Part shown: piece after piece, positions 1-64,000 of the stretch
Numbering within the stretch: the stretch's first letter is position 1
How the letters are laid out: every line of letters starts with the position of its first letter
DNA from: Parvibaculum lavamentivorans DS-1
GTDB lineage: Bacteria; Pseudomonadota; Alphaproteobacteria; Parvibaculales; Parvibaculaceae
Length of the DNA stretch: 64,000 nt
NCBI RefSeq assembly: GCF_000017565.1
Contig: NC_009719.1
Location: forward strand, 3,641,001-3,705,000
Reading direction: 5' to 3'
Notes under the pieces: generated by a model
Told to the model about the DNA's origin: nothing
Databases searched by the model: none
What the model saw: the letters and a program-made list of their open reading frames with translations, nothing else
Translations under genes and position numbers: made by a program

Positions 1-1
1 T

Positions 2-727
2 GCCCGCCTCGAAAAGCTGTTCTACCAACGCACCCTGTCGCTGCTGCAGTACGGCGGCGTGCTGGTCTTCATCGTCCCCGGCTACGTGCTCGACGCGGAG
101 CTGGTCGGCTGGCTGACACGCCACTACACCGATTTGCGGATCTACCGAGCGGTGGAGACGCAGTTCAAGCAGGTGGTGATCTTCGGCCGCAGGGCACGCC
201 AGCGCGAGCAGGCCCTCGATGGCGTCAAGGCCATGCGCAATCTGCTGCTGCAGGTGGGGCTTGGCGAAGTCGAAGCCGAGGAACTGCCGAGCGATTGGCC
301 GTTCCTGCCGTACATCGTCCCCGCCACTCCGGCCGAGCCGGAGCATTTCTTTCGCGTGACGATGGAGCCCGAGCAGTTCGCCGACGAAGTTGGCCGGTTG
401 CAAGGCCTCTGGCCGTCGCTGGACACGCACCTGGGGGCCGCGCAGCAGTCGCTGCGTCCACCGGCGCGTGCTCTTTCCCACTGGCATCTTGCCCTGGCGT
501 TGGCCGCGGGTGCGATCTCCGGCGTGGTGCGCTCCAAGACCGGGCGTGTGCTTGTCGTCAAGGGGGACACCCACAAGGACAAGACGCTCCAGCGGGAATT
601 CACCGAACGCGACGATGGCTCCATCGCCGAGACCCGCATCTTCACCGACAAGTTCGTTCCCGTCATCCGCGCGTGGGACATGACGCCTGGCTCCCCAACT
701 CGGGGCGAGGTGTTGACCATTCGCTGA
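2..727 (+). CDS. DUF6094 methyltransferase-like ICE protein (5' end outside window)
   Basis: The frame is open from base 2, so the gene starts before the window; the GTG at 59 is internal. The visible 241 residues begin RLEKLFYQRT and run through QYGGVLVFIVPGYVLD, a layout like the late strands of a Rossmann-fold SAM methyltransferase. The catalytic motif would lie upstream and cannot be checked. I assign DUF6094 from resemblance to the gene normally found just before the SNF2-like helicase in PFGI-1/ICEclc-type elements. A hairpin followed by a T-rich run lies just after the stop. The role in the element is unknown; replication or DNA modification is a guess. Confidence 0.6.
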   Translation, partial: ARLEKLFYQRTLSLLQYGGVLVFIVPGYVLDAELVGWLTRHYTDLRIYRAVETQFKQVVIFGRRARQREQALDGVKAMRNLLLQVGLGEVEAEELPSDWPFLPYIVPATPAEPEHFFRVTMEPEQFADEVGRLQGLWPSLDTHLGAAQQSLRPPARALSHWHLALALAAGAISGVVRSKTGRVLVVKGDTHKDKTLQREFTERDDGSIAETRIFTDKFVPVIRAWDMTPGSPTRGEVLTIR

Positions 728-738
728 CCTCTTTCCAC

Positions 739-762
739 CGCCGACGGTTCGGCGTTTCTTCT
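739..762 (+). terminator. Probable intrinsic terminator after the DUF6094 gene
   Basis: A perfect 6-bp stem (CGCCGA / TCGGCG) with a 4-base loop is followed by TTTCTTCT, eleven bases after the stop codon. Confidence 0.5.
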
Positions 763-770
763 CCCACCAC

Positions 771-818
771 GGGGCATGCCATTGCCCCTGTGGGGGTGGT
801 GCATGCCCCATTTTTCTT
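771..818 (+). promoter_or_regulatory. Helicase-gene leader with two mutually exclusive hairpins
   Basis: GGGGCATGC (771-779) can pair perfectly with GCATGCCCC (801-809), which is followed by ATTTTTCTT and so resembles a terminator. The first six bases of the same left arm can instead pair with TGCCCC (783-788) across a 6-base loop. The next start codon is at 831, after a GGAG at 820-823. The arrangement resembles an attenuator; this is inferred from base pairing alone. Confidence 0.4.
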
Positions 819-830
819 CGGAGCATCACT

Positions 831-3110
831 ATGTCCCTCGATCTTGAATCTACTGCCGCAGAAGCCACTCCCGTGCAGGGTGAACTGCTCGACGCGGCAC
901 CTTCTCCTCTGACCCTGAGCCTTCAGGATTTCGTCGGTGAGTTCGGCGACGAATTGCTGGACTCTCTCAATCGGGCTAACCCGCCGGTCTATACCGGCCA
1001 GCCACAGGCGCACCGCCAGCTCATCGTCGCCAGCCTCAAACGCAAGCTGTTTGAGGCCCAGGCCGAAGTCGTCTATGCCGCCGCCGAGCTGCTGGTCGAT
1101 CGTGGCGAACGCGCCGCGATCGTTAATGGCGAGATGGGGTGCGGCAAGACGACCGTCGGCATCGCCACGGCCGCCGTCCTCAACGCCGAAGGCTACCGCC
1201 GCACCCTGGTGCTTTCGCCGCCACACCTGGTTTACAAGTGGCGACGCGAGATCCAGGAGACGGTGACGGGCGCCAAGGTCTGGGTCCTCAATGGTCCGGA
1301 TACCCTCGTCAAACTTATCAGGCTGCGCGAGCAGTTGGGTGTGCAGCCCACGGGCCAGGAGTTCTATGTCCTGGGGCGCGTCAGGATGCGGATGGGGTTC
1401 CATTGGAAGCCTGTCTTCACCCGGCGGCGCACCCGCCACGGAGACGTGGCGGCCTGCCCGGACTGCGGCACTGTCATCACCGACCTTGACGGCGAGCCGG
1501 TCAACCCGATCGCACTCGAAGCCGAGGAGTACCGCAGGAAGTGCAGCCATTGCGCCGCGCCCTTGTGGACGCTGATCCGTCCGAGAAGCCTGTCCGGCAG
1601 TGACCAGTCCTCGGCTGTCCTCAAAGCCTTGAAGCGCATCCCGACCATCGGGGAAGTCACCGCGCAGAGGCTGATGCAGAAGTTCGGTGATGGCTTCCTG
1701 GCCTCGATGCTGGGCGACAACATCCATGAGTTCATCAACCTCATGGATGGCAGCGGCGAGCTGGTGTTTTCCGACCGTCAGGCCACGCGCATGGAACGTG
1801 CGATGGCCAACATGGAGTTCGGCTTCGGCGAGGGCGGCTACCAGCCGTCCGAGTTCATCAAGCGCTACCTACCGCAAGGCACGTTCGACCTGCTCATCGC
1901 CGACGAGGCACACGAGTACAAGAACGGCGGAAGCGCCCAGGGCCAGGCCATGGGCGTGTTGGCGGCGAAGGCTCGCAAGACCTTGCTGCTGACCGGCACG
2001 CTGATGGGCGGCTACGGCGACGACCTGTTCTACCTGCTGTTCCGAGCCCTACCCGGGCGAATGATCGAAGACGGCTACCGCCCGACCACGAGCGGCAGCA
2101 TGACCTCGGCCTCGATGGCGTTCATGCGCGATCACGGTGTCCTCAAGGACATCTATTCCGAGAGCACTGGCACGGCGCACAAGACCGCGAAAGGCACGAA
2201 AGTCAGTGTCAGAACGGTCAAGGCTCCGGGCTTCGGCCCCAAGGGCGTGTTGCGTTGCATCCTGCCGTTCACGATCTTTCTCAAGCTCAAGGACATCGGC
2301 GGCAACGTCCTGCCGCCGTATGACGAGGAGTTCCGTGAAGTCGCGATGGACACGGCGCAAGCCGCGGCCTACCGCGATCTGGCGGGTCGGCTCACCGCGG
2401 AGCTGAAACAGGCTCTGGCGCGACGCGATACGACCTTGCTGGGCGTGGTCCTCAACGTGCTGCTGGCCTGGCCGGATTGCTGCTTCCGGTCGGAGACCGT
2501 GGTGCATCCGCGCACGCGCAACACCTTGGCGTTCGTCCCGGCTCAGTTCTCTGAGTTCGAGCTGACGCCGAAAGAGCGCGAGCTGATCGACGTCTGCAAA
2601 GAGGAGAAGGCGCAGGGCCGCAAGGTTCTGGCCTATACGGTCTATACCGGCACGCGCGACACCACGTCGCGCCTGAAGGTGCTGCTGGAGCAGGAAGGCT
2701 TCAAAGTGGCGGTACTGCGCGCAAGCGTGGATGCCAGCCGCCGCGAGGACTGGATCGCCGAGCAGTTGGACCGTGGCATCGACGTGCTCATCACCAACCC
2801 CGAACTCGTCAAGACGGGATTGGACCTGTTGGAGTTTCCGACGATCGTGTTCATGCAGTCGGGCTACAACGTGTACTCGCTCCAACAGGCGGCACGCCGC
2901 TCCTGGCGCATCGGGCAGAAACAGCCTGTGCGCGTGATCTACCTCGGCTACGCCGGCTCCTCGCAGATGACCTGCCTTGAGTTGATGGCCAAGAAGATCA
3001 TGGTCTCGCAGTCCACCTCGGGCGATGTGCCCGAATCCGGGCTCGATGTCCTGAACCAGGATGGTGATTCCGTCGAGGTTGCACTGGCCCGGCAACTGGT
3101 AACCGCCTGA
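831..3110 (+). CDS. SNF2/superfamily 2 helicase of the ICE backbone
   Basis: A 759-residue DEAD/DEAH-type helicase. The Walker A motif GEMGCGKTT lies near residue 100 and DEAH (IADEAHEYKN) near residue 356. A C-terminal helicase lobe ends in RRSWRIGQ near residue 690, the arginine-finger motif typical of SNF2 proteins. A four-cysteine cluster (CPDC near 208, CSHC near 238) is inserted between the N-terminal motifs and probably binds zinc. The start is supported by GGAG eight bases upstream. Homologues sit at this position, next to DUF6094, in PFGI-1/ICEclc-type elements, so it is backbone rather than cargo. Its job is not established; processing or replication of element DNA is plausible. A strong terminator follows. 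Confidence 0.85.
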   Translation: MSLDLESTAAEATPVQGELLDAAPSPLTLSLQDFVGEFGDELLDSLNRANPPVYTGQPQAHRQLIVASLKRKLFEAQAEVVYAAAELLVDRGERAAIVNGEMGCGKTTVGIATAAVLNAEGYRRTLVLSPPHLVYKWRREIQETVTGAKVWVLNGPDTLVKLIRLREQLGVQPTGQEFYVLGRVRMRMGFHWKPVFTRRRTRHGDVAACPDCGTVITDLDGEPVNPIALEAEEYRRKCSHCAAPLWTLIRPRSLSGSDQSSAVLKALKRIPTIGEVTAQRLMQKFGDGFLASMLGDNIHEFINLMDGSGELVFSDRQATRMERAMANMEFGFGEGGYQPSEFIKRYLPQGTFDLLIADEAHEYKNGGSAQGQAMGVLAAKARKTLLLTGTLMGGYGDDLFYLLFRALPGRMIEDGYRPTTSGSMTSASMAFMRDHGVLKDIYSESTGTAHKTAKGTKVSVRTVKAPGFGPKGVLRCILPFTIFLKLKDIGGNVLPPYDEEFREVAMDTAQAAAYRDLAGRLTAELKQALARRDTTLLGVVLNVLLAWPDCCFRSETVVHPRTRNTLAFVPAQFSEFELTPKERELIDVCKEEKAQGRKVLAYTVYTGTRDTTSRLKVLLEQEGFKVAVLRASVDASRREDWIAEQLDRGIDVLITNPELVKTGLDLLEFPTIVFMQSGYNVYSLQQAARRSWRIGQKQPVRVIYLGYAGSSQMTCLELMAKKIMVSQSTSGDVPESGLDVLNQDGDSVEVALARQLVTA

Positions 3111-3120
3111 TCCTCTGTCT

Positions 3121-3153
3121 GCCGGCATCCCTTTTGGGGTGCCGGCGGTTTTT
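3121..3153 (+). terminator. Strong intrinsic terminator after the helicase gene
   Basis: An 11-bp stem (GCCGGCATCCC paired with GGGGTGCCGGC, one G-T wobble) closes a TTTT loop and is followed by GGTTTTT. It isolates the helicase gene from the defence-type cargo that starts at 3251. Confidence 0.85.
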
Positions 3154-3250
3154 CTAGGAAATTGCTGCTCGGAGGATTTGATCGCCGCCCCCGTTTCCAA
3201 CGCCGGGAAGGCTAAACTGATCGGACAATATCGAAATCTAAGGAGGCACT

Positions 3251-4030
3251 ATGGCTATGGTGATCGAAGCCGCATATGCAGACGGCACTGGTGTAGCCAA
3301 TGCACTGCGTATGTCTCAGGTGCAGTGGCACGAGTTGCAACGGAATTACCGCGTTGGTGATCTGCAGATGCCTTGCTGCAGCGCTCCAGCGGTCCCCAAG
3401 GTCAGTGCTAATGGCTACCCATTCTTCGCACATCTAGGAGGTGCGTGCACTACTTCCGAAGAAAGCCAATGGCATCTGGCGGCCAAGATACTTGTGCGCA
3501 GCGTGCTCGAAGACTTGGGTTGCCGCGCTTCGGTTGAAATGCCGGGTTCGGGTGACGCAGGCCGCTGGCAGGCTGACGTTTGGGGTGAGCGCAATGGTGT
3601 TAGGTTGGCCGTCGAGATCCAAAGGTCGTATCAGTCGCTCCGCGACTACCGTAAACGCCAAGGGCGGTACAGCGACGAGGGCGTCAAGTCGCTTTGGTTG
3701 TTGGGGCAGGAGCGATACAGCACTCTCGCAAAGAGCATGGGCAAGGAGCGCTTGCGCACCGAATTTGGGGGTAAGTTCCCGCCAGGCGGACACTTCGGCC
3801 CGTGCCTTCCTGATCTACCCGTCGCGATGCTTGAGCTAGAGCCAGTGCCCACGATCAAAGGTGCCGGATTCTTTACTGCGACCCTTCCAGACCTGCTTGA
3901 GGCAGTGCTAAGCAATCGCTTTCTCTGCATTGACGGTCTTTGGTGTATTAATAACCTGGACTCGATGAGTAGCGCCGCCAAACGCTCACACGAGCTCGCC
4001 GCAGCCAAGCGCGTGGCGGCAAACACGTAG
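3251..4030 (+). CDS. CoiA-like nuclease family protein
   Basis: A 259-residue protein with the CoiA layout. An N-terminal Cys/His-containing part (CC near 38, FAH near 58, C near 64) leads into the conserved ESQWHLAAK segment. A PD-(D/E)xK-like core follows, with Asp in WQADVWG and Glu in VEIQRS. In this fold these are metal ligands, so DNA cleavage is likely. The start is fixed by an excellent AAGGAGG five bases upstream. CoiA was named for competence, but mobile-element homologues are usually solitary. Here it converges on a Gabija-type pair, between two backbone genes, which suggests a defence role (inference). Its G+C content looks lower than that of the flanking ICE genes. Confidence 0.75.
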   Translation: MAMVIEAAYADGTGVANALRMSQVQWHELQRNYRVGDLQMPCCSAPAVPKVSANGYPFFAHLGGACTTSEESQWHLAAKILVRSVLEDLGCRASVEMPGSGDAGRWQADVWGERNGVRLAVEIQRSYQSLRDYRKRQGRYSDEGVKSLWLLGQERYSTLAKSMGKERLRTEFGGKFPPGGHFGPCLPDLPVAMLELEPVPTIKGAGFFTATLPDLLEAVLSNRFLCIDGLWCINNLDSMSSAAKRSHELAAAKRVAANT

Positions 4031-4098
4031 TTCGGCTGTGGTGCTCCTTGTCATGTGCCGAAGAAACGCCCGGGCTCCTCAGTTCCTATGGCCAGTAC

Positions 4099-5913
4099 TC
4101 AAATGCCGGTGGCACGCATTCGAGCCTCTAGCTCATCTAAGAATGGCGAGCGCCCAAGGCGCATCGGGCCATAGCGCCCCTCAACGAACCCCGAATACAA
4201 CATGTGGACCTCGTCACGCGCACGTGTGAGACCCACGTAGAACAGCCGGCGGCTTTCTCGCAACTTCTCTGGACTCTCGTTGCGCCACGGTAGATTTCCG
4301 AGGTCGAGACCGACCATGATGACCACATCGTACTCGCACCCTTTTGCGGAGTGGAGTGTCAGCAGATTTAGATGATCAGGCGAACCGTCCCTACCGCCCA
4401 AACTCGTCATGTCCAGCGTAGCCAGTGCGCCGCCTTCGGCGAGCGCTGCCGTCATGCGATCGAGTTGTTCCTTCTGATCGGCAAGCGCCAATTCAGCAGC
4501 CAACAGACGGTCAACGATGCCGCTACGCAGCGAAGCGACAAAATCACGCGCAGGTTGCTGGTCGGAGCGTAACGCCCATAGCAAAGCGGTTAGCTCTTGT
4601 CCCTCGCGCCTAGCTTGTGCATCGTCCAAGCTCGCTCGATGAAATGCGAGATAGCGGTCGATCAGTCCGCGCAATTGTGGGCGTCCGACACGCCAGCCGC
4701 CCGCGCACCACGCCGCACAATCTTCCACCCAGCTCGTCAGGGAAACCTTGCGGTAAGGCGCCGCAGTGTCCACGCGGATGTAATCTAAACCGCCGGCGGT
4801 CACAGCTTCGGAGACGATATCGCCTGCGCGGTAGTCTTTGTACAAGATTGCGATATCACCCAGTGTTCGTCCCGGCTTAGAAGCCAATGCTGCCGGAATA
4901 ATTTGCGCGACAACGTGCGCGGCTTGATCGGCCATACCACCTGGCCGCAGGACGAATTCAATGGTCGCTTGTCGAGCTGGATCGCTCGCTTGATAGCCCC
5001 GGACTTCTCCGAGCGCCATCTCCGACGCCGTCACGATCCCTGTGCCAGAGCGATAATTCAGTTGGAGCCTAACAGGCTCGATGTCTCCGCGTGCGGCCAG
5101 CTCCATGAGCAACGCGCCGTCAGCGCCCGTGAATCCATAGATCGACTGATCCGCATCACCGACCGCGAAAAGTCGGACACCCCCGTCGAAGGCAAGGCGT
5201 TTGACGATGCGATGCAGTGCCACGCCTAAATCCTGGTACTCATCCACCGCGAGCACGGGGAATTTTGCCTGAACCAGAGGTAGTACCCAGTCGTGCTCGG
5301 CGATCAAACGCTGGCCGAAGACGACCATGTCATCGTAGTCAATCAGCCCCTCGTCGCGCAGAGCGGCCTCGTAGGCCTCGGCCCACGCAGCGAGCTCCTC
5401 CTCGCTACGCCAAGCGACGCTATTTCGATTGAGCACGGAACGGCGATGCCGCCCGAGGTCAATGACCTTGTACGGATGGTTCTGCCCGAAAATTGCGTCT
5501 CCAGTTTGCTTCAACAACCGATCACTGACTCGTTGAGTGGCCACCGAAAGCGGGAAGGATATGGGCAGGCCGGCCAAGCGTCCATACGGCATCAAGAGAT
5601 GACGCAGACAGAACCCATGGACTGTACCAATGAAAAGATTAGGTGCCTGCTGAAGTCCCAAGCTTTCAATTCGGCGAACGAGTTCGCGAGCGCACTCCTG
5701 ACTGTACGTGATGCACGCAACGCCACGAGGGGACTCGACGTCTTCGGCCAGGATTCGGGCGAGCTTTAGGACGAGCGTCTTGGTCTTACCGCTCCCGGGA
5801 CCGGCGAGTACCACACAATGTCCTTGAGAGTTGTAAGCTGCCAACTGCCCTGGATTTCCAGCCAACTCGGCAGCCTGAGCCAGGTAGGCTGTACCGACGT
5901 TACGCGACGGCAT
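4099..5913 (-). CDS. gajB: UvrD/Rep-type helicase, Gabija GajB-like
   Basis: A 604-residue superfamily 1A helicase. It has Walker A GPGSGKT near residue 35, VDEYQDL near 222, GDADQSIYGF near 250, LNYRS near 285, LHSAKGCEYD near 525 and RRLFYVGLTRAR near 558. I chose the ATG at 5913 (MPSRNV), 14 bases inside the end of gajA and preceded by GGAG; a longer upstream extension reads as non-protein-like. The overlap implies translational coupling to the OLD-type nuclease gene. That pairing, in that order, defines Gabija systems, where GajB works with GajA against phage. The C-terminal third is typical for the family. A stand-alone repair helicase is less likely given the partner. Confidence 0.85.
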   Translation of the reverse strand: MPSRNVGTAYLAQAAELAGNPGQLAAYNSQGHCVVLAGPGSGKTKTLVLKLARILAEDVESPRGVACITYSQECARELVRRIESLGLQQAPNLFIGTVHGFCLRHLLMPYGRLAGLPISFPLSVATQRVSDRLLKQTGDAIFGQNHPYKVIDLGRHRRSVLNRNSVAWRSEEELAAWAEAYEAALRDEGLIDYDDMVVFGQRLIAEHDWVLPLVQAKFPVLAVDEYQDLGVALHRIVKRLAFDGGVRLFAVGDADQSIYGFTGADGALLMELAARGDIEPVRLQLNYRSGTGIVTASEMALGEVRGYQASDPARQATIEFVLRPGGMADQAAHVVAQIIPAALASKPGRTLGDIAILYKDYRAGDIVSEAVTAGGLDYIRVDTAAPYRKVSLTSWVEDCAAWCAGGWRVGRPQLRGLIDRYLAFHRASLDDAQARREGQELTALLWALRSDQQPARDFVASLRSGIVDRLLAAELALADQKEQLDRMTAALAEGGALATLDMTSLGGRDGSPDHLNLLTLHSAKGCEYDVVIMVGLDLGNLPWRNESPEKLRESRRLFYVGLTRARDEVHMLYSGFVEGRYGPMRLGRSPFLDELEARMRATGI

Positions 5914-7684
5914 CGCGGATATGCTCCAGCGCAGAGCGAATGTAGGCCGGGCAAACGCCCTCAGACACCGACGGCGCAAGTGCCTGTGCAAATCTCCCCT
6001 TGCCAATCCGTTCAATCAACTTCAGCAGCCGGTCTTCATCGACCTGATCCGGATCAGCCACCCACTCTTGTAATGCGTCCCGGGTGACTTGCCTCAGCGG
6101 CAACTCCTGCTCGATTACCGCCTTCATCGCCTCGGCCATTCCGGCAGCGAATAGGTCGGATTCCAGCGTGCTCTCGTTGACGAAGTATCCAAACTCCGCG
6201 GCGTACTTGAGCACATCATCTATATCCAGGTCATCGTAGCCATATTCTTCATCGACCTCGTTCAAGAGATTAATTAATCGCCTGTGGGCCAGTGGAGGTT
6301 TGCCATTGACCGGGTCGCGATCTGTCAAAATTACATGTGGAATATTTAGCCCTTTAGGGCCCAAAAGCTTCACATAAGGAGTGAAGTTCGTCCCCCCGAC
6401 CGAGCACACAGTGATTCCAAGTATGTCGAAAGGAATCCCGAGGGCCTCGGCGAACGCGGGGATGATGAAGCGCTCAGCGTCCCCTTCAACCAGAATCACT
6501 CCCCGGGAAAAGAATATTTCTCCGCGAGTGACGTCGATGTAGCGCTGGAGGTCGTCTTCATCCCTCTGTGTGAAAGGTGCGTTTGCGGTTGAAACCGCGA
6601 TGGTTTTTCCGTCCGCTGCGTTATGGCGCAGGAGAACGATGGACCTAATCGGTGCAACGCTTGCGATATGCGGTGAGTGAGTAGTGAGAATTGTCGTCAG
6701 CGGAGGGGCTTCGTCCTCATCTTCAGCTCTTGTGCCGAGGAAGTAGCGATAGACAAGACGCTGGACATGCGGATGCAGGTGCGCTTCGGGCTCCTCGACG
6801 ACGAAGAATGTGTGGTCGCGCTCCCCCTCGGAGACGAAGCGGTCGAGTTCGAGGCTCTTCAAGGCCAGGAAGATCAGATTTGCCGTTCCTAGGCTGGCAT
6901 CGCCGACACCGCGAACACCGTTGTCGATGAGCAGCCGAAGGCTACGCAGCAACGCATCGACTCGCGTAGGTGCAAGTCCGAGCGATACCGGGACGGCATG
7001 CTGCCCACCGGCGATGGCGATCAACCGTTCGCTGATTCGTTCCGCTGTCGCGACCACTTCCTCATGACCGGCCAGCTCTCGCTGTGCTTCATCGACCTGA
7101 TTCTGGATCTCCTCGCGGGCGTCATCATCCAGGGATGCTGCGAGATCCTCAATGAGCGGTCTCAATGGCGAATTACGCCAGCTCGCAAGGTCCTTTTCAG
7201 CGTCGCGCAGCGCTACCTGAACATCTATTGGCAACATTCGGCGAAGTGCGCCACCAATGAGCATATCGGGATCGTTACCACCGAAGATTATGTACTCATA
7301 GTCTTTCAACGATTCTGGGGCGCGCCCCAGTCCCGCTTTAGGCTGGAAGCGATAGGTGAGTCGGGCCACCATAGGAGGGCCAGGATTAATCACGCAGTCG
7401 TTGAGGTGGGCCATCAACCGGGGATCGTTTGTGAAGTCCGTTAGATCCACAGAGACCTCAATGGTCGCACCAACCTTGTCTTCGCCAAGTCCGTCCCAGA
7501 AATACTCAAGCCCCAGTTGTCGATCGCGTTCAGACAAACCTGGATCAAGGATCAACTGCAGGCCGCGAATGAAATTGCTCTTGCCAACCTTGTTCTCTCC
7601 AACGATGACGATGCTTTCCCCCGTCTCGACATCAACATCCGAGAAATTGGCGAAATTGATCAACCTGACCCGAGAAACCCTCAT
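5900..7684 (-). CDS. gajA: OLD-family ATPase/TOPRIM nuclease, Gabija GajA-like
   Basis: A 594-residue protein with an ABC-type ATPase domain followed by TOPRIM. Walker A is GENKVGKSN near residue 30. A signature-like segment SLGTANLIFLAL lies near 265, Walker B VVEEPEAHLHPH near 296 and the switch LTTHSPH near 335. TOPRIM has the acidic motif VEGDAE near 398 and the aspartate motif LTDRD near 450. Length and order match GajA (about 580 residues). In Gabija, GajA is a sequence-specific DNA nuclease held off by nucleotides and activated when they are depleted by phage; that behaviour is known for the family, not shown here. The start has GGGGAC five bases upstream, and a TACAAT -10 element sits 30 bases before it. 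Confidence 0.85.
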   Translation of the reverse strand: MRVSRVRLINFANFSDVDVETGESIVIVGENKVGKSNFIRGLQLILDPGLSERDRQLGLEYFWDGLGEDKVGATIEVSVDLTDFTNDPRLMAHLNDCVINPGPPMVARLTYRFQPKAGLGRAPESLKDYEYIIFGGNDPDMLIGGALRRMLPIDVQVALRDAEKDLASWRNSPLRPLIEDLAASLDDDAREEIQNQVDEAQRELAGHEEVVATAERISERLIAIAGGQHAVPVSLGLAPTRVDALLRSLRLLIDNGVRGVGDASLGTANLIFLALKSLELDRFVSEGERDHTFFVVEEPEAHLHPHVQRLVYRYFLGTRAEDEDEAPPLTTILTTHSPHIASVAPIRSIVLLRHNAADGKTIAVSTANAPFTQRDEDDLQRYIDVTRGEIFFSRGVILVEGDAERFIIPAFAEALGIPFDILGITVCSVGGTNFTPYVKLLGPKGLNIPHVILTDRDPVNGKPPLAHRRLINLLNEVDEEYGYDDLDIDDVLKYAAEFGYFVNESTLESDLFAAGMAEAMKAVIEQELPLRQVTRDALQEWVADPDQVDEDRLLKLIERIGKGRFAQALAPSVSEGVCPAYIRSALEHIRDAVA

Positions 7685-7714
7685 TTACGTCCCCATCCAT
7701 TGGTGTTTTAACAA

Positions 7715-7720
7715 ATTGTA
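7715..7720 (-). promoter_or_regulatory. Candidate -10 element for gajA-gajB
   Basis: TACAAT on the minus strand, 30 bases upstream of the gajA ATG. No convincing -35 box is seen, so the promoter call is tentative. The region from 7721 to 7887 shows no gene. Confidence 0.35.
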
Positions 7721-7887
7721 GCAGTCATGCGGCCGGCCTCCATCCGCCGACCACGACCGAGCTTTTCCGTTACAGCCCCCCCTCGAGGCCGATTTTGTTC
7801 GACTAGACCGCTGCCGGTAAATCGGACGCAGCGTGGTCCGCATTGTTTGCTGCTGCTCCCGGCCTAAGCGGCGATGGTGAGGGCTCG

Positions 7888-8508
7888 ATGTTTCAGGACG
7901 CCGAGCTTATGTGCCCAACTCCACCTTGGTTTCACCATCCCGAACGCCGCCTGCTGGCGGGAGTCCTCGGCCTGCTCTGGTCGGTGCTGGCTGGCGGTTG
8001 CGCGACGACGACTGCGCCACCCGCGCCTGATGTCATCGAGGAAGTCTCGGCCGCACCCGAACCCGAGACGCCCGAGTACATCCCCGTTGTGCGTTACGGT
8101 CGCTACACGCTAGTCGAGCTAGCACCCCCGGCTGCACAGCGGGACCTGCTGTTGCAGACCATCGACGTGTCCATGCCCGAAGATGCCCGCGCCACCGTCG
8201 GCGATGGGCTGCGGCATGTGCTCAAGCGCAGTGGTTACGGCCTGTGCCAGACGGCGCACGCGGTGACCGAGCTGTATGCCCTGCCGCTGCCGGCGGCGCA
8301 CCTGCACCTCGGCCCCATGACCTTACGCGATGCGCTGCTCACACTGGCTGGCCCGGCTTGGGAACTGCACGCGGATGATCGCGCACGACAGATTTGCTTC
8401 GAACGGCCCGCCGACAGCGCGGCTATCGAACCTGCATCCGAGCCATCCGCCGCCGACGCGGTGCAGACGTTCCCGGTGGAGCCTTCGGTTTCGGGAGGCC
8501 AGCTATGA
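7888..8508 (+). CDS. pilL: PilL N-terminal-domain lipoprotein (TIGR03748 family)
   Basis: About 206 residues. A hydrophobic leader ends in LAGGC near residue 37, a lipobox, so this is probably an outer-membrane-directed lipoprotein. A periplasmic domain follows, with the RYGRYTLVEL and GDGLRHVLKRSGYGL segments typical of the PilL-N domain of PFGI-1-type elements. It opens the conjugation gene cluster. The ATG at 7888 has a GGTGAGGG-type site upstream; ATG at 7909 is an equally possible start. The stop overlaps the next start (ATGA). Confidence 0.75.
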   Translation: MFQDAELMCPTPPWFHHPERRLLAGVLGLLWSVLAGGCATTTAPPAPDVIEEVSAAPEPETPEYIPVVRYGRYTLVELAPPAAQRDLLLQTIDVSMPEDARATVGDGLRHVLKRSGYGLCQTAHAVTELYALPLPAAHLHLGPMTLRDALLTLAGPAWELHADDRARQICFERPADSAAIEPASEPSAADAVQTFPVEPSVSGGQL

Positions 8509-9155
8509 ACGCCCCGCGGTCTGCCCGGCGCTCGGCCGCCGCCGTGGTGGTGCAGAGCCTTCTGTGGCTGTGGCTGATCGGCCTCAGCGTCTTCGTAGCT
8601 TTGGGCTACCAGACCATGAACGACCAAGCCGACCAGGAGCGGCTCGATTCCCGCCTGCAACGCCTGGAAGCGCAGGCGACGGGCCTGGCCGAGACCATCG
8701 AGGCCATCCAGCAGCGTCCGGCCGTCGCAACGGCGGCAGACCTCAAAGACACCCGCCAAGTCCTGGAAGCACGCGCTGCCCAAGTTGAGAAAACGCTGAG
8801 CGGCTATGCCGCTGCCGACGACCTCCAGGCGCTGCGCGCGGAGGTCGAGCAGATCAAGGCGCGCCAGACCGCTGCGCCTGTTCCGCGCGCCGCAGCACCC
8901 GCCCGGCGGCGCACATCGGGCAAGGCCGTTGCCAAGCCCGAACCGCCGTCGCTGCCGTTCCGTGTCGTCGGCGCCGAATTGCGCGCTGGCCAGCGCAGCG
9001 TGTCCGTCGCGCCGAGCAGCGCGGACTCCACGCCCGACCAGCTTCAGGTGCTGCTGCCAGGTGATGCGCTCGGCCCGTGGCGCTTGCGGGCTGTCGAGGG
9101 CAACACCGCCGTGTTCCTGGCCGGCGATCGGACCCGTCGCGTGGCGATTCCCTGA
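8505..9155 (+). CDS. Conserved ICE membrane-anchored coiled-coil protein
   Basis: A 216-residue protein starting at the ATGA overlap with pilL and preceded by GGAGG. One transmembrane segment (SLLWLWLIGLSVFVALGY, about residues 18-37) is followed by a long heptad-like region (about 40-125). A Pro/Ala/Arg linker leads to a small C-terminal domain around LPFRVVGAELRAGQRS. It resembles the inner-membrane pilus-accessory protein found between PilL and the PFL_4693 gene in related elements. I cannot name the family with certainty. A structural role in the conjugative apparatus is inferred from position. Confidence 0.6.
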   Translation: MNAPRSARRSAAAVVVQSLLWLWLIGLSVFVALGYQTMNDQADQERLDSRLQRLEAQATGLAETIEAIQQRPAVATAADLKDTRQVLEARAAQVEKTLSGYAAADDLQALRAEVEQIKARQTAAPVPRAAAPARRRTSGKAVAKPEPPSLPFRVVGAELRAGQRSVSVAPSSADSTPDQLQVLLPGDALGPWRLRAVEGNTAVFLAGDRTRRVAIP

Positions 9156-9169
9156 CCGGAGCACACGAC

Positions 9170-9895
9170 ATGCAGCCGTCGATCATCCTTTTCGCGCTCC
9201 TGCTGGCATCCGCCCAGTTGCCCGCCTGGGCGCAGCAGCCGGCCACCGCCCCGGCCCGCAATGCGCAGAGCCAGGAGCGTCCGCTGGTCGCCCGAACCCC
9301 AGATGACAAGGTAGCAAGCGACTGGGGCCTGCAACCGCAGGAATGGACGCGCTATCGCGAGTTGATGGACGGGCCGCTAGGCATCTACTCGCCCAACCTG
9401 GACCCGCTGTCCGCCTTGGGTATTGAGGCCCGCACCGACGAGGAACGGCGGCGCTACGCAGAACTGCAGGTGCAAATCGAAGCGCGCCGCGTCGAGAAGC
9501 TGCTTGCCTATCAACGTGCCTACGACGAAGCCTGGCAGCGCTTAAACCCCGGCATGCAACGGGTGAACCTGCCTGACGATAAGCCCAGCGCCGGCGCAGT
9601 GCGCGGCAGCGGCCGCATGGCGGTGTTCGTCAAGGACGGCTGCGCGGCCTGCGGACAGCTCGTGCAGCGCCTGCAATCCTCGGGTACCGAGTTCGACCTG
9701 TACATGGTCGGCAGCCGCCAGGACGATGCACGCATCCGTGATTGGGCCAAGCGCGCGCAAATCGATCCGGCCCGCGTGCGCAGCGGCAGCATCACGCTCA
9801 ACCACGACGGCGGCCGCTGGCTGTCGCTGGGCCTGCCCGGCGACTTACCAGCGGTCGTACGCGAGGTGAACGGCCAATGGCAGCGCCAACCCTGA
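9170..9895 (+). CDS. ICE protein, PFL_4693 family (TIGR03759)
   Basis: A 241-residue exported protein with an N-terminal signal peptide (cleavage after PAWA, about residue 22). A middle part around DWGLQPQEWTRY is the conserved TIGR03759 signature. The C-terminal thioredoxin-like domain has a CAAC pair near residue 160 and a typical strand-helix pattern after it. It probably acts in the periplasm on the mating apparatus. The ATG at 9170 is chosen because the upstream extension belongs to the previous gene. The end overlaps the transglycosylase gene by 19 bases. Confidence 0.8.
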   Translation: MQPSIILFALLLASAQLPAWAQQPATAPARNAQSQERPLVARTPDDKVASDWGLQPQEWTRYRELMDGPLGIYSPNLDPLSALGIEARTDEERRRYAELQVQIEARRVEKLLAYQRAYDEAWQRLNPGMQRVNLPDDKPSAGAVRGSGRMAVFVKDGCAACGQLVQRLQSSGTEFDLYMVGSRQDDARIRDWAKRAQIDPARVRSGSITLNHDGGRWLSLGLPGDLPAVVREVNGQWQRQP

Positions 9896-10467
9896 CGGCG
9901 CCGCTGCGCGCACTGGTGGTCGCTGCTGGCCTGTACGTCAGCACCGTCTATGCCCAGGAGGTTCCGCCGCCGGCCTACCAGCTTGCCGCCCAGCGCGCGG
10001 GCATCCCTTCGACGGTGCTCTACGCCGTGGCCCTGCAAGAGAGCGGTATCCGACGCAACGGGCGCATCGTCCCGTGGCCTTGGTCCCTCAACGTCGCCGG
10101 CCAGTCGCGCCGCTACACGACCCGAGCCGACGCCTGCGCGGGTTTGCAGCGGGCGATGCGCTCGACGCCTCATACGCGCATCGACGCGGGCCTTGGGCAG
10201 ATCAACCTCGGCTACCACCAGCAGCGCTACAGCACCGCGTGCGACCTGCTTGACCCGTACCGCAACCTCGCCATCGCCGCCGAGATTCTGAAAGAACAGC
10301 ACACCCCCGGTGAGGACTGGCTGGTGGCGGTCGGCCGTTACCACCGCCCCGCGGGTGGTGAGCCGGCCGCCCGCTACCGGCGCAGCGTATCCCGCCACCT
10401 CGCCCGCGTGCAGGGTGCGCGCTCAACCACTGCGGCGTCCGCCGCGCGCCAGGAGACCTCCCCATGA
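9877..10467 (+). CDS. Lytic transglycosylase of the conjugation apparatus
   Basis: A 196-residue SLT-type transglycosylase with a signal peptide ending at VYAQE. The catalytic glutamate is in ALQESGI near residue 54, followed by GLGQINLGYH near 107 and a YRNLAIAAEIL helix near 130, the standard order of the SLT fold. It would cut peptidoglycan to let the secretion channel through, like VirB1. The start at 9877 lies inside the end of the previous gene, and the stop overlaps the next start (ATGA). Confidence 0.85.
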   Translation: MAAPTLTAPLRALVVAAGLYVSTVYAQEVPPPAYQLAAQRAGIPSTVLYAVALQESGIRRNGRIVPWPWSLNVAGQSRRYTTRADACAGLQRAMRSTPHTRIDAGLGQINLGYHQQRYSTACDLLDPYRNLAIAAEILKEQHTPGEDWLVAVGRYHRPAGGEPAARYRRSVSRHLARVQGARSTTAASAARQETSP

Positions 10468-11012
10468 CGAAATCCCATCTGGCCCATCTCACGTTCAAGG
10501 GCCTGCTCATGCTGCTGACGATCCTGCCGCTGGCCTCGCGTGCCGGCGTGCCGCTGATCGTGGTCGAGGACCGTGGCGGTGCATCGGCGCTGCCGTACTA
10601 CGAAGCACTCAACCTCCAGCCGCGGGACAACGGTGCAGCGCGGTCGCCCATCCCGATGCCGCAGGTTCCCGCGACACCCGCGGATGAGGCTGCGATGCTG
10701 CCGGTGCGCAGCGCCAAGCTCACGCCCGGCACCGTCGCGCGACGGGTGATCGAGGCACCGGGCCTGCGGCCGTTCGTGGTCATTGGCGACGACAAGGCTT
10801 CCCGGGACTGGCTGCAGCGCCATGCGGGCTCCTTGCACGAGCGCGGCGCGGTCGGCCTGGTGGTCAATGTCGAGACCGCACAAACCTTGGCGCGGCTGCG
10901 CGCACTGGCGCCCGGCGTGCCACTGGCACCCGTGGCGGGCGATGACCTGGCTGAGCGTCTGGGCTTGAGGCACTACCCGGCGCTGATCACGGCCACCGGC
11001 ATCGAGCAATGA
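10464..11012 (+). CDS. ICE protein, PFL_4695 family (TIGR03765)
   Basis: A 182-residue exported protein with a signal peptide ending at SRAGVP. Family-typical segments are PLIVVEDRGG near residue 30 and, toward the end, LGLRHYPALIT, which resembles the cis-proline end of a thioredoxin fold without a CxxC pair. It is coupled by ATGA overlap to the transglycosylase gene and followed after four bases by traD. Function within the mating complex is not known. Confidence 0.8.
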   Translation: MTKSHLAHLTFKGLLMLLTILPLASRAGVPLIVVEDRGGASALPYYEALNLQPRDNGAARSPIPMPQVPATPADEAAMLPVRSAKLTPGTVARRVIEAPGLRPFVVIGDDKASRDWLQRHAGSLHERGAVGLVVNVETAQTLARLRALAPGVPLAPVAGDDLAERLGLRHYPALITATGIEQ

Positions 11013-11016
11013 AGCC

Positions 11017-13218
11017 ATGTCGGGCAAACAGCCGGTTGAGGTTCTGCTTCGCCCTGCGGTGGAGCTATATACCGTCGCAGCGTGTGCAGGTGCCGCGTTT
11101 CTGTCCCTGGTGGCCCCGTGGTCGCTCGCACTGAGCCCCGGCATGGGCGTCGGCAGCGCGCTGGCGTTCGGCGCCTACGGTGCCATCCGCTACCGCGATG
11201 CCCGCGTGATCCTGTGCTATCGGCGCAACATCCGCCGCCTGCCGCGGTACGTGATGACCAGCCGCGACGTGCCGGTCAGCCAGCAGCGGCTCTTCATCGG
11301 TCGGGGCTTTCTCTGGGAGCAGAAGCACACCCATCGGCTGATGCAGACGTACCGGCCGGAGTTTCGCCGCTACGTTGAGCCGACACCCGCTTATCGGCTG
11401 GCGCGGCGTCTGGAAGAACGGTTGGAGTTCGCGCCGTTTCCGCTTTCACGCCTGCCGAGGCTCACAGGCTGGGATGTGCCTTTCAACCCCGTTCGGCCGT
11501 TGCCGCCCGTGGGGGGCCTGCCGCGATTGCACGGCATCGAGCCGGAGGAGGTGGACGTCAGCCTGCCGCTGGGCGAGCGCGTCGGGCATTCGCTGGTCTT
11601 GGGCACCACCCGCGTGGGCAAGACCCGGCTGGCCGAGTTGTTCGTGACGCAGGACATCCGGCGCAAGAACGCATCCGGCGAGCATGAGGTCGTCATCGTC
11701 ATCGACCCCAAGGGCGATGCCGACCTCCTGAAGCGCATGTACGTCGAGGCCAAGCGCGTGGGCCGCGAGGGTGAGTTCTACATCTTCCATTTGGGCTGGC
11801 CGGAAATCAGCGCCCGCTACAACGCGGTGGGTCGCTTCGGTCGGATCTCGGAAGTGGCGACACGCATCGCGGGACAGCTCTCCGGCGAAGGCAACAGCGC
11901 GGCATTCCGCGAGTTCGCATGGCGCTTCGTCAACATCATCGCCCGCGCCTTGGTGGAACTGGGGCAGCGCCCGGACTACATGCTGATCCAGCGGCACGTC
12001 ATCAACATCGACGCGCTGTTCATCGAGTACGCCCAGCACTTCTTCGCCAAGACCGAGCCCAAGGCCTGGGAGGTGATCGTCCAGATCGAGGCCAAGCTCA
12101 ATGAGAAGAACATCCCGCGCAACATGATCGGGCGCGAGAAGCGCGTGGTGGCGCTGGAGCAGTACCTTTCCCAGGCGCGCAACTACGACCCGGTACTCGA
12201 CGGCCTGCGCTCTGCAGTCCGCTACGACAAGACGTACTTCGACAAGATCGTCGCATCGTTGCTGCCGCTGCTGGAGAAGCTCACCAGCGGCAAGATCGCC
12301 CAGCTCCTGGCCCCGAACTACTCCGACCTGGCCGATCCGCGCCCGATCTTCGATTGGATGCAAGTCATCAGAAAGCGCGCCGTGGTCTATGTGGGCCTGG
12401 ATGCGCTCTCGGACGCTGAAGTCGCCGCAGCGGTCGGCAATTCCATGTTCTCGGATCTAGTATCCGTCGCAGGGCACATCTACAAGCACGGGATCGATGA
12501 TGGCTTACCCGGTGCATCGGCAGGCACACGCGTGCCGATCAACGTGCACGCGGACGAATTCAATGAGTTGATGGGCGACGAGTTCATACCGCTCATCAAC
12601 AAGGGTGGCGGCGCCGGCCTGCAAGTTACTGCGTACACGCAGACGCTCTCGGACATTGAAGCCCGCATTGGCAACCGCGCGAAAGCCGGCCAGGTGATCG
12701 GCAACTTCAACAACCTGTTCATGCTCAGGGTCCGGGAGACGGCCACCGCCGAACTGCTGACCCGGCAATTGCCGAAGGTCGAGGTCTATACGACCACCAT
12801 CGTCTCCGGTGCGACCGACAGTTCGGACATCCGCGGCGCGACGGATTTCACCAGCAACACGCAGGACCGTATCAGCATGTCCAGCGTGCCAATGATCGAG
12901 CCCTCCCACATCGTCGGCCTGCCCAAGGGGCAGTGCTTCGCGCTGCTGCAGGGCGGCCAACTCTGGAAAATCAGGATGCCACTGCCGGCGCCGGACCCCG
13001 ATGAGGCCATGCCGCAGGATCTGCAACAACTGGCGGGCTACATGCGCCAGAGCTACACCGATGCCACCCAATGGTGGGAGTTCACCAGTTCCCCAGCCTT
13101 ACAGGATGCGGCCTTGCCCGACGATCTGCTCGATGACGCCGAGCTGGCCAAGCCGGTCGAGTCTGCCGCGGCGGCCACCGGCGCCGACGACAGCGCCGAA
13201 AACGAGGCCTCGCCATGA
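11017..13218 (+). CDS. traD: Type IV coupling protein TraD, SXT/TOL subfamily (TIGR03743)
   Basis: A 733-residue VirD4/TraD-class ATPase. Two N-terminal membrane segments (about 20-55) anchor it. Walker A is GTTRVGKT near residue 197, Walker B VIVIDPKGD near 226, and the sensor segment NVHADEFNEL near 510. A C-terminal acidic, alanine-rich tail follows about residue 690. It links the relaxase-DNA complex (MobH here) to the type IV channel and drives export. It overlaps the next gene by four bases. Length is normal for the subfamily. Confidence 0.92.
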   Translation: MSGKQPVEVLLRPAVELYTVAACAGAAFLSLVAPWSLALSPGMGVGSALAFGAYGAIRYRDARVILCYRRNIRRLPRYVMTSRDVPVSQQRLFIGRGFLWEQKHTHRLMQTYRPEFRRYVEPTPAYRLARRLEERLEFAPFPLSRLPRLTGWDVPFNPVRPLPPVGGLPRLHGIEPEEVDVSLPLGERVGHSLVLGTTRVGKTRLAELFVTQDIRRKNASGEHEVVIVIDPKGDADLLKRMYVEAKRVGREGEFYIFHLGWPEISARYNAVGRFGRISEVATRIAGQLSGEGNSAAFREFAWRFVNIIARALVELGQRPDYMLIQRHVINIDALFIEYAQHFFAKTEPKAWEVIVQIEAKLNEKNIPRNMIGREKRVVALEQYLSQARNYDPVLDGLRSAVRYDKTYFDKIVASLLPLLEKLTSGKIAQLLAPNYSDLADPRPIFDWMQVIRKRAVVYVGLDALSDAEVAAAVGNSMFSDLVSVAGHIYKHGIDDGLPGASAGTRVPINVHADEFNELMGDEFIPLINKGGGAGLQVTAYTQTLSDIEARIGNRAKAGQVIGNFNNLFMLRVRETATAELLTRQLPKVEVYTTTIVSGATDSSDIRGATDFTSNTQDRISMSSVPMIEPSHIVGLPKGQCFALLQGGQLWKIRMPLPAPDPDEAMPQDLQQLAGYMRQSYTDATQWWEFTSSPALQDAALPDDLLDDAELAKPVESAAAATGADDSAENEASP

Positions 13219-13964
13219 AAGATGCCGCCTCGACCGCGCAGCGGGAGCAGAACCAGCGCCAAGGTCTGATCGTCGGCACCATCACCTTGCCGTTCCGGCT
13301 GCTCGGGGTGCTGATCGGCTCGCTGCTGTTCTCCATCGTGGTGGAGTGCGTCGGCATGCACCTGTTCTGGAAGGAACAGGGCTGGCGCCATTCTCAGCAG
13401 ATGTTGCAGTACGAACTGGGGCACCTGTCCAATCACTTCACGCGCAGCGTGGTCGTGCAGGAGCCGGGGCGCACGGCGCACGAGCTGGTGGATACCGGCT
13501 ACGAATGGGTGTTCGTGCGCTCGGGGCTGCTGGAACGCATGAGTCAGACCGCTGAGCGCGCCCGCACGCCCAGCCAGGGACAGACGCGGAACTTTCGGTA
13601 CTTCATCAGCCAGGTCTATGTCTGGGCCGAGAGCTACCTGATTGCCGCCGCGTTCACGACGTTGACCTTTCTTGTGCGGCTGTTGGTTCTGGCGCTCACG
13701 CTGCCCTTGATCTTCACGGCGGCATTCGTCGGGCTGATCGACGGCTTGGTTCGGCGTGACGTGCGTCGATTTGGCGCCGGGCGTGAATCGGGCTTCATCT
13801 ACCATCGTGCGAAAGCCAGCCTGATGCCGCTGGCCGTGCTGCCGTGGATCACCTACCTGGCACTGCCGATCTCGGTGCATCCGCTGCTGATCCTCCTGCC
13901 GAGTGCCGCCTTGCTGGGCTTGGCCGTGAGCCTGACCGCCGGCAGCTTCAAAAAGTATCTCTAG
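13215..13964 (+). CDS. ICE membrane protein, PFL_4697 family (TIGR03747)
   Basis: A 249-residue inner-membrane protein starting at the ATGA overlap with traD. It has hydrophobic segments near residues 18-45, 130-175 and 205-240, and the conserved DGLVRRDVRRFGAGRES segment near 180. It is always next to traD in this type of element and may assist coupling-protein assembly (inference). The 98 bases that follow contain no gene or clear terminator. Confidence 0.82.
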   Translation: MKDAASTAQREQNQRQGLIVGTITLPFRLLGVLIGSLLFSIVVECVGMHLFWKEQGWRHSQQMLQYELGHLSNHFTRSVVVQEPGRTAHELVDTGYEWVFVRSGLLERMSQTAERARTPSQGQTRNFRYFISQVYVWAESYLIAAAFTTLTFLVRLLVLALTLPLIFTAAFVGLIDGLVRRDVRRFGAGRESGFIYHRAKASLMPLAVLPWITYLALPISVHPLLILLPSAALLGLAVSLTAGSFKKYL

Positions 13965-14062
13965 ACCATCAATCCGGTCGCCCGCGAGTTCCTATTGTTT
14001 GCGGCCTGAAGTCGCCCTGATCTCCACGATCGAGCCATTGCTGATCACACAGGAATGGCGCG

Positions 14063-14446
14063 ATGGTGGCTTCAACCTGGCTGCGCGCCGCGCATCGCGG
14101 CGTGCCCACTTTTCTCGTGACGGCCCTCCTGATGGGTCAGTCCCCGATGGCGGTGGCCGAGTCCCCGGCACAGCGCCAGGAACTGGCCGGCGCGCTGCGC
14201 CAGCTCGACGCGCTGGAGCGCACCGTGACCGACAGCGCCGCGCACACCGCCGTCATTCCGGGCGAGCGCTACCACTTCGACTACCCGCGGCTGCTGGCCG
14301 ACCTGGCCCGCGTGCGCGCTGGCATCCAGGCCCATCTCACACCGTCGCGCGCCCAGCCGCGCGACCCCTCCGAACTGGCCGGCGACTATCGCACCGAGCG
14401 GCCGGCTGAGCCGCTGCCGGCTACGACTGCGGAGGGCAAGCCATGA
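14063..14446 (+). CDS. RAQPRD-family ICE protein
   Basis: A 127-residue exported protein whose C-terminal part contains the name-giving motif RAQPRDPSELAGDYR near residue 95. A signal peptide (about 1-32, ending at AVA-ES) indicates periplasmic location. A short helical region (QRQELAGALRQLDALE) follows. It overlaps the next gene by four bases. The molecular role is unknown; the family is restricted to these elements. Confidence 0.85.
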   Translation: MVASTWLRAAHRGVPTFLVTALLMGQSPMAVAESPAQRQELAGALRQLDALERTVTDSAAHTAVIPGERYHFDYPRLLADLARVRAGIQAHLTPSRAQPRDPSELAGDYRTERPAEPLPATTAEGKP

Positions 14447-14676
14447 ACGGCGCCCAGGTCTCGGCTTTTCAAGCCAATAGCGGCATCGCGCCTTCCGCGA
14501 TGGCGACCGTCCTGGTCGGTGTCGTGCTCGCGGTCCTGCTCGTCTGGGGCGTCTGGGCCATCCGAACGGCCTACGTGGGGTGGTCCGAGAGCCGCCTCAA
14601 CCAACGCCAGTTCCTCGGCGTCTGCATCCGCTTCGTCGCGATGTACCTCGTCCTGACTTTCTTCCTCCTCTCCTGA
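14443..14676 (+). CDS. ICE membrane protein, PFL_4701 family (TIGR03758)
   Basis: A 77-residue protein with two transmembrane helices (about 20-42 and 58-76) separated by a short polar loop. Size and position, between the RAQPRD and PFL_4702 genes, match the TIGR03758 family of MPF-G elements. It starts at the ATGA overlap with the previous gene. Confidence 0.8.
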   Translation: MNGAQVSAFQANSGIAPSAMATVLVGVVLAVLLVWGVWAIRTAYVGWSESRLNQRQFLGVCIRFVAMYLVLTFFLLS

Positions 14677-14692
14677 CCTGAAAGGCCTGACC

Positions 14693-15052
14693 ATGCATAA
14701 CCGCATCCTCACTTCCCGTTTTGCCCAGCGCGCCGCCGTGGCCCTGGGTGCAGCCGCGCTGCCTGCGCTGTCGTACGCGCAGGGTCTGCCGCAGTTGGAG
14801 AACCCGACTCGCGGCACGGGCAACGGCATCATGGAGACGATCCGCAACTACGGCTACGACATCATCATGCTCGTGGCCCTCCTGGTGGTGGCGTCGATGT
14901 TCATCGGTGTCTGCTATCACGCCTACGGCACCTACGCGGAGATCCACACCGGCCGCAAGACCTGGGGCCAGTTCGGCCTCACGGTCGCCATTGGCGCCGT
15001 GCTGCTCGTGATCGGCATCTGGCTGCTCACCGAAGCCACCGGCATCCTGTAA
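14693..15052 (+). CDS. Pilin-like ICE membrane protein, PFL_4702 family (TIGR03745)
   Basis: A 119-residue protein with a signal peptide (cleavage after SYA, about residue 29) and two transmembrane helices (about 53-75 and 92-114), the layout of a VirB2/TraA-type pilin. The RNYGYDIIMLVALLVVASM segment is family-typical. It probably forms the conjugative pilus. AAAGG lies upstream of the start. Confidence 0.82.
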   Translation: MHNRILTSRFAQRAAVALGAAALPALSYAQGLPQLENPTRGTGNGIMETIRNYGYDIIMLVALLVVASMFIGVCYHAYGTYAEIHTGRKTWGQFGLTVAIGAVLLVIGIWLLTEATGIL

Positions 15053-15063
15053 GCGAGGTCGGT

Positions 15064-15474
15064 ATGTCCGAGCAGCAGCACGTCCGTGCGGACGGGACGG
15101 TCACGTTCCTTCCACACCGGCTCAACCGCCATCCCATTGTGGTGCGCGGCCTTACCGCAGACGAACTGTGGATCTGCTGCGGCTTGTCTGGCGGCGCCGG
15201 CTTGCTGATCGGCGCGCCGCTGTCCTGGGTGTCCCGCACCATTGCGCTGGCGCCCACATTCATCGTGCTGGGCGTGGCGTTTGGTGTGTTCGTGGGCGGC
15301 GGTATCCTACGTCGGCTCAAGCGCGGCCGTCCCGACACCTGGCTGTACCGGCAGTTGCAGTGGCGCATCGCCACGAAGCATCCGTTGGCTGCCGGCTGGG
15401 TGGGCGGCCACGTGCTGATCTCGCGTTCCGGCTTCTGGACCACCCGAAGGTCTGTTGCAAGGGGGACGCGATGA
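15064..15474 (+). CDS. TraL/VirB3-like protein, TIGR03750 family
   Basis: A 136-residue protein with the N-terminal FLPHRLNRHPIVVRGLTADE segment and two transmembrane helices (about 37-60 and 64-85). A basic cytoplasmic part containing KRGRPDTWLYR follows. This matches TIGR03750, which corresponds in place and topology to TraL/VirB3. It overlaps the next gene by four bases. Confidence 0.82.
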   Translation: MSEQQHVRADGTVTFLPHRLNRHPIVVRGLTADELWICCGLSGGAGLLIGAPLSWVSRTIALAPTFIVLGVAFGVFVGGGILRRLKRGRPDTWLYRQLQWRIATKHPLAAGWVGGHVLISRSGFWTTRRSVARGTR

Positions 15475-16160
15475 GCCGTTTCAAGAACGAGATCACCCAC
15501 CTGCAGGCGCACATTAAGACGCTGCGCCTGGGCGCGGGCGCGCTGGTCATCGTCGCGCTGGTCATGGGTGGCGGTTGGTGGAGTGCCCCGCGCGATCTGA
15601 CCATCCACGTCCCGCCTGACCTGCGCTCCGGCAGCACCCGCAAGTGGTGGGAAGTGCCACCCGAATCGGTCTATGCCTTCACGTTCTACGTGTTCCAGCA
15701 GCTCAACCGCTGGCCGACCAATGGCGAGGAAGACTACCCGCGCAACCTGCACGCGCTCTCGCCATACCTCACGCCAGCCTGTCACGCCTTTCTGCGTGCC
15801 GACTACGACTACCGGCGCAGCACCGGCGAGCTGCGCCAGCGCGTGCGCGGCATCTATGAAATCCCGGGCCGTGGTTATGGCGACGATCCCACCGCCCGCG
15901 TGCGCGTCGTCTCCGACCGCGACTGGGTGGTGACGCTAGACATCAGCGCCGACGAGTATTACGGCGCTGAGCAGGTCAAGCGCGCCCTGGTGCGCTACCC
16001 CATCAAAGTCACGCGGGTGGACGTCGATCCCTCACGCAACCCGTTCGGCCTGGCGCTCGATTGCTACGACGGCACGCCCCAGCGCATCAACGTCCCGGAG
16101 CCGACGCGCCCGACATCTGGCAGGTTGCCTTCGCAAGCGCCTCAAGGAGAAACCCCATGA
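15471..16160 (+). CDS. TraE/VirB5-8-position ICE protein, PFL_4703 family (TIGR03746)
   Basis: A 229-residue inner-membrane protein with a single N-terminal transmembrane segment (about 22-42) and a periplasmic domain. Family-typical segments are ESVYAFTFYVFQQLNRWP near residue 65 and DRDWVVTLDI near 148. Topology and position fit TraE of F-like systems. Coupled at both ends by four-base overlaps. Confidence 0.82.
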   Translation: MSRFKNEITHLQAHIKTLRLGAGALVIVALVMGGGWWSAPRDLTIHVPPDLRSGSTRKWWEVPPESVYAFTFYVFQQLNRWPTNGEEDYPRNLHALSPYLTPACHAFLRADYDYRRSTGELRQRVRGIYEIPGRGYGDDPTARVRVVSDRDWVVTLDISADEYYGAEQVKRALVRYPIKVTRVDVDPSRNPFGLALDCYDGTPQRINVPEPTRPTSGRLPSQAPQGETP

Positions 16161-17083
16161 AGCACTCCTTACAGCATTACTCCCTCGCCTTGCTGGGGCT
16201 GCTGGCCGTGGCCTTGGCATCTGCGGCCCAGGCGGTGGAGATCCTGCGCTGGGAGCGCATGCCGCTGGCCGTTCCCCTGAAGGTCGGCCAGGAGCGCATT
16301 GTGTTCATCGACCGGAACGTGCGCGTGGGCGTGCCGGCCGCCGTGGGCGAGCGCCTGCGGGTGCAGAGCGCGGGCGGCGCGGTGTACCTGCGCGCCAGCG
16401 AGCCAATCGAGCCCGCACGGCTGCAACTGCAAGACGCCGACACGGGCGCATTGATCCTGCTGGACATTGCGGCCGAGCCGCCCAAGGACGGCGAAGCGGA
16501 GCTGGAGCCGGTGCGCATCGTCGAGGGCAATACCGCTTCAGCGCGCTATGGCGGTCAGCCAGCGGGCGCCGATAAAGTGTCGGCACGCTCTGGTGATTCG
16601 ACGGGCGCGCCGCCGGCCCGGCGCGAAACGCCGGTCGCGGTCGTGCTGACGCGGTTTGCCGCGCAGAACCTGTACGCACCGCTGCGTACGGTTGAGCCAC
16701 TTGCGGGCGTGATGCGCGTCAACCTGCGCCGCAACCTGGACCTCGGCACGCTGATGCCGACGTTGTCGGTGCGCGCCGTCGCGCTCGCATCCTGGCGCTT
16801 GGAGGATCAGTGGGTCACTGCCGTGCGTCTCACGAACAGCAGTGCCGCCTGGATCACGCTCGACCCGCGCGTGCTGCAAGGCGATTTCCTCACCGCCACT
16901 TTCCAGCATGAGGCGTTGGGCCCGCGCGGCACACCGGAGGACACCACCACCGTGTACCTGGTAACGCGCGGGCGGGGCCTTGCGCAATCGCTGCTGCCCG
17001 CCATTCACCGCTTCGACCCGGCCGTGCATCTGCCGCAACCGAATGCGGATGAGAACGGCAAGGAGGCCCGTCATGCGCAGTAA
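16157..17083 (+). CDS. TraK/VirB9-position ICE protein, PFL_4704 family (TIGR03749)
   Basis: A 308-residue exported protein. The ATG at 16157 gives a clean signal peptide (cleavage after AQA, about residue 23). The mature part begins VEILRWERMPLAVPL, typical of the family, and is beta-rich like TraK/VirB9 secretins. A Ser/Ala/Pro-rich linker lies near 135-155. It precedes the TraB-like gene and overlaps it by 11 bases. Confidence 0.83.
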   Translation: MKHSLQHYSLALLGLLAVALASAAQAVEILRWERMPLAVPLKVGQERIVFIDRNVRVGVPAAVGERLRVQSAGGAVYLRASEPIEPARLQLQDADTGALILLDIAAEPPKDGEAELEPVRIVEGNTASARYGGQPAGADKVSARSGDSTGAPPARRETPVAVVLTRFAAQNLYAPLRTVEPLAGVMRVNLRRNLDLGTLMPTLSVRAVALASWRLEDQWVTAVRLTNSSAAWITLDPRVLQGDFLTATFQHEALGPRGTPEDTTTVYLVTRGRGLAQSLLPAIHRFDPAVHLPQPNADENGKEARHAQ

Positions 17084-18482
17084 CGGACTCCTGAAGTGGC
17101 TGATGATCCCAGTGGCCCTCCTGGTGCTGTTCATCGGCGTCCGTCTGTTCTCGGGCGGCGGACCTTCGACACTTTCCCAAGCCGACGCGGGGAGCCAGCT
17201 CACGCCCGAAGAGATGAAGGCGCTGGGCATCGAGGGCGATACCCCGCGCGATACCGTCGCCACGCTGGTCGCGCAGGTCAAGCAACTGCGCACCGAGCTT
17301 CAGACCGCGCTGTCCGACAACAAGTCTCAGCGCGAGGAAAACCAACGCCTGCGCCAGCGCGAGAACTCGATCGATCAGCGCATCAACGCCGCGCTCGAAG
17401 CCGAGCGTTCCAACCTGCGGCGCGACCAGCAGCAAGCCGCGAGCGAGCGCCAGCAAACCGAAGGCTTGCTCGCGGACTTGCAGCGACGCCTGGAGGCGAT
17501 CGGCGGTCGTGGCGGCGGCCATGCCGACCTGCCGGTGGGCCTGGGACTGCGCGACGGCGACGAGGCCGGGATGGAAGGCGGCGTGCGCTGGGTGGAACCG
17601 GACGACGCGAAGAAGGCTGAGGCGCGCGGCTCGTCCAGTGGCGCCATGAGCTTTCCGACGAGCTTTGGACCGGCGCAGCGCACGCTGGAAACCACGGCGG
17701 AAACCGTGGCGAACGCGGGCGCACGCGCCGCCGGCGTCAAGACCGCCAAGGCTGTTTATACGGTTCCGACAAACTCCACCCTCATGGGATCGGTGGCGAT
17801 GACCGCGCTAATCGGCCGTGTGCCGATCGACGGCACCGTGAACGACCCGTACCCCTTCAAAGTCCTGGTGGGCCCCGACAACCTCACGGCCAACGGCATC
17901 GATATTCCCGACGTGGCGGGCGCCGTGTTCAGCGGCACAGCCTCGGGCGACTGGACGCTCTCGTGCGTGCGCGGCCAGGTGCGCAGCATTACGTTCGTCT
18001 TTCATGACGGAACCATCCGCACCATTCCCGAGGACCGCGAGGGCAACCAGCAGAACAACCAGCAACGCGATGGCCTGGGCTGGATCAGCGATCCCTATGG
18101 CATTCCCTGCGTCAGTGGGGAGCGGCGCAGCAACGCCCAGCAGTACCTCGGTTCGCAGGCCCTGATCACCGCGGCCGGTGCCGGCGTGGCCTCGCTCATC
18201 GAAAGCGACAGCGGCCAGATGTCCTACGTCGGCTCGGACGGCTCCATCGGCACTGTGGGCATCAGTGGTCAGGAGGCCGTGGGCCGGATTCTCGCCGGTG
18301 GCGTCCAGGAAATGTCGAACTGGGTCAACAAGCTCTACGGGCAGGCCTTCGCCGCCGTCTATGTGCAGCCCGGCGCGAAAGTCGCTGTCCACCTCGAAAA
18401 ACCCCTTGCCATCGACTTCGACCCCGAGGGTCGCAAGGTCGATCACCGCGCAGGAGAAAGCCATGCTCTCGAACTTGACTGA
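17073..18482 (+). CDS. TraB/VirB10-like ICE protein, PFL_4705 family (TIGR03752)
   Basis: A 469-residue protein with one N-terminal transmembrane segment (about 8-24). A long coiled coil (about 70-145, rich in Glu/Gln/Arg) follows, then a C-terminal beta-barrel domain with the VPTNSTLMGSVAMTALIGRVP segment, shared with TraB/VirB10. It spans the envelope and would bridge inner and outer membrane parts of the channel. The start at 17073 lies within the previous gene. It overlaps the following lipoprotein gene by 20 bases. Confidence 0.85.
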   Translation: MRSNGLLKWLMIPVALLVLFIGVRLFSGGGPSTLSQADAGSQLTPEEMKALGIEGDTPRDTVATLVAQVKQLRTELQTALSDNKSQREENQRLRQRENSIDQRINAALEAERSNLRRDQQQAASERQQTEGLLADLQRRLEAIGGRGGGHADLPVGLGLRDGDEAGMEGGVRWVEPDDAKKAEARGSSSGAMSFPTSFGPAQRTLETTAETVANAGARAAGVKTAKAVYTVPTNSTLMGSVAMTALIGRVPIDGTVNDPYPFKVLVGPDNLTANGIDIPDVAGAVFSGTASGDWTLSCVRGQVRSITFVFHDGTIRTIPEDREGNQQNNQQRDGLGWISDPYGIPCVSGERRSNAQQYLGSQALITAAGAGVASLIESDSGQMSYVGSDGSIGTVGISGQEAVGRILAGGVQEMSNWVNKLYGQAFAAVYVQPGAKVAVHLEKPLAIDFDPEGRKVDHRAGESHALELD

Positions 18483-18912
18483 CTTGACCCGTGGCCTTGC
18501 GCTGGCCGTTGCCGTTGCGGTGCTCGGCGGCTGCGCCACCAGCAAGGAAAAGCTGCTGCCCCACGGTAGCAGCACGATGATGGACATTTGGCAGCAGGAA
18601 GCCGGCGACGGTGGCGGCGGTGCTGGCCAGGTAGCGCGCAGGCAATTGCTCGATGCGCGTCAAAGCCTGCGTCGGCCGCTGACCGAAGCGGACGTGCAGG
18701 CCGCACCTTCTGAGCAGATGCGCTACACGCGCACGGCGCGCAACGAAGTCTATCGCCAATTTCAGCGCCTGCCGAATCCCGACCTTGTGATGTATGTGTT
18801 CCCCCACCTGGCGGGCACCGACCCCATACCTGTGCCGGGCTACACGACCGTTTTCCCCCTGTACCAGCGTACCCAGTACGCCATGCCGGGCGAGCGCGTG
18901 GAGGATTATTGA
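18463..18912 (+). CDS. Conjugative-transfer lipoprotein, TIGR03751 family (TraV/VirB7 position)
   Basis: A 149-residue lipoprotein with lipobox VLGGC near residue 24. The conserved FPHLAGTDPIPVPGYTTVFP segment is near 115. It would anchor the core channel in the outer membrane. The start is the ATG at 18463, preceded by AGGAG; the longer upstream frame lies within the TraB-like gene. The stop overlaps the next start (ATGA). Confidence 0.83.
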   Translation: MLSNLTDLTRGLALAVAVAVLGGCATSKEKLLPHGSSTMMDIWQQEAGDGGGGAGQVARRQLLDARQSLRRPLTEADVQAAPSEQMRYTRTARNEVYRQFQRLPNPDLVMYVFPHLAGTDPIPVPGYTTVFPLYQRTQYAMPGERVEDY

Positions 18913-21782
18913 TGCGCTGGAAACTCTCTTGGCCGAAGCTGGCCGCATCCAGTGCTGGCGATGAAGAGCAACCGGACGGCTGGAAGCGCCATGTTGAGGC
19001 CTTGCGCCAGGCCGGTATTCCCGAACCCGGCTCGGCGGTCCGCGGGCGCAGGTCGGCAACGGTGGCCGACGAGCAGGCGCTGTACGACGTCGCGCCTTCG
19101 TTCGTGGAACTGCTGCCTTGGGTGGAGTTCCTGCCCGAGTCGAAGGCCATGCTGCTGGAGGACGGGCAATCGGTCGCGGCCTTCTACGAGTTGGTGCCGC
19201 TGGGCACCGAGGGCCGGGAACCCGGCTGGCTCGCACATGCCCGGGATGCCCTGGAGAATGCGCTGCAAGACAGCTTCGATGAATTGGACGAGCACCCCTG
19301 GGTACTCCAGCTCTACGCCCAGGACGAGGCCAGCTTCGACCAGTACATGCAGACCCTGCGCGACTACGTGCAGCCGCGCGCACGCGATACAGCTTTCACC
19401 GAGTTCTACCTGCGCTTTTTCGGTCATCACCTGCGCGCGGTGGCCAAGCCGGGTGGCCTGTTCGAGGACACCGTGGTCACGCGCCTGCGCTGGCGCGGCC
19501 AAAGCCGGCGTGTACGGATGGTGGTCTATCGGCGTTCCAGCGGACAGGCGAGCCGCCGTGGCCAGACGCCGGAGCAGATGCTCAATATCGTCTGCGATCG
19601 CCTGTGTGGTGGCTTGGCCAACGCCGGTATTCAGGCCCGGCGTATGGTCGCAACCGACGTTCACGACTGGCTGCTGCGGTGGTTCAACCCCAATCCCGCG
19701 TTGCTCGGGCCTGCGGTCGAGGACCGCGAGCGCTTCTATGCGTTGGCACGCTATCCCGATGAGACCGAAGACGGCGAGATCGAACTGGCGAGCGGACGGG
19801 ATTTCAGCCAACGGTTGTTCTTTGGGCAACCGCGCTCCGACGTAGCGCGCGGTACCTGGACCTTCGACGGCATGCCGCACCGCGTGCTGATCACCGACCG
19901 GCTACGGATGCCACCCGGCGCCGGGCATCTGACCGGAGAGACCCGCAAGGGCGATGCGATCAACACGCTGTTCGACCAGATGCCCGAAGACACCTTGATG
20001 TGCCTGACGATGGTCGCCACACCGCAGGATGTCCTCGAATCGGATTTGAATCACCTGGCGAAGAAGGCCGTGGGCGAAACCCTGGCATCCGAGCAGACGC
20101 TCAAGGATGTGCACGAGGCCCGTTCGCTCATCGGCAGCGCGCACAAGCTCTACCGGGGCACGCTGGCGTTCTACCTGCGCGGGCGTGACGAAGCCGAGCT
20201 GAACCGTCGCGGGCTGGATCTGGCGAACGTGATGCTCAACGCCGGCTTGCAGCCGGTGCGCGAGGACGACGAGGTGGCGCCGCTCAACAGCTACCTGCGC
20301 TGGCTGCCGTGCTGCTACAACCCCAGCCAAGACCGGCGCAAGTGGTACACGCAACTCATGTTCGCCCAGCACGCGGCGAATCTGTCGCCGGTATGGGGCC
20401 GTGCTCAGGGCACCGGGCACCCCGGCATCACGATGTTCAACCGCGGCGGCGGCCCGATCACTTTCGACCCGCTCAACCGCCTGGACCGACAGATGAATGC
20501 CCATCTGTTCCTGTTCGGCCCAACCGGCTCGGGCAAAAGCGCCACGCTCAACAACCTGCTGAACCAGGTCACGGCCATCTACCGGCCGCGGCTCTTCATC
20601 GTGGAGGCTGGCAACAGCTTCGGTTTGTTCAGCGAATTTGCCAGGCGTTTGGGTCTGACGGTCAACCGCGTGAAGCTGGCCCCTGGCTCGGGCGTGACCC
20701 TGGCGCCGTTTGCCGATGCGCGCCGGCTGATCGAGACACCCAGCGACGTGCAAACGCTCGATGCCGATGCGCTGGACGAAGAGCTGCCACCCGATGCCTC
20801 GGCCATGGAGCCGGACGAGCAACGCGACGTACTGGGCGAGTTGGAGATCACCGCGCGGTTGATGATCACAGGTGGGGAAGACAAGGAAGAAGCCCGCATG
20901 ACGCGGGCCGACCGCTCGCTGATCCGCCAGTGCATTCTGGATGCTGCCGAGCGCTGCGTGGCCAAGAGGCGCACGGTGCTCACGCGTGATGTGCGTGATG
21001 CGTTGCGCGCGCGGGGCAACGACAGCACGCTGCCAGAGATGCGGCGCGTGCGGCTGCTGGAGATGGCGGACGCAATGGACATGTTCTGCCAGGGCACGGA
21101 TGGCGAGATGTTCGATCGGGACGGTTCCCCTTGGCCCGAGGCCGACATCACTCTGGTGGATCTCGCGACCTATGCTCGCGAGGGCTACAACGCGCAGCTC
21201 TCCATCGCGTACATCAGCCTGATCAGCACGGTGAACAACATCGCCGAGCGCGACCAGTATCTGGGCCGACCGATCGTCAATGTGACCGACGAAGGCCACA
21301 TCATCACCAAGAACCCGTTGCTCGCGCCCTACGTCGTGAAGATCACGAAGATGTGGCGCAAGTTGGGCGCGTGGTTCTGGCTCGCGACGCAGAACATTGA
21401 CGATCTGCCCCGTGCCGCAGAACCCATGCTCAACATGATCGAGTGGTGGATCTGCCTGTCGATGCCGCCGGACGAGGTGGAGAAGATCGCGCGCTTTCGC
21501 GAACTCTCGCCCGCGCAGAAGGCGTTGATGCTTTCCGCACGCAAGGAAGCAGGGAAATTCACCGAAGGCGTGATCCTGTCGAAGTCGATGGAGGTGCTGT
21601 TTCGGGCCGTACCGCCAAGCCTCTACCTCGCACTCGCGCAGACCGAACCCGAGGAGAAGGCCGAACGCTACCAGCTCATGCAGCAGTACGGCATCACCGA
21701 ACTGGAGGCGGCCTTCAAGGTGGCCGAGAACATCGACCAGGCACGCGGCATCGAGTCGCCGGCCCTGGACCTGCCGCAATAG
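18912..21782 (+). CDS. traC: VirB4/TraC-type conjugative transfer ATPase, PFL_4706 family (TIGR03744)
   Basis: A 956-residue ATPase, normal length for the family. Walker A is GPTGSGKSATLNN near residue 536, Walker B IVNVTDEGH near 790, and a downstream arginine-containing ATQNIDDLP segment lies near 830. The N-terminal half has no known catalytic motif, as in other VirB4 proteins. It powers pilus assembly and substrate export from the inner membrane. ATG at 18912 is preferred over TTG at 18909 because it makes an ATGA overlap with the lipoprotein gene. Confidence 0.92.
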   Translation: MRWKLSWPKLAASSAGDEEQPDGWKRHVEALRQAGIPEPGSAVRGRRSATVADEQALYDVAPSFVELLPWVEFLPESKAMLLEDGQSVAAFYELVPLGTEGREPGWLAHARDALENALQDSFDELDEHPWVLQLYAQDEASFDQYMQTLRDYVQPRARDTAFTEFYLRFFGHHLRAVAKPGGLFEDTVVTRLRWRGQSRRVRMVVYRRSSGQASRRGQTPEQMLNIVCDRLCGGLANAGIQARRMVATDVHDWLLRWFNPNPALLGPAVEDRERFYALARYPDETEDGEIELASGRDFSQRLFFGQPRSDVARGTWTFDGMPHRVLITDRLRMPPGAGHLTGETRKGDAINTLFDQMPEDTLMCLTMVATPQDVLESDLNHLAKKAVGETLASEQTLKDVHEARSLIGSAHKLYRGTLAFYLRGRDEAELNRRGLDLANVMLNAGLQPVREDDEVAPLNSYLRWLPCCYNPSQDRRKWYTQLMFAQHAANLSPVWGRAQGTGHPGITMFNRGGGPITFDPLNRLDRQMNAHLFLFGPTGSGKSATLNNLLNQVTAIYRPRLFIVEAGNSFGLFSEFARRLGLTVNRVKLAPGSGVTLAPFADARRLIETPSDVQTLDADALDEELPPDASAMEPDEQRDVLGELEITARLMITGGEDKEEARMTRADRSLIRQCILDAAERCVAKRRTVLTRDVRDALRARGNDSTLPEMRRVRLLEMADAMDMFCQGTDGEMFDRDGSPWPEADITLVDLATYAREGYNAQLSIAYISLISTVNNIAERDQYLGRPIVNVTDEGHIITKNPLLAPYVVKITKMWRKLGAWFWLATQNIDDLPRAAEPMLNMIEWWICLSMPPDEVEKIARFRELSPAQKALMLSARKEAGKFTEGVILSKSMEVLFRAVPPSLYLALAQTEPEEKAERYQLMQQYGITELEAAFKVAENIDQARGIESPALDLPQ

Positions 21783-21794
21783 CCGGAGAACGCC

Positions 21795-22559
21795 ATGGAG
21801 CCGAAACGTCCCTTCATTCCGATGCAAGTGCAGGCGTTCCGTCGCCATCGCTCGCGGAAGCGCTGGATCTGGGTCTCGGCCGCTACGCTGGTCGCGCTAC
21901 TGCTGATCTGGCTCGTGTTCCAGTCGTCCGGCGAATCCTTAACGCAGTCGTCCGCCCCGCACAGCGCTGCGCAGGCGGCGGGGCCGCCGTGGCAGATGGG
22001 CAACCAGGACGGCCGCTTTACGCTGACGCTCTATGCCGACCTGGAATGCCCGTTCTGCCGGGATTATTTTCCGAGGCTCAAGCAGTGGGTGGGAGCCAAT
22101 ACCGACGTTGCCTTGCAATGGCATCACCAGCCGCTGGCCGCGCATGAGCCGGCCGCGTCCGCCGAAGCACGCCTGGCCGAATGCGCCGCTGAGGTCGGCG
22201 GGCAAGCTGCCTTCTGGCGGGCCATCGAATGGGTCTATGCCCATACACGCAGCGACGGCCAGGGCTTGCCCGACGGCCTGAGCTATCCAGACCTTACGCC
22301 CGCCATCGAGCACTGTCTGGCAAGCAAGCGGCCGGATGCGGTGATCCGCGCCCAGGCCGAGGAAGCCACGAAGGGCGGCGTGACCGCCACGCCATCTATC
22401 CGGCTGCATGATCGCCAGACCGGTCAGGCAATCCTACTGCAAGGGCCGATCGAGGGCGACTCCTTGCTTTCGGCCATGGACATGCTGTCGGCTGACGACT
22501 CGGCCGCCGCACCGACCACCGAAATGCCTGCCGACGTTGTCGGCGACATGCCCAGGTAG
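21795..22559 (+). CDS. DsbA-like thioredoxin-fold protein
   Basis: A 254-residue membrane-anchored protein. One transmembrane segment (about 24-44) is followed by a thioredoxin fold with active site CPFC near residue 88, a DsbA-like helical insertion, and the cis-proline loop TATPS near 197. It likely makes or shuffles disulfides in the cysteine-rich mating proteins (PFL_4710 and 4711 families) encoded just downstream. GGAG lies nine bases upstream of the start. Confidence 0.82.
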   Translation: MEPKRPFIPMQVQAFRRHRSRKRWIWVSAATLVALLLIWLVFQSSGESLTQSSAPHSAAQAAGPPWQMGNQDGRFTLTLYADLECPFCRDYFPRLKQWVGANTDVALQWHHQPLAAHEPAASAEARLAECAAEVGGQAAFWRAIEWVYAHTRSDGQGLPDGLSYPDLTPAIEHCLASKRPDAVIRAQAEEATKGGVTATPSIRLHDRQTGQAILLQGPIEGDSLLSAMDMLSADDSAAAPTTEMPADVVGDMPR

Positions 22560-22683
22560 CCTGCGGTCCTTGAGGCTACGGCGCAGTCCTCTGCGCTGAT
22601 CGCTACCCGTTCGCCTCGCATCCTGGCCGCGAACGATCACCGCACCCGCGGTGGTGGATGCATCATGTTCCGTTGTTCCCATC

Positions 22684-22708
22684 CCCAGGAGGGCTTGCCC
22701 TCCCTGGG
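22684..22708 (+). promoter_or_regulatory. Leader hairpin upstream of radC
   Basis: CCCAGG-AGGG pairs with CCCT-CCCTGG around a short loop (one bulged C), 36 bases upstream of the radC start. No T run follows, so it looks like a leader structure rather than a terminator. The rest of 22560-22743 holds no gene. Confidence 0.35.
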
Positions 22709-22743
22709 CATGCGCCTCCGATCTCATCACCCGGAGGTTCGTC

Positions 22744-23238
22744 ATGTCTTTCGTCGTCAATGACTCCTGCGTGGAGTCGCTTTCCGTCGTCGCAGCCCAG
22801 CACGAAGACTGGATCATCCAGCAAGCCATCGCGCTGCTGGAACAGCGGGTTTTCAAAGCCGGCCCCCGGCTCGACCGGCCAGCAGCCGTGCGGGACTACC
22901 TGCGTCTGAAACTGGTCGCCGAGCCCAACGAAGTATTCGTCGTTGTGTTCATGGACAGCCTGCACCAGGTGCTGGCCTACGAGCCGATGTTCAGAGGCAC
23001 GATCAATTCGGCCACGGTGCACGCGCGTGTCATCGTGCAGCGTGCTTTGGAGCTGAATGCCGCCGCGGTCATTCTTTCGCACCAGCATCCCTCGGGAGCC
23101 ACTGAGCCGTCGAGCGCCGACCGCGCGCTGACCCAGCAACTGCAGGCCGCGCTGGCGCTGATCGATGTTCGGGTACTGGATCACATCATCGTCGGCCAGG
23201 GAATTCCGTACTCCTTCGCGGAGCACGGCCTGCTGTAG
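22744..23238 (+). CDS. radC: RadC/JAB-domain protein of the ICE
   Basis: A 164-residue protein with the JAMM metalloprotease-type motif: EPMFRGTINSA near residue 80, then SHQHPSG near 112 and the later serine and aspartate in SSAD. It covers the RadC catalytic domain only. RadC proteins are very common on mobile elements and their role is unsettled despite the DNA-repair name. The ATG at 22744 is preceded by GGAGG; a longer upstream frame lacks family similarity. A terminator follows. Confidence 0.88.
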   Translation: MSFVVNDSCVESLSVVAAQHEDWIIQQAIALLEQRVFKAGPRLDRPAAVRDYLRLKLVAEPNEVFVVVFMDSLHQVLAYEPMFRGTINSATVHARVIVQRALELNAAAVILSHQHPSGATEPSSADRALTQQLQAALALIDVRVLDHIIVGQGIPYSFAEHGLL

Positions 23239-23258
23239 CACATCGCTTCATTGATCAC

Positions 23259-23288
23259 AGCGGGGGCTTCGGCCTCCGCTTCTTCCTT
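23259..23288 (+). terminator. Intrinsic terminator after radC
   Basis: A 9-bp stem (AGCGGGGGC / GCCTCCGCT, one G-T pair) closes a very stable TTCG tetraloop and is followed by TCTTCCTT. It lies 21 bases after the radC stop. Confidence 0.7.
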
Positions 23289-23397
23289 GCCGAGAAGCAA
23301 GCAGGTATGCGGGGTGTCCGCGATGCGCATTGTTTGTGGGGGCCGGACCGGGTTCGGCGTTTGACTATGGCCCTGATCAACTTCCGGGGCACGCGTC

Positions 23398-23844
23398 ATG
23401 CCAGCATCTTTTCCCAGGTCCGCTCCAAGCTGGCGAGCCCTTGGCCTGGCCGTTGTACTGCCGGTGTCCTTGGGTGTCTTCAGTCCGGCCACATTCGCTG
23501 CCGATGTGCTGGTCATCACCGACAGCCGCCATCCGGTCAAGACCATGGGCGGCGAGCGGCTGATCGAGCTGGACGAAGCGTACCGGATTGAAGCGGAGCT
23601 TTCTGCGGAACTGCCCGCCGAACCCGAACAGGCGACCGCCCTCGTCAAGCGTCGGCTGAACAGCGGCGGCACCGACCTCCAACGCCGCATCGCTTCCGCC
23701 TACCAGGGCGTTGCCGACGCATGGAGCCTGGGCATCACCAGCATCCCGGCCGTCGTGGTGGATCAACGCTACGTCGTCTATGGCGAACCCGATGTGGCCC
23801 GCGCTGTCGCGCGCATCGAGCAGCACCGGAGGGCCCAGCCGTGA
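23398..23844 (+). CDS. ICE protein, PFL_4709 family (TIGR03757)
   Basis: A 148-residue exported protein with a signal peptide (cleavage after TFA, about residue 35). A compact thioredoxin-like domain follows: ADVLVITDSRHPV at the start and the cis-proline-type segment LGITSIPAVVVDQRYVVYG near 110. Position before the PFL_4710 gene matches TrbC/TraW-type factors in F-like systems. The stop overlaps a GTG start (GTGA). Confidence 0.82.
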   Translation: MPASFPRSAPSWRALGLAVVLPVSLGVFSPATFAADVLVITDSRHPVKTMGGERLIELDEAYRIEAELSAELPAEPEQATALVKRRLNSGGTDLQRRIASAYQGVADAWSLGITSIPAVVVDQRYVVYGEPDVARAVARIEQHRRAQP

Positions 23845-24788
23845 CCCGCCCATTCGACCTGATGCGCCGCTTGCGTGCTGGCGTGGCATCCGTGCTGCTG
23901 CTCAGCGCCACGGGCAGCTATGCGCTCAACACCGCAACCATCGTCGGCTCGGTGGCATCGCCAGACTGCCTCGAATACCGCGTCGTCGGGATCTGCTACT
24001 GGCTGTACTGCACCTGGACCGGCTGCACGGTGCGCACGTCGGTCAAAGTGCGCCACTACATCCCGGATGCGGTCGTCTCCAGCTACAGCAATACCGGAGA
24101 AAACCCCTGGGCCGAGGTTCGGGCGATGAGCACGCCCAATCCTTCAGCTCAGGCCGGTGGTGACGGCACCACCAACGAAGACCACGAGAACAACCTCGCC
24201 AAATTCAAGAACGCGGATGTCATCGGGCATCCCGGCGTCGAGGTATTCAACCAGTTCGTCTCCTCATCGGGCTACTTCTGCGAGGGCGCGGGCACGGCGT
24301 TCATGCCGTATCTGCTCAGCACCTTGGACACGCTGGCCTGGCGCTACAACGTGCCCGAGATGGCCTACCCGGAGGCACTGATCCCCGGGACGCGCGAGAT
24401 CGGCGTGCGCTCGACGTTGAACCTCTGGGGCAACGTGTATCCGCGCGGCGGCTTCCTGCATCAGACAGACGACCACAAGGCTGGTGCCGTGGTGGCCCAG
24501 CGTGCGGGCGATGTCGTCACTCGCCGCGGGCAGTTGCACGTGTACCAGCCGCTGCTCGCCAACGCCCGTGATGGCTACTGGCCGGCTGGCGAGCTGGTCG
24601 AAGGCGACGCCTCGACGGGCAAGTGGCAGGAACTCACACCCGTCCTGTCATCGTCATGCTCGGTCTTCCCGCGCAACGGCTCCCTGACACAGGCCCAGCA
24701 AGGCGATTACGCGTGGGCGCTGTGGCGGCCCTATGCGTGCTGTGAACGCCGTGGGCAGGTGTTTCTTGGCAGCGTTGATTTCCTCTGA
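23841..24788 (+). CDS. TraU-like ICE protein, PFL_4710 family (TIGR03756)
   Basis: A 315-residue exported protein with a signal peptide ending near YALNTA and many cysteines, including CYWLYCTWTGC near residue 52 and CCERRG near the end. These are typical of TraU-like proteins that need disulfides. I start at the GTG at 23841, which overlaps the previous stop; the upstream extension is not protein-like. It works in the periplasm in DNA transfer and pilus biogenesis. Confidence 0.83.
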   Translation: MTRPFDLMRRLRAGVASVLLLSATGSYALNTATIVGSVASPDCLEYRVVGICYWLYCTWTGCTVRTSVKVRHYIPDAVVSSYSNTGENPWAEVRAMSTPNPSAQAGGDGTTNEDHENNLAKFKNADVIGHPGVEVFNQFVSSSGYFCEGAGTAFMPYLLSTLDTLAWRYNVPEMAYPEALIPGTREIGVRSTLNLWGNVYPRGGFLHQTDDHKAGAVVAQRAGDVVTRRGQLHVYQPLLANARDGYWPAGELVEGDASTGKWQELTPVLSSSCSVFPRNGSLTQAQQGDYAWALWRPYACCERRGQVFLGSVDFL

Positions 24789-24797
24789 GGTGCCACG

Positions 24798-26192
24798 ATG
24801 AAGCGTCCTGAACCGACGAATCTCTCCACCAGGGCGTACCGCCTGCTGCGTCCGACGGCACTGGCCGGCGCGCTCGCCCTGGGCTGCGGCCTGGCATGGG
24901 CACAGGCCGGATACCAGAACAGCGGCCCCGTCGTCGGCGATGACGTCATGTACTCGATCGGCGGCGGCAGCGCAGTGTCCATGGGCCGCGCCGCCGGCAT
25001 GCGTTCGATCGGGGTCGGCGTGGGGTGGAACAGCAACCTGATCTGCGGTGACATGAGCCTTCAGACCACCCTGCGCAATCAGCTCAATGGCATCACGAAT
25101 GGTTTCCAGCAGATCATGGGTAACGTGATCCAGAGCGCCACGAGTGCCGTGGCATCCCTGCCGGCGCTGATCATCCAACGCGCCGATCCCGGTTTGTACA
25201 ACTTGCTCACGAATGGCGTGCTGCAAGCGCGGCTGGATTTCGACCGTTCCAAGCTGACGTGCCGCGCCATGGCCGAGAAGATGGCCGAGATGGCGGGCGG
25301 CCAGCTTGGCTGGAGCCAGATGGCCGAAGGCATGGCGCTGCGCGATGCGGTGTCGAGCACGGACGCCGTGTCGGCCATCGAGCAGGCCGAGACGCGCCGG
25401 GGCAATGATGGCGTGCCCTGGGTGGGCGGCAGCAATGCCGGTGGCGCAGGCCAGCCGGCTATTCGGGTGGTCGGCGATGTCACTCGCGCGGGCTACAACC
25501 TGGTCAACGGCCGTGGCGTGACCGACACGTCATCCATCGCATCAGCCAGTTGCGTGAGCCTGTCGTGCCAGACCTGGACCTCGCCGCAGCAGGCGATCGA
25601 ATGGGCCACACGGGTCCTCGGGGAGCAGGAGCAGCGCACCTGCGATGCCTGCACCAAGACCGAGACGGTGCCCGGCGTCGGACTGACGCCGCTGATCCAG
25701 GAAGAATACGAGGTGAAGCTGGAAACCTTGCAGGAGCTGATCTCGGGGACGCGCAACACGACCTTCGAGAACCTGCGCGAGGCCGGCAGCACGTCGCTGC
25801 CGATCACGCGCGGCGTGATCGAGGCACTGCGCGACGAGCCGGACCAGGACCTGCTCGCGCGACGCCTAGCGTCCGAGGTCGCGCTCTCGTCGGTGCTGGA
25901 GAAAGCATTGCTGCTCCAGCGGACCCTGCTGACGGGCAAGAAGGAACCCAACGTGGCGGCCAACCAGTTGGCGGTCGAGGCGGTGAACCACGAGAGCGAC
26001 ACGCTCGACCGCGAGATCCGCAACCTCAAGACCGAGCTGGAGCTGCGCCGCGAGCTGGCCAACAACTCGCCGATGGCCATCATCCAGCGCCACGGTACGC
26101 GCGCGGCGGGTTCGCGCGGCGTCTATGAGGGGGACCCGGTGCCCGACCGCCTCGACCAGTTGCAGAAGGGCAACCCGGGAGGCCGGCCATGA
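24798..26192 (+). CDS. ICE protein, PFL_4711 family (TIGR03755; TraH position)
   Basis: A 464-residue exported protein with an N-terminal signal sequence ending at AWAQAG (about residue 37). A cysteine-containing middle section (CVSLSC near 250, CDACTK near 285) is followed by a helical C-terminal region rich in Glu/Arg/Leu (about 340-430). Position after the TraU-like gene and before TraG matches TraH-type factors. Ends in a four-base overlap with the next gene. Confidence 0.82.
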   Translation: MKRPEPTNLSTRAYRLLRPTALAGALALGCGLAWAQAGYQNSGPVVGDDVMYSIGGGSAVSMGRAAGMRSIGVGVGWNSNLICGDMSLQTTLRNQLNGITNGFQQIMGNVIQSATSAVASLPALIIQRADPGLYNLLTNGVLQARLDFDRSKLTCRAMAEKMAEMAGGQLGWSQMAEGMALRDAVSSTDAVSAIEQAETRRGNDGVPWVGGSNAGGAGQPAIRVVGDVTRAGYNLVNGRGVTDTSSIASASCVSLSCQTWTSPQQAIEWATRVLGEQEQRTCDACTKTETVPGVGLTPLIQEEYEVKLETLQELISGTRNTTFENLREAGSTSLPITRGVIEALRDEPDQDLLARRLASEVALSSVLEKALLLQRTLLTGKKEPNVAANQLAVEAVNHESDTLDREIRNLKTELELRRELANNSPMAIIQRHGTRAAGSRGVYEGDPVPDRLDQLQKGNPGGRP

Positions 26193-26548
26193 GTCCGCGC
26201 GCGAACTGGCTGGGCCGGCTGTTCAGCCGGCACGCGGTGAAGGCGCTGCTATGGACGGTGGTGATCATCGCGGCTGCCGTGGGGGCCAACGTCGTCGGCA
26301 TCTACCTGGTCGGCAGCGTTGACGGCTGGGAGCAGTGGCTGGCCGCCACTGCGGGCTACTTCCTGGTGTGGCGGCTGTGCCTGTACGGCGCGACAGCCTA
26401 TGGATGGGTCTGGATGCGCCGCCGGTTGCTGGCGCGCGAGGCCCAGAACGGCGCGGATGGGCAGGCACGGCGCCGCCTGGTGCGCAGCGAGATCGCTGGC
26501 GTCATCGCAATCGTAGCGCTGGAAGCCAGCCTGCTGATGCAGGGCTGA
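26189..26548 (+). CDS. Small ICE membrane protein of unknown function
   Basis: A 119-residue protein with three predicted membrane segments (about 20-42, 48-70, 100-118) and a basic loop (WMRRRLLAREAQ). It starts at an ATGA overlap and lies between PFL_4711 and TraG genes, as small membrane proteins do in related elements. No family recognised. Confidence 0.65.
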   Translation: MSPRANWLGRLFSRHAVKALLWTVVIIAAAVGANVVGIYLVGSVDGWEQWLAATAGYFLVWRLCLYGATAYGWVWMRRRLLAREAQNGADGQARRRLVRSEIAGVIAIVALEASLLMQG

Positions 26549-26563
26549 GGGGAGATTCAGGCA

Positions 26564-28087
26564 ATGACGCTTTTTACGACCGACTACCTGGAGTACTACC
26601 TCACCCTAGTCTCCTGGATCGTCCATAACGGAATCTGGGCCGTGCTGGTGTCCAGCGGGGTATTCGCGTTGCCTTTCGTGGCGATCATCGTGCAGGAATG
26701 GCTCAAGGCACGCGCGGAAGGCGCGGACGAGGGCAACAAGGGCGTGCTGTCGGCTGCGCGCATTGAGAACCGGGTGTTCGTCGCCATCGTGGTGGTGATG
26801 TTCGCTGGCATTCCGTTCATCGACGTGGACCTCAACACCATCCAGTACGACAGCTCGCGCTCGGCGCAGTGCCAGGTCAGCGTGCCGCAGCCTACCGGCA
26901 CGGGCTGGTCGCAGTCCTTCTCGACGCTCAACAACCAGAGCGCCAAGCTGCCGGTGTGGTGGGCCTTCATGCACGCGCTCTCGCGTGCGGTCACGGGAGC
27001 TTCCGTGGCGGCGATCCCTTGCGGCACTGATTTGCGGCAGATGCGGATGGAGATCGACGCCACGCGCATCGACGACCCGGTTTTGGCTCAGGAGGTCGCG
27101 GATTTCACGCACGACTGCTACGGGCCGGCCCGCGCCAAGCTGTTCATGCAGCGCCCGAACCTCGATGAGGCGCAGATGCACGACGTGACCTGGATTGGCT
27201 CCCGCTTTTTCACGGACACGGCCGGCTACTACGACAACTATCGGTCGAGCACGCCACGCGATGACTGGCCTTACGACAGTGACCGTGATGCTGGGCTGGC
27301 CCAAGTGTCCAGCGGCGGTGGCTATCCGACCTGCAGGCAATGGTGGGCCGACGGCAGCAATGGCTTGCGCGCGCGGCTGTTGGGCCAAGTGGACCCAAAT
27401 CTGCTCACGCGGGTGGCGGGCTGGGCCGGGTTTCTGAGCCGCGCCGAGGTGGACGACTCCGTGATCCGCACCATCGCTTCACCGAGACAGCAGAAACTGA
27501 ACCAGGGGAGCGTCTATACGGACTACGGTGGCCAGATCGACAAGACCTTGCCGAACGTCATCACGCGCGCGGCCGGCGACGTAGGAATGGCAGTCGGGGG
27601 AATCGCAGCGTTCCCTGCCATGGACGTCGTTCGCCAGGCGCTGCCCATGGTGCTCGCCTTGCTCAAGATGGCGCTGGTCATCTGCATCCCGCTCGTGCTG
27701 GTCATTGGCACCTATGACCTGAAGACGGTCGTTACCGTCAGCGTCGTGCAATTCGCGCTGTTCTTCGTGGATTTTTGGTTCCAGCTCGCACGCTGGATCG
27801 ACAGCACTATCCTCGACGCGCTCTATGGGTGGGGCTGGGGCTGGAACCGGCCGCACAACAACTTTGATCCACTGGTCGGGTTGAACAATGCGTTCGGCGA
27901 CATGCTCCTGAACTTCGTCATGGGCACAATGTTCATCGTAATGCCCACCTTCTGGGTCATGGCCTTGGCTTGGGCAGGCGTTCGCGCCGGCAACGTCCTT
28001 CAAGGCCTCGCTGGAGCCACGGGAGATGCCAAGGCTGCAGGGGGTAAAGGAGGAGGTATTGCGCTCAACGCCGTGTCGAAAAAGTGA
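26564..28087 (+). CDS. traG: TraG N-terminal-domain mating-pair protein
   Basis: A 507-residue polytopic membrane protein. The N-terminal segment TTDYLEYYLTLVSWIVHNG and membrane helices near 25-45, 75-95, 350-400 and 440-475 fit the TraG-N domain. This family stabilises mating pairs. It lacks the long C-terminal extension of F-plasmid TraG, as is usual in ICE versions. GGGGAG precedes the start. It ends six bases before the convergent DUF3742 gene. Confidence 0.83.
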   Translation: MTLFTTDYLEYYLTLVSWIVHNGIWAVLVSSGVFALPFVAIIVQEWLKARAEGADEGNKGVLSAARIENRVFVAIVVVMFAGIPFIDVDLNTIQYDSSRSAQCQVSVPQPTGTGWSQSFSTLNNQSAKLPVWWAFMHALSRAVTGASVAAIPCGTDLRQMRMEIDATRIDDPVLAQEVADFTHDCYGPARAKLFMQRPNLDEAQMHDVTWIGSRFFTDTAGYYDNYRSSTPRDDWPYDSDRDAGLAQVSSGGGYPTCRQWWADGSNGLRARLLGQVDPNLLTRVAGWAGFLSRAEVDDSVIRTIASPRQQKLNQGSVYTDYGGQIDKTLPNVITRAAGDVGMAVGGIAAFPAMDVVRQALPMVLALLKMALVICIPLVLVIGTYDLKTVVTVSVVQFALFFVDFWFQLARWIDSTILDALYGWGWGWNRPHNNFDPLVGLNNAFGDMLLNFVMGTMFIVMPTFWVMALAWAGVRAGNVLQGLAGATGDAKAAGGKGGGIALNAVSKK

Positions 28088-28093
28088 GTGCTG

Positions 28094-28453
28094 CTAATCA
28101 TCCTCGACATGTGGATCAACGCGAAAGCCGTCATAGGTGTACAGGCCAAATCCCGCAGGCCCGTTTCTCCATTCCGGCTCGGGTAACTCGTGATCCAGAT
28201 CAGCATTGCGGGCCATCCAAGCGGCAGCTATTGCGAACACCAGCAGCAGAGCCAGCCAGAAAGTGGTGTACAGGAGCACACCGAGCACGGCCAACTTGAC
28301 CAACCACAGCAGCGCGGTGGCACCAGCCACCGGCACACCCTTGGAAACCAGCCAGTTCGACACTCGCCGTTCGCTGCGGGCATAGGCCCGCCACCCGCGG
28401 CCGACGCTGCGGCCAAGCCGTTCTGCGGTGCTGATGCGTGTTGTCGTGCTCAT
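28094..28453 (-). CDS. DUF3742 family protein
   Basis: A 119-residue protein with two membrane helices (about 42-82) between a basic N-terminal part (SVGRGWRAYARSERR) and an acidic C-terminal tail (ELPEPEWRNG..YTYDGFRVDP) that is typical of DUF3742. It is convergent with traG and found there in many related elements. GGAG lies upstream of the start. Function unknown. Confidence 0.8.
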   Translation of the reverse strand: MSTTTRISTAERLGRSVGRGWRAYARSERRVSNWLVSKGVPVAGATALLWLVKLAVLGVLLYTTFWLALLLVFAIAAAWMARNADLDHELPEPEWRNGPAGFGLYTYDGFRVDPHVEDD

Positions 28454-28480
28454 GGTCGTCTCCTGCTACATGGGGGATGC

Positions 28481-28939
28481 CTACTTCAGTTTGCTCCAAT
28501 CCTGCTTGCTTGCCAGTACCAATGCGTTCCAGTCGTCCGGCGGATTTCCCCGCCCCAACATCTTCTCAAAAACGGCGTAGGGGTCTGACTTGCTGCCCGA
28601 CGACCGCAATGTCTGCTCATCGTTGACCCAGGCGTAAACGATGATCTTCGCCTTGGAGTCGTACCGGAAGAACAGCCGGAACCGCCTTCCGATCTTGGCC
28701 CGTCGCCAGTGGCGGTGGGCCGGCCCCAAGGTATTGCCCTGGCGGTATTCGTCGCGCGCCGGATCACTCGGCACCACATCCAGCATCAACTGACTCAAGG
28801 CCCGGAAGAGCTTGACGTTGGCGTTGGACTCGAAGCCATTCGGATCGTTCTCCTGCGCGCGCCGGGCGGCTGCATGCAACTTCTGCAACTGCTCGATCAC
28901 GCAGTCATGGAATAGCAGCGTCCAGCCATGCCGTTGCAT
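28481..28939 (-). CDS. yhaV: YhaV-family toxin
   Basis: A 152-residue RelE-superfamily ribonuclease toxin of the YhaV family. Seen are WTLLFHDCVIEQL at the start, HRHWRRAKIGRRFRLFFRY near residue 75 with the basic cluster expected at the active site, and YAWVNDEQTLR near 107. It overlaps the antitoxin stop by one base plus ATG (ATGA), with antitoxin first, as in the E. coli prlF-yhaV operon. It probably degrades mRNA when the antitoxin is lost and so stabilises the element. Confidence 0.9.
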   Translation of the reverse strand: MQRHGWTLLFHDCVIEQLQKLHAAARRAQENDPNGFESNANVKLFRALSQLMLDVVPSDPARDEYRQGNTLGPAHRHWRRAKIGRRFRLFFRYDSKAKIIVYAWVNDEQTLRSSGSKSDPYAVFEKMLGRGNPPDDWNALVLASKQDWSKLK

Positions 28940-29256
28940 CAGAGCGCCACTTCCCCGTCGATTTCCTCGTCCAGCTTCACGCCGTGCCCCGCGTGCTTCA
29001 GCATGGCGCGAGCCAGATCCTCGGGCAGGCCTTGGACGTTCCGGCCAGCCTCGATGTCGCGGGCCAGCAGGCTCAGAAACGCACCGATGGCGGGGTCCTC
29101 GTGCTCGGCGTCGGCACGGGTCACGACGACTTCGCCGTCACGCAGGTCAAATGCGACTTTGCCGCCGGCATCGACACCGAGCGCTTGCCGGATGGGCTTG
29201 GGCAGAGTGATCTGGCCCTTGGAGGTCAGTGTGGCAACTTCATGAATGACAGGCAT
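28939..29256 (-). CDS. prlF: PrlF-family (AbrB-type) antitoxin
   Basis: A 105-residue protein with an N-terminal SpoVT/AbrB swapped-hairpin DNA-binding domain (TSKGQITLPKPIRQALGV, near residues 9-26) and a C-terminal toxin-binding part. The ATG at 29256 is preferred because AGGAG lies eight bases upstream; a longer frame would run into the promoter palindrome. It should neutralise YhaV and repress its own operon through the palindrome at 29286-29305. Confidence 0.88.
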   Translation of the reverse strand: MPVIHEVATLTSKGQITLPKPIRQALGVDAGGKVAFDLRDGEVVVTRADAEHEDPAIGAFLSLLARDIEAGRNVQGLPEDLARAMLKHAGHGVKLDEEIDGEVAL

Positions 29257-29283
29257 GGCCGTTCTCCTGATAGAGATGCCTCT

Positions 29284-29312
29284 ATGGTAAGGAATATTCC
29301 TTACCTTGTCAA
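29284..29312 (-). promoter_or_regulatory. prlF-yhaV promoter with perfect 20-bp operator palindrome
   Basis: On the minus strand a consensus -35 (TTGACA, 29307-29312) is separated by exactly 17 bases from TACCAT (29284-29289). The spacer is filled by GGTAAGGAATATTCCTTACC (29286-29305), a perfect palindrome that reaches into the -10 box. Binding there would block RNA polymerase, fitting autoregulation by PrlF or PrlF-YhaV. Confidence 0.75.
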
Positions 29313-29463
29313 TGTGATGCCTCATGGCGTTCTCCCGTCCAAGAATCGCCCATCGTAGGCCGGGAATAGCGAGCCTTCATGCATCAATCCGACCGCCCGC
29401 ACCCCGCATTGGCGATGGACGATCGATGCCCGGCGTCCTATACCCAAATGGTTAAAGGCCAAA

Positions 29464-29497
29464 GGGCCGAAAGGGCAAGGGAATGGGGCGCAAGGGG
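29464..29497 (+). other. G-quadruplex-type motif in the relaxase leader
   Basis: Five G runs (GGG, GGG, GGG, GGGG, GGGG) with loops of 6, 3, 3 and 5 bases meet the usual G4 definition on the strand reading into the relaxase gene, 61 bases before its ATG. The surrounding 29450-29530 is purine-rich with repeated AAAGGCC/AAAAGGC units. No gene is seen in 29313-29557. It could be part of an origin of transfer or of a leader. Confidence 0.5.
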
Positions 29498-29557
29498 AAA
29501 GGCCCTACCTGAAAAGGCGAAAAGGCCTCCCGGCCGGCCCGCCAACAGGACACCTAC

Positions 29558-31423
29558 ATGCTCTCCTTGTTCCAGCGAAAAAGGGTCTCTGTCGCCCCCG
29601 CTCCGTCGCCAGCACCTGCCATCGATCTCCCGAAAGGGCTGCTGCGGCCAGAAGCCGCCGCAGCGCTGCTGGCAACACCGCGCCGGCAGAAACTGCTGGA
29701 ACACATCTGGCAGCGCACGTCGCTGTCGCGCAGGCAGTTCGCCACCCTATACCGCGCACCGCTGGAGCGCTACGCCGAGCTGGTCCAGCAGTTCCCCGCC
29801 TCCGAAAACCACCACCATGCCTACCCGGGCGGCATGCTGGACCACGGCCTGGAGATCGTCGCCTATAGCCTCAAGCTGCGACAGTCCCATCTGCTGCCCA
29901 TCGGCGCCAGCCCTGAGAACCAGGCCGCGCAAGCCGAAGCCTGGACGGCCGCCGTCGCCTATGCCGCTCTGCTGCACGACATCGGCAAGATCGCGGTCGA
30001 TCTGCACGTCGAACTGGCCGACGGCAACACCTGGCATCCCTGGCACGGCCCGTTGCACCAGCCGTACCGCTTCCGCTACCGCGACGATCGCGAGTATCGC
30101 CTGCACAGTGCCGCGACAGGCTTGCTCTACCGCCAGCTGCTTGACCGCCAAGTCCTGGACTGGCTCAGTGGCTATCCGGCGCTATGGGCGCCGCTGCTCT
30201 ACGTCCTGGCTGGCCAGTACGAGCACGCCGGGATACTGGGCGAGCTTGTCGTGCAAGCCGACCGTGCCTCGGTAGCGCAGGAGCTGGGCGGCGATCCGGC
30301 GCGCGCCATGGCCGCACCCAAGCATGCGCTGCAACGCAAGCTACTCGACGGGCTGCGCTATCTGCTCAAGGAAGAGTTGAAACTGAACCAGCCCGAGGCC
30401 TCCGATGGCTGGCTCACCGAGGACGCGCTGTGGCTGGTGAGCAAGACGGTCTCCGACAAGCTGCGTGCGCACCTGCTATCCCAGGGCATCGATGGCATCC
30501 CGGCGAACAACACGGCGGTGTTCAATGTGCTGCAGGACCACGGTATGTTGCAGCCCACACCGGACGACAAGGCGGTCTGGCGGGCGACCGTGACCAGCCC
30601 CAGCGGCTGGTCTCACTCGTTCACGCTGCTGCGCATCGCTCCTGCGCTGATCTGGGAATCTGGCCAGCGGCCGACACCGTTCGCTGGCACCGTGGTAATC
30701 GACGTAGCGCCTGCAGCCAAAGATACCGATGCTTTCGTACCCCCGGCCGCGATCGCGACAAAGCCAGCCGCCGAGGGTCAGGAGCCGAAGCGTTGGGAGG
30801 AAAGCGGCGACATCGCTGCCCAGGCTCCCCCGCCCGCTTCCCCGGCCATGCCCGATGCCATGGAAGACATGTTAGCTATGGTAGGCATGGGCGATCCGCC
30901 CGACGTTTCTCACAATGAGCAGGCCGATACAGCCAACACATCTGCCGCACGCTCCGAGGCTCCTATGCCGACTATGGCTGTGACCTCGCCAACGTCGCCT
31001 GTATCCACGGCCATAGCTGCACCGCCACCCTTAAGCGCACGGCCATCCGGTGAGCATTTCATGGAGTGGCTGCGCCAGGGTATCGCTTTACGCAAGCTCA
31101 TCATCAATGATGCGAAGGCGCTCGTGCATACCGTGAGCGACACCGCGTATCTGGTCAGCCCTGGCGTGTTCCAGCGGTACGCACAAGAACACCCACAAGT
31201 GGGCATGCTGGCAAAGCAGGAGAGCCAACAAGATTGGCAATGGGTGCAAAAGCGCTTCGAGCGGGTGCAGTTGCATCGCAAGCATCCCAACGGCTTGAAC
31301 ATCTGGGCCAGCGAAGTGACAGGTCCGCGAAAATCACGGCGCCTGCATGGCTACCTTTTGCAAGACCCCCATTTGTTGTTTACGGAGGTGCCTCCAAACA
31401 ATCCGTATCTGTCGTTGATCTGA
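29558..31423 (+). CDS. traI: MobH-family relaxase (TraI of PFGI-1/ICEclc-type elements)
   Basis: A 621-residue relaxase. It has the histidine motif HHHAYPGGMLDHG near residue 84 and an HD-type motif LLHDIGK near 138, the signature of MobH relaxases. A linker rich in Pro/Ala lies near 380-490, and a C-terminal domain (EHFMEWLRQGIALRKLIIND near 500) is typical of the family. It nicks the origin of transfer and is exported with the strand. AGGA lies eight bases before the start. It is the last backbone gene before the scar region, so the element's integrase end is not contiguous here. Confidence 0.9.
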   Translation: MLSLFQRKRVSVAPAPSPAPAIDLPKGLLRPEAAAALLATPRRQKLLEHIWQRTSLSRRQFATLYRAPLERYAELVQQFPASENHHHAYPGGMLDHGLEIVAYSLKLRQSHLLPIGASPENQAAQAEAWTAAVAYAALLHDIGKIAVDLHVELADGNTWHPWHGPLHQPYRFRYRDDREYRLHSAATGLLYRQLLDRQVLDWLSGYPALWAPLLYVLAGQYEHAGILGELVVQADRASVAQELGGDPARAMAAPKHALQRKLLDGLRYLLKEELKLNQPEASDGWLTEDALWLVSKTVSDKLRAHLLSQGIDGIPANNTAVFNVLQDHGMLQPTPDDKAVWRATVTSPSGWSHSFTLLRIAPALIWESGQRPTPFAGTVVIDVAPAAKDTDAFVPPAAIATKPAAEGQEPKRWEESGDIAAQAPPPASPAMPDAMEDMLAMVGMGDPPDVSHNEQADTANTSAARSEAPMPTMAVTSPTSPVSTAIAAPPPLSARPSGEHFMEWLRQGIALRKLIINDAKALVHTVSDTAYLVSPGVFQRYAQEHPQVGMLAKQESQQDWQWVQKRFERVQLHRKHPNGLNIWASEVTGPRKSRRLHGYLLQDPHLLFTEVPPNNPYLSLI

Positions 31424-31456
31424 TGGGAACAGCCCAAGCGCAACCGACCTGTCAAG

Positions 31457-31744
31457 TTGCGCCCGAAGGGTTACGCGGGTATGCACTACTGCGACTACAA
31501 CTGGACCGGTGGGGGCACATCCATGGCGGTTTGTCGCCAGGCCTGCGCATCCGACCTGGTGGGGAAGACGAACAACCCCTATCGCTGGGAGTGGCCCAGC
31601 AGCTCGGCGCTTGCGCCAGTTCCTTACGTGACCTGCACGGGGCAACCCGGCTGCACCCCCAGGGCTGCGGCAAACTTCGTCTGTGGCTTCATTCAAGCGT
31701 CCTTGTCTTTGGATGGGGTAATGCCGATGACCTGGTTTTTGTAG
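31457..31744 (+). CDS. Possible small Cys/Trp-rich hypothetical protein
   Basis: A 95-codon open frame (TTG start, or ATG at 31481) with six cysteines and third-position GC consistent with coding use. No family recognised. It partly overlaps the convergent truncated gene at 31693 and has no clear ribosome site, so it may be chance. Confidence 0.22.
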   Translation: MRPKGYAGMHYCDYNWTGGGTSMAVCRQACASDLVGKTNNPYRWEWPSSSALAPVPYVTCTGQPGCTPRAAANFVCGFIQASLSLDGVMPMTWFL

Positions 31745-32090
31745 CCGATCTCCAAACGGTCGACTTGGAGAACGATGTCTGGCAGGCCGTTGGGCTGAAG
31801 GCCGCCCTTCAGGACCTTGAAAAAGATTCGATCCCCGGTAGCGTCGCGCCCGACCCGGTTCAGCTCAGCCACGTCTTCAGGCTTCAGGCGCAAGGCAGCG
31901 TGGTAACGGCCTCCGTGCTCCACCCCAACCACCGCTGATCCCTTTCCCAGCGGGGATGCACCCACCACTGCCGTGGGCAAAAACCCTGGGGAGTGGGGAT
32001 ACCAGGAGTTGTCGAAGATCTTCGCGTAGGCATGGAGGATCCCGGTCTTCGGGTCGATCTCCACGTCCATGGGAGGCCGCAGGTAGAAAA
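31693..32090 (-). pseudogene. 5'-truncated unknown gene abutting the IS21 end
   Basis: The frame is open from the stop at 31693 up to the IS21-type terminal repeats without a plausible start. The first in-frame ATG (32070) is preceded by protein-like residues (RIFYLRPP), so the true 5' end has been removed by the insertion. The readable part contains ILHAYAKIFDNSWYPHSPG and VGVEHGGRYHAALRL. I do not recognise the family. Confidence 0.45.
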
Positions 32091-32264
32091 TGCGTATTTC
32101 GGCGAACGTGACCGCCCATTTCGGTCCATCGTGACCGGCACGCCGAGCGGTGAATTCGGCGTCATTTCGGCAACGTGACCACGCGTTTCGGTGATCGTGA
32201 CCGCCCAGGTCGATGGCGGTGCTGCGCAGGGGGCAGAGTTTAGGGGCGGTCAGGTTCGCTCAGA

Positions 32265-33077
32265 TCATTGGCTGGCCTCCTGAACTGCCCTTGTTGACTT
32301 GGCTGCCGCCCGCGCGGCCTTGCCGGTGCGACGCGACTCGCCCTCGAGATTGAAGCGCCGGCAGCTTTGCATCAATCGGTCGAGGATGGCGTCGGCGATC
32401 GTGGCGTCGCCCAGCCAGGCGTGCCAATGCTCGATGGGCAACTGGTGCGTGATGATCGTCGCGCGGTGGCCTACCCGGTCATCAATGACCTCCAGCAGGT
32501 CACCCCGGGTGACACTGTCCATCGGACCCGTCCCCCAATCGTCCAGGATCAACACGTCGACCTTGGCAAGCTGCTCGAGCCAACGTCGGAAGGTGCCTGC
32601 GCCGTGGAGGATGCGAAGCTCCTCGGCCAGACGTGGCACCCTCAGGTACAGCGCCGAGTGTCCCTGGCGACAGGCGTACTGGGCCAGCGCGCAGGCCAGC
32701 CACGTCTTGCCCAGCCCGGTGGCGCCGGCGAAGGTCAGCGTCTCGCCCCGCTCGATCCAGGTCGACAGTGCGACGCCCATCAAGGTGGACCTGTCGATGC
32801 CGCGCACCGTCTCGAAGCTGGCGTCCTCCAAGGTGGCCGTGGGGTACTTCAGCTGGGCACGCTGCAGCAGCCGAGCCCGCTTGCGGTCGCCTCGGGCGTA
32901 GACCTCGCGCTCGACCAGCAGGGCCAGTCGCTCGTCGAACGACAGGTTCAGGCAGTCGGCCTGTTCTTGCTGCTGCTGCAAGGCGTCGGCGAAGCCCTGC
33001 AGTTTGAGCGCGCGCAGTTGGGTCAGGGTGGCGTTGTTGAGCATGGCGTGTGGGTGCAATGGATTGGATGGGTTCAT
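32265..33077 (-). CDS. istB: IS21-family helper ATPase IstB
   Basis: About 270 residues. A DnaA/DnaC-like AAA+ ATPase with Walker A GATGLGKTW near residue 117 and Walker B VLILDDWG near 178. The N-terminal helical part (LTQLRALKLQGFADAL) is typical of IstB. The start could be 33077 or 33044. It would load the IstA transposase on target DNA, but IstA is incomplete here, so the element is unlikely to move on its own. Confidence 0.88.
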   Translation of the reverse strand: MNPSNPLHPHAMLNNATLTQLRALKLQGFADALQQQQEQADCLNLSFDERLALLVEREVYARGDRKRARLLQRAQLKYPTATLEDASFETVRGIDRSTLMGVALSTWIERGETLTFAGATGLGKTWLACALAQYACRQGHSALYLRVPRLAEELRILHGAGTFRRWLEQLAKVDVLILDDWGTGPMDSVTRGDLLEVIDDRVGHRATIITHQLPIEHWHAWLGDATIADAILDRLMQSCRRFNLEGESRRTGKAARAAAKSTRAVQEASQ

Positions 33078-33109
33078 GGTGGGCTCTGGGCTGGTGAGGT
33101 CGGTCGTCC

Positions 33110-33858
33110 TCACTGGTAGTAGCCCGGTCCGCGCAGGTTGGCGTGCGTCGGACTGGTCCATTCGGCTTCGGCATCCAGCGGCACCTGGTCACGGTTGTTG
33201 GCCAGCAGGTCGCGCACATGGTGGTAGCGGAAGGCACCCAGAGCGAGGGCCCGTTCGCAGGCCGCCTCCAGCCGTGCCTCGCCATATCGGCGCGACAGGT
33301 TCAGCAGTCCCAGGCAGGAGCGGTAGCCGTGTTCGGGATGCTTGTAGGTCTGCAGCAGCCGGGTGATGAGTTCGCCGCATGCCATGCCGATGCGTTGGCC
33401 CCAATCGATCAGCCGCTGAGGCGTCCACTCCAGGTGGGCGCGGTGGGCAGCAGGCATGTGGGCCTCCACCGTGGTGTAGCCGCCGCGGCGCTCGTTGCGA
33501 GCGTGGGCGGCCACGCGCTGGCCGCGCAGCAGCAACTCCACGCCGTGGCGGGTGAGGCGCGCCTCCAGGGCCTGGCCGACGAGCGCATGCGGCACGCTGT
33601 AGCGGTGGCCCTCCATCTCGACGTGGTAGTCGATGTGGACCTTCACCGTCTTGAAGCGGGCAAGCTCATAGGGTTGGCGCGGCAGCGACATCAGTGTCGG
33701 CGCATCCAGTTCGGCGAACACGCTGGCGCGGCTGCCGGGCAGCTTCTGAAACGGCCGGTCGTTCACGCTCGATAGCAGTTCGGTGATGGCTGCATCGACC
33801 TGGGCGACGGTGTCGAAGCGATGGTGGCGCAGCCGGGCCAGCACCCAACGGGTGAAAT
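33110..33858 (-). pseudogene. istA: IstA transposase, N-terminal half missing
   Basis: Only about 250 C-terminal residues of a roughly 500-residue IS21 transposase remain, from RWVLARLRHHRF onward, including HIDYHVEMEGHRYSVPHALVG. The HTH and most of the DDE core are absent. The frame upstream of 33858 is not IstA-like, marking the deletion junction. Confidence 0.85.
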
Positions 33859-34019
33859 CCGCTCTAGTGCGCAGTGGCAAGGCCGACGCCACGATGGTCC
33901 TTTACCCTGGGGGCACGCATTCCTTGGCGGGCAGTGGACGTCCGAGTCATCGACAGGACTACCACGAACGGATTGTGGATTTCCTTGAGCAAACGCAATA
34001 TAGCGACAAACCGACGTAG
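33852..34019 (+). pseudogene. 3' remnant of an S9-family peptidase gene
   Basis: The last about 55 codons on the plus strand read as the C-terminus of a prolyl-oligopeptidase-type enzyme: MVLYPGGTHSLAGSG with the catalytic-histidine region, then DYHERIVDFLEQ. Everything 5' has been replaced by the istA junction near 33858. Confidence 0.6.
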
Positions 34020-34092
34020 AGGCCGCCCTGATGACTGTCGCCTTCTTAAGACAATGTTTCGCCACCGTCGCCACGCCTTCCCAAGGCGAAAG

Positions 34093-34125
34093 GGCGCCGC
34101 ACTATAGCTACTAGTGCGGAGCGCC
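34093..34125. terminator. Bidirectional-looking hairpin between two gene remnants
   Basis: GGCGC-CGCACTA pairs with TAGTGCG-GA-GCGCC around a 7-base loop. It lies between the ends of the convergent peptidase and esterase remnants. No strong T run is present, so terminator function is uncertain. The rest of 34020-34214 shows nothing else. Confidence 0.4.
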
Positions 34126-34214
34126 GCTTCTGCGCGTCAATACGACGCAAAACGACCAGTTTCAAAGAAATCCATGCTGATCGCATTTGCGCCGAATGAG
34201 CAGCGGATCACCGC

Positions 34215-34730
34215 TCATTCGTGTCTCGTCCCTCGTAATGCTTTTGACAACGCTGCCGTGGAGTCGCGAACTGCCTGTTGGCTCACCACTGCTGTCTGCA
34301 CCATCTGAAACCCGTGTGGAGCGCCAGGGTAGATGTGCATTTCGACGGGCACCCCAGCCCGCATTAACCGTCGGGCATATTCGAGGCTCTCCTCAAGGAA
34401 TAGGTCTAGTGCCCCGCACATGATGAATGTGGGTGGCAATCCCGCAAGATCTTCTGCCCGTGCCGCAGCGGCGTAGCAGGACACCTCGCGCGAGCCGGGC
34501 GCGCAATTGAGCAATGATGTCCAGCCATACAGATCTGAGGCCTGCGTCCAGATGAACTCCCCTGCATAGGGTGATACGTCGGGATCAATCGCCGTGCGGT
34601 CATCGATCATTGGGAAGACCAGATGCTGGTAGGCGATCGCATACTTACCCCTATCGCGCGCGAGCAATGCCAGCGCCGCCGCGAGGCCGCCGCCTGCGCT
34701 GTCACCGCTGACAAGAATACGGGTGCGATC
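34215..34730 (-). pseudogene. N-terminally truncated hormone-sensitive-lipase-type esterase
   Basis: The remaining 171 codons include the nucleophile elbow GDSAGG, the aspartate region CGALDLFLEES and the histidine region YPGAPHGFQ, so the catalytic triad is present. The N-terminal part with the HGGG oxyanion motif is missing. The 5' junction is inside the IS3-type transposase frame near 34722-34730. Confidence 0.75.
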
Positions 34731-36208
34731 TTGATCCGCTTCTCGTTGTACCAGCGGATGTACGAGTCGACCGCCTCGACGAACTGCTCAATGGTGGCGG
34801 TCTTCCAGTCCCGAGGATAGAACAGCTCATTCTTCAGCCGACCGAAGAAGCCTTCGCAGGCAGCGTTATCAGGTGAGCATGCTTTGCGAGACATCGAGCG
34901 GATGAAGTTCGCGTTGCTCATTCTTGAGAGCCAACCCGGCCAGCGGTAGTGGCCGCCCCGATCGGAGTGGACCACGGGACGATCAGCCGTGTCGGCCAAC
35001 GTCTCGATGGCTGCGTCCAGCATCGTGTTGACCAACTCCGCGTCCGGACTGGTCCCAATGGTCCAGCTGACGACCATTCCGTCGAAGCAGTCGATGATGG
35101 GCGAGAGGTACACCTTGCCAGCCGGGATCTGGAACTCCGTGATGTCCGTGAGCCATTTCGCGTTGGGCACCGCGGCCTGGAAGTCGCGATCGATGAGGTT
35201 CTCAGGCGCTGGGCTGATTTCGCCAAGGTAAGACGCATAGCGGCGCTTTCTGGGCCTTGGAACAACCAGGCTTTCCTGCTTCATCAACCGCTGTACAACC
35301 TTCTCTGAGATCGTGACGTCCTGCCTGGTCAGAGATGCCTGCAGCCTGCGGTAGCCATAGCAGCGGTGGTTCGACTCAAAGATGTCGGTGATGGATTGCC
35401 GAACCTTCAGGTACTTGTCGCCCACCGCTGCGCGGGCCCGGTGATAGAAATACGAACTGCGCGCAAGATCCAACTGTGCAAGGAGCTCTGGCAGGCCATA
35501 GTGCTCCCTGAGGGCGTCAATCAGCAGTGTCTTCTCCCGGTTGGACAGGAGCTGCAGGTCGACGCCCAGGCCTTTTTTTAACAGTTCGTTGGCCTTGTTC
35601 AAAAGATCCTGCTCGAGGCGCAGTTGCCTGACTTCGCGGCGCAGGGACTCAACCTGGCGCTCGAGCTCATCGCGCTCCTGCGAAGGCGAAGATGGATTGG
35701 TACGTTTCATGGATGCGGGTGCTTCACGTCCCAGAAGTTGGTTCTTCCAGTTGTACAGCGTTGGCCGGCACACGCCGAACTTGTCGGCTACAGCCTGGGC
35801 ACTTTCCTCGCGAGTGCAGAGTTCCATGACTCCTGCTTGCATCAGCTCCCCGGAATACCTTCGTCGCACCGTACTGCCGACGACACGCCTTCTGGCTTCA
35901 GGAAGGGCCTCGCGAATCCAAGCGGTTAGCGTCCCTCTGCAGGGGTAGCCCAGTGCCCTCATGGTGGCCGCAATGCAGCGGTCGTGAGCGAGGTAATGCT
36001 CGATAGCTGCCGCCTTCTGTTCCTTCGAGAACTTGGGTCTCCGGCCCGCATAGCCCGCTGGCAAGTCGAGCTTCTGCTGGTATTCGTTGTACCAGCCCTT
36101 CAGAGAATTCTTTGTTGGATAACCCAGCTGGCGGATCGTGGGCCTGACGCGCCTGCCCAGCTTGATATAGAGCTCAACCGCTCGAATTCGATCTTCGTAG
36201 GAATACAT
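34722..36208 (-). pseudogene. IS3-family transposase, 3' end replaced by esterase sequence
   Basis: About 495 codons of a single-frame IS3-type transposase with two N-terminal helix-turn-helix regions (GYPTKNSLKGWYNEYQ; KFGVCRPTLYNWK), a leucine-zipper-like stretch near 175-210, and the DDE catalytic core (LTDITEF, VVHSDRGG, DNAACEGFFGRLKNE). It reads normally to RIKIA and then enters the esterase sequence out of its frame. Roughly the last 20-25 codons and the right terminal repeat are lost. Confidence 0.8.
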
Positions 36209-36257
36209 GAACTACCTCCTGGTAGTCCAAGTTTTCGTCCGCACCCCCAGATGGTCA
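34722..36257 (-). mobile_element. IS3-family element, one end deleted
   Basis: The transposase-start side ends near 36257 with TGACCATCTGGGGG reading inward, a plausible terminal repeat beginning TG. The other end is missing at the esterase junction. The element therefore cannot transpose as a unit. Confidence 0.6.
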
Positions 36258-36300
36258 GTTTTGGGTCGGCACTAACACCGGGACGGACCGGGAGGGCATG

Positions 36301-36340
36301 AAAAAAGGGGCTGGACGGGAACCCGGCCAACCCCTTGATT
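36301..36340 (-). terminator. Strong terminator downstream of the tRNA fragment (minus strand)
   Basis: On the minus strand, GGGGTTGGCCGGG pairs with CCCGTCCAGCCCC around TT, with two mismatches, followed by TTTTTT (36301-36306). It lies about 40 bases beyond the CCA end of the tRNA-Thr fragment, the usual place for a tRNA terminator, so it is probably native chromosomal flank. Confidence 0.75.
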
Positions 36341-36375
36341 TTTCGATACTTTCTTACAGCTTGTTAGCTTAAATC

Positions 36376-36418
36376 TGGTGCCGGAAATAGGAATCGAACC
36401 TACGACCTACGCATTACA
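36376..36418 (-). other. 3' fragment of a tRNA-Thr(TGT)-like gene: putative attachment site
   Basis: Read on the minus strand, 43 bases run from the anticodon TGT through the T-arm (GTAGG TTCGATT CCTAT) to the acceptor strand TTCCGGC and ACCA. The sequence upstream does not fold into a D-arm or supply the GCCGGAA acceptor partner, so the gene is not whole. Tyrosine integrases commonly target such tRNA 3' ends and leave one as a direct repeat. No integrase is seen nearby. Confidence 0.75.
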
Positions 36419-36495
36419 GAGGAGTGCACTACGCCCATCTGAAAGATAGAAGCTTGCCCAAATCAGCTCGGCTGCGTACAGCAGATGGCAGTTGT

Positions 36496-38439
36496 CTATG
36501 GCTGCATGAAATGCGCTTCCCGCAGAGCAATGTCCTCTCTCAGAATGCGCTGGATTTCCAGCACTGCCGCCGCGCTCTGTTGCACGCTGTGTCCTGAAAT
36601 GATGATTTTCTCGGATTGCGCCCCGGGAAGGTGGGCGCTGCGGTAAGGCACGAGGCCGTCATCGGAATCAACGAGGGCCACTTCGGGGTCAGCCTGGGCC
36701 ACGATCGAGTGATAGTTCACCTGGGCAGAGATGGGAAAGTCCGCTGCCGCGCGCACGAAAGGATCGTTCTCGTCGAGGTTGTCGACGCTATTGGGGATAT
36801 GCCCCAGGCTTTCGTGGCTGCTGGCCGCCGCATTGGGTGCTAGTGTGTGGGCGAGTTCTTCGAGCACCGTAACGGGGAAGCGAATGAATCCCGCCATCCA
36901 GCGCCCCAGGCGTCCACCTGCGACCGACGTGCCCCGGTGCGGTGCTGCGATGAAGATGGCGCGGCCGACATGCGGGAAGGGCTCGAAACGCAACATCGGA
37001 TCTATGCGTTTGATCTGCTGCGGCGTCAGCCGACTGCGATCCGCAGCCAGCTGCACCAGCGACTGGTCGGTTGACGACACCATCAACCGCGCGATGACCC
37101 CGCCCATGCTATGCCCCACCAGTACAAGGTCGGACGATGCCGGCGCCTGGCCGGAAGGATCGAAATGCGCCAGCGTATCCCCGAGCGCCCTGCGAATCAT
37201 CGCGTGGTTCAATGCGATCGGCATATTGGTCGGGTAGTAGACCTGCCAGATTTGGTAATGCTGGCGCAGCGCCTCATCGCCCAGGATTTCGTTGGCGAGT
37301 TCCACCCAGGCTTCCGGGCTACTGGCCAGTCCGTGCAGCATGACGATGATCCGTCGGTTCGGATCGTAGGGCTGCATCAGGTAGACGTGCGGACGGTCGA
37401 TTCCACCCTCGCGCCCAAGCAGGCTGCGCAGCGACTGCCGGTTGAAGTTGGCGCGGGCCAGCCACAGTCCGTAGCCGGCGGTGAAATTGGCCGCCAGCGG
37501 TACGCGCTGCCCGCGCAGCATGATGGCCGACTCCACATAGGGGTCATGCACCGTCAAACGGACAGTGCGGGTATGCAGCACGCTGTCCAGGTCGTCTCCG
37601 TCCGGGTGCAGCAGAATCGTCATGGACGGCGCGGGCATCTCGCTCCAGGGTAGAGGCTGCTGATTGCGTTTGGCCGCTGGATGGCCATCCCGGGTGGGGG
37701 CGGAAGTCAGGGGTTCGTCCGGCATGACCGCCACCAGCTCGGCGCCGAAACCGTCGCGCCGGTAGAGGCTGCGCAGTCCGCGGAAAGACAGGGACGAGGC
37801 TGGCAGGAGTTCGGCTGGCACCGCCGTACTGCCCGGCAAGCGCGCGCTGCGCATATCCAGCTGCAGCTCCCAGCCTGCAATGTTCCAGCGGGTCTGCGCT
37901 GGCAACTGCGTAGACATTTGTTGCCGAACCTCGAACATCCCGGTGGCGGCACGTTCGACCGCATAGTTATACCAATCCCGCACTTGCGTCTGGCGATCCT
38001 CGAAGGCTCGCTCCCCAGGCGTATGGTCACCGAAGAACAGGTAGGCATAGGCATAACGAATGGTCTCAAGCCAGGCGGCTTGCTGCTCTGATCCGGGCTT
38101 CATGGCCTGAGCCTGCGCCAGCCACAGTTCGGACAGTGCAGCCAGGCGTCGATCCGCGGCAACGCCGGTCACGGCGGCCAGGGCCTCGACGCAATCCGCT
38201 GAGATCGGTTTTGCGCAAGCCTGCGCATCCAATGCCGCCACCCTGATGGTCTGGGTCGTCGCATCGCTGAGTTTGCCGCGTGTCAGGATATCGCCGCGCT
38301 TGAGTTCGATGGCCTCGCCCGCATCCAGTGTATGAACCTCAACCACTGGGCCGAACTCACGCAGGATCGAGCAGCCCCCCAGCAACAGCGGGGCAATGAC
38401 GAGCCACACTGCCATGCGGCAAGACTGCTGGAACCTCAT
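36496..38439 (-). CDS. Lipoprotein alpha/beta-hydrolase
   Basis: A 647-residue lipoprotein with a signal peptide and lipobox LLGGC near residue 23. A long N-terminal region of unknown fold (about 25-360) precedes a C-terminal alpha/beta-hydrolase domain: MLHGLASSPEAW near 368, the nucleophile elbow GHSMGG near 445 and a likely catalytic histidine in ISGHSVQQS near 620. It would act on lipids or esters at the outer membrane or periplasmic face; the substrate is unknown. The start overlaps the stop of the DUF4105 gene (ATGA). Confidence 0.82.
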   Translation of the reverse strand: MRFQQSCRMAVWLVIAPLLLGGCSILREFGPVVEVHTLDAGEAIELKRGDILTRGKLSDATTQTIRVAALDAQACAKPISADCVEALAAVTGVAADRRLAALSELWLAQAQAMKPGSEQQAAWLETIRYAYAYLFFGDHTPGERAFEDRQTQVRDWYNYAVERAATGMFEVRQQMSTQLPAQTRWNIAGWELQLDMRSARLPGSTAVPAELLPASSLSFRGLRSLYRRDGFGAELVAVMPDEPLTSAPTRDGHPAAKRNQQPLPWSEMPAPSMTILLHPDGDDLDSVLHTRTVRLTVHDPYVESAIMLRGQRVPLAANFTAGYGLWLARANFNRQSLRSLLGREGGIDRPHVYLMQPYDPNRRIIVMLHGLASSPEAWVELANEILGDEALRQHYQIWQVYYPTNMPIALNHAMIRRALGDTLAHFDPSGQAPASSDLVLVGHSMGGVIARLMVSSTDQSLVQLAADRSRLTPQQIKRIDPMLRFEPFPHVGRAIFIAAPHRGTSVAGGRLGRWMAGFIRFPVTVLEELAHTLAPNAAASSHESLGHIPNSVDNLDENDPFVRAAADFPISAQVNYHSIVAQADPEVALVDSDDGLVPYRSAHLPGAQSEKIIISGHSVQQSAAAVLEIQRILREDIALREAHFMQP

Positions 38440-39482
38440 GGAGATACCTCGTCGGCCGGCACGCCGGGCACACCTTGTCGAATCGACATCGAGAAGTCGT
38501 CTCCTGATGCGTCAGAGGCCAGTGCGCGTTCGTTGATGTGCCCCAGTGCCTGCAGTTCTGCGTAGCGATGGCCGGGCGTCAATCCGTGCAGGTCATGGAT
38601 GTATTCCGCAAAGTGTCCGGACAGCAGCAGGCGATAGTCCGCCGGCAACGCTGGCGCAATGAGCCGAGCCAGCTCGAATACGATGGTCGTGCAGTTACTG
38701 GTCAAGGTGTTGTAAAAGCGCGGTGTGCGCCGCAGTTCATTGGCCGCGTGCAGATACTCCAGAAACAACGCGCGGACATTCGCCTGACTCATCTGCAACC
38801 GATAGAGATAAACGTCCTCGCCTCGCGCATTGCTGCGCGTACGCACAATGTCGCGCTCATCGGCGGCTACCAGGATCTGCTCGAACTGACGGAAGAATCC
38901 GCCGATCGCCGAGAAGGACTCGTGGCGCTCCTTGCGTATTTCCAGTGAGAACACTACCCGCTCGCCACCGTCGAAGCCGAACGACACCAGTGTGTGCGCA
39001 ATGTGCGGCCCCATCCAGTAGGAAAGTACCAGGTCGGCACTGCGCAAGCGGTCCAGATCGTATGTGCGGTTCTCCCACTGCGGGGTGTAGTCGGTTTCGC
39101 TGCGCCACTCGAAGTTGCGTACATTTTTCAGGTGAACGTGGCTGCCGTCGATTCCGGCCTCCAGCAACTGGGCGACATCGTCAGCCCATGGGCGTTGGTG
39201 TGATGGCTGCAGCGTTCCCCACCACATGAGCAGGGCTGCCGTTGCGGCCCCGAACACGAATCCGGCGATCCTGCGTGTCCGTCTTTCAAGCAAGCCTGCC
39301 AGCGACACGGCGACGGACAGCCCCGAGGCAGACCACGCCAGAGTGGCGATCCAGCGAGCCGCTGGATGTTGCGGCATCTGGTGCCACAGGGCCAGCGCGC
39401 CCCACGCAGTCAGCAATAGCACCGCAATGCCGATCACCAGGCGCATGGGGAGGTGCCTGACTTTTTGCGTCACCTTGCTCAT
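38436..39482 (-). CDS. DUF4105 (Lnb N-terminal periplasmic domain) membrane protein
   Basis: A 348-residue protein with three hydrophobic segments at the N-terminus (about 13-32, 43-65, 70-90) and a periplasmic DUF4105 domain. Typical segments are VRNFEWRSETDYTPQWENRTYDL near 120, GPHIAHTLVSF near 158 and YNTLTSNCTTIVFE near 260. The Cys and His there resemble an NlpC/P60-like catalytic pair, which would make it a cysteine hydrolase or acyltransferase (inference). It starts on the stop of the tetR reading frame and runs into the hydrolase gene, so the three are co-translated. Confidence 0.8.
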   Translation of the reverse strand: MSKVTQKVRHLPMRLVIGIAVLLLTAWGALALWHQMPQHPAARWIATLAWSASGLSVAVSLAGLLERRTRRIAGFVFGAATAALLMWWGTLQPSHQRPWADDVAQLLEAGIDGSHVHLKNVRNFEWRSETDYTPQWENRTYDLDRLRSADLVLSYWMGPHIAHTLVSFGFDGGERVVFSLEIRKERHESFSAIGGFFRQFEQILVAADERDIVRTRSNARGEDVYLYRLQMSQANVRALFLEYLHAANELRRTPRFYNTLTSNCTTIVFELARLIAPALPADYRLLLSGHFAEYIHDLHGLTPGHRYAELQALGHINERALASDASGDDFSMSIRQGVPGVPADEVSP

Positions 39483-40113
39483 CGAGGCTCCAAAAGCTCA
39501 AGCAGCAGTTGCCGATGCGCATCCTGTAACTGCACCAGCGCTATGGAAGGGTTGCCCCTGGATAGCATTGACGAGCTCAGCCATAGCAGTGCGGGAGCGA
39601 GCGCCAGCGGGAAAAAGTGCTCGGTCAAGACGCCCGGACGAATGATGCCCCGTTCTATGTTGCGTTGGATGATGAGCTGCGCCCGCTCTTTCAGTCCGTG
39701 AGCAACTTCGTTGTGCCAACGCTGCACCAGCTCTGGTGTTCTGGCGCTTTCGGCCAGAAGCAGCCGGTAATCGACATCGTGGCAGGGGAGCTAAAGGTCG
39801 CGTATAGGCGATCCAGGTAGACATCTACCAGCTCTGGCAACGTCAGATCTTCATCCGGGAGCCAGCCCTGGAAATCGCAAATCTGCTTTGTCGTGCGTTC
39901 GAGCAAGGCATGAAAAATTTCTTCCTTGCTTTTGAAGTGGGCGTAGATACCAGCCTTGGACAAGCCTGCGCATTCCGCCAGGCGCTCCATTGACACGGCG
40001 TTGTACGTCCGATCCGCGAATTCGACCAAGGCCGCGTCGAGTATTTCTTCTTTTCTGGCGGCAGAGGACAGGTAGCGGCGCTTGTCGGGCGCGTCATCTT
40101 TCTTGGGTAGCAT
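39479..40113 (-). pseudogene. TetR/AcrR-family repressor with a single-base frameshift
   Basis: The N-terminal frame (from ATG at 40113) has a complete TetR HTH: KEEILDAALVEFADRTYNAVSMERLAECAGLSKAGIYAHF. It runs to ATMS near 39772 and then goes out of frame. The adjacent frame continues with DYRLLLAESARTPELVQRWH, typical of the AcrR ligand domain, to the stop at 39479. Restoring one base (TCGATT read as TCGGATT) rejoins the two into about 211 residues. As read, the repressor loses most of its ligand and dimer domain. It stands divergent to the efflux operon it would control. A sequencing error is possible. Confidence 0.8.
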
Positions 40114-40246
40114 TCAAAGGCTCTGTTCAAAGATCTGAGGGGTGTTCCCACGGGCCGGTCACCGGCTCTACCAGAAATCAGGGCCTTCCTTGAACCCAAG
40201 CCGGCAGCTCGAATTGATCTGCGTCAATGACCGACGAGCCCGCTGA

Positions 40247-40274
40247 TTGCGGTTCCCGGATTGTAACGTATAAT
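40247..40274 (+). promoter_or_regulatory. Promoter of the efflux operon
   Basis: A perfect TATAAT (40269-40274) lies 16 bases after TTGCGG (40247-40252). The leader to the first gene at 40566 is then about 285 bases; it contains a 37-codon frame from 40314 without a ribosome site, and nothing else I can identify. Confidence 0.6.
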
Positions 40275-40275
40275 T

Positions 40276-40303
40276 AAAAACAACCGTCCAGTCGTTTGTT
40301 TTC
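40276..40303. promoter_or_regulatory. Candidate TetR operator overlapping the start-site region
   Basis: An imperfect inverted repeat ACAACCG-6-CGTTTGT (6 of 7 positions) inside a longer AAACAA/TTGTTT symmetry lies just downstream of the TATAAT box, in the tetR-efflux divergent region. Confidence 0.5.
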
Positions 40304-40565
40304 AAATTTCACGATGCAAGCCAACTCAGAGGCGCGAACGAACCCGGCACATTGGGATGTGACACAGGAAGAGCACCTCATCAACCAGCCAGGGGACACG
40401 GGGATGCACATATCAACAAGGAGATGAAGTGGGCTTGACAGCACTTGCAAGCAGGAAAGGAAGGCCTGCGGACATCGGCCACGAACTCCGCATTGCGTGG
40501 GTGGCAGCTATCCCCTCCTCTGCAACCAGCCCCTCTTCAGCCCGATACCCGTACGGAACGTGACC

Positions 40566-42053
40566 ATGCCCCCAGCTTCCCTGTTGTTTCCTGCGTTCAG
40601 CTTGCGCACTGCCTCGTTGGCCCTGAGCGCCGTCGTCTTGACCGGCTGCATGTCGCTCGCTCCGGCGCCAGACACCCCGCCGCTGCCCGTGCCCGAAGCC
40701 TGGCCTGCGCATCTTGGATCAGGCACCGACGGCGCCCACGCGGGAGAGCTTGCCTGGCAGGCGTACTTCACCGACCCCCTGCTGCAACGCCTCATCGAGA
40801 CCGCGCTGGAGAACAACCGCGACCTGCGCTTGGCCGCGCTGCGCGTCGAGGAAGCCAGCGCCACATTCCGCATTCAGCGCTCGGATCGTTTTCCTGCCGT
40901 GGGCGTGGGCGCCCAAGGTGGACGCGCGCGCGTCCCTGGCGATCTGAACATGTCGGGCCGATCGCAGGTGGGCGGCGAATATCGGGCCGAGGTGGGTTTG
41001 AGCACCTGGGAGCTGGATCTGTGGGGCCGGGTCCGCAACCTGGAAGACGCCGCCCTGCAAAGCTGGCTGGCTTCCGACGCGGCCCGCCAGGCCGTCCACC
41101 TGGCGCTGATCGCCCAGGTGGCCGACGGTTATCTTGGCTTGCGCGAGATAGACGAACGCGTGGCTATCGCCCGTCAAACCGTCGCGACCCGCGAGGAGTC
41201 CTATCGCATTTTCCGGCGCCGCGTTGAAGTCGGCTCGACCTCGAAGCTGGACCTCACTCAAGTCCAAACTTTGCTGAACCAGGCTCAGGCGCTGCTAACC
41301 CAGCTTGAGCAAGCCCGCGCCACGCAACGGCATGCGCTGGCGATGCTGGTGGGCGCCGATCCTGGCCCGCTGCCCACCAAGGTGCCCTTCGATGAAACGA
41401 CGGTGCTGGCTGAGCTGCGGGCCGGTCTGCCTTCGGAGCTGCTGGTCAGTCGCCCGGACATCATTGCCGCCGAACACCAATTGCGTGCCAGCGATGCCCA
41501 CATCGGCGCGGCCCGCGCGGCGTTCTTGCCGCGCATTGCGCTGACTGGCAGCTTCGGCACGGCCAGCTCCGACTTGAATGGCTTGTTCGATTCCGGCAGT
41601 CGCGCCTGGACCTTCATGCCCACCCTGTCACTGCCCATCTTCGATGGCGGGCGCCGACGCGCCAATCTGGAACTGAGCGAAGTGCGCCGCGACATCGCCG
41701 TCGCCGGTTACGAAAAAACCATTCAAACAGCCTTCCGCGAGGTGGCCGATGCGCTGAGCGCAAAGCACTGGCTGGCTGAGCAGTTGACGATCCAGAGAGC
41801 CAACCTGGAAGCGCAAAGCGAACGCGCACGGCTGGCCCAGTTGCGCTACGACAACGGCTCGGCCGCCTTCCTGGAGGTGCTGGATGCCCAACGCGATCTG
41901 CTGGGTGCCCAGCAACAACTGGTACAGGCGCGCCGCGCGCTGCTGTCCAGCCAGGTGGCGCTGTATGCCGCGCTCGGCGGCGGCACCCTCGCTGCAACCG
42001 ACGGGGCGCAGGGTGCGACCTCGACGCCCGCTCCCACCCCATCAATCCGTTAA
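40566..42053 (+). CDS. NodT-family outer-membrane efflux lipoprotein
   Basis: A 495-residue TolC/OprM-type outer-membrane factor with a signal peptide and lipobox VLTGC near residue 27. It carries two copies of the OEP domain with the usual motifs (FTDPLLQRLIETALENNRDL near 68; PIFDGGRRRANLELSEVRRD near 355; AFLEVLDAQRDLLGAQ near 440). It forms the exit duct for the HlyD/RbbA/YhhJ pump encoded downstream. The start at 40566 has only a weak ribosome site (ACGGAACG). Confidence 0.88.
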   Translation: MPPASLLFPAFSLRTASLALSAVVLTGCMSLAPAPDTPPLPVPEAWPAHLGSGTDGAHAGELAWQAYFTDPLLQRLIETALENNRDLRLAALRVEEASATFRIQRSDRFPAVGVGAQGGRARVPGDLNMSGRSQVGGEYRAEVGLSTWELDLWGRVRNLEDAALQSWLASDAARQAVHLALIAQVADGYLGLREIDERVAIARQTVATREESYRIFRRRVEVGSTSKLDLTQVQTLLNQAQALLTQLEQARATQRHALAMLVGADPGPLPTKVPFDETTVLAELRAGLPSELLVSRPDIIAAEHQLRASDAHIGAARAAFLPRIALTGSFGTASSDLNGLFDSGSRAWTFMPTLSLPIFDGGRRRANLELSEVRRDIAVAGYEKTIQTAFREVADALSAKHWLAEQLTIQRANLEAQSERARLAQLRYDNGSAAFLEVLDAQRDLLGAQQQLVQARRALLSSQVALYAALGGGTLAATDGAQGATSTPAPTPSIR

Positions 42054-42067
42054 GGCACGCCGAACCC

Positions 42068-43147
42068 ATGACCTTCTCACCCTCTCTCAAGAAAAAACTC
42101 CTGGTCGCTGCCGCCGCAGCGGTTGTTGTCGCGCTGGCCTGGTGGGGCTGGACGAAATTTGCCGACACCGGCCCCGGCGAAGGATTCGTCAACGGCAATG
42201 GCCGCATCGAAGCCACCGAGATCGACATCGCCACCAAGCTTCCCGGACGTATCGAAGACATCCTTGTACGTGAAGGCGATTTCGTCGCAGCGGGCCAGCC
42301 GCTGGCCAGGATGCAACTGGAAACGCTTGAGGCGCAGCGCGACGAAGCCTTCGCCATGCGTGAACAGGCCGAGCATTCTGTGACCGCAGCACAGGCCCAG
42401 GTGGCGCTGCGTGAAGCCGACGTGGTTGCGGCGCAGGCACTCGTCGGTCAGCGCGAGTCGGAGCTCGATGCCGCGCAACGGCGGCTGAAACGTTCGCAGA
42501 CATTGTCCCAAGAAGGCGCCGCCTCGATACAAGAATTGGACGATGACCGGGCGCGCGTGCGGGGCGCACAGGCGACGCTCGCGGCCAGCAAAGCACAGAC
42601 CGCCGCTGCCCGCGCCGCGGTCGAGGCCGCCAAAGCGCAGTTGGTCGGCGCAAGGTCCAGCGTGTCCGCTGCCACGGCCAGTATCAATCGCATCGAAGCC
42701 GATATCCGCGACAGCGAACTGCGCTCGCCGCGTGACGGTCGGGTGCAGGTGCGCGTGGCGCAACCCGGCGAGGTGCTGGGTTCGGGCGGACGTGTCTTGA
42801 ACCTGATCGACCTGTCGGACGTATACCTCACCTTCTTCTTGCCCGAGACCGTGGCCGGGCGTGTCGGGCTCGGCTCCGAGGTACGCATCGTTCTGGATGC
42901 CGCGCCGGAGTACGTGATACCAGCCACCGTTTCCTTCGTCGCCAGCGCGGCGCAGTTCACCCCCAAAACGGTGGAAACCGCCAGCGAACGGCAGAAACTG
43001 ATGTTTCGCGTGCGTGCGCAGATTTCGCAGGAGTTGCTGCGTGAGCACCTCAATCAGGTCAAGACCGGGTTGCCTGGCGTGGCCTGGATCAAACTCGACG
43101 CCAATGCCGAGTGGCCTCAAAACCTCTCCGTTCGCGTGCCGGAGTAA
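42068..43147 (+). CDS. HlyD/YhiI-type membrane-fusion protein
   Basis: A 359-residue periplasmic adaptor. An N-terminal membrane anchor (about 10-30) is followed by a biotinyl-lipoyl half (KLPGRIEDILVREGDFVAAGQPL near 56-80) and a long coiled-coil hairpin (about 85-215). The second lipoyl half (SPRDGRVQVRVAQPGEVLGSGG near 220) precedes a beta-barrel. It would link the ABC transporter to the NodT-type duct. The next gene starts four bases after its stop. Confidence 0.88.
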   Translation: MTFSPSLKKKLLVAAAAAVVVALAWWGWTKFADTGPGEGFVNGNGRIEATEIDIATKLPGRIEDILVREGDFVAAGQPLARMQLETLEAQRDEAFAMREQAEHSVTAAQAQVALREADVVAAQALVGQRESELDAAQRRLKRSQTLSQEGAASIQELDDDRARVRGAQATLAASKAQTAAARAAVEAAKAQLVGARSSVSAATASINRIEADIRDSELRSPRDGRVQVRVAQPGEVLGSGGRVLNLIDLSDVYLTFFLPETVAGRVGLGSEVRIVLDAAPEYVIPATVSFVASAAQFTPKTVETASERQKLMFRVRAQISQELLREHLNQVKTGLPGVAWIKLDANAEWPQNLSVRVPE

Positions 43148-43150
43148 GGT

Positions 43151-45919
43151 ATGAGCCACAGTGCGAGTGCGCAGCCCACGACCGTTGCAAGCGTCCGTCA
43201 GGTGCGCTTGCGTTACGGCGACGTCATCGCCCTGGATGGCATCGATCTGGACATTCCCGCCGGACGGATGGTCGGCCTGATCGGCCCCGACGGCGTGGGC
43301 AAATCCAGTCTGCTCTCATTGCTGGCGGGTGTGCGCATCATCCAGGAGGGCACGGTCGAGGTGCTGGGTGGCGACATGGCCAGCAAGGCCCATCGCAATA
43401 AAGTGTGCCCGCGCATCGCCTACATGCCGCAGGGACTGGGCAAAAACCTGTATCCGACGCTCTCGGTCGAGGAGAATCTGCAATTCTTCGCGCGCCTGTT
43501 CGGTCATGGCGCCGCAGAGCGCCGCCAGCGGATCGATGAGCTCACCCAGGCCACTGGCCTGTTCAAATTCCTGGAGCGCCCGGCAGGCAAGCTGTCCGGG
43601 GGCATGAAGCAAAAACTCGGCCTGTGCTGCGCGCTGATTCATGACCCGGATTTTCTGATTCTCGATGAGCCGACGACTGGCGTGGACCCGCTGGCGCGCG
43701 CGCAGTTCTGGGATCTGATTGACCGTATCCGCGCCGATCGCCCCGGCATGAGCGTGATCGTGGCCACGGCCTACATGGATGAGGCCCAGCGCTTCGACTG
43801 GCTGGCCGCCATCGACGACGGCAAGGTCCTCGCCACCGGCACGCCGAAGGAATTGCTGGCAAGAACAGGCAGCCCGAACCTGGAAGAGGCATTCATCCGC
43901 CTGCTCCCGGAAGAGAAAAAGCGCGGACACCAAGCGGTAGTCATTCCCCCCTTGTCGGATGGCGGCGCGGACGATATCGCCATCGAGGCCGAGGGGCTGA
44001 CCATGCGCTTTGGCGACTTCGTTGCCGTCGATAGCGTGTCCTTCCGCATCCGGCGCGGTGAAATCTTCGGCTTCCTCGGCTCCAACGGGTGCGGCAAGTC
44101 CACGACGATGAAGATGCTTACCGGCCTGTTGCCGGCGAGCGAGGGTCGGGCCTGGCTGTTCGGCCATGAAGTGGACCCGCATGATCTGGACACCCGCCGC
44201 CGCGTCGGCTACATGTCCCAAGCGTTCTCGCTCTACAGCGAAATCACGGTACGCCAGAACCTGGAGTTGCACGCCAAACTCTTCAGTGTGTCCCCGGAGG
44301 ACATTCCTGCTCGCGTCGATGAGATGGTGGAGCGCTTCGGGCTGGTGGACGTCATCGACAGCCTGCCGGCCAGTCTGCCTCTGGGCATACGCCAACGCCT
44401 GTCGCTGGCGGTCGCCATGGTGCACAAGCCAGAACTGCTGATTCTGGACGAACCGACTTCGGGCGTCGACCCGGTGGCGCGCGATGCGTTCTGGCGACTG
44501 CTCATCGAGCTGTCGCGGCGTGACCGGGTGACGGTCTTCATTTCCACCCACTTCATGAACGAGGCAGAGCGCTGCGACCGCATGTCGATGATGCATGCGG
44601 GCAAGGTGCTCGACAGCGACGTGCCCGCCAGACTGGTCGAGAAGCGCGGCGCCAAAACCCTTGAAGAGGCCTTCATCGGCTACCTCGTCGAAGCCGAGGG
44701 CGGCACGGCGGCGCCGGCCAGCCAGCCCGGGGCCGCCGATCACGAGGAGCAACCATCGGCGGCGACCGCTGAACACGGCGGGCACGGCTCTGGCGGTTTC
44801 AGTCTGCAGCGCATGTTCAGCTATCTGTGGCGCGAGACGCTGGAATTGCAGCGGGACCCGGTACGCGCCACGCTGGCGCTGGGCGGTTCGCTGCTGCTGA
44901 TGTTCGTGATCGGCTTCGGCATCACCATGGACGTCGAGGACCTGAGCTATGCGGTGCTCGATCGCGACCAGACCACGCTCAGCCAGAGCTACACGCTGAA
45001 CCTGGCCGGCTCGCGCTACTTCACCGAGCACGCGCCGATCGTAGACTACGACGATCTCGACCGGCGGATGCGTAGCGGCGAACTGTCGCTGGCCATTGAG
45101 ATCCCCCCTGGCTTCAGCCGCGACGTGTTGCGGGGCCAGAACGTGCAGATCGGCGCCTGGCTCGACGGCGCCATGCCGCAACGCGCGGAAACCGTGCAGG
45201 GCTACGTTCAAGGCATGCACCAGCACTGGCTACTCGTACAGGCCAGCGAACGCAGCGGCGCCAGCGCCGCAGGCAATGCGAGCGTCGAGACGCGCTTTCG
45301 CTACAACCCCGATGTCAAGAGTCTGCCAGCCATGGTGCCGGCGGTGATCCCTCTGCTGCTGCTCATGCTGCCGGCCATGCTGACTGCGCTGGCGGTGGTG
45401 CGCGAGAAAGAAACCGGGTCGATCACCAATCTGTACGTGACGCCGGTCACGCGCATCGAGTTCCTGCTCGGCAAGCAACTGCCCTATGTCGGCCTGGCCA
45501 TGGTGAACTTCCTGCAGATGACGCTGCTCGCGGTCACCATCTTTGGCGTTCCGGTCAAGGGCAGCTTTTTCACCCTGGCGCTGGCTGCGCTGATCTTCTC
45601 CTTCGCCGCGACAGGCATGGGGCTGCTGGCCTCGGCCGTCACACGCAGCCAGATCGCCGCCATGTTCTTTGCCATGATCGGCACGCTCATACCGGCCACC
45701 CAGTTTGCAGGTCTGATCGATCCGGTGTCTTCGCTCGAGGGCTCCAGCAAGTTCATCGGGCAGATCTATCCCGCCACGCACATGATCTCCATCAGCCGTG
45801 GCGTTTTCAGCAAATCACTCGGCCTGGCCGACCTGACGGGGCCGCTGTGGTCGATGCTCTTGTCGGTCCCGGTCATTCTCGGCGCCGCCGTTTTGCTACT
45901 CAAGAAGCAGGAGCGCTGA
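43151..45919 (+). CDS. rbbA: RbbA-type double ABC ATPase fused to ABC-2 permease
   Basis: A 922-residue fusion. The first ATPase has Walker [10 protein letters not shown] near 46, signature LSGGMKQKL near 150 and Walker [11 protein letters not shown] near 172. The second has Walker [11 protein letters not shown] near 309, a degenerate signature LPLGIRQRL near 413 and Walker [11 protein letters not shown] near 433. An ABC-2 permease part with six helices follows after about 570. Length and order match E. coli RbbA/YhiH, described as ribosome-associated and encoded with yhiI and yhhJ. Here it most likely exports an unknown compound. Confidence 0.88.
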
Positions 45920-45920
45920 G

Positions 45921-47051
45921 ATGCGCAGAAGAAACCTGGCCAACATCTACGACCTGGGTGTCAAGGAGCTGTGGAGTCTTTGGCGCGATCCGATGATGCT
46001 CGTGCTCATCCTCTATGTGTTCACCGCATCGGTCTACACCTCAGCGACCTCCATGCCGGAGACGCTGCACAACGCGCCCATCGCCATCATCGACGAGGAT
46101 AATTCGGCCCTGTCCCAGCGGATTGCTTCGGCCTTCTACCCCCCGCAGTTCACCCAGCCGGCCATGATCGACTATAGAGACGTGGACCCGGGCATGGACG
46201 CGGGGCTGTACACCTTCGCCCTGGTTATTCCGCCCAACTTCCAGCGTGACGTGCTGGCGGGGCGATCGCCCGCCGCGCAGCTCAATGTCGATGCCACCCG
46301 AATGAGTCAAGCCTTCACCGGCAGTGGCTATATCCAGCAGATCTTCACCGGTGAAGTCAATGAGTTCGTCAAGCGTTACCGCGGCACCGACGCGCCACCC
46401 GTGGATCTGGCCTTGCGCGCACGCTTCAACCCCGCACTGGACAAGGCCTGGTTCGGCTCGGTGGTGCAGATCATCAACCACATCACGCTGTTGTCCATCA
46501 TCCTCACCGGCGCGGCGCTGATCCGGGAGCGCGAGCACGGCACTATCGAGCATCTGCTGGTGATGCCGGTCACGCCCGCGCAGATCATGCTCTCCAAGGT
46601 CTGGTCGATGGCCCTGGTCGTGCTGATCGCCTCCTTCCTGTCCCTCAATCTCATGGTGCGCGGCGTCCTGGGCGTTCCCGTCGAGGGTTCCATTGCGCTG
46701 TTCTTCGCTGGCGCGGCGCTCAGTCTGTTCGCCACCACCTCGATGGGCATCTTCATCGCCACCCTGGCGCGCAACATGCCCCAATTCGGCATGTTGATGA
46801 TGCTCACCATCATGCCGCTGCAGATGCTCTCGGGTGGCACCACGCCACGCGAAAGCATGCCCGAGATAGTGCAGAACATCATGCTGATCGCACCCACCAC
46901 CCATTTCGTGGAACTGAGCCAGGCTATCCTCTACCGGGGCGCCGGCCTGGAGACGGTGTGGCAGCCCTTCCTGGCGCTGGCACTGATCGGCACAGTTCTG
47001 TTTTTCCTGTCGTTAGCACGCTTTCGCAAAACGATCGGCCAGATGGCCTGA
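45921..47051 (+). CDS. yhhJ: ABC-2 permease, YhhJ type
   Basis: A 376-residue permease with one N-terminal helix (about 25-45), a large periplasmic domain (about 46-175) and five C-terminal helices. A conserved REREHGTIEHLLVMPVTPAQIMLSK segment lies near 198. It starts two bases after the rbbA stop and would pair with RbbA. A CFTR-like PL[QM]MLSGGTTPRE loop is seen near 295. Confidence 0.87.
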   Translation: MRRRNLANIYDLGVKELWSLWRDPMMLVLILYVFTASVYTSATSMPETLHNAPIAIIDEDNSALSQRIASAFYPPQFTQPAMIDYRDVDPGMDAGLYTFALVIPPNFQRDVLAGRSPAAQLNVDATRMSQAFTGSGYIQQIFTGEVNEFVKRYRGTDAPPVDLALRARFNPALDKAWFGSVVQIINHITLLSIILTGAALIREREHGTIEHLLVMPVTPAQIMLSKVWSMALVVLIASFLSLNLMVRGVLGVPVEGSIALFFAGAALSLFATTSMGIFIATLARNMPQFGMLMMLTIMPLQMLSGGTTPRESMPEIVQNIMLIAPTTHFVELSQAILYRGAGLETVWQPFLALALIGTVLFFLSLARFRKTIGQMA

Positions 47052-47098
47052 TCGTTTGACCGCCCGAGTGGGCACTCAACCCAGTAAGGAGTTTGACC

Positions 47099-47560
47099 AT
47101 GAGCAATGAAACCATCCCTCTCAACCTGTTCAAGGCGAACCTGGAACTGCAGTTGCGTCTCCAGCGCCTGGTGCAGGAAAACGGCCAGCAATGGTTGGAG
47201 AACGCCACGCGCGCGGGCAAAGACGGCATTGCCGAGTCCGGCGCGGAAATCGAAAGCCTGCTCAAGGCCCAGAACTGGCAGGAACTGGCCACGCTGCCCG
47301 CACAAGCCTTCTGGCGTCAGTTTCAGCATCACGTGGGCGGCGCGCAGGCGCTGACACAAGTCGCGATCAAAAACCAGACAAGCTTCACCCAAGGCCTGCA
47401 AAAAGCCATTCAAGACTGGCAGAAATCGGTCACGCAGGCCGTAGGCCAGGGCGATGCGGTACTTCCGTTCCAGGATATATTCAAACAGTGGGGGGCCGTG
47501 TGGGCCTCGGCCCAGGACAAGGAGGCACCGGGCAAGACCGGTGGCCGCAATGCCGGCTGA
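47099..47560 (+). CDS. phaP: Phasin family protein
   Basis: A 153-residue, almost entirely helical amphipathic protein with the phasin pattern (LFKANLELQLRLQRLVQENGQQW; ALTQVAIKNQTSFTQGLQKAIQDWQ). It would coat polyhydroxybutyrate granules. The ATG at 47099 has GGAG seven bases upstream. It overlaps phaB by 11 bases, a co-translated pair that opens the storage-polymer module. Confidence 0.82.
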   Translation: MSNETIPLNLFKANLELQLRLQRLVQENGQQWLENATRAGKDGIAESGAEIESLLKAQNWQELATLPAQAFWRQFQHHVGGAQALTQVAIKNQTSFTQGLQKAIQDWQKSVTQAVGQGDAVLPFQDIFKQWGAVWASAQDKEAPGKTGGRNAG

Positions 47561-48296
47561 ACAACGCACCGCCCTGGTCACGGGCGGCAACGGTGGCCTG
47601 GGCGCGGCCATCGCCCGAGCCTTGCACGATGCTGGGCATACCGTGCTCGTCATCCACTCGCCAGGCAATGCCAGCATCGGCGCGTGGTTGGAAGCCCAGG
47701 CGGGTGAAGGTTACAACTTCATCGCCTACGGCGCGGATGTGGCCGACCATGCCTCCTGCCAGGAGCTGGCCGGCCTCATTCAAGCAGACGGTCACCACAT
47801 CGACATTCTGGTCAACAACGCGGGCATCACGCGTGATGCTACGTTCCGCAAGCTGAGCTACGCCGATTGGGATGCGGTTCTGCGCGTCAATCTCGACTCC
47901 GTTTTCAACGTCACTCGGCCATTCATTGACGGCATGCTCGAAAGGGGCTGGGGCAGGATCATCAACATCTCCTCCATCAACGGCTCGAAGGGGCAGTTCG
48001 GCCAAACCAACTACTCCGCCGCGAAAGCCGGGATGCATGGATTCACCAAAGCCCTCGCGCAGGAGGTGGCGCGCAAGGGCGTGACGGTCAACACCGTCTC
48101 GCCGGGGTATCTGGATACGAAGATGGTGACGAGCATGTCGGAGGAAGTGGTCAAGCAGGTGGTTGCCGGTATTCCCGTGGGTCGTCTGGGACGGCCTGAG
48201 GAAATCGCCGCACTGGTTGCATTCATCGCCAGCGAGTCTGCGGGGTTCATGACCGGCAGCAATGCGTCGATGAATGGTGGCCAGCACATGTACTGA
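47550..48296 (+). CDS. phaB: Acetoacetyl-CoA reductase PhaB
   Basis: A 248-residue SDR. It has the cofactor motif TGGNGGLG near residue 9, NNAG near 88, and the catalytic Ser-Tyr-Lys in ISSINGSKGQFGQTNYSAAKAG near 139-160. The QFGQTNY context is typical of NADPH-dependent PhaB rather than FabG. It reduces acetoacetyl-CoA to (R)-3-hydroxybutyryl-CoA for PhaC. No thiolase gene (phaA) is in the window, so acetoacetyl-CoA must come from elsewhere. Confidence 0.87.
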   Translation: MPAEQRTALVTGGNGGLGAAIARALHDAGHTVLVIHSPGNASIGAWLEAQAGEGYNFIAYGADVADHASCQELAGLIQADGHHIDILVNNAGITRDATFRKLSYADWDAVLRVNLDSVFNVTRPFIDGMLERGWGRIINISSINGSKGQFGQTNYSAAKAGMHGFTKALAQEVARKGVTVNTVSPGYLDTKMVTSMSEEVVKQVVAGIPVGRLGRPEEIAALVAFIASESAGFMTGSNASMNGGQHMY

Positions 48297-48381
48297 GTGA
48301 GGAAGGGCCGGCAAGACGATGTGCCTGCGGCCCCTTTCCATTCAATTTTTCAGTTTCATCATAGAGGGAATGCCCATCGCC

Positions 48382-50886
48382 ATGAATCGAGACACCACGA
48401 CATCACCAACGGCCGATTGGGGGCAGTTGCTGTGGGACCCGTTGCGACTATCGGCGATGGCAAGCGAGTATGCAGTGGATGCCTGGCAGCGGTCCATTCT
48501 GTATGCCGACGTTCGCCGCCAACGCGGCAACCAGTACCAGGAGCATTTGCAGGAGCAGACGCCGAACGTACTCGACTTCGCCTCTGAGGTCATCATGTCC
48601 GGGCTGGACCTTCCGCAGCCGGTCAACTATGGCCTCGTACGTATCCTGCCGCCAGCCGACACGCCGAGCGATCCCCACAAGCGACCGTTCGTGGTGGTCG
48701 ATCCACGCGCGGGCCACGGCCCAGGCATCGGCGGCTTCAAACCCGATAGCGAGGTCGGCGCGGCCCTCAAGGCTGGCCATCCCTGCTACTTCGTAGGCTT
48801 TCTGCCCGATCCCGTTCCCGGCCAGACCGTCGAAGACGTCATGCGCGCCGAAGCGGCCTTCGTGCGCAAGGTCGGCGAGCTGCACCCCGACAGCCGCGGC
48901 AAGCCTGCGGTCATCGGCAATTGCCAGGCAGGCTGGCAGATCCTGATGGCAGCCGCCGTCTGGCCCGAACTGTTCGGACCGATCATCGTGGCCGGTGCGC
49001 CGCTGTCGTACTGGGCGGGCGACATGCCGATGCGCTACGCGGGCGGTCTGACCGGCGGTAGCTGGTTGACGGCATTGACCAGCGATCTGGGCGCCGGCCG
49101 CTTCGACGGCGCCTGGCTGGTACAGAACTTCGAGAACCTGGACCCGGCCAATACGCTGTGGAGCAAACAGTACAACCTGTACGCCAAGGTCGACACGGAA
49201 GGCCCGCGCTACTTGCAATTCGAGAAGTACTGGGGCGGCCACGTGTTCCTGAACGATGTGGAAATACAGTACATCGTCGATAACCTGTTCATCGGCAACA
49301 AACTGAGTACGGCGCAGCTGGTGACGTCTGATGGCGTGCGCATCGACCTGCGCAATATTCGCTCGCCGATCGTGGTGTTCTGCTCCTATGGGGACAACAT
49401 CACGCCACCGCCCCAGGCCCTGGGCTGGATCACCGATCTGTACCGCAACGATCTGGACGTGATGGGGCATGACCAGACCATCGTCTACGCCACCCATGAC
49501 AGCATCGGGCATCTGGGTATCTTCGTCTCCGGCAGCGTCGGGCGTAAAGAGCACCAGGAGTTCGCCGCCAACATCGACGTCATCGACGTGCTGCCGGCCG
49601 GTATCCACCGCATGCTGGTCGATGAAAATCCCGACGGGTCGCAGGAAGGCGAGCCGACCGGGAACGCCTACCTGACTCGGATCCAGCGCAGCAACATCGA
49701 TGAAGTCCGTGAGATCGTCCGTCCCGACCCTGAGAACGATCGCCGGTTCGCCGCCGTTGCGCGGATCTCCGAGGTCAACCTGGCTTGCTACCGCAGCTTC
49801 GTGCAGCCATGGATGCGTGCCCTGGTCACGGACCAGGGTGCGAAGTGGCTGGAGCCGCTGCATCCGCTGCGCATGGGCTATGAATTGTGGTCTGACAGGC
49901 ATCCGCTCGCCGCCGCAGTACATGAGGCTGCGCAACACGTGCGCGACCATCGTCAGCCCGTCTCCGAGGCCAACCCTTTCCTGCAACTGCAGGCGCAGTT
50001 TTCCGCCGCCGTCGAACAGATGCTGGATCAATTCCGTGATTGCCGCGACCAGATCTACGCACAGGCGTTTGACACGCTGTACAGCCTGCCGCTGGTGCAG
50101 GCCATGACTGGACAGAGCCTGCACGACGATGCACCGCCGCGACCCCATCCCAGCGAGACGCCCGAGCATCGCCAGTATCTGGCGCAAGAGTTGACACGGC
50201 TCGAAGCGGATATTCACAGCGGCGGGATCACCGAAGCCTCCATACGGGCGCTGTTCTTTGTGCTTGCAGCGCGTGGCGAGGCCGACGGGCGGCACTTCCG
50301 GCACGCAGAGGAAGTCGCGCGCCCCCATTTGGCAAACGACTTCGACATGCAGGTCTTTCGCCACCTCGTTCGTCGGCAGGCTTTGCTCATGAGGCTCGAC
50401 GAGGACGCCACGGTGTCCGCCATCCCCGGATTGCTCAACGGCATAGCGCCCGATGACATCCGCCAGGTGGCGGGAATGATCGTGCAAGTGATTGGCAGCG
50501 GCGGTGTGCTGTCCGCACAAGAACAAGCCAGGCTGGAACAGGTTTCTACCTTGTTCGAGCAGGCCGAGCGCCAAGCGCAGGCGGCTTCGGCGCCCGCCGT
50601 GACAAGTCCCGCCACTGATACCTCCGCTACGGTCGTGGACGCGAAGTCGACAACCGCCATGCCACGCTCTGCCAGTGGCACATCCGCTGCGGTCGAGGAT
50701 GCGAATGCGGCGCCAGCCATGCCGAGCTCCGCCAGTGACACCTCCGCTCCGGCCATAAACACGACCTCCAAGACATCCTCTCCAAAGCCTAAGGCGCCTC
50801 AGAAGAAAACTGCTGCGCAGAAAACTGTGTCCAAGACGCCAGCCGCCCCGCGGACAAGTCAAACACGGCGAGGGAAAGGCAAATGA
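48382..50886 (+). CDS. DUF3141 protein, PHA-synthase-like alpha/beta hydrolase
   Basis: About 834 residues. The central alpha/beta-hydrolase domain has a cysteine in the nucleophile elbow (GNCQAG, Cys181), an aspartate in SYGDNITPP (Asp338) and a histidine in SIGHLGIF (His377): the Cys-Asp-His order of PHA synthases. A helical region follows, and the last about 110 residues are a low-complexity Ala/Thr/Ser/Lys tail ending in a Lys/Arg cluster. Such a tail could bind nucleic acid or granules. The ATG at 48382 has GAGGGA 12 bases upstream; ATG at 48370 has none at usable spacing. The reaction is unproven: synthase, depolymerase or thioesterase are all possible. Confidence 0.82.
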   Translation: MNRDTTTSPTADWGQLLWDPLRLSAMASEYAVDAWQRSILYADVRRQRGNQYQEHLQEQTPNVLDFASEVIMSGLDLPQPVNYGLVRILPPADTPSDPHKRPFVVVDPRAGHGPGIGGFKPDSEVGAALKAGHPCYFVGFLPDPVPGQTVEDVMRAEAAFVRKVGELHPDSRGKPAVIGNCQAGWQILMAAAVWPELFGPIIVAGAPLSYWAGDMPMRYAGGLTGGSWLTALTSDLGAGRFDGAWLVQNFENLDPANTLWSKQYNLYAKVDTEGPRYLQFEKYWGGHVFLNDVEIQYIVDNLFIGNKLSTAQLVTSDGVRIDLRNIRSPIVVFCSYGDNITPPPQALGWITDLYRNDLDVMGHDQTIVYATHDSIGHLGIFVSGSVGRKEHQEFAANIDVIDVLPAGIHRMLVDENPDGSQEGEPTGNAYLTRIQRSNIDEVREIVRPDPENDRRFAAVARISEVNLACYRSFVQPWMRALVTDQGAKWLEPLHPLRMGYELWSDRHPLAAAVHEAAQHVRDHRQPVSEANPFLQLQAQFSAAVEQMLDQFRDCRDQIYAQAFDTLYSLPLVQAMTGQSLHDDAPPRPHPSETPEHRQYLAQELTRLEADIHSGGITEASIRALFFVLAARGEADGRHFRHAEEVARPHLANDFDMQVFRHLVRRQALLMRLDEDATVSAIPGLLNGIAPDDIRQVAGMIVQVIGSGGVLSAQEQARLEQVSTLFEQAERQAQAASAPAVTSPATDTSATVVDAKSTTAMPRSASGTSAAVEDANAAPAMPSSASDTSAPAINTTSKTSSPKPKAPQKKTAAQKTVSKTPAAPRTSQTRRGKGK

Positions 50887-52304
50887 CGACGTCCTCCGCA
50901 CCGGTCGATGGCGCCGCCGACGCATTGCAGGTTCTGCGCAACCGCACCTTCGACGAGATCGCCATCGGCGACAGCGCCAGCCTCGAACGCACGTTTTCGC
51001 CGCAAGACATCCACATGTTCGCGCTGCAATCGGGCGATGTGGATCCGGAATCTTCGGTGTCTTCGCCCTCGCGGGACACCACGGAGGCCATTTGTGCAAA
51101 CGTCCTGATCTCGGCTGTGCTGGGAACACGCCTGCCGGGGCCTGGAACCCAATATGTCAGCCAGAACCTGCGCTTGCTCGGAGCCGTTCGGCCCGGCGAC
51201 AGGCTGACCGTGCAGATGCAGGTGAGCAGCAAGGACACGGCCACCCATCACGTCACGCTGGACTGCACCTGCACCAGCCAGGAGGGGGTGGCGATTTTCC
51301 AAGGCCAGGTAGAGGTCGTAGCGCCCACTGAGCGCATTGAAAGAACGCGCACGGCGTTGCCGGAAATCCATCCGGATGCGCAGGGCCGCACAGGCCTGCA
51401 GCACCTGCTGGCGCATGTCGCGCACTTGCAACCGATTCGGGTAGCCGTCGTCCATCCGTGCGATGTCCCCAGCCTGTCCGCTGCGCTTGAAGCGCGCCAC
51501 GCGGGGTTGATCGAGCCGGTGCTGGTCGGGCCACGAGGGCGGCTCGAAGCAGTCGCCACCGAGGCCGGGCTGGATCTGGCCGACGTCGCCATTGTGGACG
51601 TCCCGCACAGCCACGCCGCTGCGCAGCAAGCCGTCGCCTTGGCAGCCGCAGGTGAAGTCGAAGCCCTGATGAAAGGGAGCCTGCACACCGACGAGCTGAT
51701 GTCCGCGCTGGTTTCGGCAGCAGCGGGGTTGCGCACCAAGCGCCGGGTCAGCCATTGCTTCCTGTTGCAGACACCGGCCTATCCGCGCCCGTTCATCGTC
51801 ACCGATGCAGCGATCAATATCGCCCCGAATCTGGAACAGAAGGCAGACATCATCCGCAACGCCATCGAGCTGGCACAGGTGATCGGCGTGCGCGAACCCA
51901 AGGTCGCAATCCTGGCCGCAGTCGAGACGGTCAGCCCGACGATGACGGCCACGCTCGACGCGGCGGCGCTGTGCAAGATGGCCGATCGCGGCCAGATCAC
52001 TGGCGGCCTGCTCGACGGGCCGTTGGCCTTCGACAACGCGATCTCCATCGCCGCTGCGCGCACCAAGGGGATCGTCTCCGAGGTCGCCGGGCAGGCCGAC
52101 ATCCTTGTCGTGCCTGACCTGGAGAGCGGCAACATGCTTGCCAAGCAGTTGATATTCCTGGGCGGCGCAGCCAGCGCCGGAATCGTCCTCGGAGCGAAAG
52201 TGCCGGTCATTCTGACCAGCCGCGCCGACTCGCGCGATACACGCATCGCCTCATGCGCGATTGCACTGATGCTGGCGCACCACTATCGGCTGTCACCCCC
52301 GTGA
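50883..52304 (+). CDS. pta: MaoC-like domain fused to phosphate acetyltransferase
   Basis: A 473-residue fusion. Residues about 20-145 are a MaoC/hotdog domain (GPGTQYVSQNLRLLGAVRPGD); about 160-470 are a phosphate acetyl/butyryltransferase (MKGSLHTDELM; GPLAFDNAIS; PDLESGNMLAKQLIFLGGAASAG). In the hydratase motif GDxNPxH, this protein has G-D52-V-D54-P-E-S57, so the catalytic histidine and the asparagine are replaced, and hydratase activity is doubtful. The Pta part should convert acetyl-phosphate and CoA to acetyl-CoA. It overlaps the DUF3141 gene by four bases. Confidence 0.87.
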   Translation: MTTSSAPVDGAADALQVLRNRTFDEIAIGDSASLERTFSPQDIHMFALQSGDVDPESSVSSPSRDTTEAICANVLISAVLGTRLPGPGTQYVSQNLRLLGAVRPGDRLTVQMQVSSKDTATHHVTLDCTCTSQEGVAIFQGQVEVVAPTERIERTRTALPEIHPDAQGRTGLQHLLAHVAHLQPIRVAVVHPCDVPSLSAALEARHAGLIEPVLVGPRGRLEAVATEAGLDLADVAIVDVPHSHAAAQQAVALAAAGEVEALMKGSLHTDELMSALVSAAAGLRTKRRVSHCFLLQTPAYPRPFIVTDAAINIAPNLEQKADIIRNAIELAQVIGVREPKVAILAAVETVSPTMTATLDAAALCKMADRGQITGGLLDGPLAFDNAISIAAARTKGIVSEVAGQADILVVPDLESGNMLAKQLIFLGGAASAGIVLGAKVPVILTSRADSRDTRIASCAIALMLAHHYRLSPP

Positions 52305-52347
52305 ATCGACTTATCAGCAACGTATCCACCCCATTGGAGGAAACACT

Positions 52348-53100
52348 ATGAAGTACTCATTTTCTGGCCGCGTAGCCCTGGTCACCGGTGCAGGATCCGG
52401 CATTGGCGAGGCCATCGCGCGACTTCTTGCGAGTAACGGCGTGAGTGTCGTCGTCTCGGATGTCAGCGCCGACAATGCGCAGCGCGTCGCCAAGCTCATC
52501 AGCGCCGATGGCGGCCAAGCCGTGGCCAATGTGGCCGACGTGGCACGCATCGATGAGGTCCAGGCTGCCGTGGCCTGCGCGGTCGATACGTTCGGCGACC
52601 TTCATTTTGCCGTCAACAACGCCGGTATCGGTGGCGACCAGAGCCCGGCGGGAGAACTGGACCCTGCCGCCTGGCGCCGGGTGATCGATGTCAACCTGAA
52701 CGGCGTGTTCTATGGCCTGCGCCATCAGATTCCCGCCATCCTGCGCTCGGGAGGCGGCGCCATCGTCAACGTCTCCTCCATCCTGGGGGTGGTGGGCGAC
52801 GCAGCGAACCCTGCGTACGTCGCAGCCAAACATGGCGTGACCGGGCTGACCCGCTCGGCAGGACTGGCCTATGCGTCCAAGGGAATCCGGATCAATTCGA
52901 TTCATCCCGGTTACGTGCGTACGCCCATCCTGGATTTCCTGGATGAATCGGCCCTCCAGAAGGCCGTTGACCTGCATCCGATCGGTCGTCTGGGTACATC
53001 GGACGAAATCGCCCATGCCGTGGCGTTTTTGCTGTCGGAAGGAAGCAGCTTCCTTGTGGGCACCCAGCTCATCGCCGATGGCGGCTACACGGCGCGCTGA
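52348..53100 (+). CDS. SDR-family oxidoreductase
   Basis: A 250-residue short-chain dehydrogenase with TGAGSGIG near residue 12, NNAG near 90, and the catalytic Ser and Tyr-x-x-x-Lys in VSSILGVVGDAANPAYVAAKHG near 141-162. GGAGG precedes the start. Substrate unknown; a hydroxyacyl-CoA or alcohol is plausible in this context. Confidence 0.82.
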   Translation: MKYSFSGRVALVTGAGSGIGEAIARLLASNGVSVVVSDVSADNAQRVAKLISADGGQAVANVADVARIDEVQAAVACAVDTFGDLHFAVNNAGIGGDQSPAGELDPAAWRRVIDVNLNGVFYGLRHQIPAILRSGGGAIVNVSSILGVVGDAANPAYVAAKHGVTGLTRSAGLAYASKGIRINSIHPGYVRTPILDFLDESALQKAVDLHPIGRLGTSDEIAHAVAFLLSEGSSFLVGTQLIADGGYTAR

Positions 53101-53179
53101 GTCTGAAGACGATGAGACAGCAGACACCCCCGCACACCTCGGCGAAGTCGCGCGGACGGCGCGCAGAGAGGACGACCTG

Positions 53180-54418
53180 ATGGACGTCACCATGGCCCGC
53201 TCCGGGCGCCGCGAACACGGACTGATCCTTGTGCTGAACTGCGGTTCATCCAGCATCAAGTTTGCGGTGTTCGATTCCTCGGCCGCGCCACTGCCGCGTC
53301 AGGCATTGTGGAATGGCAAGGTGCAGGGAATCGGCGGCGCCAACCCGGATTTCGGAGAGACCGGAGTTGCGCCGTTCTCGATCGAACTGGACACGGCACA
53401 TCCGTATCGCGCCGCACTGCGCATCATCCGCGATCGCGTCAGTCAGCGGCTCGACGGCCGCCGGATAGGTGCGGTCGCTCATCGGATCGTCCACGGTGGC
53501 AGCAGGTATTTCGAGCCAGTGCGGGTGGACGCCCAGGTGCTCACCGATCTGCAGGGATACATCCCGCTGGCGCCACTGCACCAGCCGTTCGCGCTGGAAG
53601 CCATCGATATTCTGCTGCGCGAACAGCCGGAGCTGCCTCAGGTGGCCTGCTTCGACACCGGCTTCCATCACACCATCCCCAAGCTCGAGCAGCTCCTGCC
53701 GTTGCCCTACGCCGCATGGGAGCGCGGTCTGCGCCGGTACGGATTTCACGGCCTGTCGTATGAGTACATGGCTGAGGCTTTGCCCGAACGCCATGGCGAC
53801 GCGGCGCGCAGGCGCACCATCGTTGCCCACCTGGGCAGTGGCGCCAGCCTGTGTGCTATGCAAGGACTCAAAAGCGTGGCCACCACCATGGGTTTCTCCG
53901 CGCTTGACGGGCTGATGATGGGCACCCGCACCGGTGCGCTCGATCCAGGCGCCGTGCTCTACCTGATGGAGATCGAGAAGCTTTCACTGGAACAAGTGGG
54001 GCGTGTCCTCTATCACGAGTCCGGTCTGCTCGGCGTTTCGGGAATCTCGGCCGAGCCGCGCGTCATTGTCCGGCACGAGAACGATGCAGGCGAAACGGGG
54101 GAGCGAGCGCGCTTGGCACTGGCCCTTTACGTGCGACGCATCGTGCGCGAGATCGGGGCCCTGGTCGCCGTGCTGGGCGGTCTGGACATGTTGGTGTTCA
54201 CGGCGGGTGTCGGTGAACACAATGCGTTCATTCGCGAGCGCATCTGTGCGGCGCTGGGCTTTCTGGGCATTGCCCTGGATACCGACGCCAACGCCCGCCA
54301 CGCGGCGAAGATTTCCAGCGACCACAGCCAGGTCATCGTGGCGGTCGAGCCCACCAACGAAGAGTGGATAGCCGCCAGCCACGCACTGTCCTGCCTGGAC
54401 AGGGAGAAGGTGCGATGA
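53180..54418 (+). CDS. ackA: Acetate kinase
   Basis: A 412-residue ASKHA kinase. It has signature NCGSSSIKFAVFD near residue 19, the substrate arginine region AHRIVHGG near 97, APLHQP near 132, catalytic FDTGFHHT near 157, RYGFHGLSYEY near 187, GTRTGALDPG near 250 and the terminal EPTNEEW. All recognised catalytic residues are present. It converts acetyl-phosphate and ADP to acetate and ATP. The ATG at 53180 has GAGAGGACG upstream. The end overlaps gltS (ATGA). Confidence 0.88.
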   Translation: MDVTMARSGRREHGLILVLNCGSSSIKFAVFDSSAAPLPRQALWNGKVQGIGGANPDFGETGVAPFSIELDTAHPYRAALRIIRDRVSQRLDGRRIGAVAHRIVHGGSRYFEPVRVDAQVLTDLQGYIPLAPLHQPFALEAIDILLREQPELPQVACFDTGFHHTIPKLEQLLPLPYAAWERGLRRYGFHGLSYEYMAEALPERHGDAARRRTIVAHLGSGASLCAMQGLKSVATTMGFSALDGLMMGTRTGALDPGAVLYLMEIEKLSLEQVGRVLYHESGLLGVSGISAEPRVIVRHENDAGETGERARLALALYVRRIVREIGALVAVLGGLDMLVFTAGVGEHNAFIRERICAALGFLGIALDTDANARHAAKISSDHSQVIVAVEPTNEEWIAASHALSCLDREKVR

Positions 54419-55620
54419 AGATCGATGCCTTCCATGGATTCACGCTCGCCATCGTGCTGTTGTTCGTGGGCAAGGGCCTGGTTGCGCGTTGGGGCATCTT
54501 GCGTCGATACAGCATCCCGGAATCCCTGGTGGGCGGCCTGGCCTGCGCCCTGGTTGTCTTCGCCCTGTACTACGGTGCGGGGATCGTCGTCAGTTTCGAT
54601 CTCGAAGCGCGTGACGCGCTGCTGCTGTACTTCTTTGCGGCCATTGGCCTGAGTACCGACGCCCGCACGCTGCGCCATGGTGGGCGGCCCTTGCTGATCC
54701 TGTCGGGGTTGGCCATCGGGTTCATGGTGCTGCAGAACCTGGCCGGGATGGAGATGGCACGCGCCTTCGGCCTGGATCCGCGCGCCGGGCTGATGGTGGG
54801 ATCGATTTCCCTGACCGGAGGCGTGGGCACCACCTTGGCCTGGTCCGATCACTTCGTTCAAAACCTCGGCATTGCGCAAGCGCAGGAACTGGGATTGGCA
54901 GCGAACATGATCGGCCTGATCGCGGCCTGCACCATCGGTGGCCCGATCGCAAGCCTACTCATGCGCAGATATCAACTTCGAGCCTCCGGGGACAGCACAC
55001 TGGAGATTGGCACGCTGCACAGCGATGAACAGCATGCCCGTCTGGACTACTACGGTGTGCTATTGGCATTGCTCTGGCTCAACTTAGCCTTGATGTTGGG
55101 CTCCGGAGTCAATGCCTTGGTCGCGCTTACCCCTGTCACGCTACCCGCCTTTGTGGGCTGCCTGCTGGCCGGCATTCTCCTGCGCATGATTGGCGACTGG
55201 ATGAGGCCGAGTGGGCGCGGGCGTCTATGGAACTGGCCGAGCATGCAGCCGGGCATCGCTTTGATCTCCGACATGTCATTGGGCCTGTTTCTGACCATGG
55301 CGCTGATGGGCCTCAGACTCTGGGAGCTGCAGCCTGTGCTTGCCTTCATCACCGTGGCAATGCTGGTGCAGATCATCCTGGTCATCGCATTCGTGCTTCT
55401 GATCGTTTTTCGGGCAATGGGCAGGGATTACCAAGCCGCAGTGATGTGCGCCGGTTTCGGCGGAATCGCGCTGGGCTCTACCGCCACCGCCATCGCCAAC
55501 ATGACGGCGATCACTCGGGAGCATGGCGCTGCGCGCGAGGCGTTCATTGTGGTGCCCCTGGTGTGCGGGTTCGTCATCGACATTGCGAACGCGCTGGTGA
55601 TCAGCCTGATGGCCGGTTAA
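54415..55620 (+). CDS. gltS: Sodium/glutamate symporter GltS
   Basis: A 401-residue membrane protein with ten or more helices and two inverted-repeat halves. GltS motifs are YSIPESLVGG near residue 40, GGVGTTLAWSDHF near 138 and GFGGIALGSTATAIANM near 345. It imports glutamate with sodium. Its start overlaps the ackA stop, so it is coupled to the acetate module; a metabolic link (counter-ion, nitrogen or osmolyte supply) is not obvious. Confidence 0.85.
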   Translation: MKIDAFHGFTLAIVLLFVGKGLVARWGILRRYSIPESLVGGLACALVVFALYYGAGIVVSFDLEARDALLLYFFAAIGLSTDARTLRHGGRPLLILSGLAIGFMVLQNLAGMEMARAFGLDPRAGLMVGSISLTGGVGTTLAWSDHFVQNLGIAQAQELGLAANMIGLIAACTIGGPIASLLMRRYQLRASGDSTLEIGTLHSDEQHARLDYYGVLLALLWLNLALMLGSGVNALVALTPVTLPAFVGCLLAGILLRMIGDWMRPSGRGRLWNWPSMQPGIALISDMSLGLFLTMALMGLRLWELQPVLAFITVAMLVQIILVIAFVLLIVFRAMGRDYQAAVMCAGFGGIALGSTATAIANMTAITREHGAAREAFIVVPLVCGFVIDIANALVISLMAG

Positions 55621-55679
55621 GACGAAAGAATTAACGGAATGCGCCGGCAGGCGGAGACATCTCTAGCACGCTGGCACGG

Positions 55680-55704
55680 TGTCATCGCAAAAGCGCTGAT
55701 GACA
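55680..55704. promoter_or_regulatory. Inverted repeat in the gltS-phaC gap
   Basis: TGTCATC and GATGACA form a perfect 7-base inverted repeat 11 bases apart, about 100 bases upstream of phaC. It could be an operator or a weak terminator. The rest of 55621-55800 is AT-richer and holds no gene. Confidence 0.3.
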
Positions 55705-55800
55705 TGAGTGCCGGTGTGCATGAACACAAGCGAGCACAACTACCCCCGTGTTCAAACGAGGGCGCTCCATCTATTTGAATAGCAATTGAGGTAATGCGTT

Positions 55801-57552
55801 TTGACAAAAAATAAGAAAGGTAATACTTCATCGACAATCGTTCCGGCACTGGATATGCAAGCGCATATGGCTTGGGCCCAGGCTTGGTCCTCAATTTCAC
55901 CTGAATCGTCGCTGTTGGCTTGGACTGATTGGGCAAGCCATTTAGCGAACAGCCCCGGAAAGCAATCGGAGCTTTTGGCTTTTGCAGGCTCCTTGTCTGA
56001 GCAATGGATGTCTCTGCTGAAAAAGAGCTTGGTCAGTCCGGACCAGGAAGTTGCATCTCCTGAACCATCACCTACCAATGACCGTCGTTTCAACGATCCG
56101 GCATGGGATCAATGGCCCTACAACCTTTTCCGCAGTTCCTTTCTTATTCAATCCAAATGGTGGGAGCAAGCCACGCAAGGTGTATGGGGTGTTGATCCAC
56201 AACACGAACGCCTATTGGCGTTTGGCGCAAAGCAATGGCTGGAAATGGTATCGCCGACCAATTCTGCGCTTTTTAACCCCGTTGTCCTGAAAAAAACGAT
56301 AGAAGAACAAGGCGCCAACCTGGCGCGTGGCATGTCCAACTTTCTCGATGACCTGCGCCGACAACTATCCGGTGAGCCTCCTGCGGGAACCGAGAACTTC
56401 GTCGTTGGGCGCGACGTGGCGGTGACGGAAGGAAAAGTCGTACTGAGGAATCAATTAATCGAGTTGATTCAATACACGCCCACTACCGAGAAAGTCCATC
56501 CTGAGCCGATACTGATCATTCCTGCCTGGATCATGAAGTACTACGTACTCGATCTATCTCCCCATAACTCGCTGATACGGTATCTGGTTGCGCAAGGCCA
56601 TACGGTTTTTTGCATCTCCTGGAAAAATCCGGATGCTGGTGATCGAGACTTGGGCATGGATGAGTATCTTGAGTTCGGCTTGCGTGCGGCGCTGGACGCC
56701 GTGACATCCATCGTCCCCGAGCAGGGAATCCACGCGGCTGGTTATTGCCTGGGCGGAACGCTACTGGCCATTGGTGCTTCAGCCATGGCGCGTGATGGCG
56801 ATACGCGGCTGGTGTCGGTAAGCCTGCTTGCCGCACAGACGGACTTCAGCGAACCGGGCGAGCTGAGTCTTTTCATCAACGAGAGTCAAGTGGCGCTGTT
56901 GGAAGCCAGCATGGCTCAAACCGGTTATTTGACCTCCGACCAGATGAGCGGAGCTTTTCAGCTACTGCGCTCCTACGATCTCATATGGTCTCGCATGATT
57001 GACGAATACCTATTGGGCGATCGCCGGCCAATGACCGACCTGATGGCTTGGAATGCCGATGGGACTCGCCTGCCCGCGAAGATGCATTCGCAGTATCTCC
57101 GACGCCTTTACCTGAATAACGATCTCAGCGCGGGGCGTTATCCCGTCACGGGTCGCCCCGTTTCAGTGGGAGACATCGCTGTGCCGGTGTTTTGCGTCGG
57201 CACTGCCTCGGATCATATTGCGCCTTGGCGCTCGGTTTACAAGCTGCATCTCCTGTCTTCGGCCGAGCTGACTTTCGTGCTGACCACTGGAGGACACAAC
57301 GGCGGCATCGTCAGCGAGCCCGGCCGAGGTAAGCGCCAATATCAAATCCATACCCGCGCGGCCGGTGATGGATACATGGCGCCGGACGAGTGGCAAGCCA
57401 CTGCACAGACGCATCTAGATTCGTGGTGGCCGGCATGGTCAGCATGGCTTCGAGAGCGCTCTGGTGAAGGTGTTGCGCCTCCGCTCATGGGGGCCGAATC
57501 CCGTGGATATCCCACTATTTGCGACGCCCCGGGGAAATATGTACGCAGCTGA
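55801..57552 (+). CDS. phaC: Poly(3-hydroxyalkanoate) synthase, class I type
   Basis: A 583-residue PHA synthase. It has the lipase-like box GYCLGG with nucleophile Cys316, Asp471 in GTASDHIAPW and His499 in TTGGHNGG, the full catalytic triad. The N-terminal domain (about 1-200) contains the family stretch DPAWDQWPYNLFRSSFL near 98. Translation appears to start at TTG 55801, with GAGG about 11 bases upstream; ATG at 55855 would shorten it by 18 residues. The gene's G+C content looks lower than that of its neighbours, which suggests a separate origin. It polymerises hydroxyacyl-CoA made by PhaB. Confidence 0.87.
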   Translation: MTKNKKGNTSSTIVPALDMQAHMAWAQAWSSISPESSLLAWTDWASHLANSPGKQSELLAFAGSLSEQWMSLLKKSLVSPDQEVASPEPSPTNDRRFNDPAWDQWPYNLFRSSFLIQSKWWEQATQGVWGVDPQHERLLAFGAKQWLEMVSPTNSALFNPVVLKKTIEEQGANLARGMSNFLDDLRRQLSGEPPAGTENFVVGRDVAVTEGKVVLRNQLIELIQYTPTTEKVHPEPILIIPAWIMKYYVLDLSPHNSLIRYLVAQGHTVFCISWKNPDAGDRDLGMDEYLEFGLRAALDAVTSIVPEQGIHAAGYCLGGTLLAIGASAMARDGDTRLVSVSLLAAQTDFSEPGELSLFINESQVALLEASMAQTGYLTSDQMSGAFQLLRSYDLIWSRMIDEYLLGDRRPMTDLMAWNADGTRLPAKMHSQYLRRLYLNNDLSAGRYPVTGRPVSVGDIAVPVFCVGTASDHIAPWRSVYKLHLLSSAELTFVLTTGGHNGGIVSEPGRGKRQYQIHTRAAGDGYMAPDEWQATAQTHLDSWWPAWSAWLRERSGEGVAPPLMGAESRGYPTICDAPGKYVRS

Positions 57553-57638
57553 ATACGCGCATACCGCGTCCGCTATTGCGACACGCTATGCGCAATATCT
57601 ATTCGACACCCCACCTACTTTGATAACTGGAGACATTC

Positions 57639-58133
57639 ATGTACTCAAGACTGCTGGTTCCGCTCGACGGAAGTTCTACCGCCAATTTGGCCCTCCACCA
57701 CGCCGCGGTGCTGGCACGCCTAAGCGGTGCAACCATCATCTTGCTGCACATTATCGAGGAAATGAAGCACAGCAACGGCTTCGAGAGGCCGAGAATTTAC
57801 CTTGAAGAAGTAAGGCCAGGCTTCCTGGCGGCCGGGCAGAAGCTGCTCGACGAGGCGGCGCTCTGGCTGAGACAGGAAGGCTTGACGGTAGAGACCGTCC
57901 TTCTGGAGAGCAAGGGCGAGCGCGTCTCGGTACTTATCGCGCAGCAGGCACTGGCTACCGGATGCGAGCTGGTGGTGCTGGGCACCCACGGACGTCGGGG
58001 CGTGGACAGGCTGCTGCTGGGAAGCGATGCCGAGCAGCTCGCTCGGATCGCACCGGTTCCCGTGATGCTGGTACGCCAGCCCCATTCTGTCATTGCTACT
58101 GCAACCCCTGGGCACGGTGGCATGCCAGCGTGA
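57639..58133 (+). CDS. Universal stress protein (UspA family)
   Basis: A 164-residue Usp domain: LLVPLDGSSTANLALHHA at the start and the nucleotide-binding motif GTHGRRGVDRLLLGSDAEQL near 115. The G-2x-G-9x-G-S spacing predicts ATP binding. It overlaps the lpxR gene (GTGA). Usp genes often accompany low-oxygen and acetate-metabolism genes; its target is unknown. Confidence 0.88.
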   Translation: MYSRLLVPLDGSSTANLALHHAAVLARLSGATIILLHIIEEMKHSNGFERPRIYLEEVRPGFLAAGQKLLDEAALWLRQEGLTVETVLLESKGERVSVLIAQQALATGCELVVLGTHGRRGVDRLLLGSDAEQLARIAPVPVMLVRQPHSVIATATPGHGGMPA

Positions 58134-59203
58134 CGAAAGTTCAGCCCACTGACCTCGCTGAATGGAGGCTCAGAGTCGCAGCTACCTTGCTGCTGCTGTC
58201 GCTGAGTGCCTGCGCGCAGGCACAGTCCTGCCACCGTGACAATCCGCTGCGCTCGACCGGAACGCTCAATCTGCGGATCGACAACGACATGTTCGGCGGC
58301 ATGGGACAGGATCAAGGGTACTCCAACGGGTTTCTCGCCAGTTGGGTTTCCCCCAACCTCGTGGACTATAGCGATGACCCTTGTCTACCGCGTCTCGTCC
58401 GTGGGCTGAATCGCTTTCTCACGATGCTCCAACCCCAAGGCTTCGACGAACAGAACATGACCATCGGCTTCGGGCAGATGATGTACACCCCGAACGACAA
58501 AACGCGCAGCGATCTCATCAAGGATGATCGTCCTTTCGCGGGCGCCTTGATGTTGAGCCTTGGCTATAACGCGAGGCGGGGCGATACGCTGCGCACTTCG
58601 CAACTCCGCGTGGGGGTGGTGGGGCCCTCCTCCCAGGCCAGGCAAGTCCAGAACTGGTGGCATGACACCGTCGGAGTGGACAGATTCAATGGCTGGAGAC
58701 ATCAACTGCGCGACGAACCCGTGCTGCAGTTGCTCCACGAACGCCGAACACGAGTCATCAGGCAAGAAAACGTCAGCGGTTGGGGTTGGGATCTGACCCG
58801 CCACTGGGGCGGCAGCTTGGGCAATTTCGCCACCTACGCGAATGTCGGCGGAGAACTGCGCTATGGCCTACGCCTGCCGGACGACTTAGGCACCGCACCG
58901 CTGCGCCCGGCTGGAGAAAACACCTCGCCCGTGCGTAAGACCGCTGGCAGCAACTGGAACGGGCACCTGTTCGTGGCACTCGACGGTCGCTGGGTTTTGC
59001 ACGACATCACGTTGGACGGCAATACGTTCAAGTCCAGTCATAGTGTTGATAAACGGCCATTCGTGGCCGATGTGGGCTATGGCATCGCGATGACTCAGGG
59101 CAACTGGCGCATCGCGATAGCCCGCTACCACCGCACCCGCGAATTTCGTGGACAAAAGGAAATCCCGGTCTACGGAACGATCACCGTAGGACGGCGATTC
59201 TGA
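58130..59203 (+). CDS. lpxR: Lipid A 3'-O-deacylase LpxR family
   Basis: A 357-residue outer-membrane beta-barrel enzyme with a signal peptide ending near AQAQS (about residue 24). LpxR active-site elements are seen: RIDNDMFGG near 48, GYSNGFLASW near 65, DLIKDDRPFAG near 125 and QVQNWWHDTVGVD near 165 with the catalytic histidine. It ends in a typical barrel strand with terminal phenylalanine. The start is GTG 58130, overlapping the Usp stop. It would remove acyl chains from lipid A and alter the envelope. Confidence 0.85.
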   Translation: MTKVQPTDLAEWRLRVAATLLLLSLSACAQAQSCHRDNPLRSTGTLNLRIDNDMFGGMGQDQGYSNGFLASWVSPNLVDYSDDPCLPRLVRGLNRFLTMLQPQGFDEQNMTIGFGQMMYTPNDKTRSDLIKDDRPFAGALMLSLGYNARRGDTLRTSQLRVGVVGPSSQARQVQNWWHDTVGVDRFNGWRHQLRDEPVLQLLHERRTRVIRQENVSGWGWDLTRHWGGSLGNFATYANVGGELRYGLRLPDDLGTAPLRPAGENTSPVRKTAGSNWNGHLFVALDGRWVLHDITLDGNTFKSSHSVDKRPFVADVGYGIAMTQGNWRIAIARYHRTREFRGQKEIPVYGTITVGRRF

Positions 59204-59334
59204 TGCAGATCGATTCCTTGAACGCCATGCAAGCCACTCTGTTGCTGTTCATGACAAGAGCCTGGTTGCTTGTGGAGCTACCACGTCGACGCAGTACTGC
59301 CAATGCCGTCGTCATTAGCCAGTTGGCAAGGTGA
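59203..59334 (+). CDS. Possible 43-residue membrane peptide
   Basis: The ATG sits in a TGATG overlap with the lpxR stop. The frame encodes one hydrophobic stretch (ATLLLFMTRAWLLVEL) and a basic tail (PRRR), like a small membrane peptide. No family recognised and no independent ribosome site; it could be a remnant. The remaining 59335-59406 shows only the prs ribosome site. Confidence 0.3.
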   Translation: MQIDSLNAMQATLLLFMTRAWLLVELPRRRSTANAVVISQLAR

Positions 59335-59406
59335 ACACAGCGAGCTGAACGATAAGGCACCCGCGCTCGATAAGAGACCAAGGACAACAAATAAGGAGAT
59401 AAATGG

Positions 59407-60303
59407 ATGCAACGACTCACCCTGGCCCTACCCGGCAATGAAGATCTGGCCCGCGGCATCGCGCAGGCATGCGGCAGCGAAGCCGGCCGCATCGAAACGC
59501 GCCGATTCCCCGATGGCGAGAGCTATGTCCGGTTGCATGGCGAACCTGCCGATCGGATCGTGGATGTGATTTGCACGCTGGCCCATCCTGATCCGCAGTT
59601 CCTGCTTCTGGCTTTTGCCGCTGACGCGGCGCGCGAACTTGGCGCGCAAGAGGTGAACCTGATCGCACCGTATCTGGCCTACATGCGCCAGGACAAGCGA
59701 TTCCATGACGGAGAAAGCGTGACGTCGCGGTCCTTCGCACGTCTGGTCTCATCGACCTTCGACAAGCTGCTCACGGTGGATCCGCATCTGCACCGCTATC
59801 CGACACTATCAGCGGTCTACACGATCCCCACCATCACCTTGCATGCCGCACCACTGCTGGCCGACTGGATCGCGAATCATGTCGAAGAACCTTTGATCGT
59901 GGGCCCCGACGAGGAAAGCGAGCAGTGGGCCGGCGCCATCGCGTCCCGCATCGGCGTACCGCACGCTGTGCTTCGCAAGACACGCCATGGCGATCGCAGC
60001 GTGGACATCGATGTTCCCGACCTGTCGATCTGGCGCGGCAGAACGCCGGTGCTTGTGGACGACATCGCATCATCAGGCCGCACGCTCGCCGTCGCGGCGC
60101 GCAAGCTCGCCGAGCAAGGAATGCGCAAGCCGGAGTGCGTAGTGGTGCATGCCCTGTTCGCCGAGGATGCCTGGGCCCAATTGACACCGTTGTTTGCCCG
60201 AATTACGTCCACCGACGCAGTACCGCATCCGAGCAACCGGATTGGTCTCGCTTCGCTGATTGCCGACGCTCTCTCTAGCGGGAAAACCGATCCGCGAGGC
60301 TGA
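59407..60303 (+). CDS. prs: Ribose-phosphate diphosphokinase
   Basis: A 298-residue PRPP synthetase, shorter than the E. coli enzyme (315) and closer to archaeal or class III forms. Motifs: RRFPDGESYVRL near residue 32, PYLAYMRQDKRF near 88, VDPHLHRY near 121, and the PRPP-binding loop VLVDDIASSGRTL near 217. AAGGAG lies nine bases before the ATG. It makes PRPP from ribose-5-phosphate and ATP, or works in reverse in nucleoside recycling. It precedes the phosphoketolase gene. Confidence 0.87.
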   Translation: MQRLTLALPGNEDLARGIAQACGSEAGRIETRRFPDGESYVRLHGEPADRIVDVICTLAHPDPQFLLLAFAADAARELGAQEVNLIAPYLAYMRQDKRFHDGESVTSRSFARLVSSTFDKLLTVDPHLHRYPTLSAVYTIPTITLHAAPLLADWIANHVEEPLIVGPDEESEQWAGAIASRIGVPHAVLRKTRHGDRSVDIDVPDLSIWRGRTPVLVDDIASSGRTLAVAARKLAEQGMRKPECVVVHALFAEDAWAQLTPLFARITSTDAVPHPSNRIGLASLIADALSSGKTDPRG

Positions 60304-60341
60304 TCTTTTTATCGATCCAACTATTTTCAAGGAGACCTGAA

Positions 60342-62720
60342 ATGTCCTCTCAAGCTAACCTCGCAACCGATTGGCGTGCTGGTTACGGGCCCATCGCGCA
60401 CAGGTCTGAAACCATCGAACGTATGCAGGCCCTAGTGCAACGTCTGGTCGCGCAAAGGCGTATAGCAGACGAAGCCTCGGCCCATGCGCTGCTGGCTGCA
60501 GCCGACCGGGTGGCCTGCACGGCCATGAGCGTAGTGGCGCATATGACCTATGCCCGGCGCATCGACCGAAGCGGCTGCCCACTGGGCTCCGATGATTTCA
60601 AACAAACGCCCGAAGGCCACACCGGCGGCTCGCTCAACATGGTGCCAGCCTTCGTGGGTTATCTGTTGGCCAACGCGCTGACCGGGACGACACGCGGCTG
60701 GCTCATGGGGCAGGGGCACTGCGTGGCCGCGATCGAGGCGGTGAACGCACTGACCGGCGATGTATCCGCCGCCCAGCGTGGACGCTACGACCGCAGCGAG
60801 GCGGGCCTGTCGCTCCTCATCGCGGACTTCTACTCCTATGCCATCGATAAGCAGGGTCGGCCCGCGGTACCGCTGGGTAGCCATGCCGGGCCGAACACGG
60901 CCGGCGCGATCTCCGAAGGCGGCTATCTGGGGTTCGCCGGGCTGCAGTATGTGCACACGCCGTTGCCGGGAGAAAGCCTGGTGGCATTCCTCAGTGATGG
61001 CGCTTTCGAGGAACAACGTGGCTCGGACTGGGCGCCGCGCTGGTGGCGCGCCGAGGACTGCGGCTTCGCCATCCCGGTCATGATTCTCAACGGACGGCGC
61101 ATCGAGCAGCGCACCCAGATCGTGCAGGAAGGTGGCGCTGCCTGGCTGGCCGAAGACCTGCGCCACAACGGCTTCGATCCCGTCATCGTCGATGGACGCG
61201 ATCCAGTGGCGATCGCATGGGCCATTGTTGAAGCCGAAGACACGCTGAGCGCCTTCGCTGCACGCTCGGATCGGCGCTATCCGGTCAAGCTGCCTTACGT
61301 GATCGCCGAGACGGAGAAAGGTTTTGGCTTCCCGGGCGCGGCGACCAATGCCGCCCACAACCTGCCGCTGAACGGCAATCCGCGCGAGGATGCGCAGGCA
61401 CGCGAGGCCTTCAACGCAGGGGCTGCGGCGCTGTTCGTGCCTGAGAGCGAACTGGCAAACGCGTTCACCGTCCTGGCGAATCACGGCCAGAGCCAGCGCT
61501 CGCGCGAAAGCGAGCACCCCATGGCCCGACGCCATCCAGCGAGCCCTCATCTGCCGATGCCGGCCTGGGTGCCAACCGAGGTGTCGGGCAGCGCCATGTC
61601 CGCACTGGACCGTTGGTTCGTGGAGCTAGTGCAGGCAAATCCACAGTTGCGCATCCGGATCGGCAATCCCGATGAACTGGCCAGCAACAAGATGGGTGCC
61701 ACGCTGGCGCTGCTCAGGCACCGCGTCAACGTGCCCGAACCCGGCGCCCCGGAATCGACGGATGGCTCGGTGGTCACCGCACTCAATGAAGAAGCCGTTG
61801 CGGCCGCCGCCCTCGCCAACAAAGGGGGGCTGAACCTGATCGTCAGCTACGAGGCCTTCGCGGTCAAGATGCTTGGATTGATGCGCCAGGAGATCATCTT
61901 CGCGCGTCGGCAGAAGGAACTGGGCCAGCCGCCAGGCTGGATCTCCGTCCCGCTGATCGTCACATCCCACACCTGGGAGAACAGCAAGAACGAGCAGTCA
62001 CACCAGGACCCGACCATTGGCGAAGCATTGCTGGGGGAGATGTCGGACACCGCACGCGTGTTGTTCCCGGTGGATGCCAACACGGCGTGCGCCGCGCTGC
62101 GAGCGGTCTACGCCAGCCGGGGCCAAGTGGCTTGTGTTGTGGTCTCCAAGCGCGACACGCCGAATCACTTCAATGCCGCCGCCGCTCAATCGCTGATCGA
62201 GCACGGCGCAGCCCATGTAGCCGGCGATCCGGCTACAGCACAACTGCAGTTCGTGGCGATTGGCGCCTACCAGTTGGAGGAAGCGCTCAAAGCCCACGCC
62301 CGCCTGGGGCACCATGGGTTTACGTCGTGCGTCACCGTGGCGATCGAGCCCGGCCGTCTGCGCATTCCACGAGACGACCTTGAGGCCGCCTTCGTGCTCG
62401 GTGACGAAGCACTGCAAGCGCTCTTCCCGCCTCACCTGCCGCGCGTGTTGATGAGCCATACCCGCCCTGAGCCGATGCTGGGCGTGCTGCGCCGCATTGA
62501 CAGCGGCCCCTCGAAGACGCGGGCTTTGGGCTACATCAACCGCGGCGGCACACTCGATGTGGCTGGAATGCTGATCGCCAACCGCTGCACCTGGGCGGAC
62601 GCCATCTATGCGGCTGCGCAAGTGACCGGCTGGAACAGTTCGCAGGTTGCTGCGGCCGCGACCGACGCGCGAATTTCAAGTGGTTCTGACGCGGTCCGCG
62701 GCGACCGCGCCGGTTCCTGA
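60342..62720 (+). CDS. Divergent phosphoketolase (ThDP enzyme)
   Basis: A 792-residue transketolase-like enzyme of phosphoketolase length and domain order. Phosphoketolase landmarks are recognisable but altered: GQGHCVAAI in place of the GHGGPA motif near residue 127, ISEGGYLGF in place of HEGGELGY near 190, LSDGAFEEQ near 215 (ThDP/Mg site) and NEQSHQDP near 548. The pathway context (acetate kinase, Pta) fits acetyl-phosphate production from xylulose-5-phosphate. Some databases call this clade 'xylulose 5-phosphate 3-epimerase'; the exact reaction needs testing. AAGGAG precedes the start. Confidence 0.8.
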   Translation: MSSQANLATDWRAGYGPIAHRSETIERMQALVQRLVAQRRIADEASAHALLAAADRVACTAMSVVAHMTYARRIDRSGCPLGSDDFKQTPEGHTGGSLNMVPAFVGYLLANALTGTTRGWLMGQGHCVAAIEAVNALTGDVSAAQRGRYDRSEAGLSLLIADFYSYAIDKQGRPAVPLGSHAGPNTAGAISEGGYLGFAGLQYVHTPLPGESLVAFLSDGAFEEQRGSDWAPRWWRAEDCGFAIPVMILNGRRIEQRTQIVQEGGAAWLAEDLRHNGFDPVIVDGRDPVAIAWAIVEAEDTLSAFAARSDRRYPVKLPYVIAETEKGFGFPGAATNAAHNLPLNGNPREDAQAREAFNAGAAALFVPESELANAFTVLANHGQSQRSRESEHPMARRHPASPHLPMPAWVPTEVSGSAMSALDRWFVELVQANPQLRIRIGNPDELASNKMGATLALLRHRVNVPEPGAPESTDGSVVTALNEEAVAAAALANKGGLNLIVSYEAFAVKMLGLMRQEIIFARRQKELGQPPGWISVPLIVTSHTWENSKNEQSHQDPTIGEALLGEMSDTARVLFPVDANTACAALRAVYASRGQVACVVVSKRDTPNHFNAAAAQSLIEHGAAHVAGDPATAQLQFVAIGAYQLEEALKAHARLGHHGFTSCVTVAIEPGRLRIPRDDLEAAFVLGDEALQALFPPHLPRVLMSHTRPEPMLGVLRRIDSGPSKTRALGYINRGGTLDVAGMLIANRCTWADAIYAAAQVTGWNSSQVAAAATDARISSGSDAVRGDRAGS

Positions 62721-62755
62721 TTTCACAACCCACCAACAAGAGAGGAGACAAATAC

Positions 62756-64000
62756 ATGCTCTCATTGACCAGCCTGGGTGGTGCCGGCACCGTCACCGGC
62801 TCCAAGCACCTTATCACCCATGGCAATACCCGCATCCTGATCGACTGCGGACTGTTCCAGGGATTGAAAAACCTGCGCGAACTTAATTGGCAGCGCCTGG
62901 CCGTTGAACCCAAGGACATCGATGCGGTCGTACTGACGCATGCGCACCTGGATCATTGTGGGTATCTGCCCCGATTGGTGCTGGACGGGTTCCGCGGGAA
63001 GATTTTCTCGACCTCAGCCACGCGAGATGTCGCCGAACTCATCCTGCTCGACAGTGCCTGGTTGCAAGAGAAGGACGCCGAGTTCGCCAATCGAAAAGGA
63101 TTTTCCAAACACAAGCCAGCCCTTCCGCTGTATCGGGTTCGGGATGCAGAACGTGCGCTCCTGCAGTTCAAACCGGTGCCGCTGCATCAAGAGACGGAAT
63201 TGCCGGGCAATGCCCGTCTACTGCTGCGCAGCGCTGGTCACATTCTTGGGGCGGCGACGGTTCAGATCGACATTGGCGGCAAGCGTTTGGTGTTCTCCGG
63301 CGACCTGGGGCGCTATGACGATGTGGTCATGCCTGATCCTGAACCCGTCACGGCAGCGGACTACATCATCATCGAGTCCACCTATGGCAATCGTCGTCAT
63401 GACCGTTCCGATGCCGTCGAAGCGCTGGGCGACATCATCGAGCGCACGACTCGCCGCGGAGGCACCGTAGTGATTCCCGCTTTTGCCGTTGGACGCGCGC
63501 AGTCGTTGATCTATGACCTATGGCTGTTGCGACAGCGCGGTCGGCTCCGCACCGTGCCCGTCTATCTGGACAGTCCCATGGCCACCAGCGCAACTGCGCT
63601 GCTGCACCGCCATGCCGACGACCACAAGCTCGCACAACACGATTTCGAGGCGGCATTCTCAGAAGTCACATACATGCGCGACGTTGAAGAGTCCAAGGCG
63701 CTATCGGCGAATCGCTACCCCAAGGTGATTATTTCCGCCAGCGGCATGGCCACCGGTGGCCGCGTGCTGCATCACATAGAAGCGTTTGGCGGCAGTCATC
63801 AGAACACGCTGCTGTTCTCTGGATTCCAGGCAGCAGGTACGCGCGGACGCAAGCTGCTTGAGGGCGCTCGCGAAGTCAAAATTCATGGGCGCTGGATGCC
63901 GATCAAGGCGGAGGTCGCCGAGCTTGCGATGTTGTCGGCTCATGCCGACAGCGATGAACTGATGCGTTGGCTGGGCGGCTTTACCCGGGCGCCGGAAGGG
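62756..64000 (+). CDS. MBL-fold beta-CASP ribonuclease-like protein (3' end outside window)
   Basis: The frame opens at ATG 62756 after AGAGGAG and runs to the last base, 415 codons seen. The metallo-beta-lactamase motif THAHLDHCG is near residue 60, the histidine of SAGHILGAA near 160 and GDLGRYDD near 183. A beta-CASP domain (PAFAVGRAQSL near 245, SASGMATGG near 327) follows. This is the RNA-processing exonuclease group (YSH1/MTH1203-like). It would cut RNA; why it belongs to the carbon module is unknown. Confidence 0.85.
   Translation, partial: MLSLTSLGGAGTVTGSKHLITHGNTRILIDCGLFQGLKNLRELNWQRLAVEPKDIDAVVLTHAHLDHCGYLPRLVLDGFRGKIFSTSATRDVAELILLDSAWLQEKDAEFANRKGFSKHKPALPLYRVRDAERALLQFKPVPLHQETELPGNARLLLRSAGHILGAATVQIDIGGKRLVFSGDLGRYDDVVMPDPEPVTAADYIIIESTYGNRRHDRSDAVEALGDIIERTTRRGGTVVIPAFAVGRAQSLIYDLWLLRQRGRLRTVPVYLDSPMATSATALLHRHADDHKLAQHDFEAAFSEVTYMRDVEESKALSANRYPKVIISASGMATGGRVLHHIEAFGGSHQNTLLFSGFQAAGTRGRKLLEGAREVKIHGRWMPIKAEVAELAMLSAHADSDELMRWLGGFTRAPEG

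Follow-up and report, generated by a model that had tools for sequence, protein, structure and literature searches.

That the integration of mobile elements leaves fragments of tRNA genes behind is well known. According to the available text of the paper on Islander islands (PMC4383910), crossover in tRNA genes falls mainly into two classes of site, the anticodon loop being one, and the text available for PMC9897764 already describes a tRNA gene fragment separated from its gene by rearrangement. Both the Islander islands and these fragments resemble the one reported here in consisting of a 3' tRNA piece that is cut in the anticodon loop and ends in CCA. The thrW / tRNA-Thr attP sites of P22-like and CP4-6-type phages involve the same tRNA, and for the ICEclc family the available text of PMC10732049 gives an 18-bp core repeat, GTCTCGTTTCCCGCTCCA. 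Compared with these systems, a foreign tRNA fragment that travels inside another element is a small variation; among the titles and abstract openings listed in searches of the open-licence literature we found no report of an orphan tRNA-Thr fragment in an ICEclc-type ICE.

The window, i.e. the whole stretch of 64,000 nucleotides that was analysed, comprises bases 3641001-3705000 of a single-contig 3.91-Mb genome (see Table 1 for features). On its minus strand, a stretch of 43 bases (36418-36376) ends in CCA, with a hairpin and a T-run downstream on that strand, in agreement with the terminator of the initial annotation. Folding of the 141-nt scar stretch gave z = -3.64, with none of 200 shuffles folding as well, and a terminator scan returned one site compared with a mean of 0.3 in shuffles.

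Table 1. Coordinates of the tRNA-Thr(CGT) fragment, its surroundings and selected genes of the carrier ICE.
Feature	Position	Strand	Evidence or remark
tRNA-Thr(CGT) 42-base 3' block, second anticodon base to CCA; probable attachment relic	36376..36417	-	42/42 vs X. vasicola L082 5265-5306; single copy in ICE
T behind the TGT-looking anticodon; flank	36418	-	C here in X. vasicola, L100 and L101
Intrinsic terminator 3' of fragment (hairpin 36334-36307, T-run 36306-36301)	36301..36334	-	
AT-rich spacer, CCA to terminator	36335..36375	-	39 nt adjoining CCA = 31% GC; CCA-side part invariant in 6 genomes
Cargo genes pointing to the scar: alpha/beta hydrolase 36496-38439, Lnb_N protein 38436-39482	36496..39482	-	
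IS3-family element, truncated at 34727; scar-side end ~36248-36277	34727..36277	-	Pfam; plasmid matches 34727-36248 and 34727-36277
IS21 remnants: istB 32265-33161, partial transposase 33110-33892	32265..33892	-	
TraI relaxase, MobH / PFGI-1 class	29558..31423	+	Pfam, NCBIfam
TraC conjugative ATPase, PFL_4706 type	18909..21782	+	NCBIfam
TraD coupling protein	11017..13218	+	NCBIfam
Tyrosine integrase, 644 aa	window-equivalent 68966-70900	-	

A BLAST search of plasmids showed that 42 of 42 bases are identical to the 3' part of an intact tRNA-Thr(CGT) in one record, X. vasicola pXVH29, a match beyond chance (E = 5e-12 among 72,556 plasmid records). The base at 36418 is a mismatch to the X. vasicola gene and is read as flank. 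This single adjoining base accounts for the anticodon having been read as TGT in the initial annotation, and since the identical intact gene is CGT the identity tRNA-Thr(TGT) is ruled out; the fragment itself, running to CCA, is present as described, with 42 instead of 43 bases. Partial matches at 19 loci of other genomes fall in an intact tRNA-Thr(CGT) (10 loci), tRNA-Thr(TGT) (3), another tRNA (2) or where there is no tRNA gene (4). We also note that pXVH29, a record filed under plasmids, includes genes of chromosomal appearance (ispH, cyoABCD) together with its tRNA-Thr(CGT), and that four more tRNA-Thr-like 3' fragments, with no intact tRNA in the locus, were seen at L065, L066, L071 and L077; at L066 the block is preceded by CTCT, as in the window.

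The scar lies within an ICE of the ICEclc/PFGI-1 type of about 97 kb, which spans approximately -26042 to 71144 in window-equivalent coordinates. It is located between traI and the cargo, some 62 kb in from the left ICE end. The left half of the window is ICE core, and 8 of the 10 proteins scored (seven of these eight encoded in the window, one to its left) score at or above the curated cut-off for an ICE-type family of NCBIfam, including TIGR03760, TIGR03754, TIGR03744, TIGR03752, TIGR03755 and TIGR03756. The TraG_N protein was assigned through Pfam and has no NCBIfam match, and the ICE integrase has NCBIfam matches below the cut-off only. A MobH/TraI_2 relaxase thus occurs together with ICE-type T4SS genes, and the tRNA-Gly-type cores at 71126-71144 past the integrase and, as its partner, near -26042 (window-equivalent; L034, L038) correspond to the 18-bp core GTCTCGTTTCCCGCTCCA but for 1 and 2 mismatches; both ICE junctions of Eoetvoesiella carry this core exactly. 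Relaxase, T4SS genes, tyrosine integrase and core are those of the ICEclc family as given in the available text of PMC10732049, but the present carrier differs from that description in having a tRNA-Thr relic in its cargo and in residing, in this host, in a protein gene and not in tRNA-Gly. Specifically, the host flanks of the ICE, when joined, give a 725-residue open frame that runs into a P-type ATPase (Pfam, right side), which places the ICE in a protein gene here; a heavy-metal-binding-like domain in the first part of the frame and the metal type of the ATPase were judged by eye. The insertion site in this frame resembles a tRNA-Gly 3' end.

On the terminator side, which had been thought to be chromosomal flank, we find ICE DNA with a truncated IS3 copy, IS21 genes and traI. 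The cargo on the other side (window 36496-62720 together with L034 69-2708) encodes the alpha/beta hydrolase, the Lnb_N protein, TetR, outer-membrane and RbbA-type efflux genes, SDR, DUF3141, phosphate acetyltransferase, acetate kinase, GltS, PhaC, LpxR, PRPP synthetase-like, phosphoketolase, pyrimidine nucleoside phosphorylase-like and LysR proteins. At E <= 1e-80 the alpha/beta hydrolase next to the scar was found in its own genome only of 385; matches occur in 16 plasmid records, all with <60% identity, and none was found in viral contigs. An integrase had been expected past position 64000 and is indeed present there, but it belongs to the ICE end that carries the tRNA-Gly-type core. Relatives of this integrase (E <= 1e-60) were detected in 21 of 385 class genomes including its own, the only other close one (90%) being in G301, where the locus likewise lacks a tRNA gene. 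Among 25 integrase loci examined, the window's own included, one (L141) has a tRNA-Thr(CGT) nearby; by eye the sequence downstream of this tRNA is unlike the scar flank.

No counterpart of the block was detected in the host. The genome yielded 43 tRNA matches, and the three tRNA-Thr genes found (TGT, GGT and CGT) all clearly differ from the fragment; a genome search with a 35-base part of the block, allowing <=3 mismatches, returned the scar alone, contrary to the host copy that had been anticipated. The tRNA list is without tRNA-Ile(GAT) and tRNA-Ala(TGC), so stretches of the genome, perhaps rRNA operons, may escape this search. ARAGORN predicted no tRNA gene in the 64-kb window, none in the 80 kb to its right, where the intact tRNA had been postulated, and none in the 60 kb to its left. 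Scored along the ICE, the block reaches 42/42 at the scar and 24 at the next-best place (24 is also the best for the reversed block), and no second copy of the 42-base core was found within the ICE. In terms of the Islander-type signs of an island edge, the scar has the end piece of a tRNA gene (42/42, the 3' end of tRNA-Thr(CGT)); a cognate intact tRNA on the same replicon was not found in the tRNA list and genome search, nor, with the cognate tRNA not found, an integrase between the two. The scar differs from the fragments of PMC4383910 and PMC9897764 in that the full cognate tRNA was not found in the genome and that the piece lies inside another mobile element, which is present in several genera.

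A search that covered 192 genomes, sampled from the genus up to the class, gave a match at E <= 0.001 in 35 of them (own genome included), and no other genome among the 192 aligned over the block plus more than a few flank bases; in G004, 26 bases of the terminator side alone match. The block with <=2 mismatches was seen in the own genome only of 385, i.e. in none of the 384 other class genomes sampled, and for this reason its host range is poorly known. The exact 43-mer is present in five stretches of the genome collection besides the own genome, from Betaproteobacteria MAG AG20 (G192), Tolumonas osonensis, Pigmentiphaga sp., Eoetvoesiella caeni (G195) and a Caldilineaceae MAG (10-kb contig). 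All five carriers have both flanks as in the window, and no intact tRNA occurs in any of the five loci retrieved. In the whole genomes of Tolumonas and Pigmentiphaga an intact tRNA-Thr(CGT) with 2 and 3 mismatches, respectively, is present on other contigs, and in the other three nothing except the scar lies within 3 mismatches.

In AG20 and Eoetvoesiella, the two carriers in which the contig is long and ICE ends or neighbours can be recognised, the scar is internal to the ICE. The AG20 ICE, scar included, aligns with gaps from -24168 to 71141 and ends at an intact tRNA-Gly(GCC), in line with an insertion in this gene; its left end was not located. Eoetvoesiella (NZ_QNRQ01000010.1) has three ICEclc-type ICEs head to tail with junctions near 34528 and 123208, the first being cut by the contig start and the third traced in part; the match to the window at the scar is confined to the third, and in the middle one nothing between integrase and traI matches the cargo of the window. 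The IS3 copy of Pigmentiphaga continues past 34727 and is followed by 2.7 kb of extra sequence, where by eye no integrase was seen.

With a probability of roughly 0.8, we consider the block to be an orphan attachment-site relic from a Xanthomonas-like former host that is carried as ICE cargo and marks no island edge in this genome. The attachment scar proposed in the initial annotation is in this sense upheld, a 3' tRNA block cut at the anticodon loop and present once in the ICE, whereas its role as an island edge is not, given the differing host tRNA-Thr genes and the ICE DNA on both sides in relatives. Like att sites of the thrW type, the block starts in the anticodon loop, and in the 20 phage attP matches listed the same start is seen (87.8% identity, query 9-57). 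Two IMG/VR contigs have an identical stretch of at least 41 bases near an integrase with an Arm-DNA-bind_3 domain, and one element (L101) has an intact tRNA-Thr(CGT) at its other end, the 3' half of which is not identical to the fragment. The phage thrW-like attP sites and the IMG/VR elements with the same block argue that the block is a usual integration target. Unlike in the thrW phages, no phage or integrase genes were recognised beside the scar in the window.

We suggest that an element with a tyrosine integrase inserted in the tRNA-Thr(CGT) of a Xanthomonas-like host and displaced its 3' end, that the displaced piece and neighbouring DNA would later have been caught into the ICE, probably aided by the adjoining insertion sequences, and that the fragment may since have travelled with the ICE. 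The former host would be Xanthomonas-like as judged from the 42 bases alone. No genome was found in which the left flank stands next to an intact tRNA-Thr(CGT), and the capture step is thus without a direct witness; the terminator flank could be old chromosome or the integrase end of an element. In the present host the block is probably inert for integration because the ICE integrase is at the tRNA-Gly-type end and neither a cognate target nor a second core copy was found.

The strongest alternative, which we nevertheless consider unlikely, is that a sister ICE specific for tRNA-Thr(CGT) contributed the terminator side as its integrase end, that the other side stems from the end of a second element in the same tRNA, and that the two were fused and later acquired a tRNA-Gly-type integrase, with a change of target. 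The order CCA, AT-rich stretch with CTGTAAG, hairpin and TTTTTTCAT is common to the scar and the ICE integrase ends, and the orientation of the scar and its place at the traI/cargo boundary fit a fusion; three ICEs in tandem are seen in Eoetvoesiella. The scar flank compared with the integrase ends of the own ICE and of the second and third Eoetvoesiella ICEs gave local scores of 24, 29 and 24; of 2000 dinucleotide shuffles, 16, 1 and 10, respectively, scored as high. However, the aligned part amounts to 17 bases, mostly terminator arm, control alignments with 40 host tRNA flanks gave top scores of 23, 20 and 23, which is within one point in two of the three comparisons, and the own end and that of the third ICE are the same sequence, leaving only two independent ends. 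The likeness of the scar flank to an ICE integrase end is therefore weak. Against the far ends of the ICEs the right flank scored 12, 12 and 18, with 1999, 1985 and 502 of 2000 shuffles as good, and as an ICE far end the scar flank has no similarity. Inspection by eye of the ORFs in the longer Pigmentiphaga version revealed no second integrase.

Searches for either flank elsewhere gave little. Exact 33-base and 19-base parts of the left flank and an exact 31-base part of the right flank were absent from viral contigs, and the left flank had no match at E <= 1 among plasmids and one, at E = 1, among phages. A gapped pattern for sister integrase ends had one match in viral contigs, inside a phage gene and attributed to chance, and in 40 genomes of the order it retrieved the ICE's own end only; the gap of this pattern is too short to match the scar itself. 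Overall, we hold it to be quite unlikely that the scar is the fossil junction of two tandem tRNA-Thr(CGT)-specific elements, one of them a sister of the present ICE, with a later gain of the tRNA-Gly-type integrase. If true, it would document an ICE that changed its chromosomal target and kept its old attachment core inside.

That the block is instead under selection as a functional part of the ICE, e.g. as a terminator or an alternative attachment site, appears improbable. The 42-base block is invariant across 6 genomes in which the matched DNA around it has 92 to nearly 100% identity, and the terminator may, judged by the layout of the genes, end transcripts of the minus-strand cargo genes 39482-36496, since these are transcribed towards the scar. 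But the 5' flank is as conserved as the block (a one-base difference in one genome over the aligned stretch of both), and recent common origin therefore explains the conservation; moreover, the terminator hairpin has a one-base difference in three genomes and is interrupted by a 1.3-kb insertion in Eoetvoesiella. Finally, an island in the host's own tRNA-Thr, having the cargo at higher coordinates inserted next to a chromosomal terminator side and the intact tRNA further to the right, would fit the orientation of fragment and terminator but is hardly credible, since a matching host tRNA was looked for without success, ARAGORN detected no tRNA in the 80 kb on the right, and in relatives the same ICE DNA adjoins both sides, so that the two observations named in the initial annotation as speaking against it, no matching host tRNA and a fragment internal to the ICE in relatives, are those made here.

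For the orphan relic that we favour, the consequence is that taking any tRNA 3' fragment as an island edge misplaces boundaries when the fragment rides another element, and that a foreign tRNA end absent from the present host gives at least a rough indication of which host the element once had. As a separate observation, the sole Rfam match at gathering scores in the whole window is a radC RNA (RF01754; 22513-22661, 133.8 bits), located within the ICE core.
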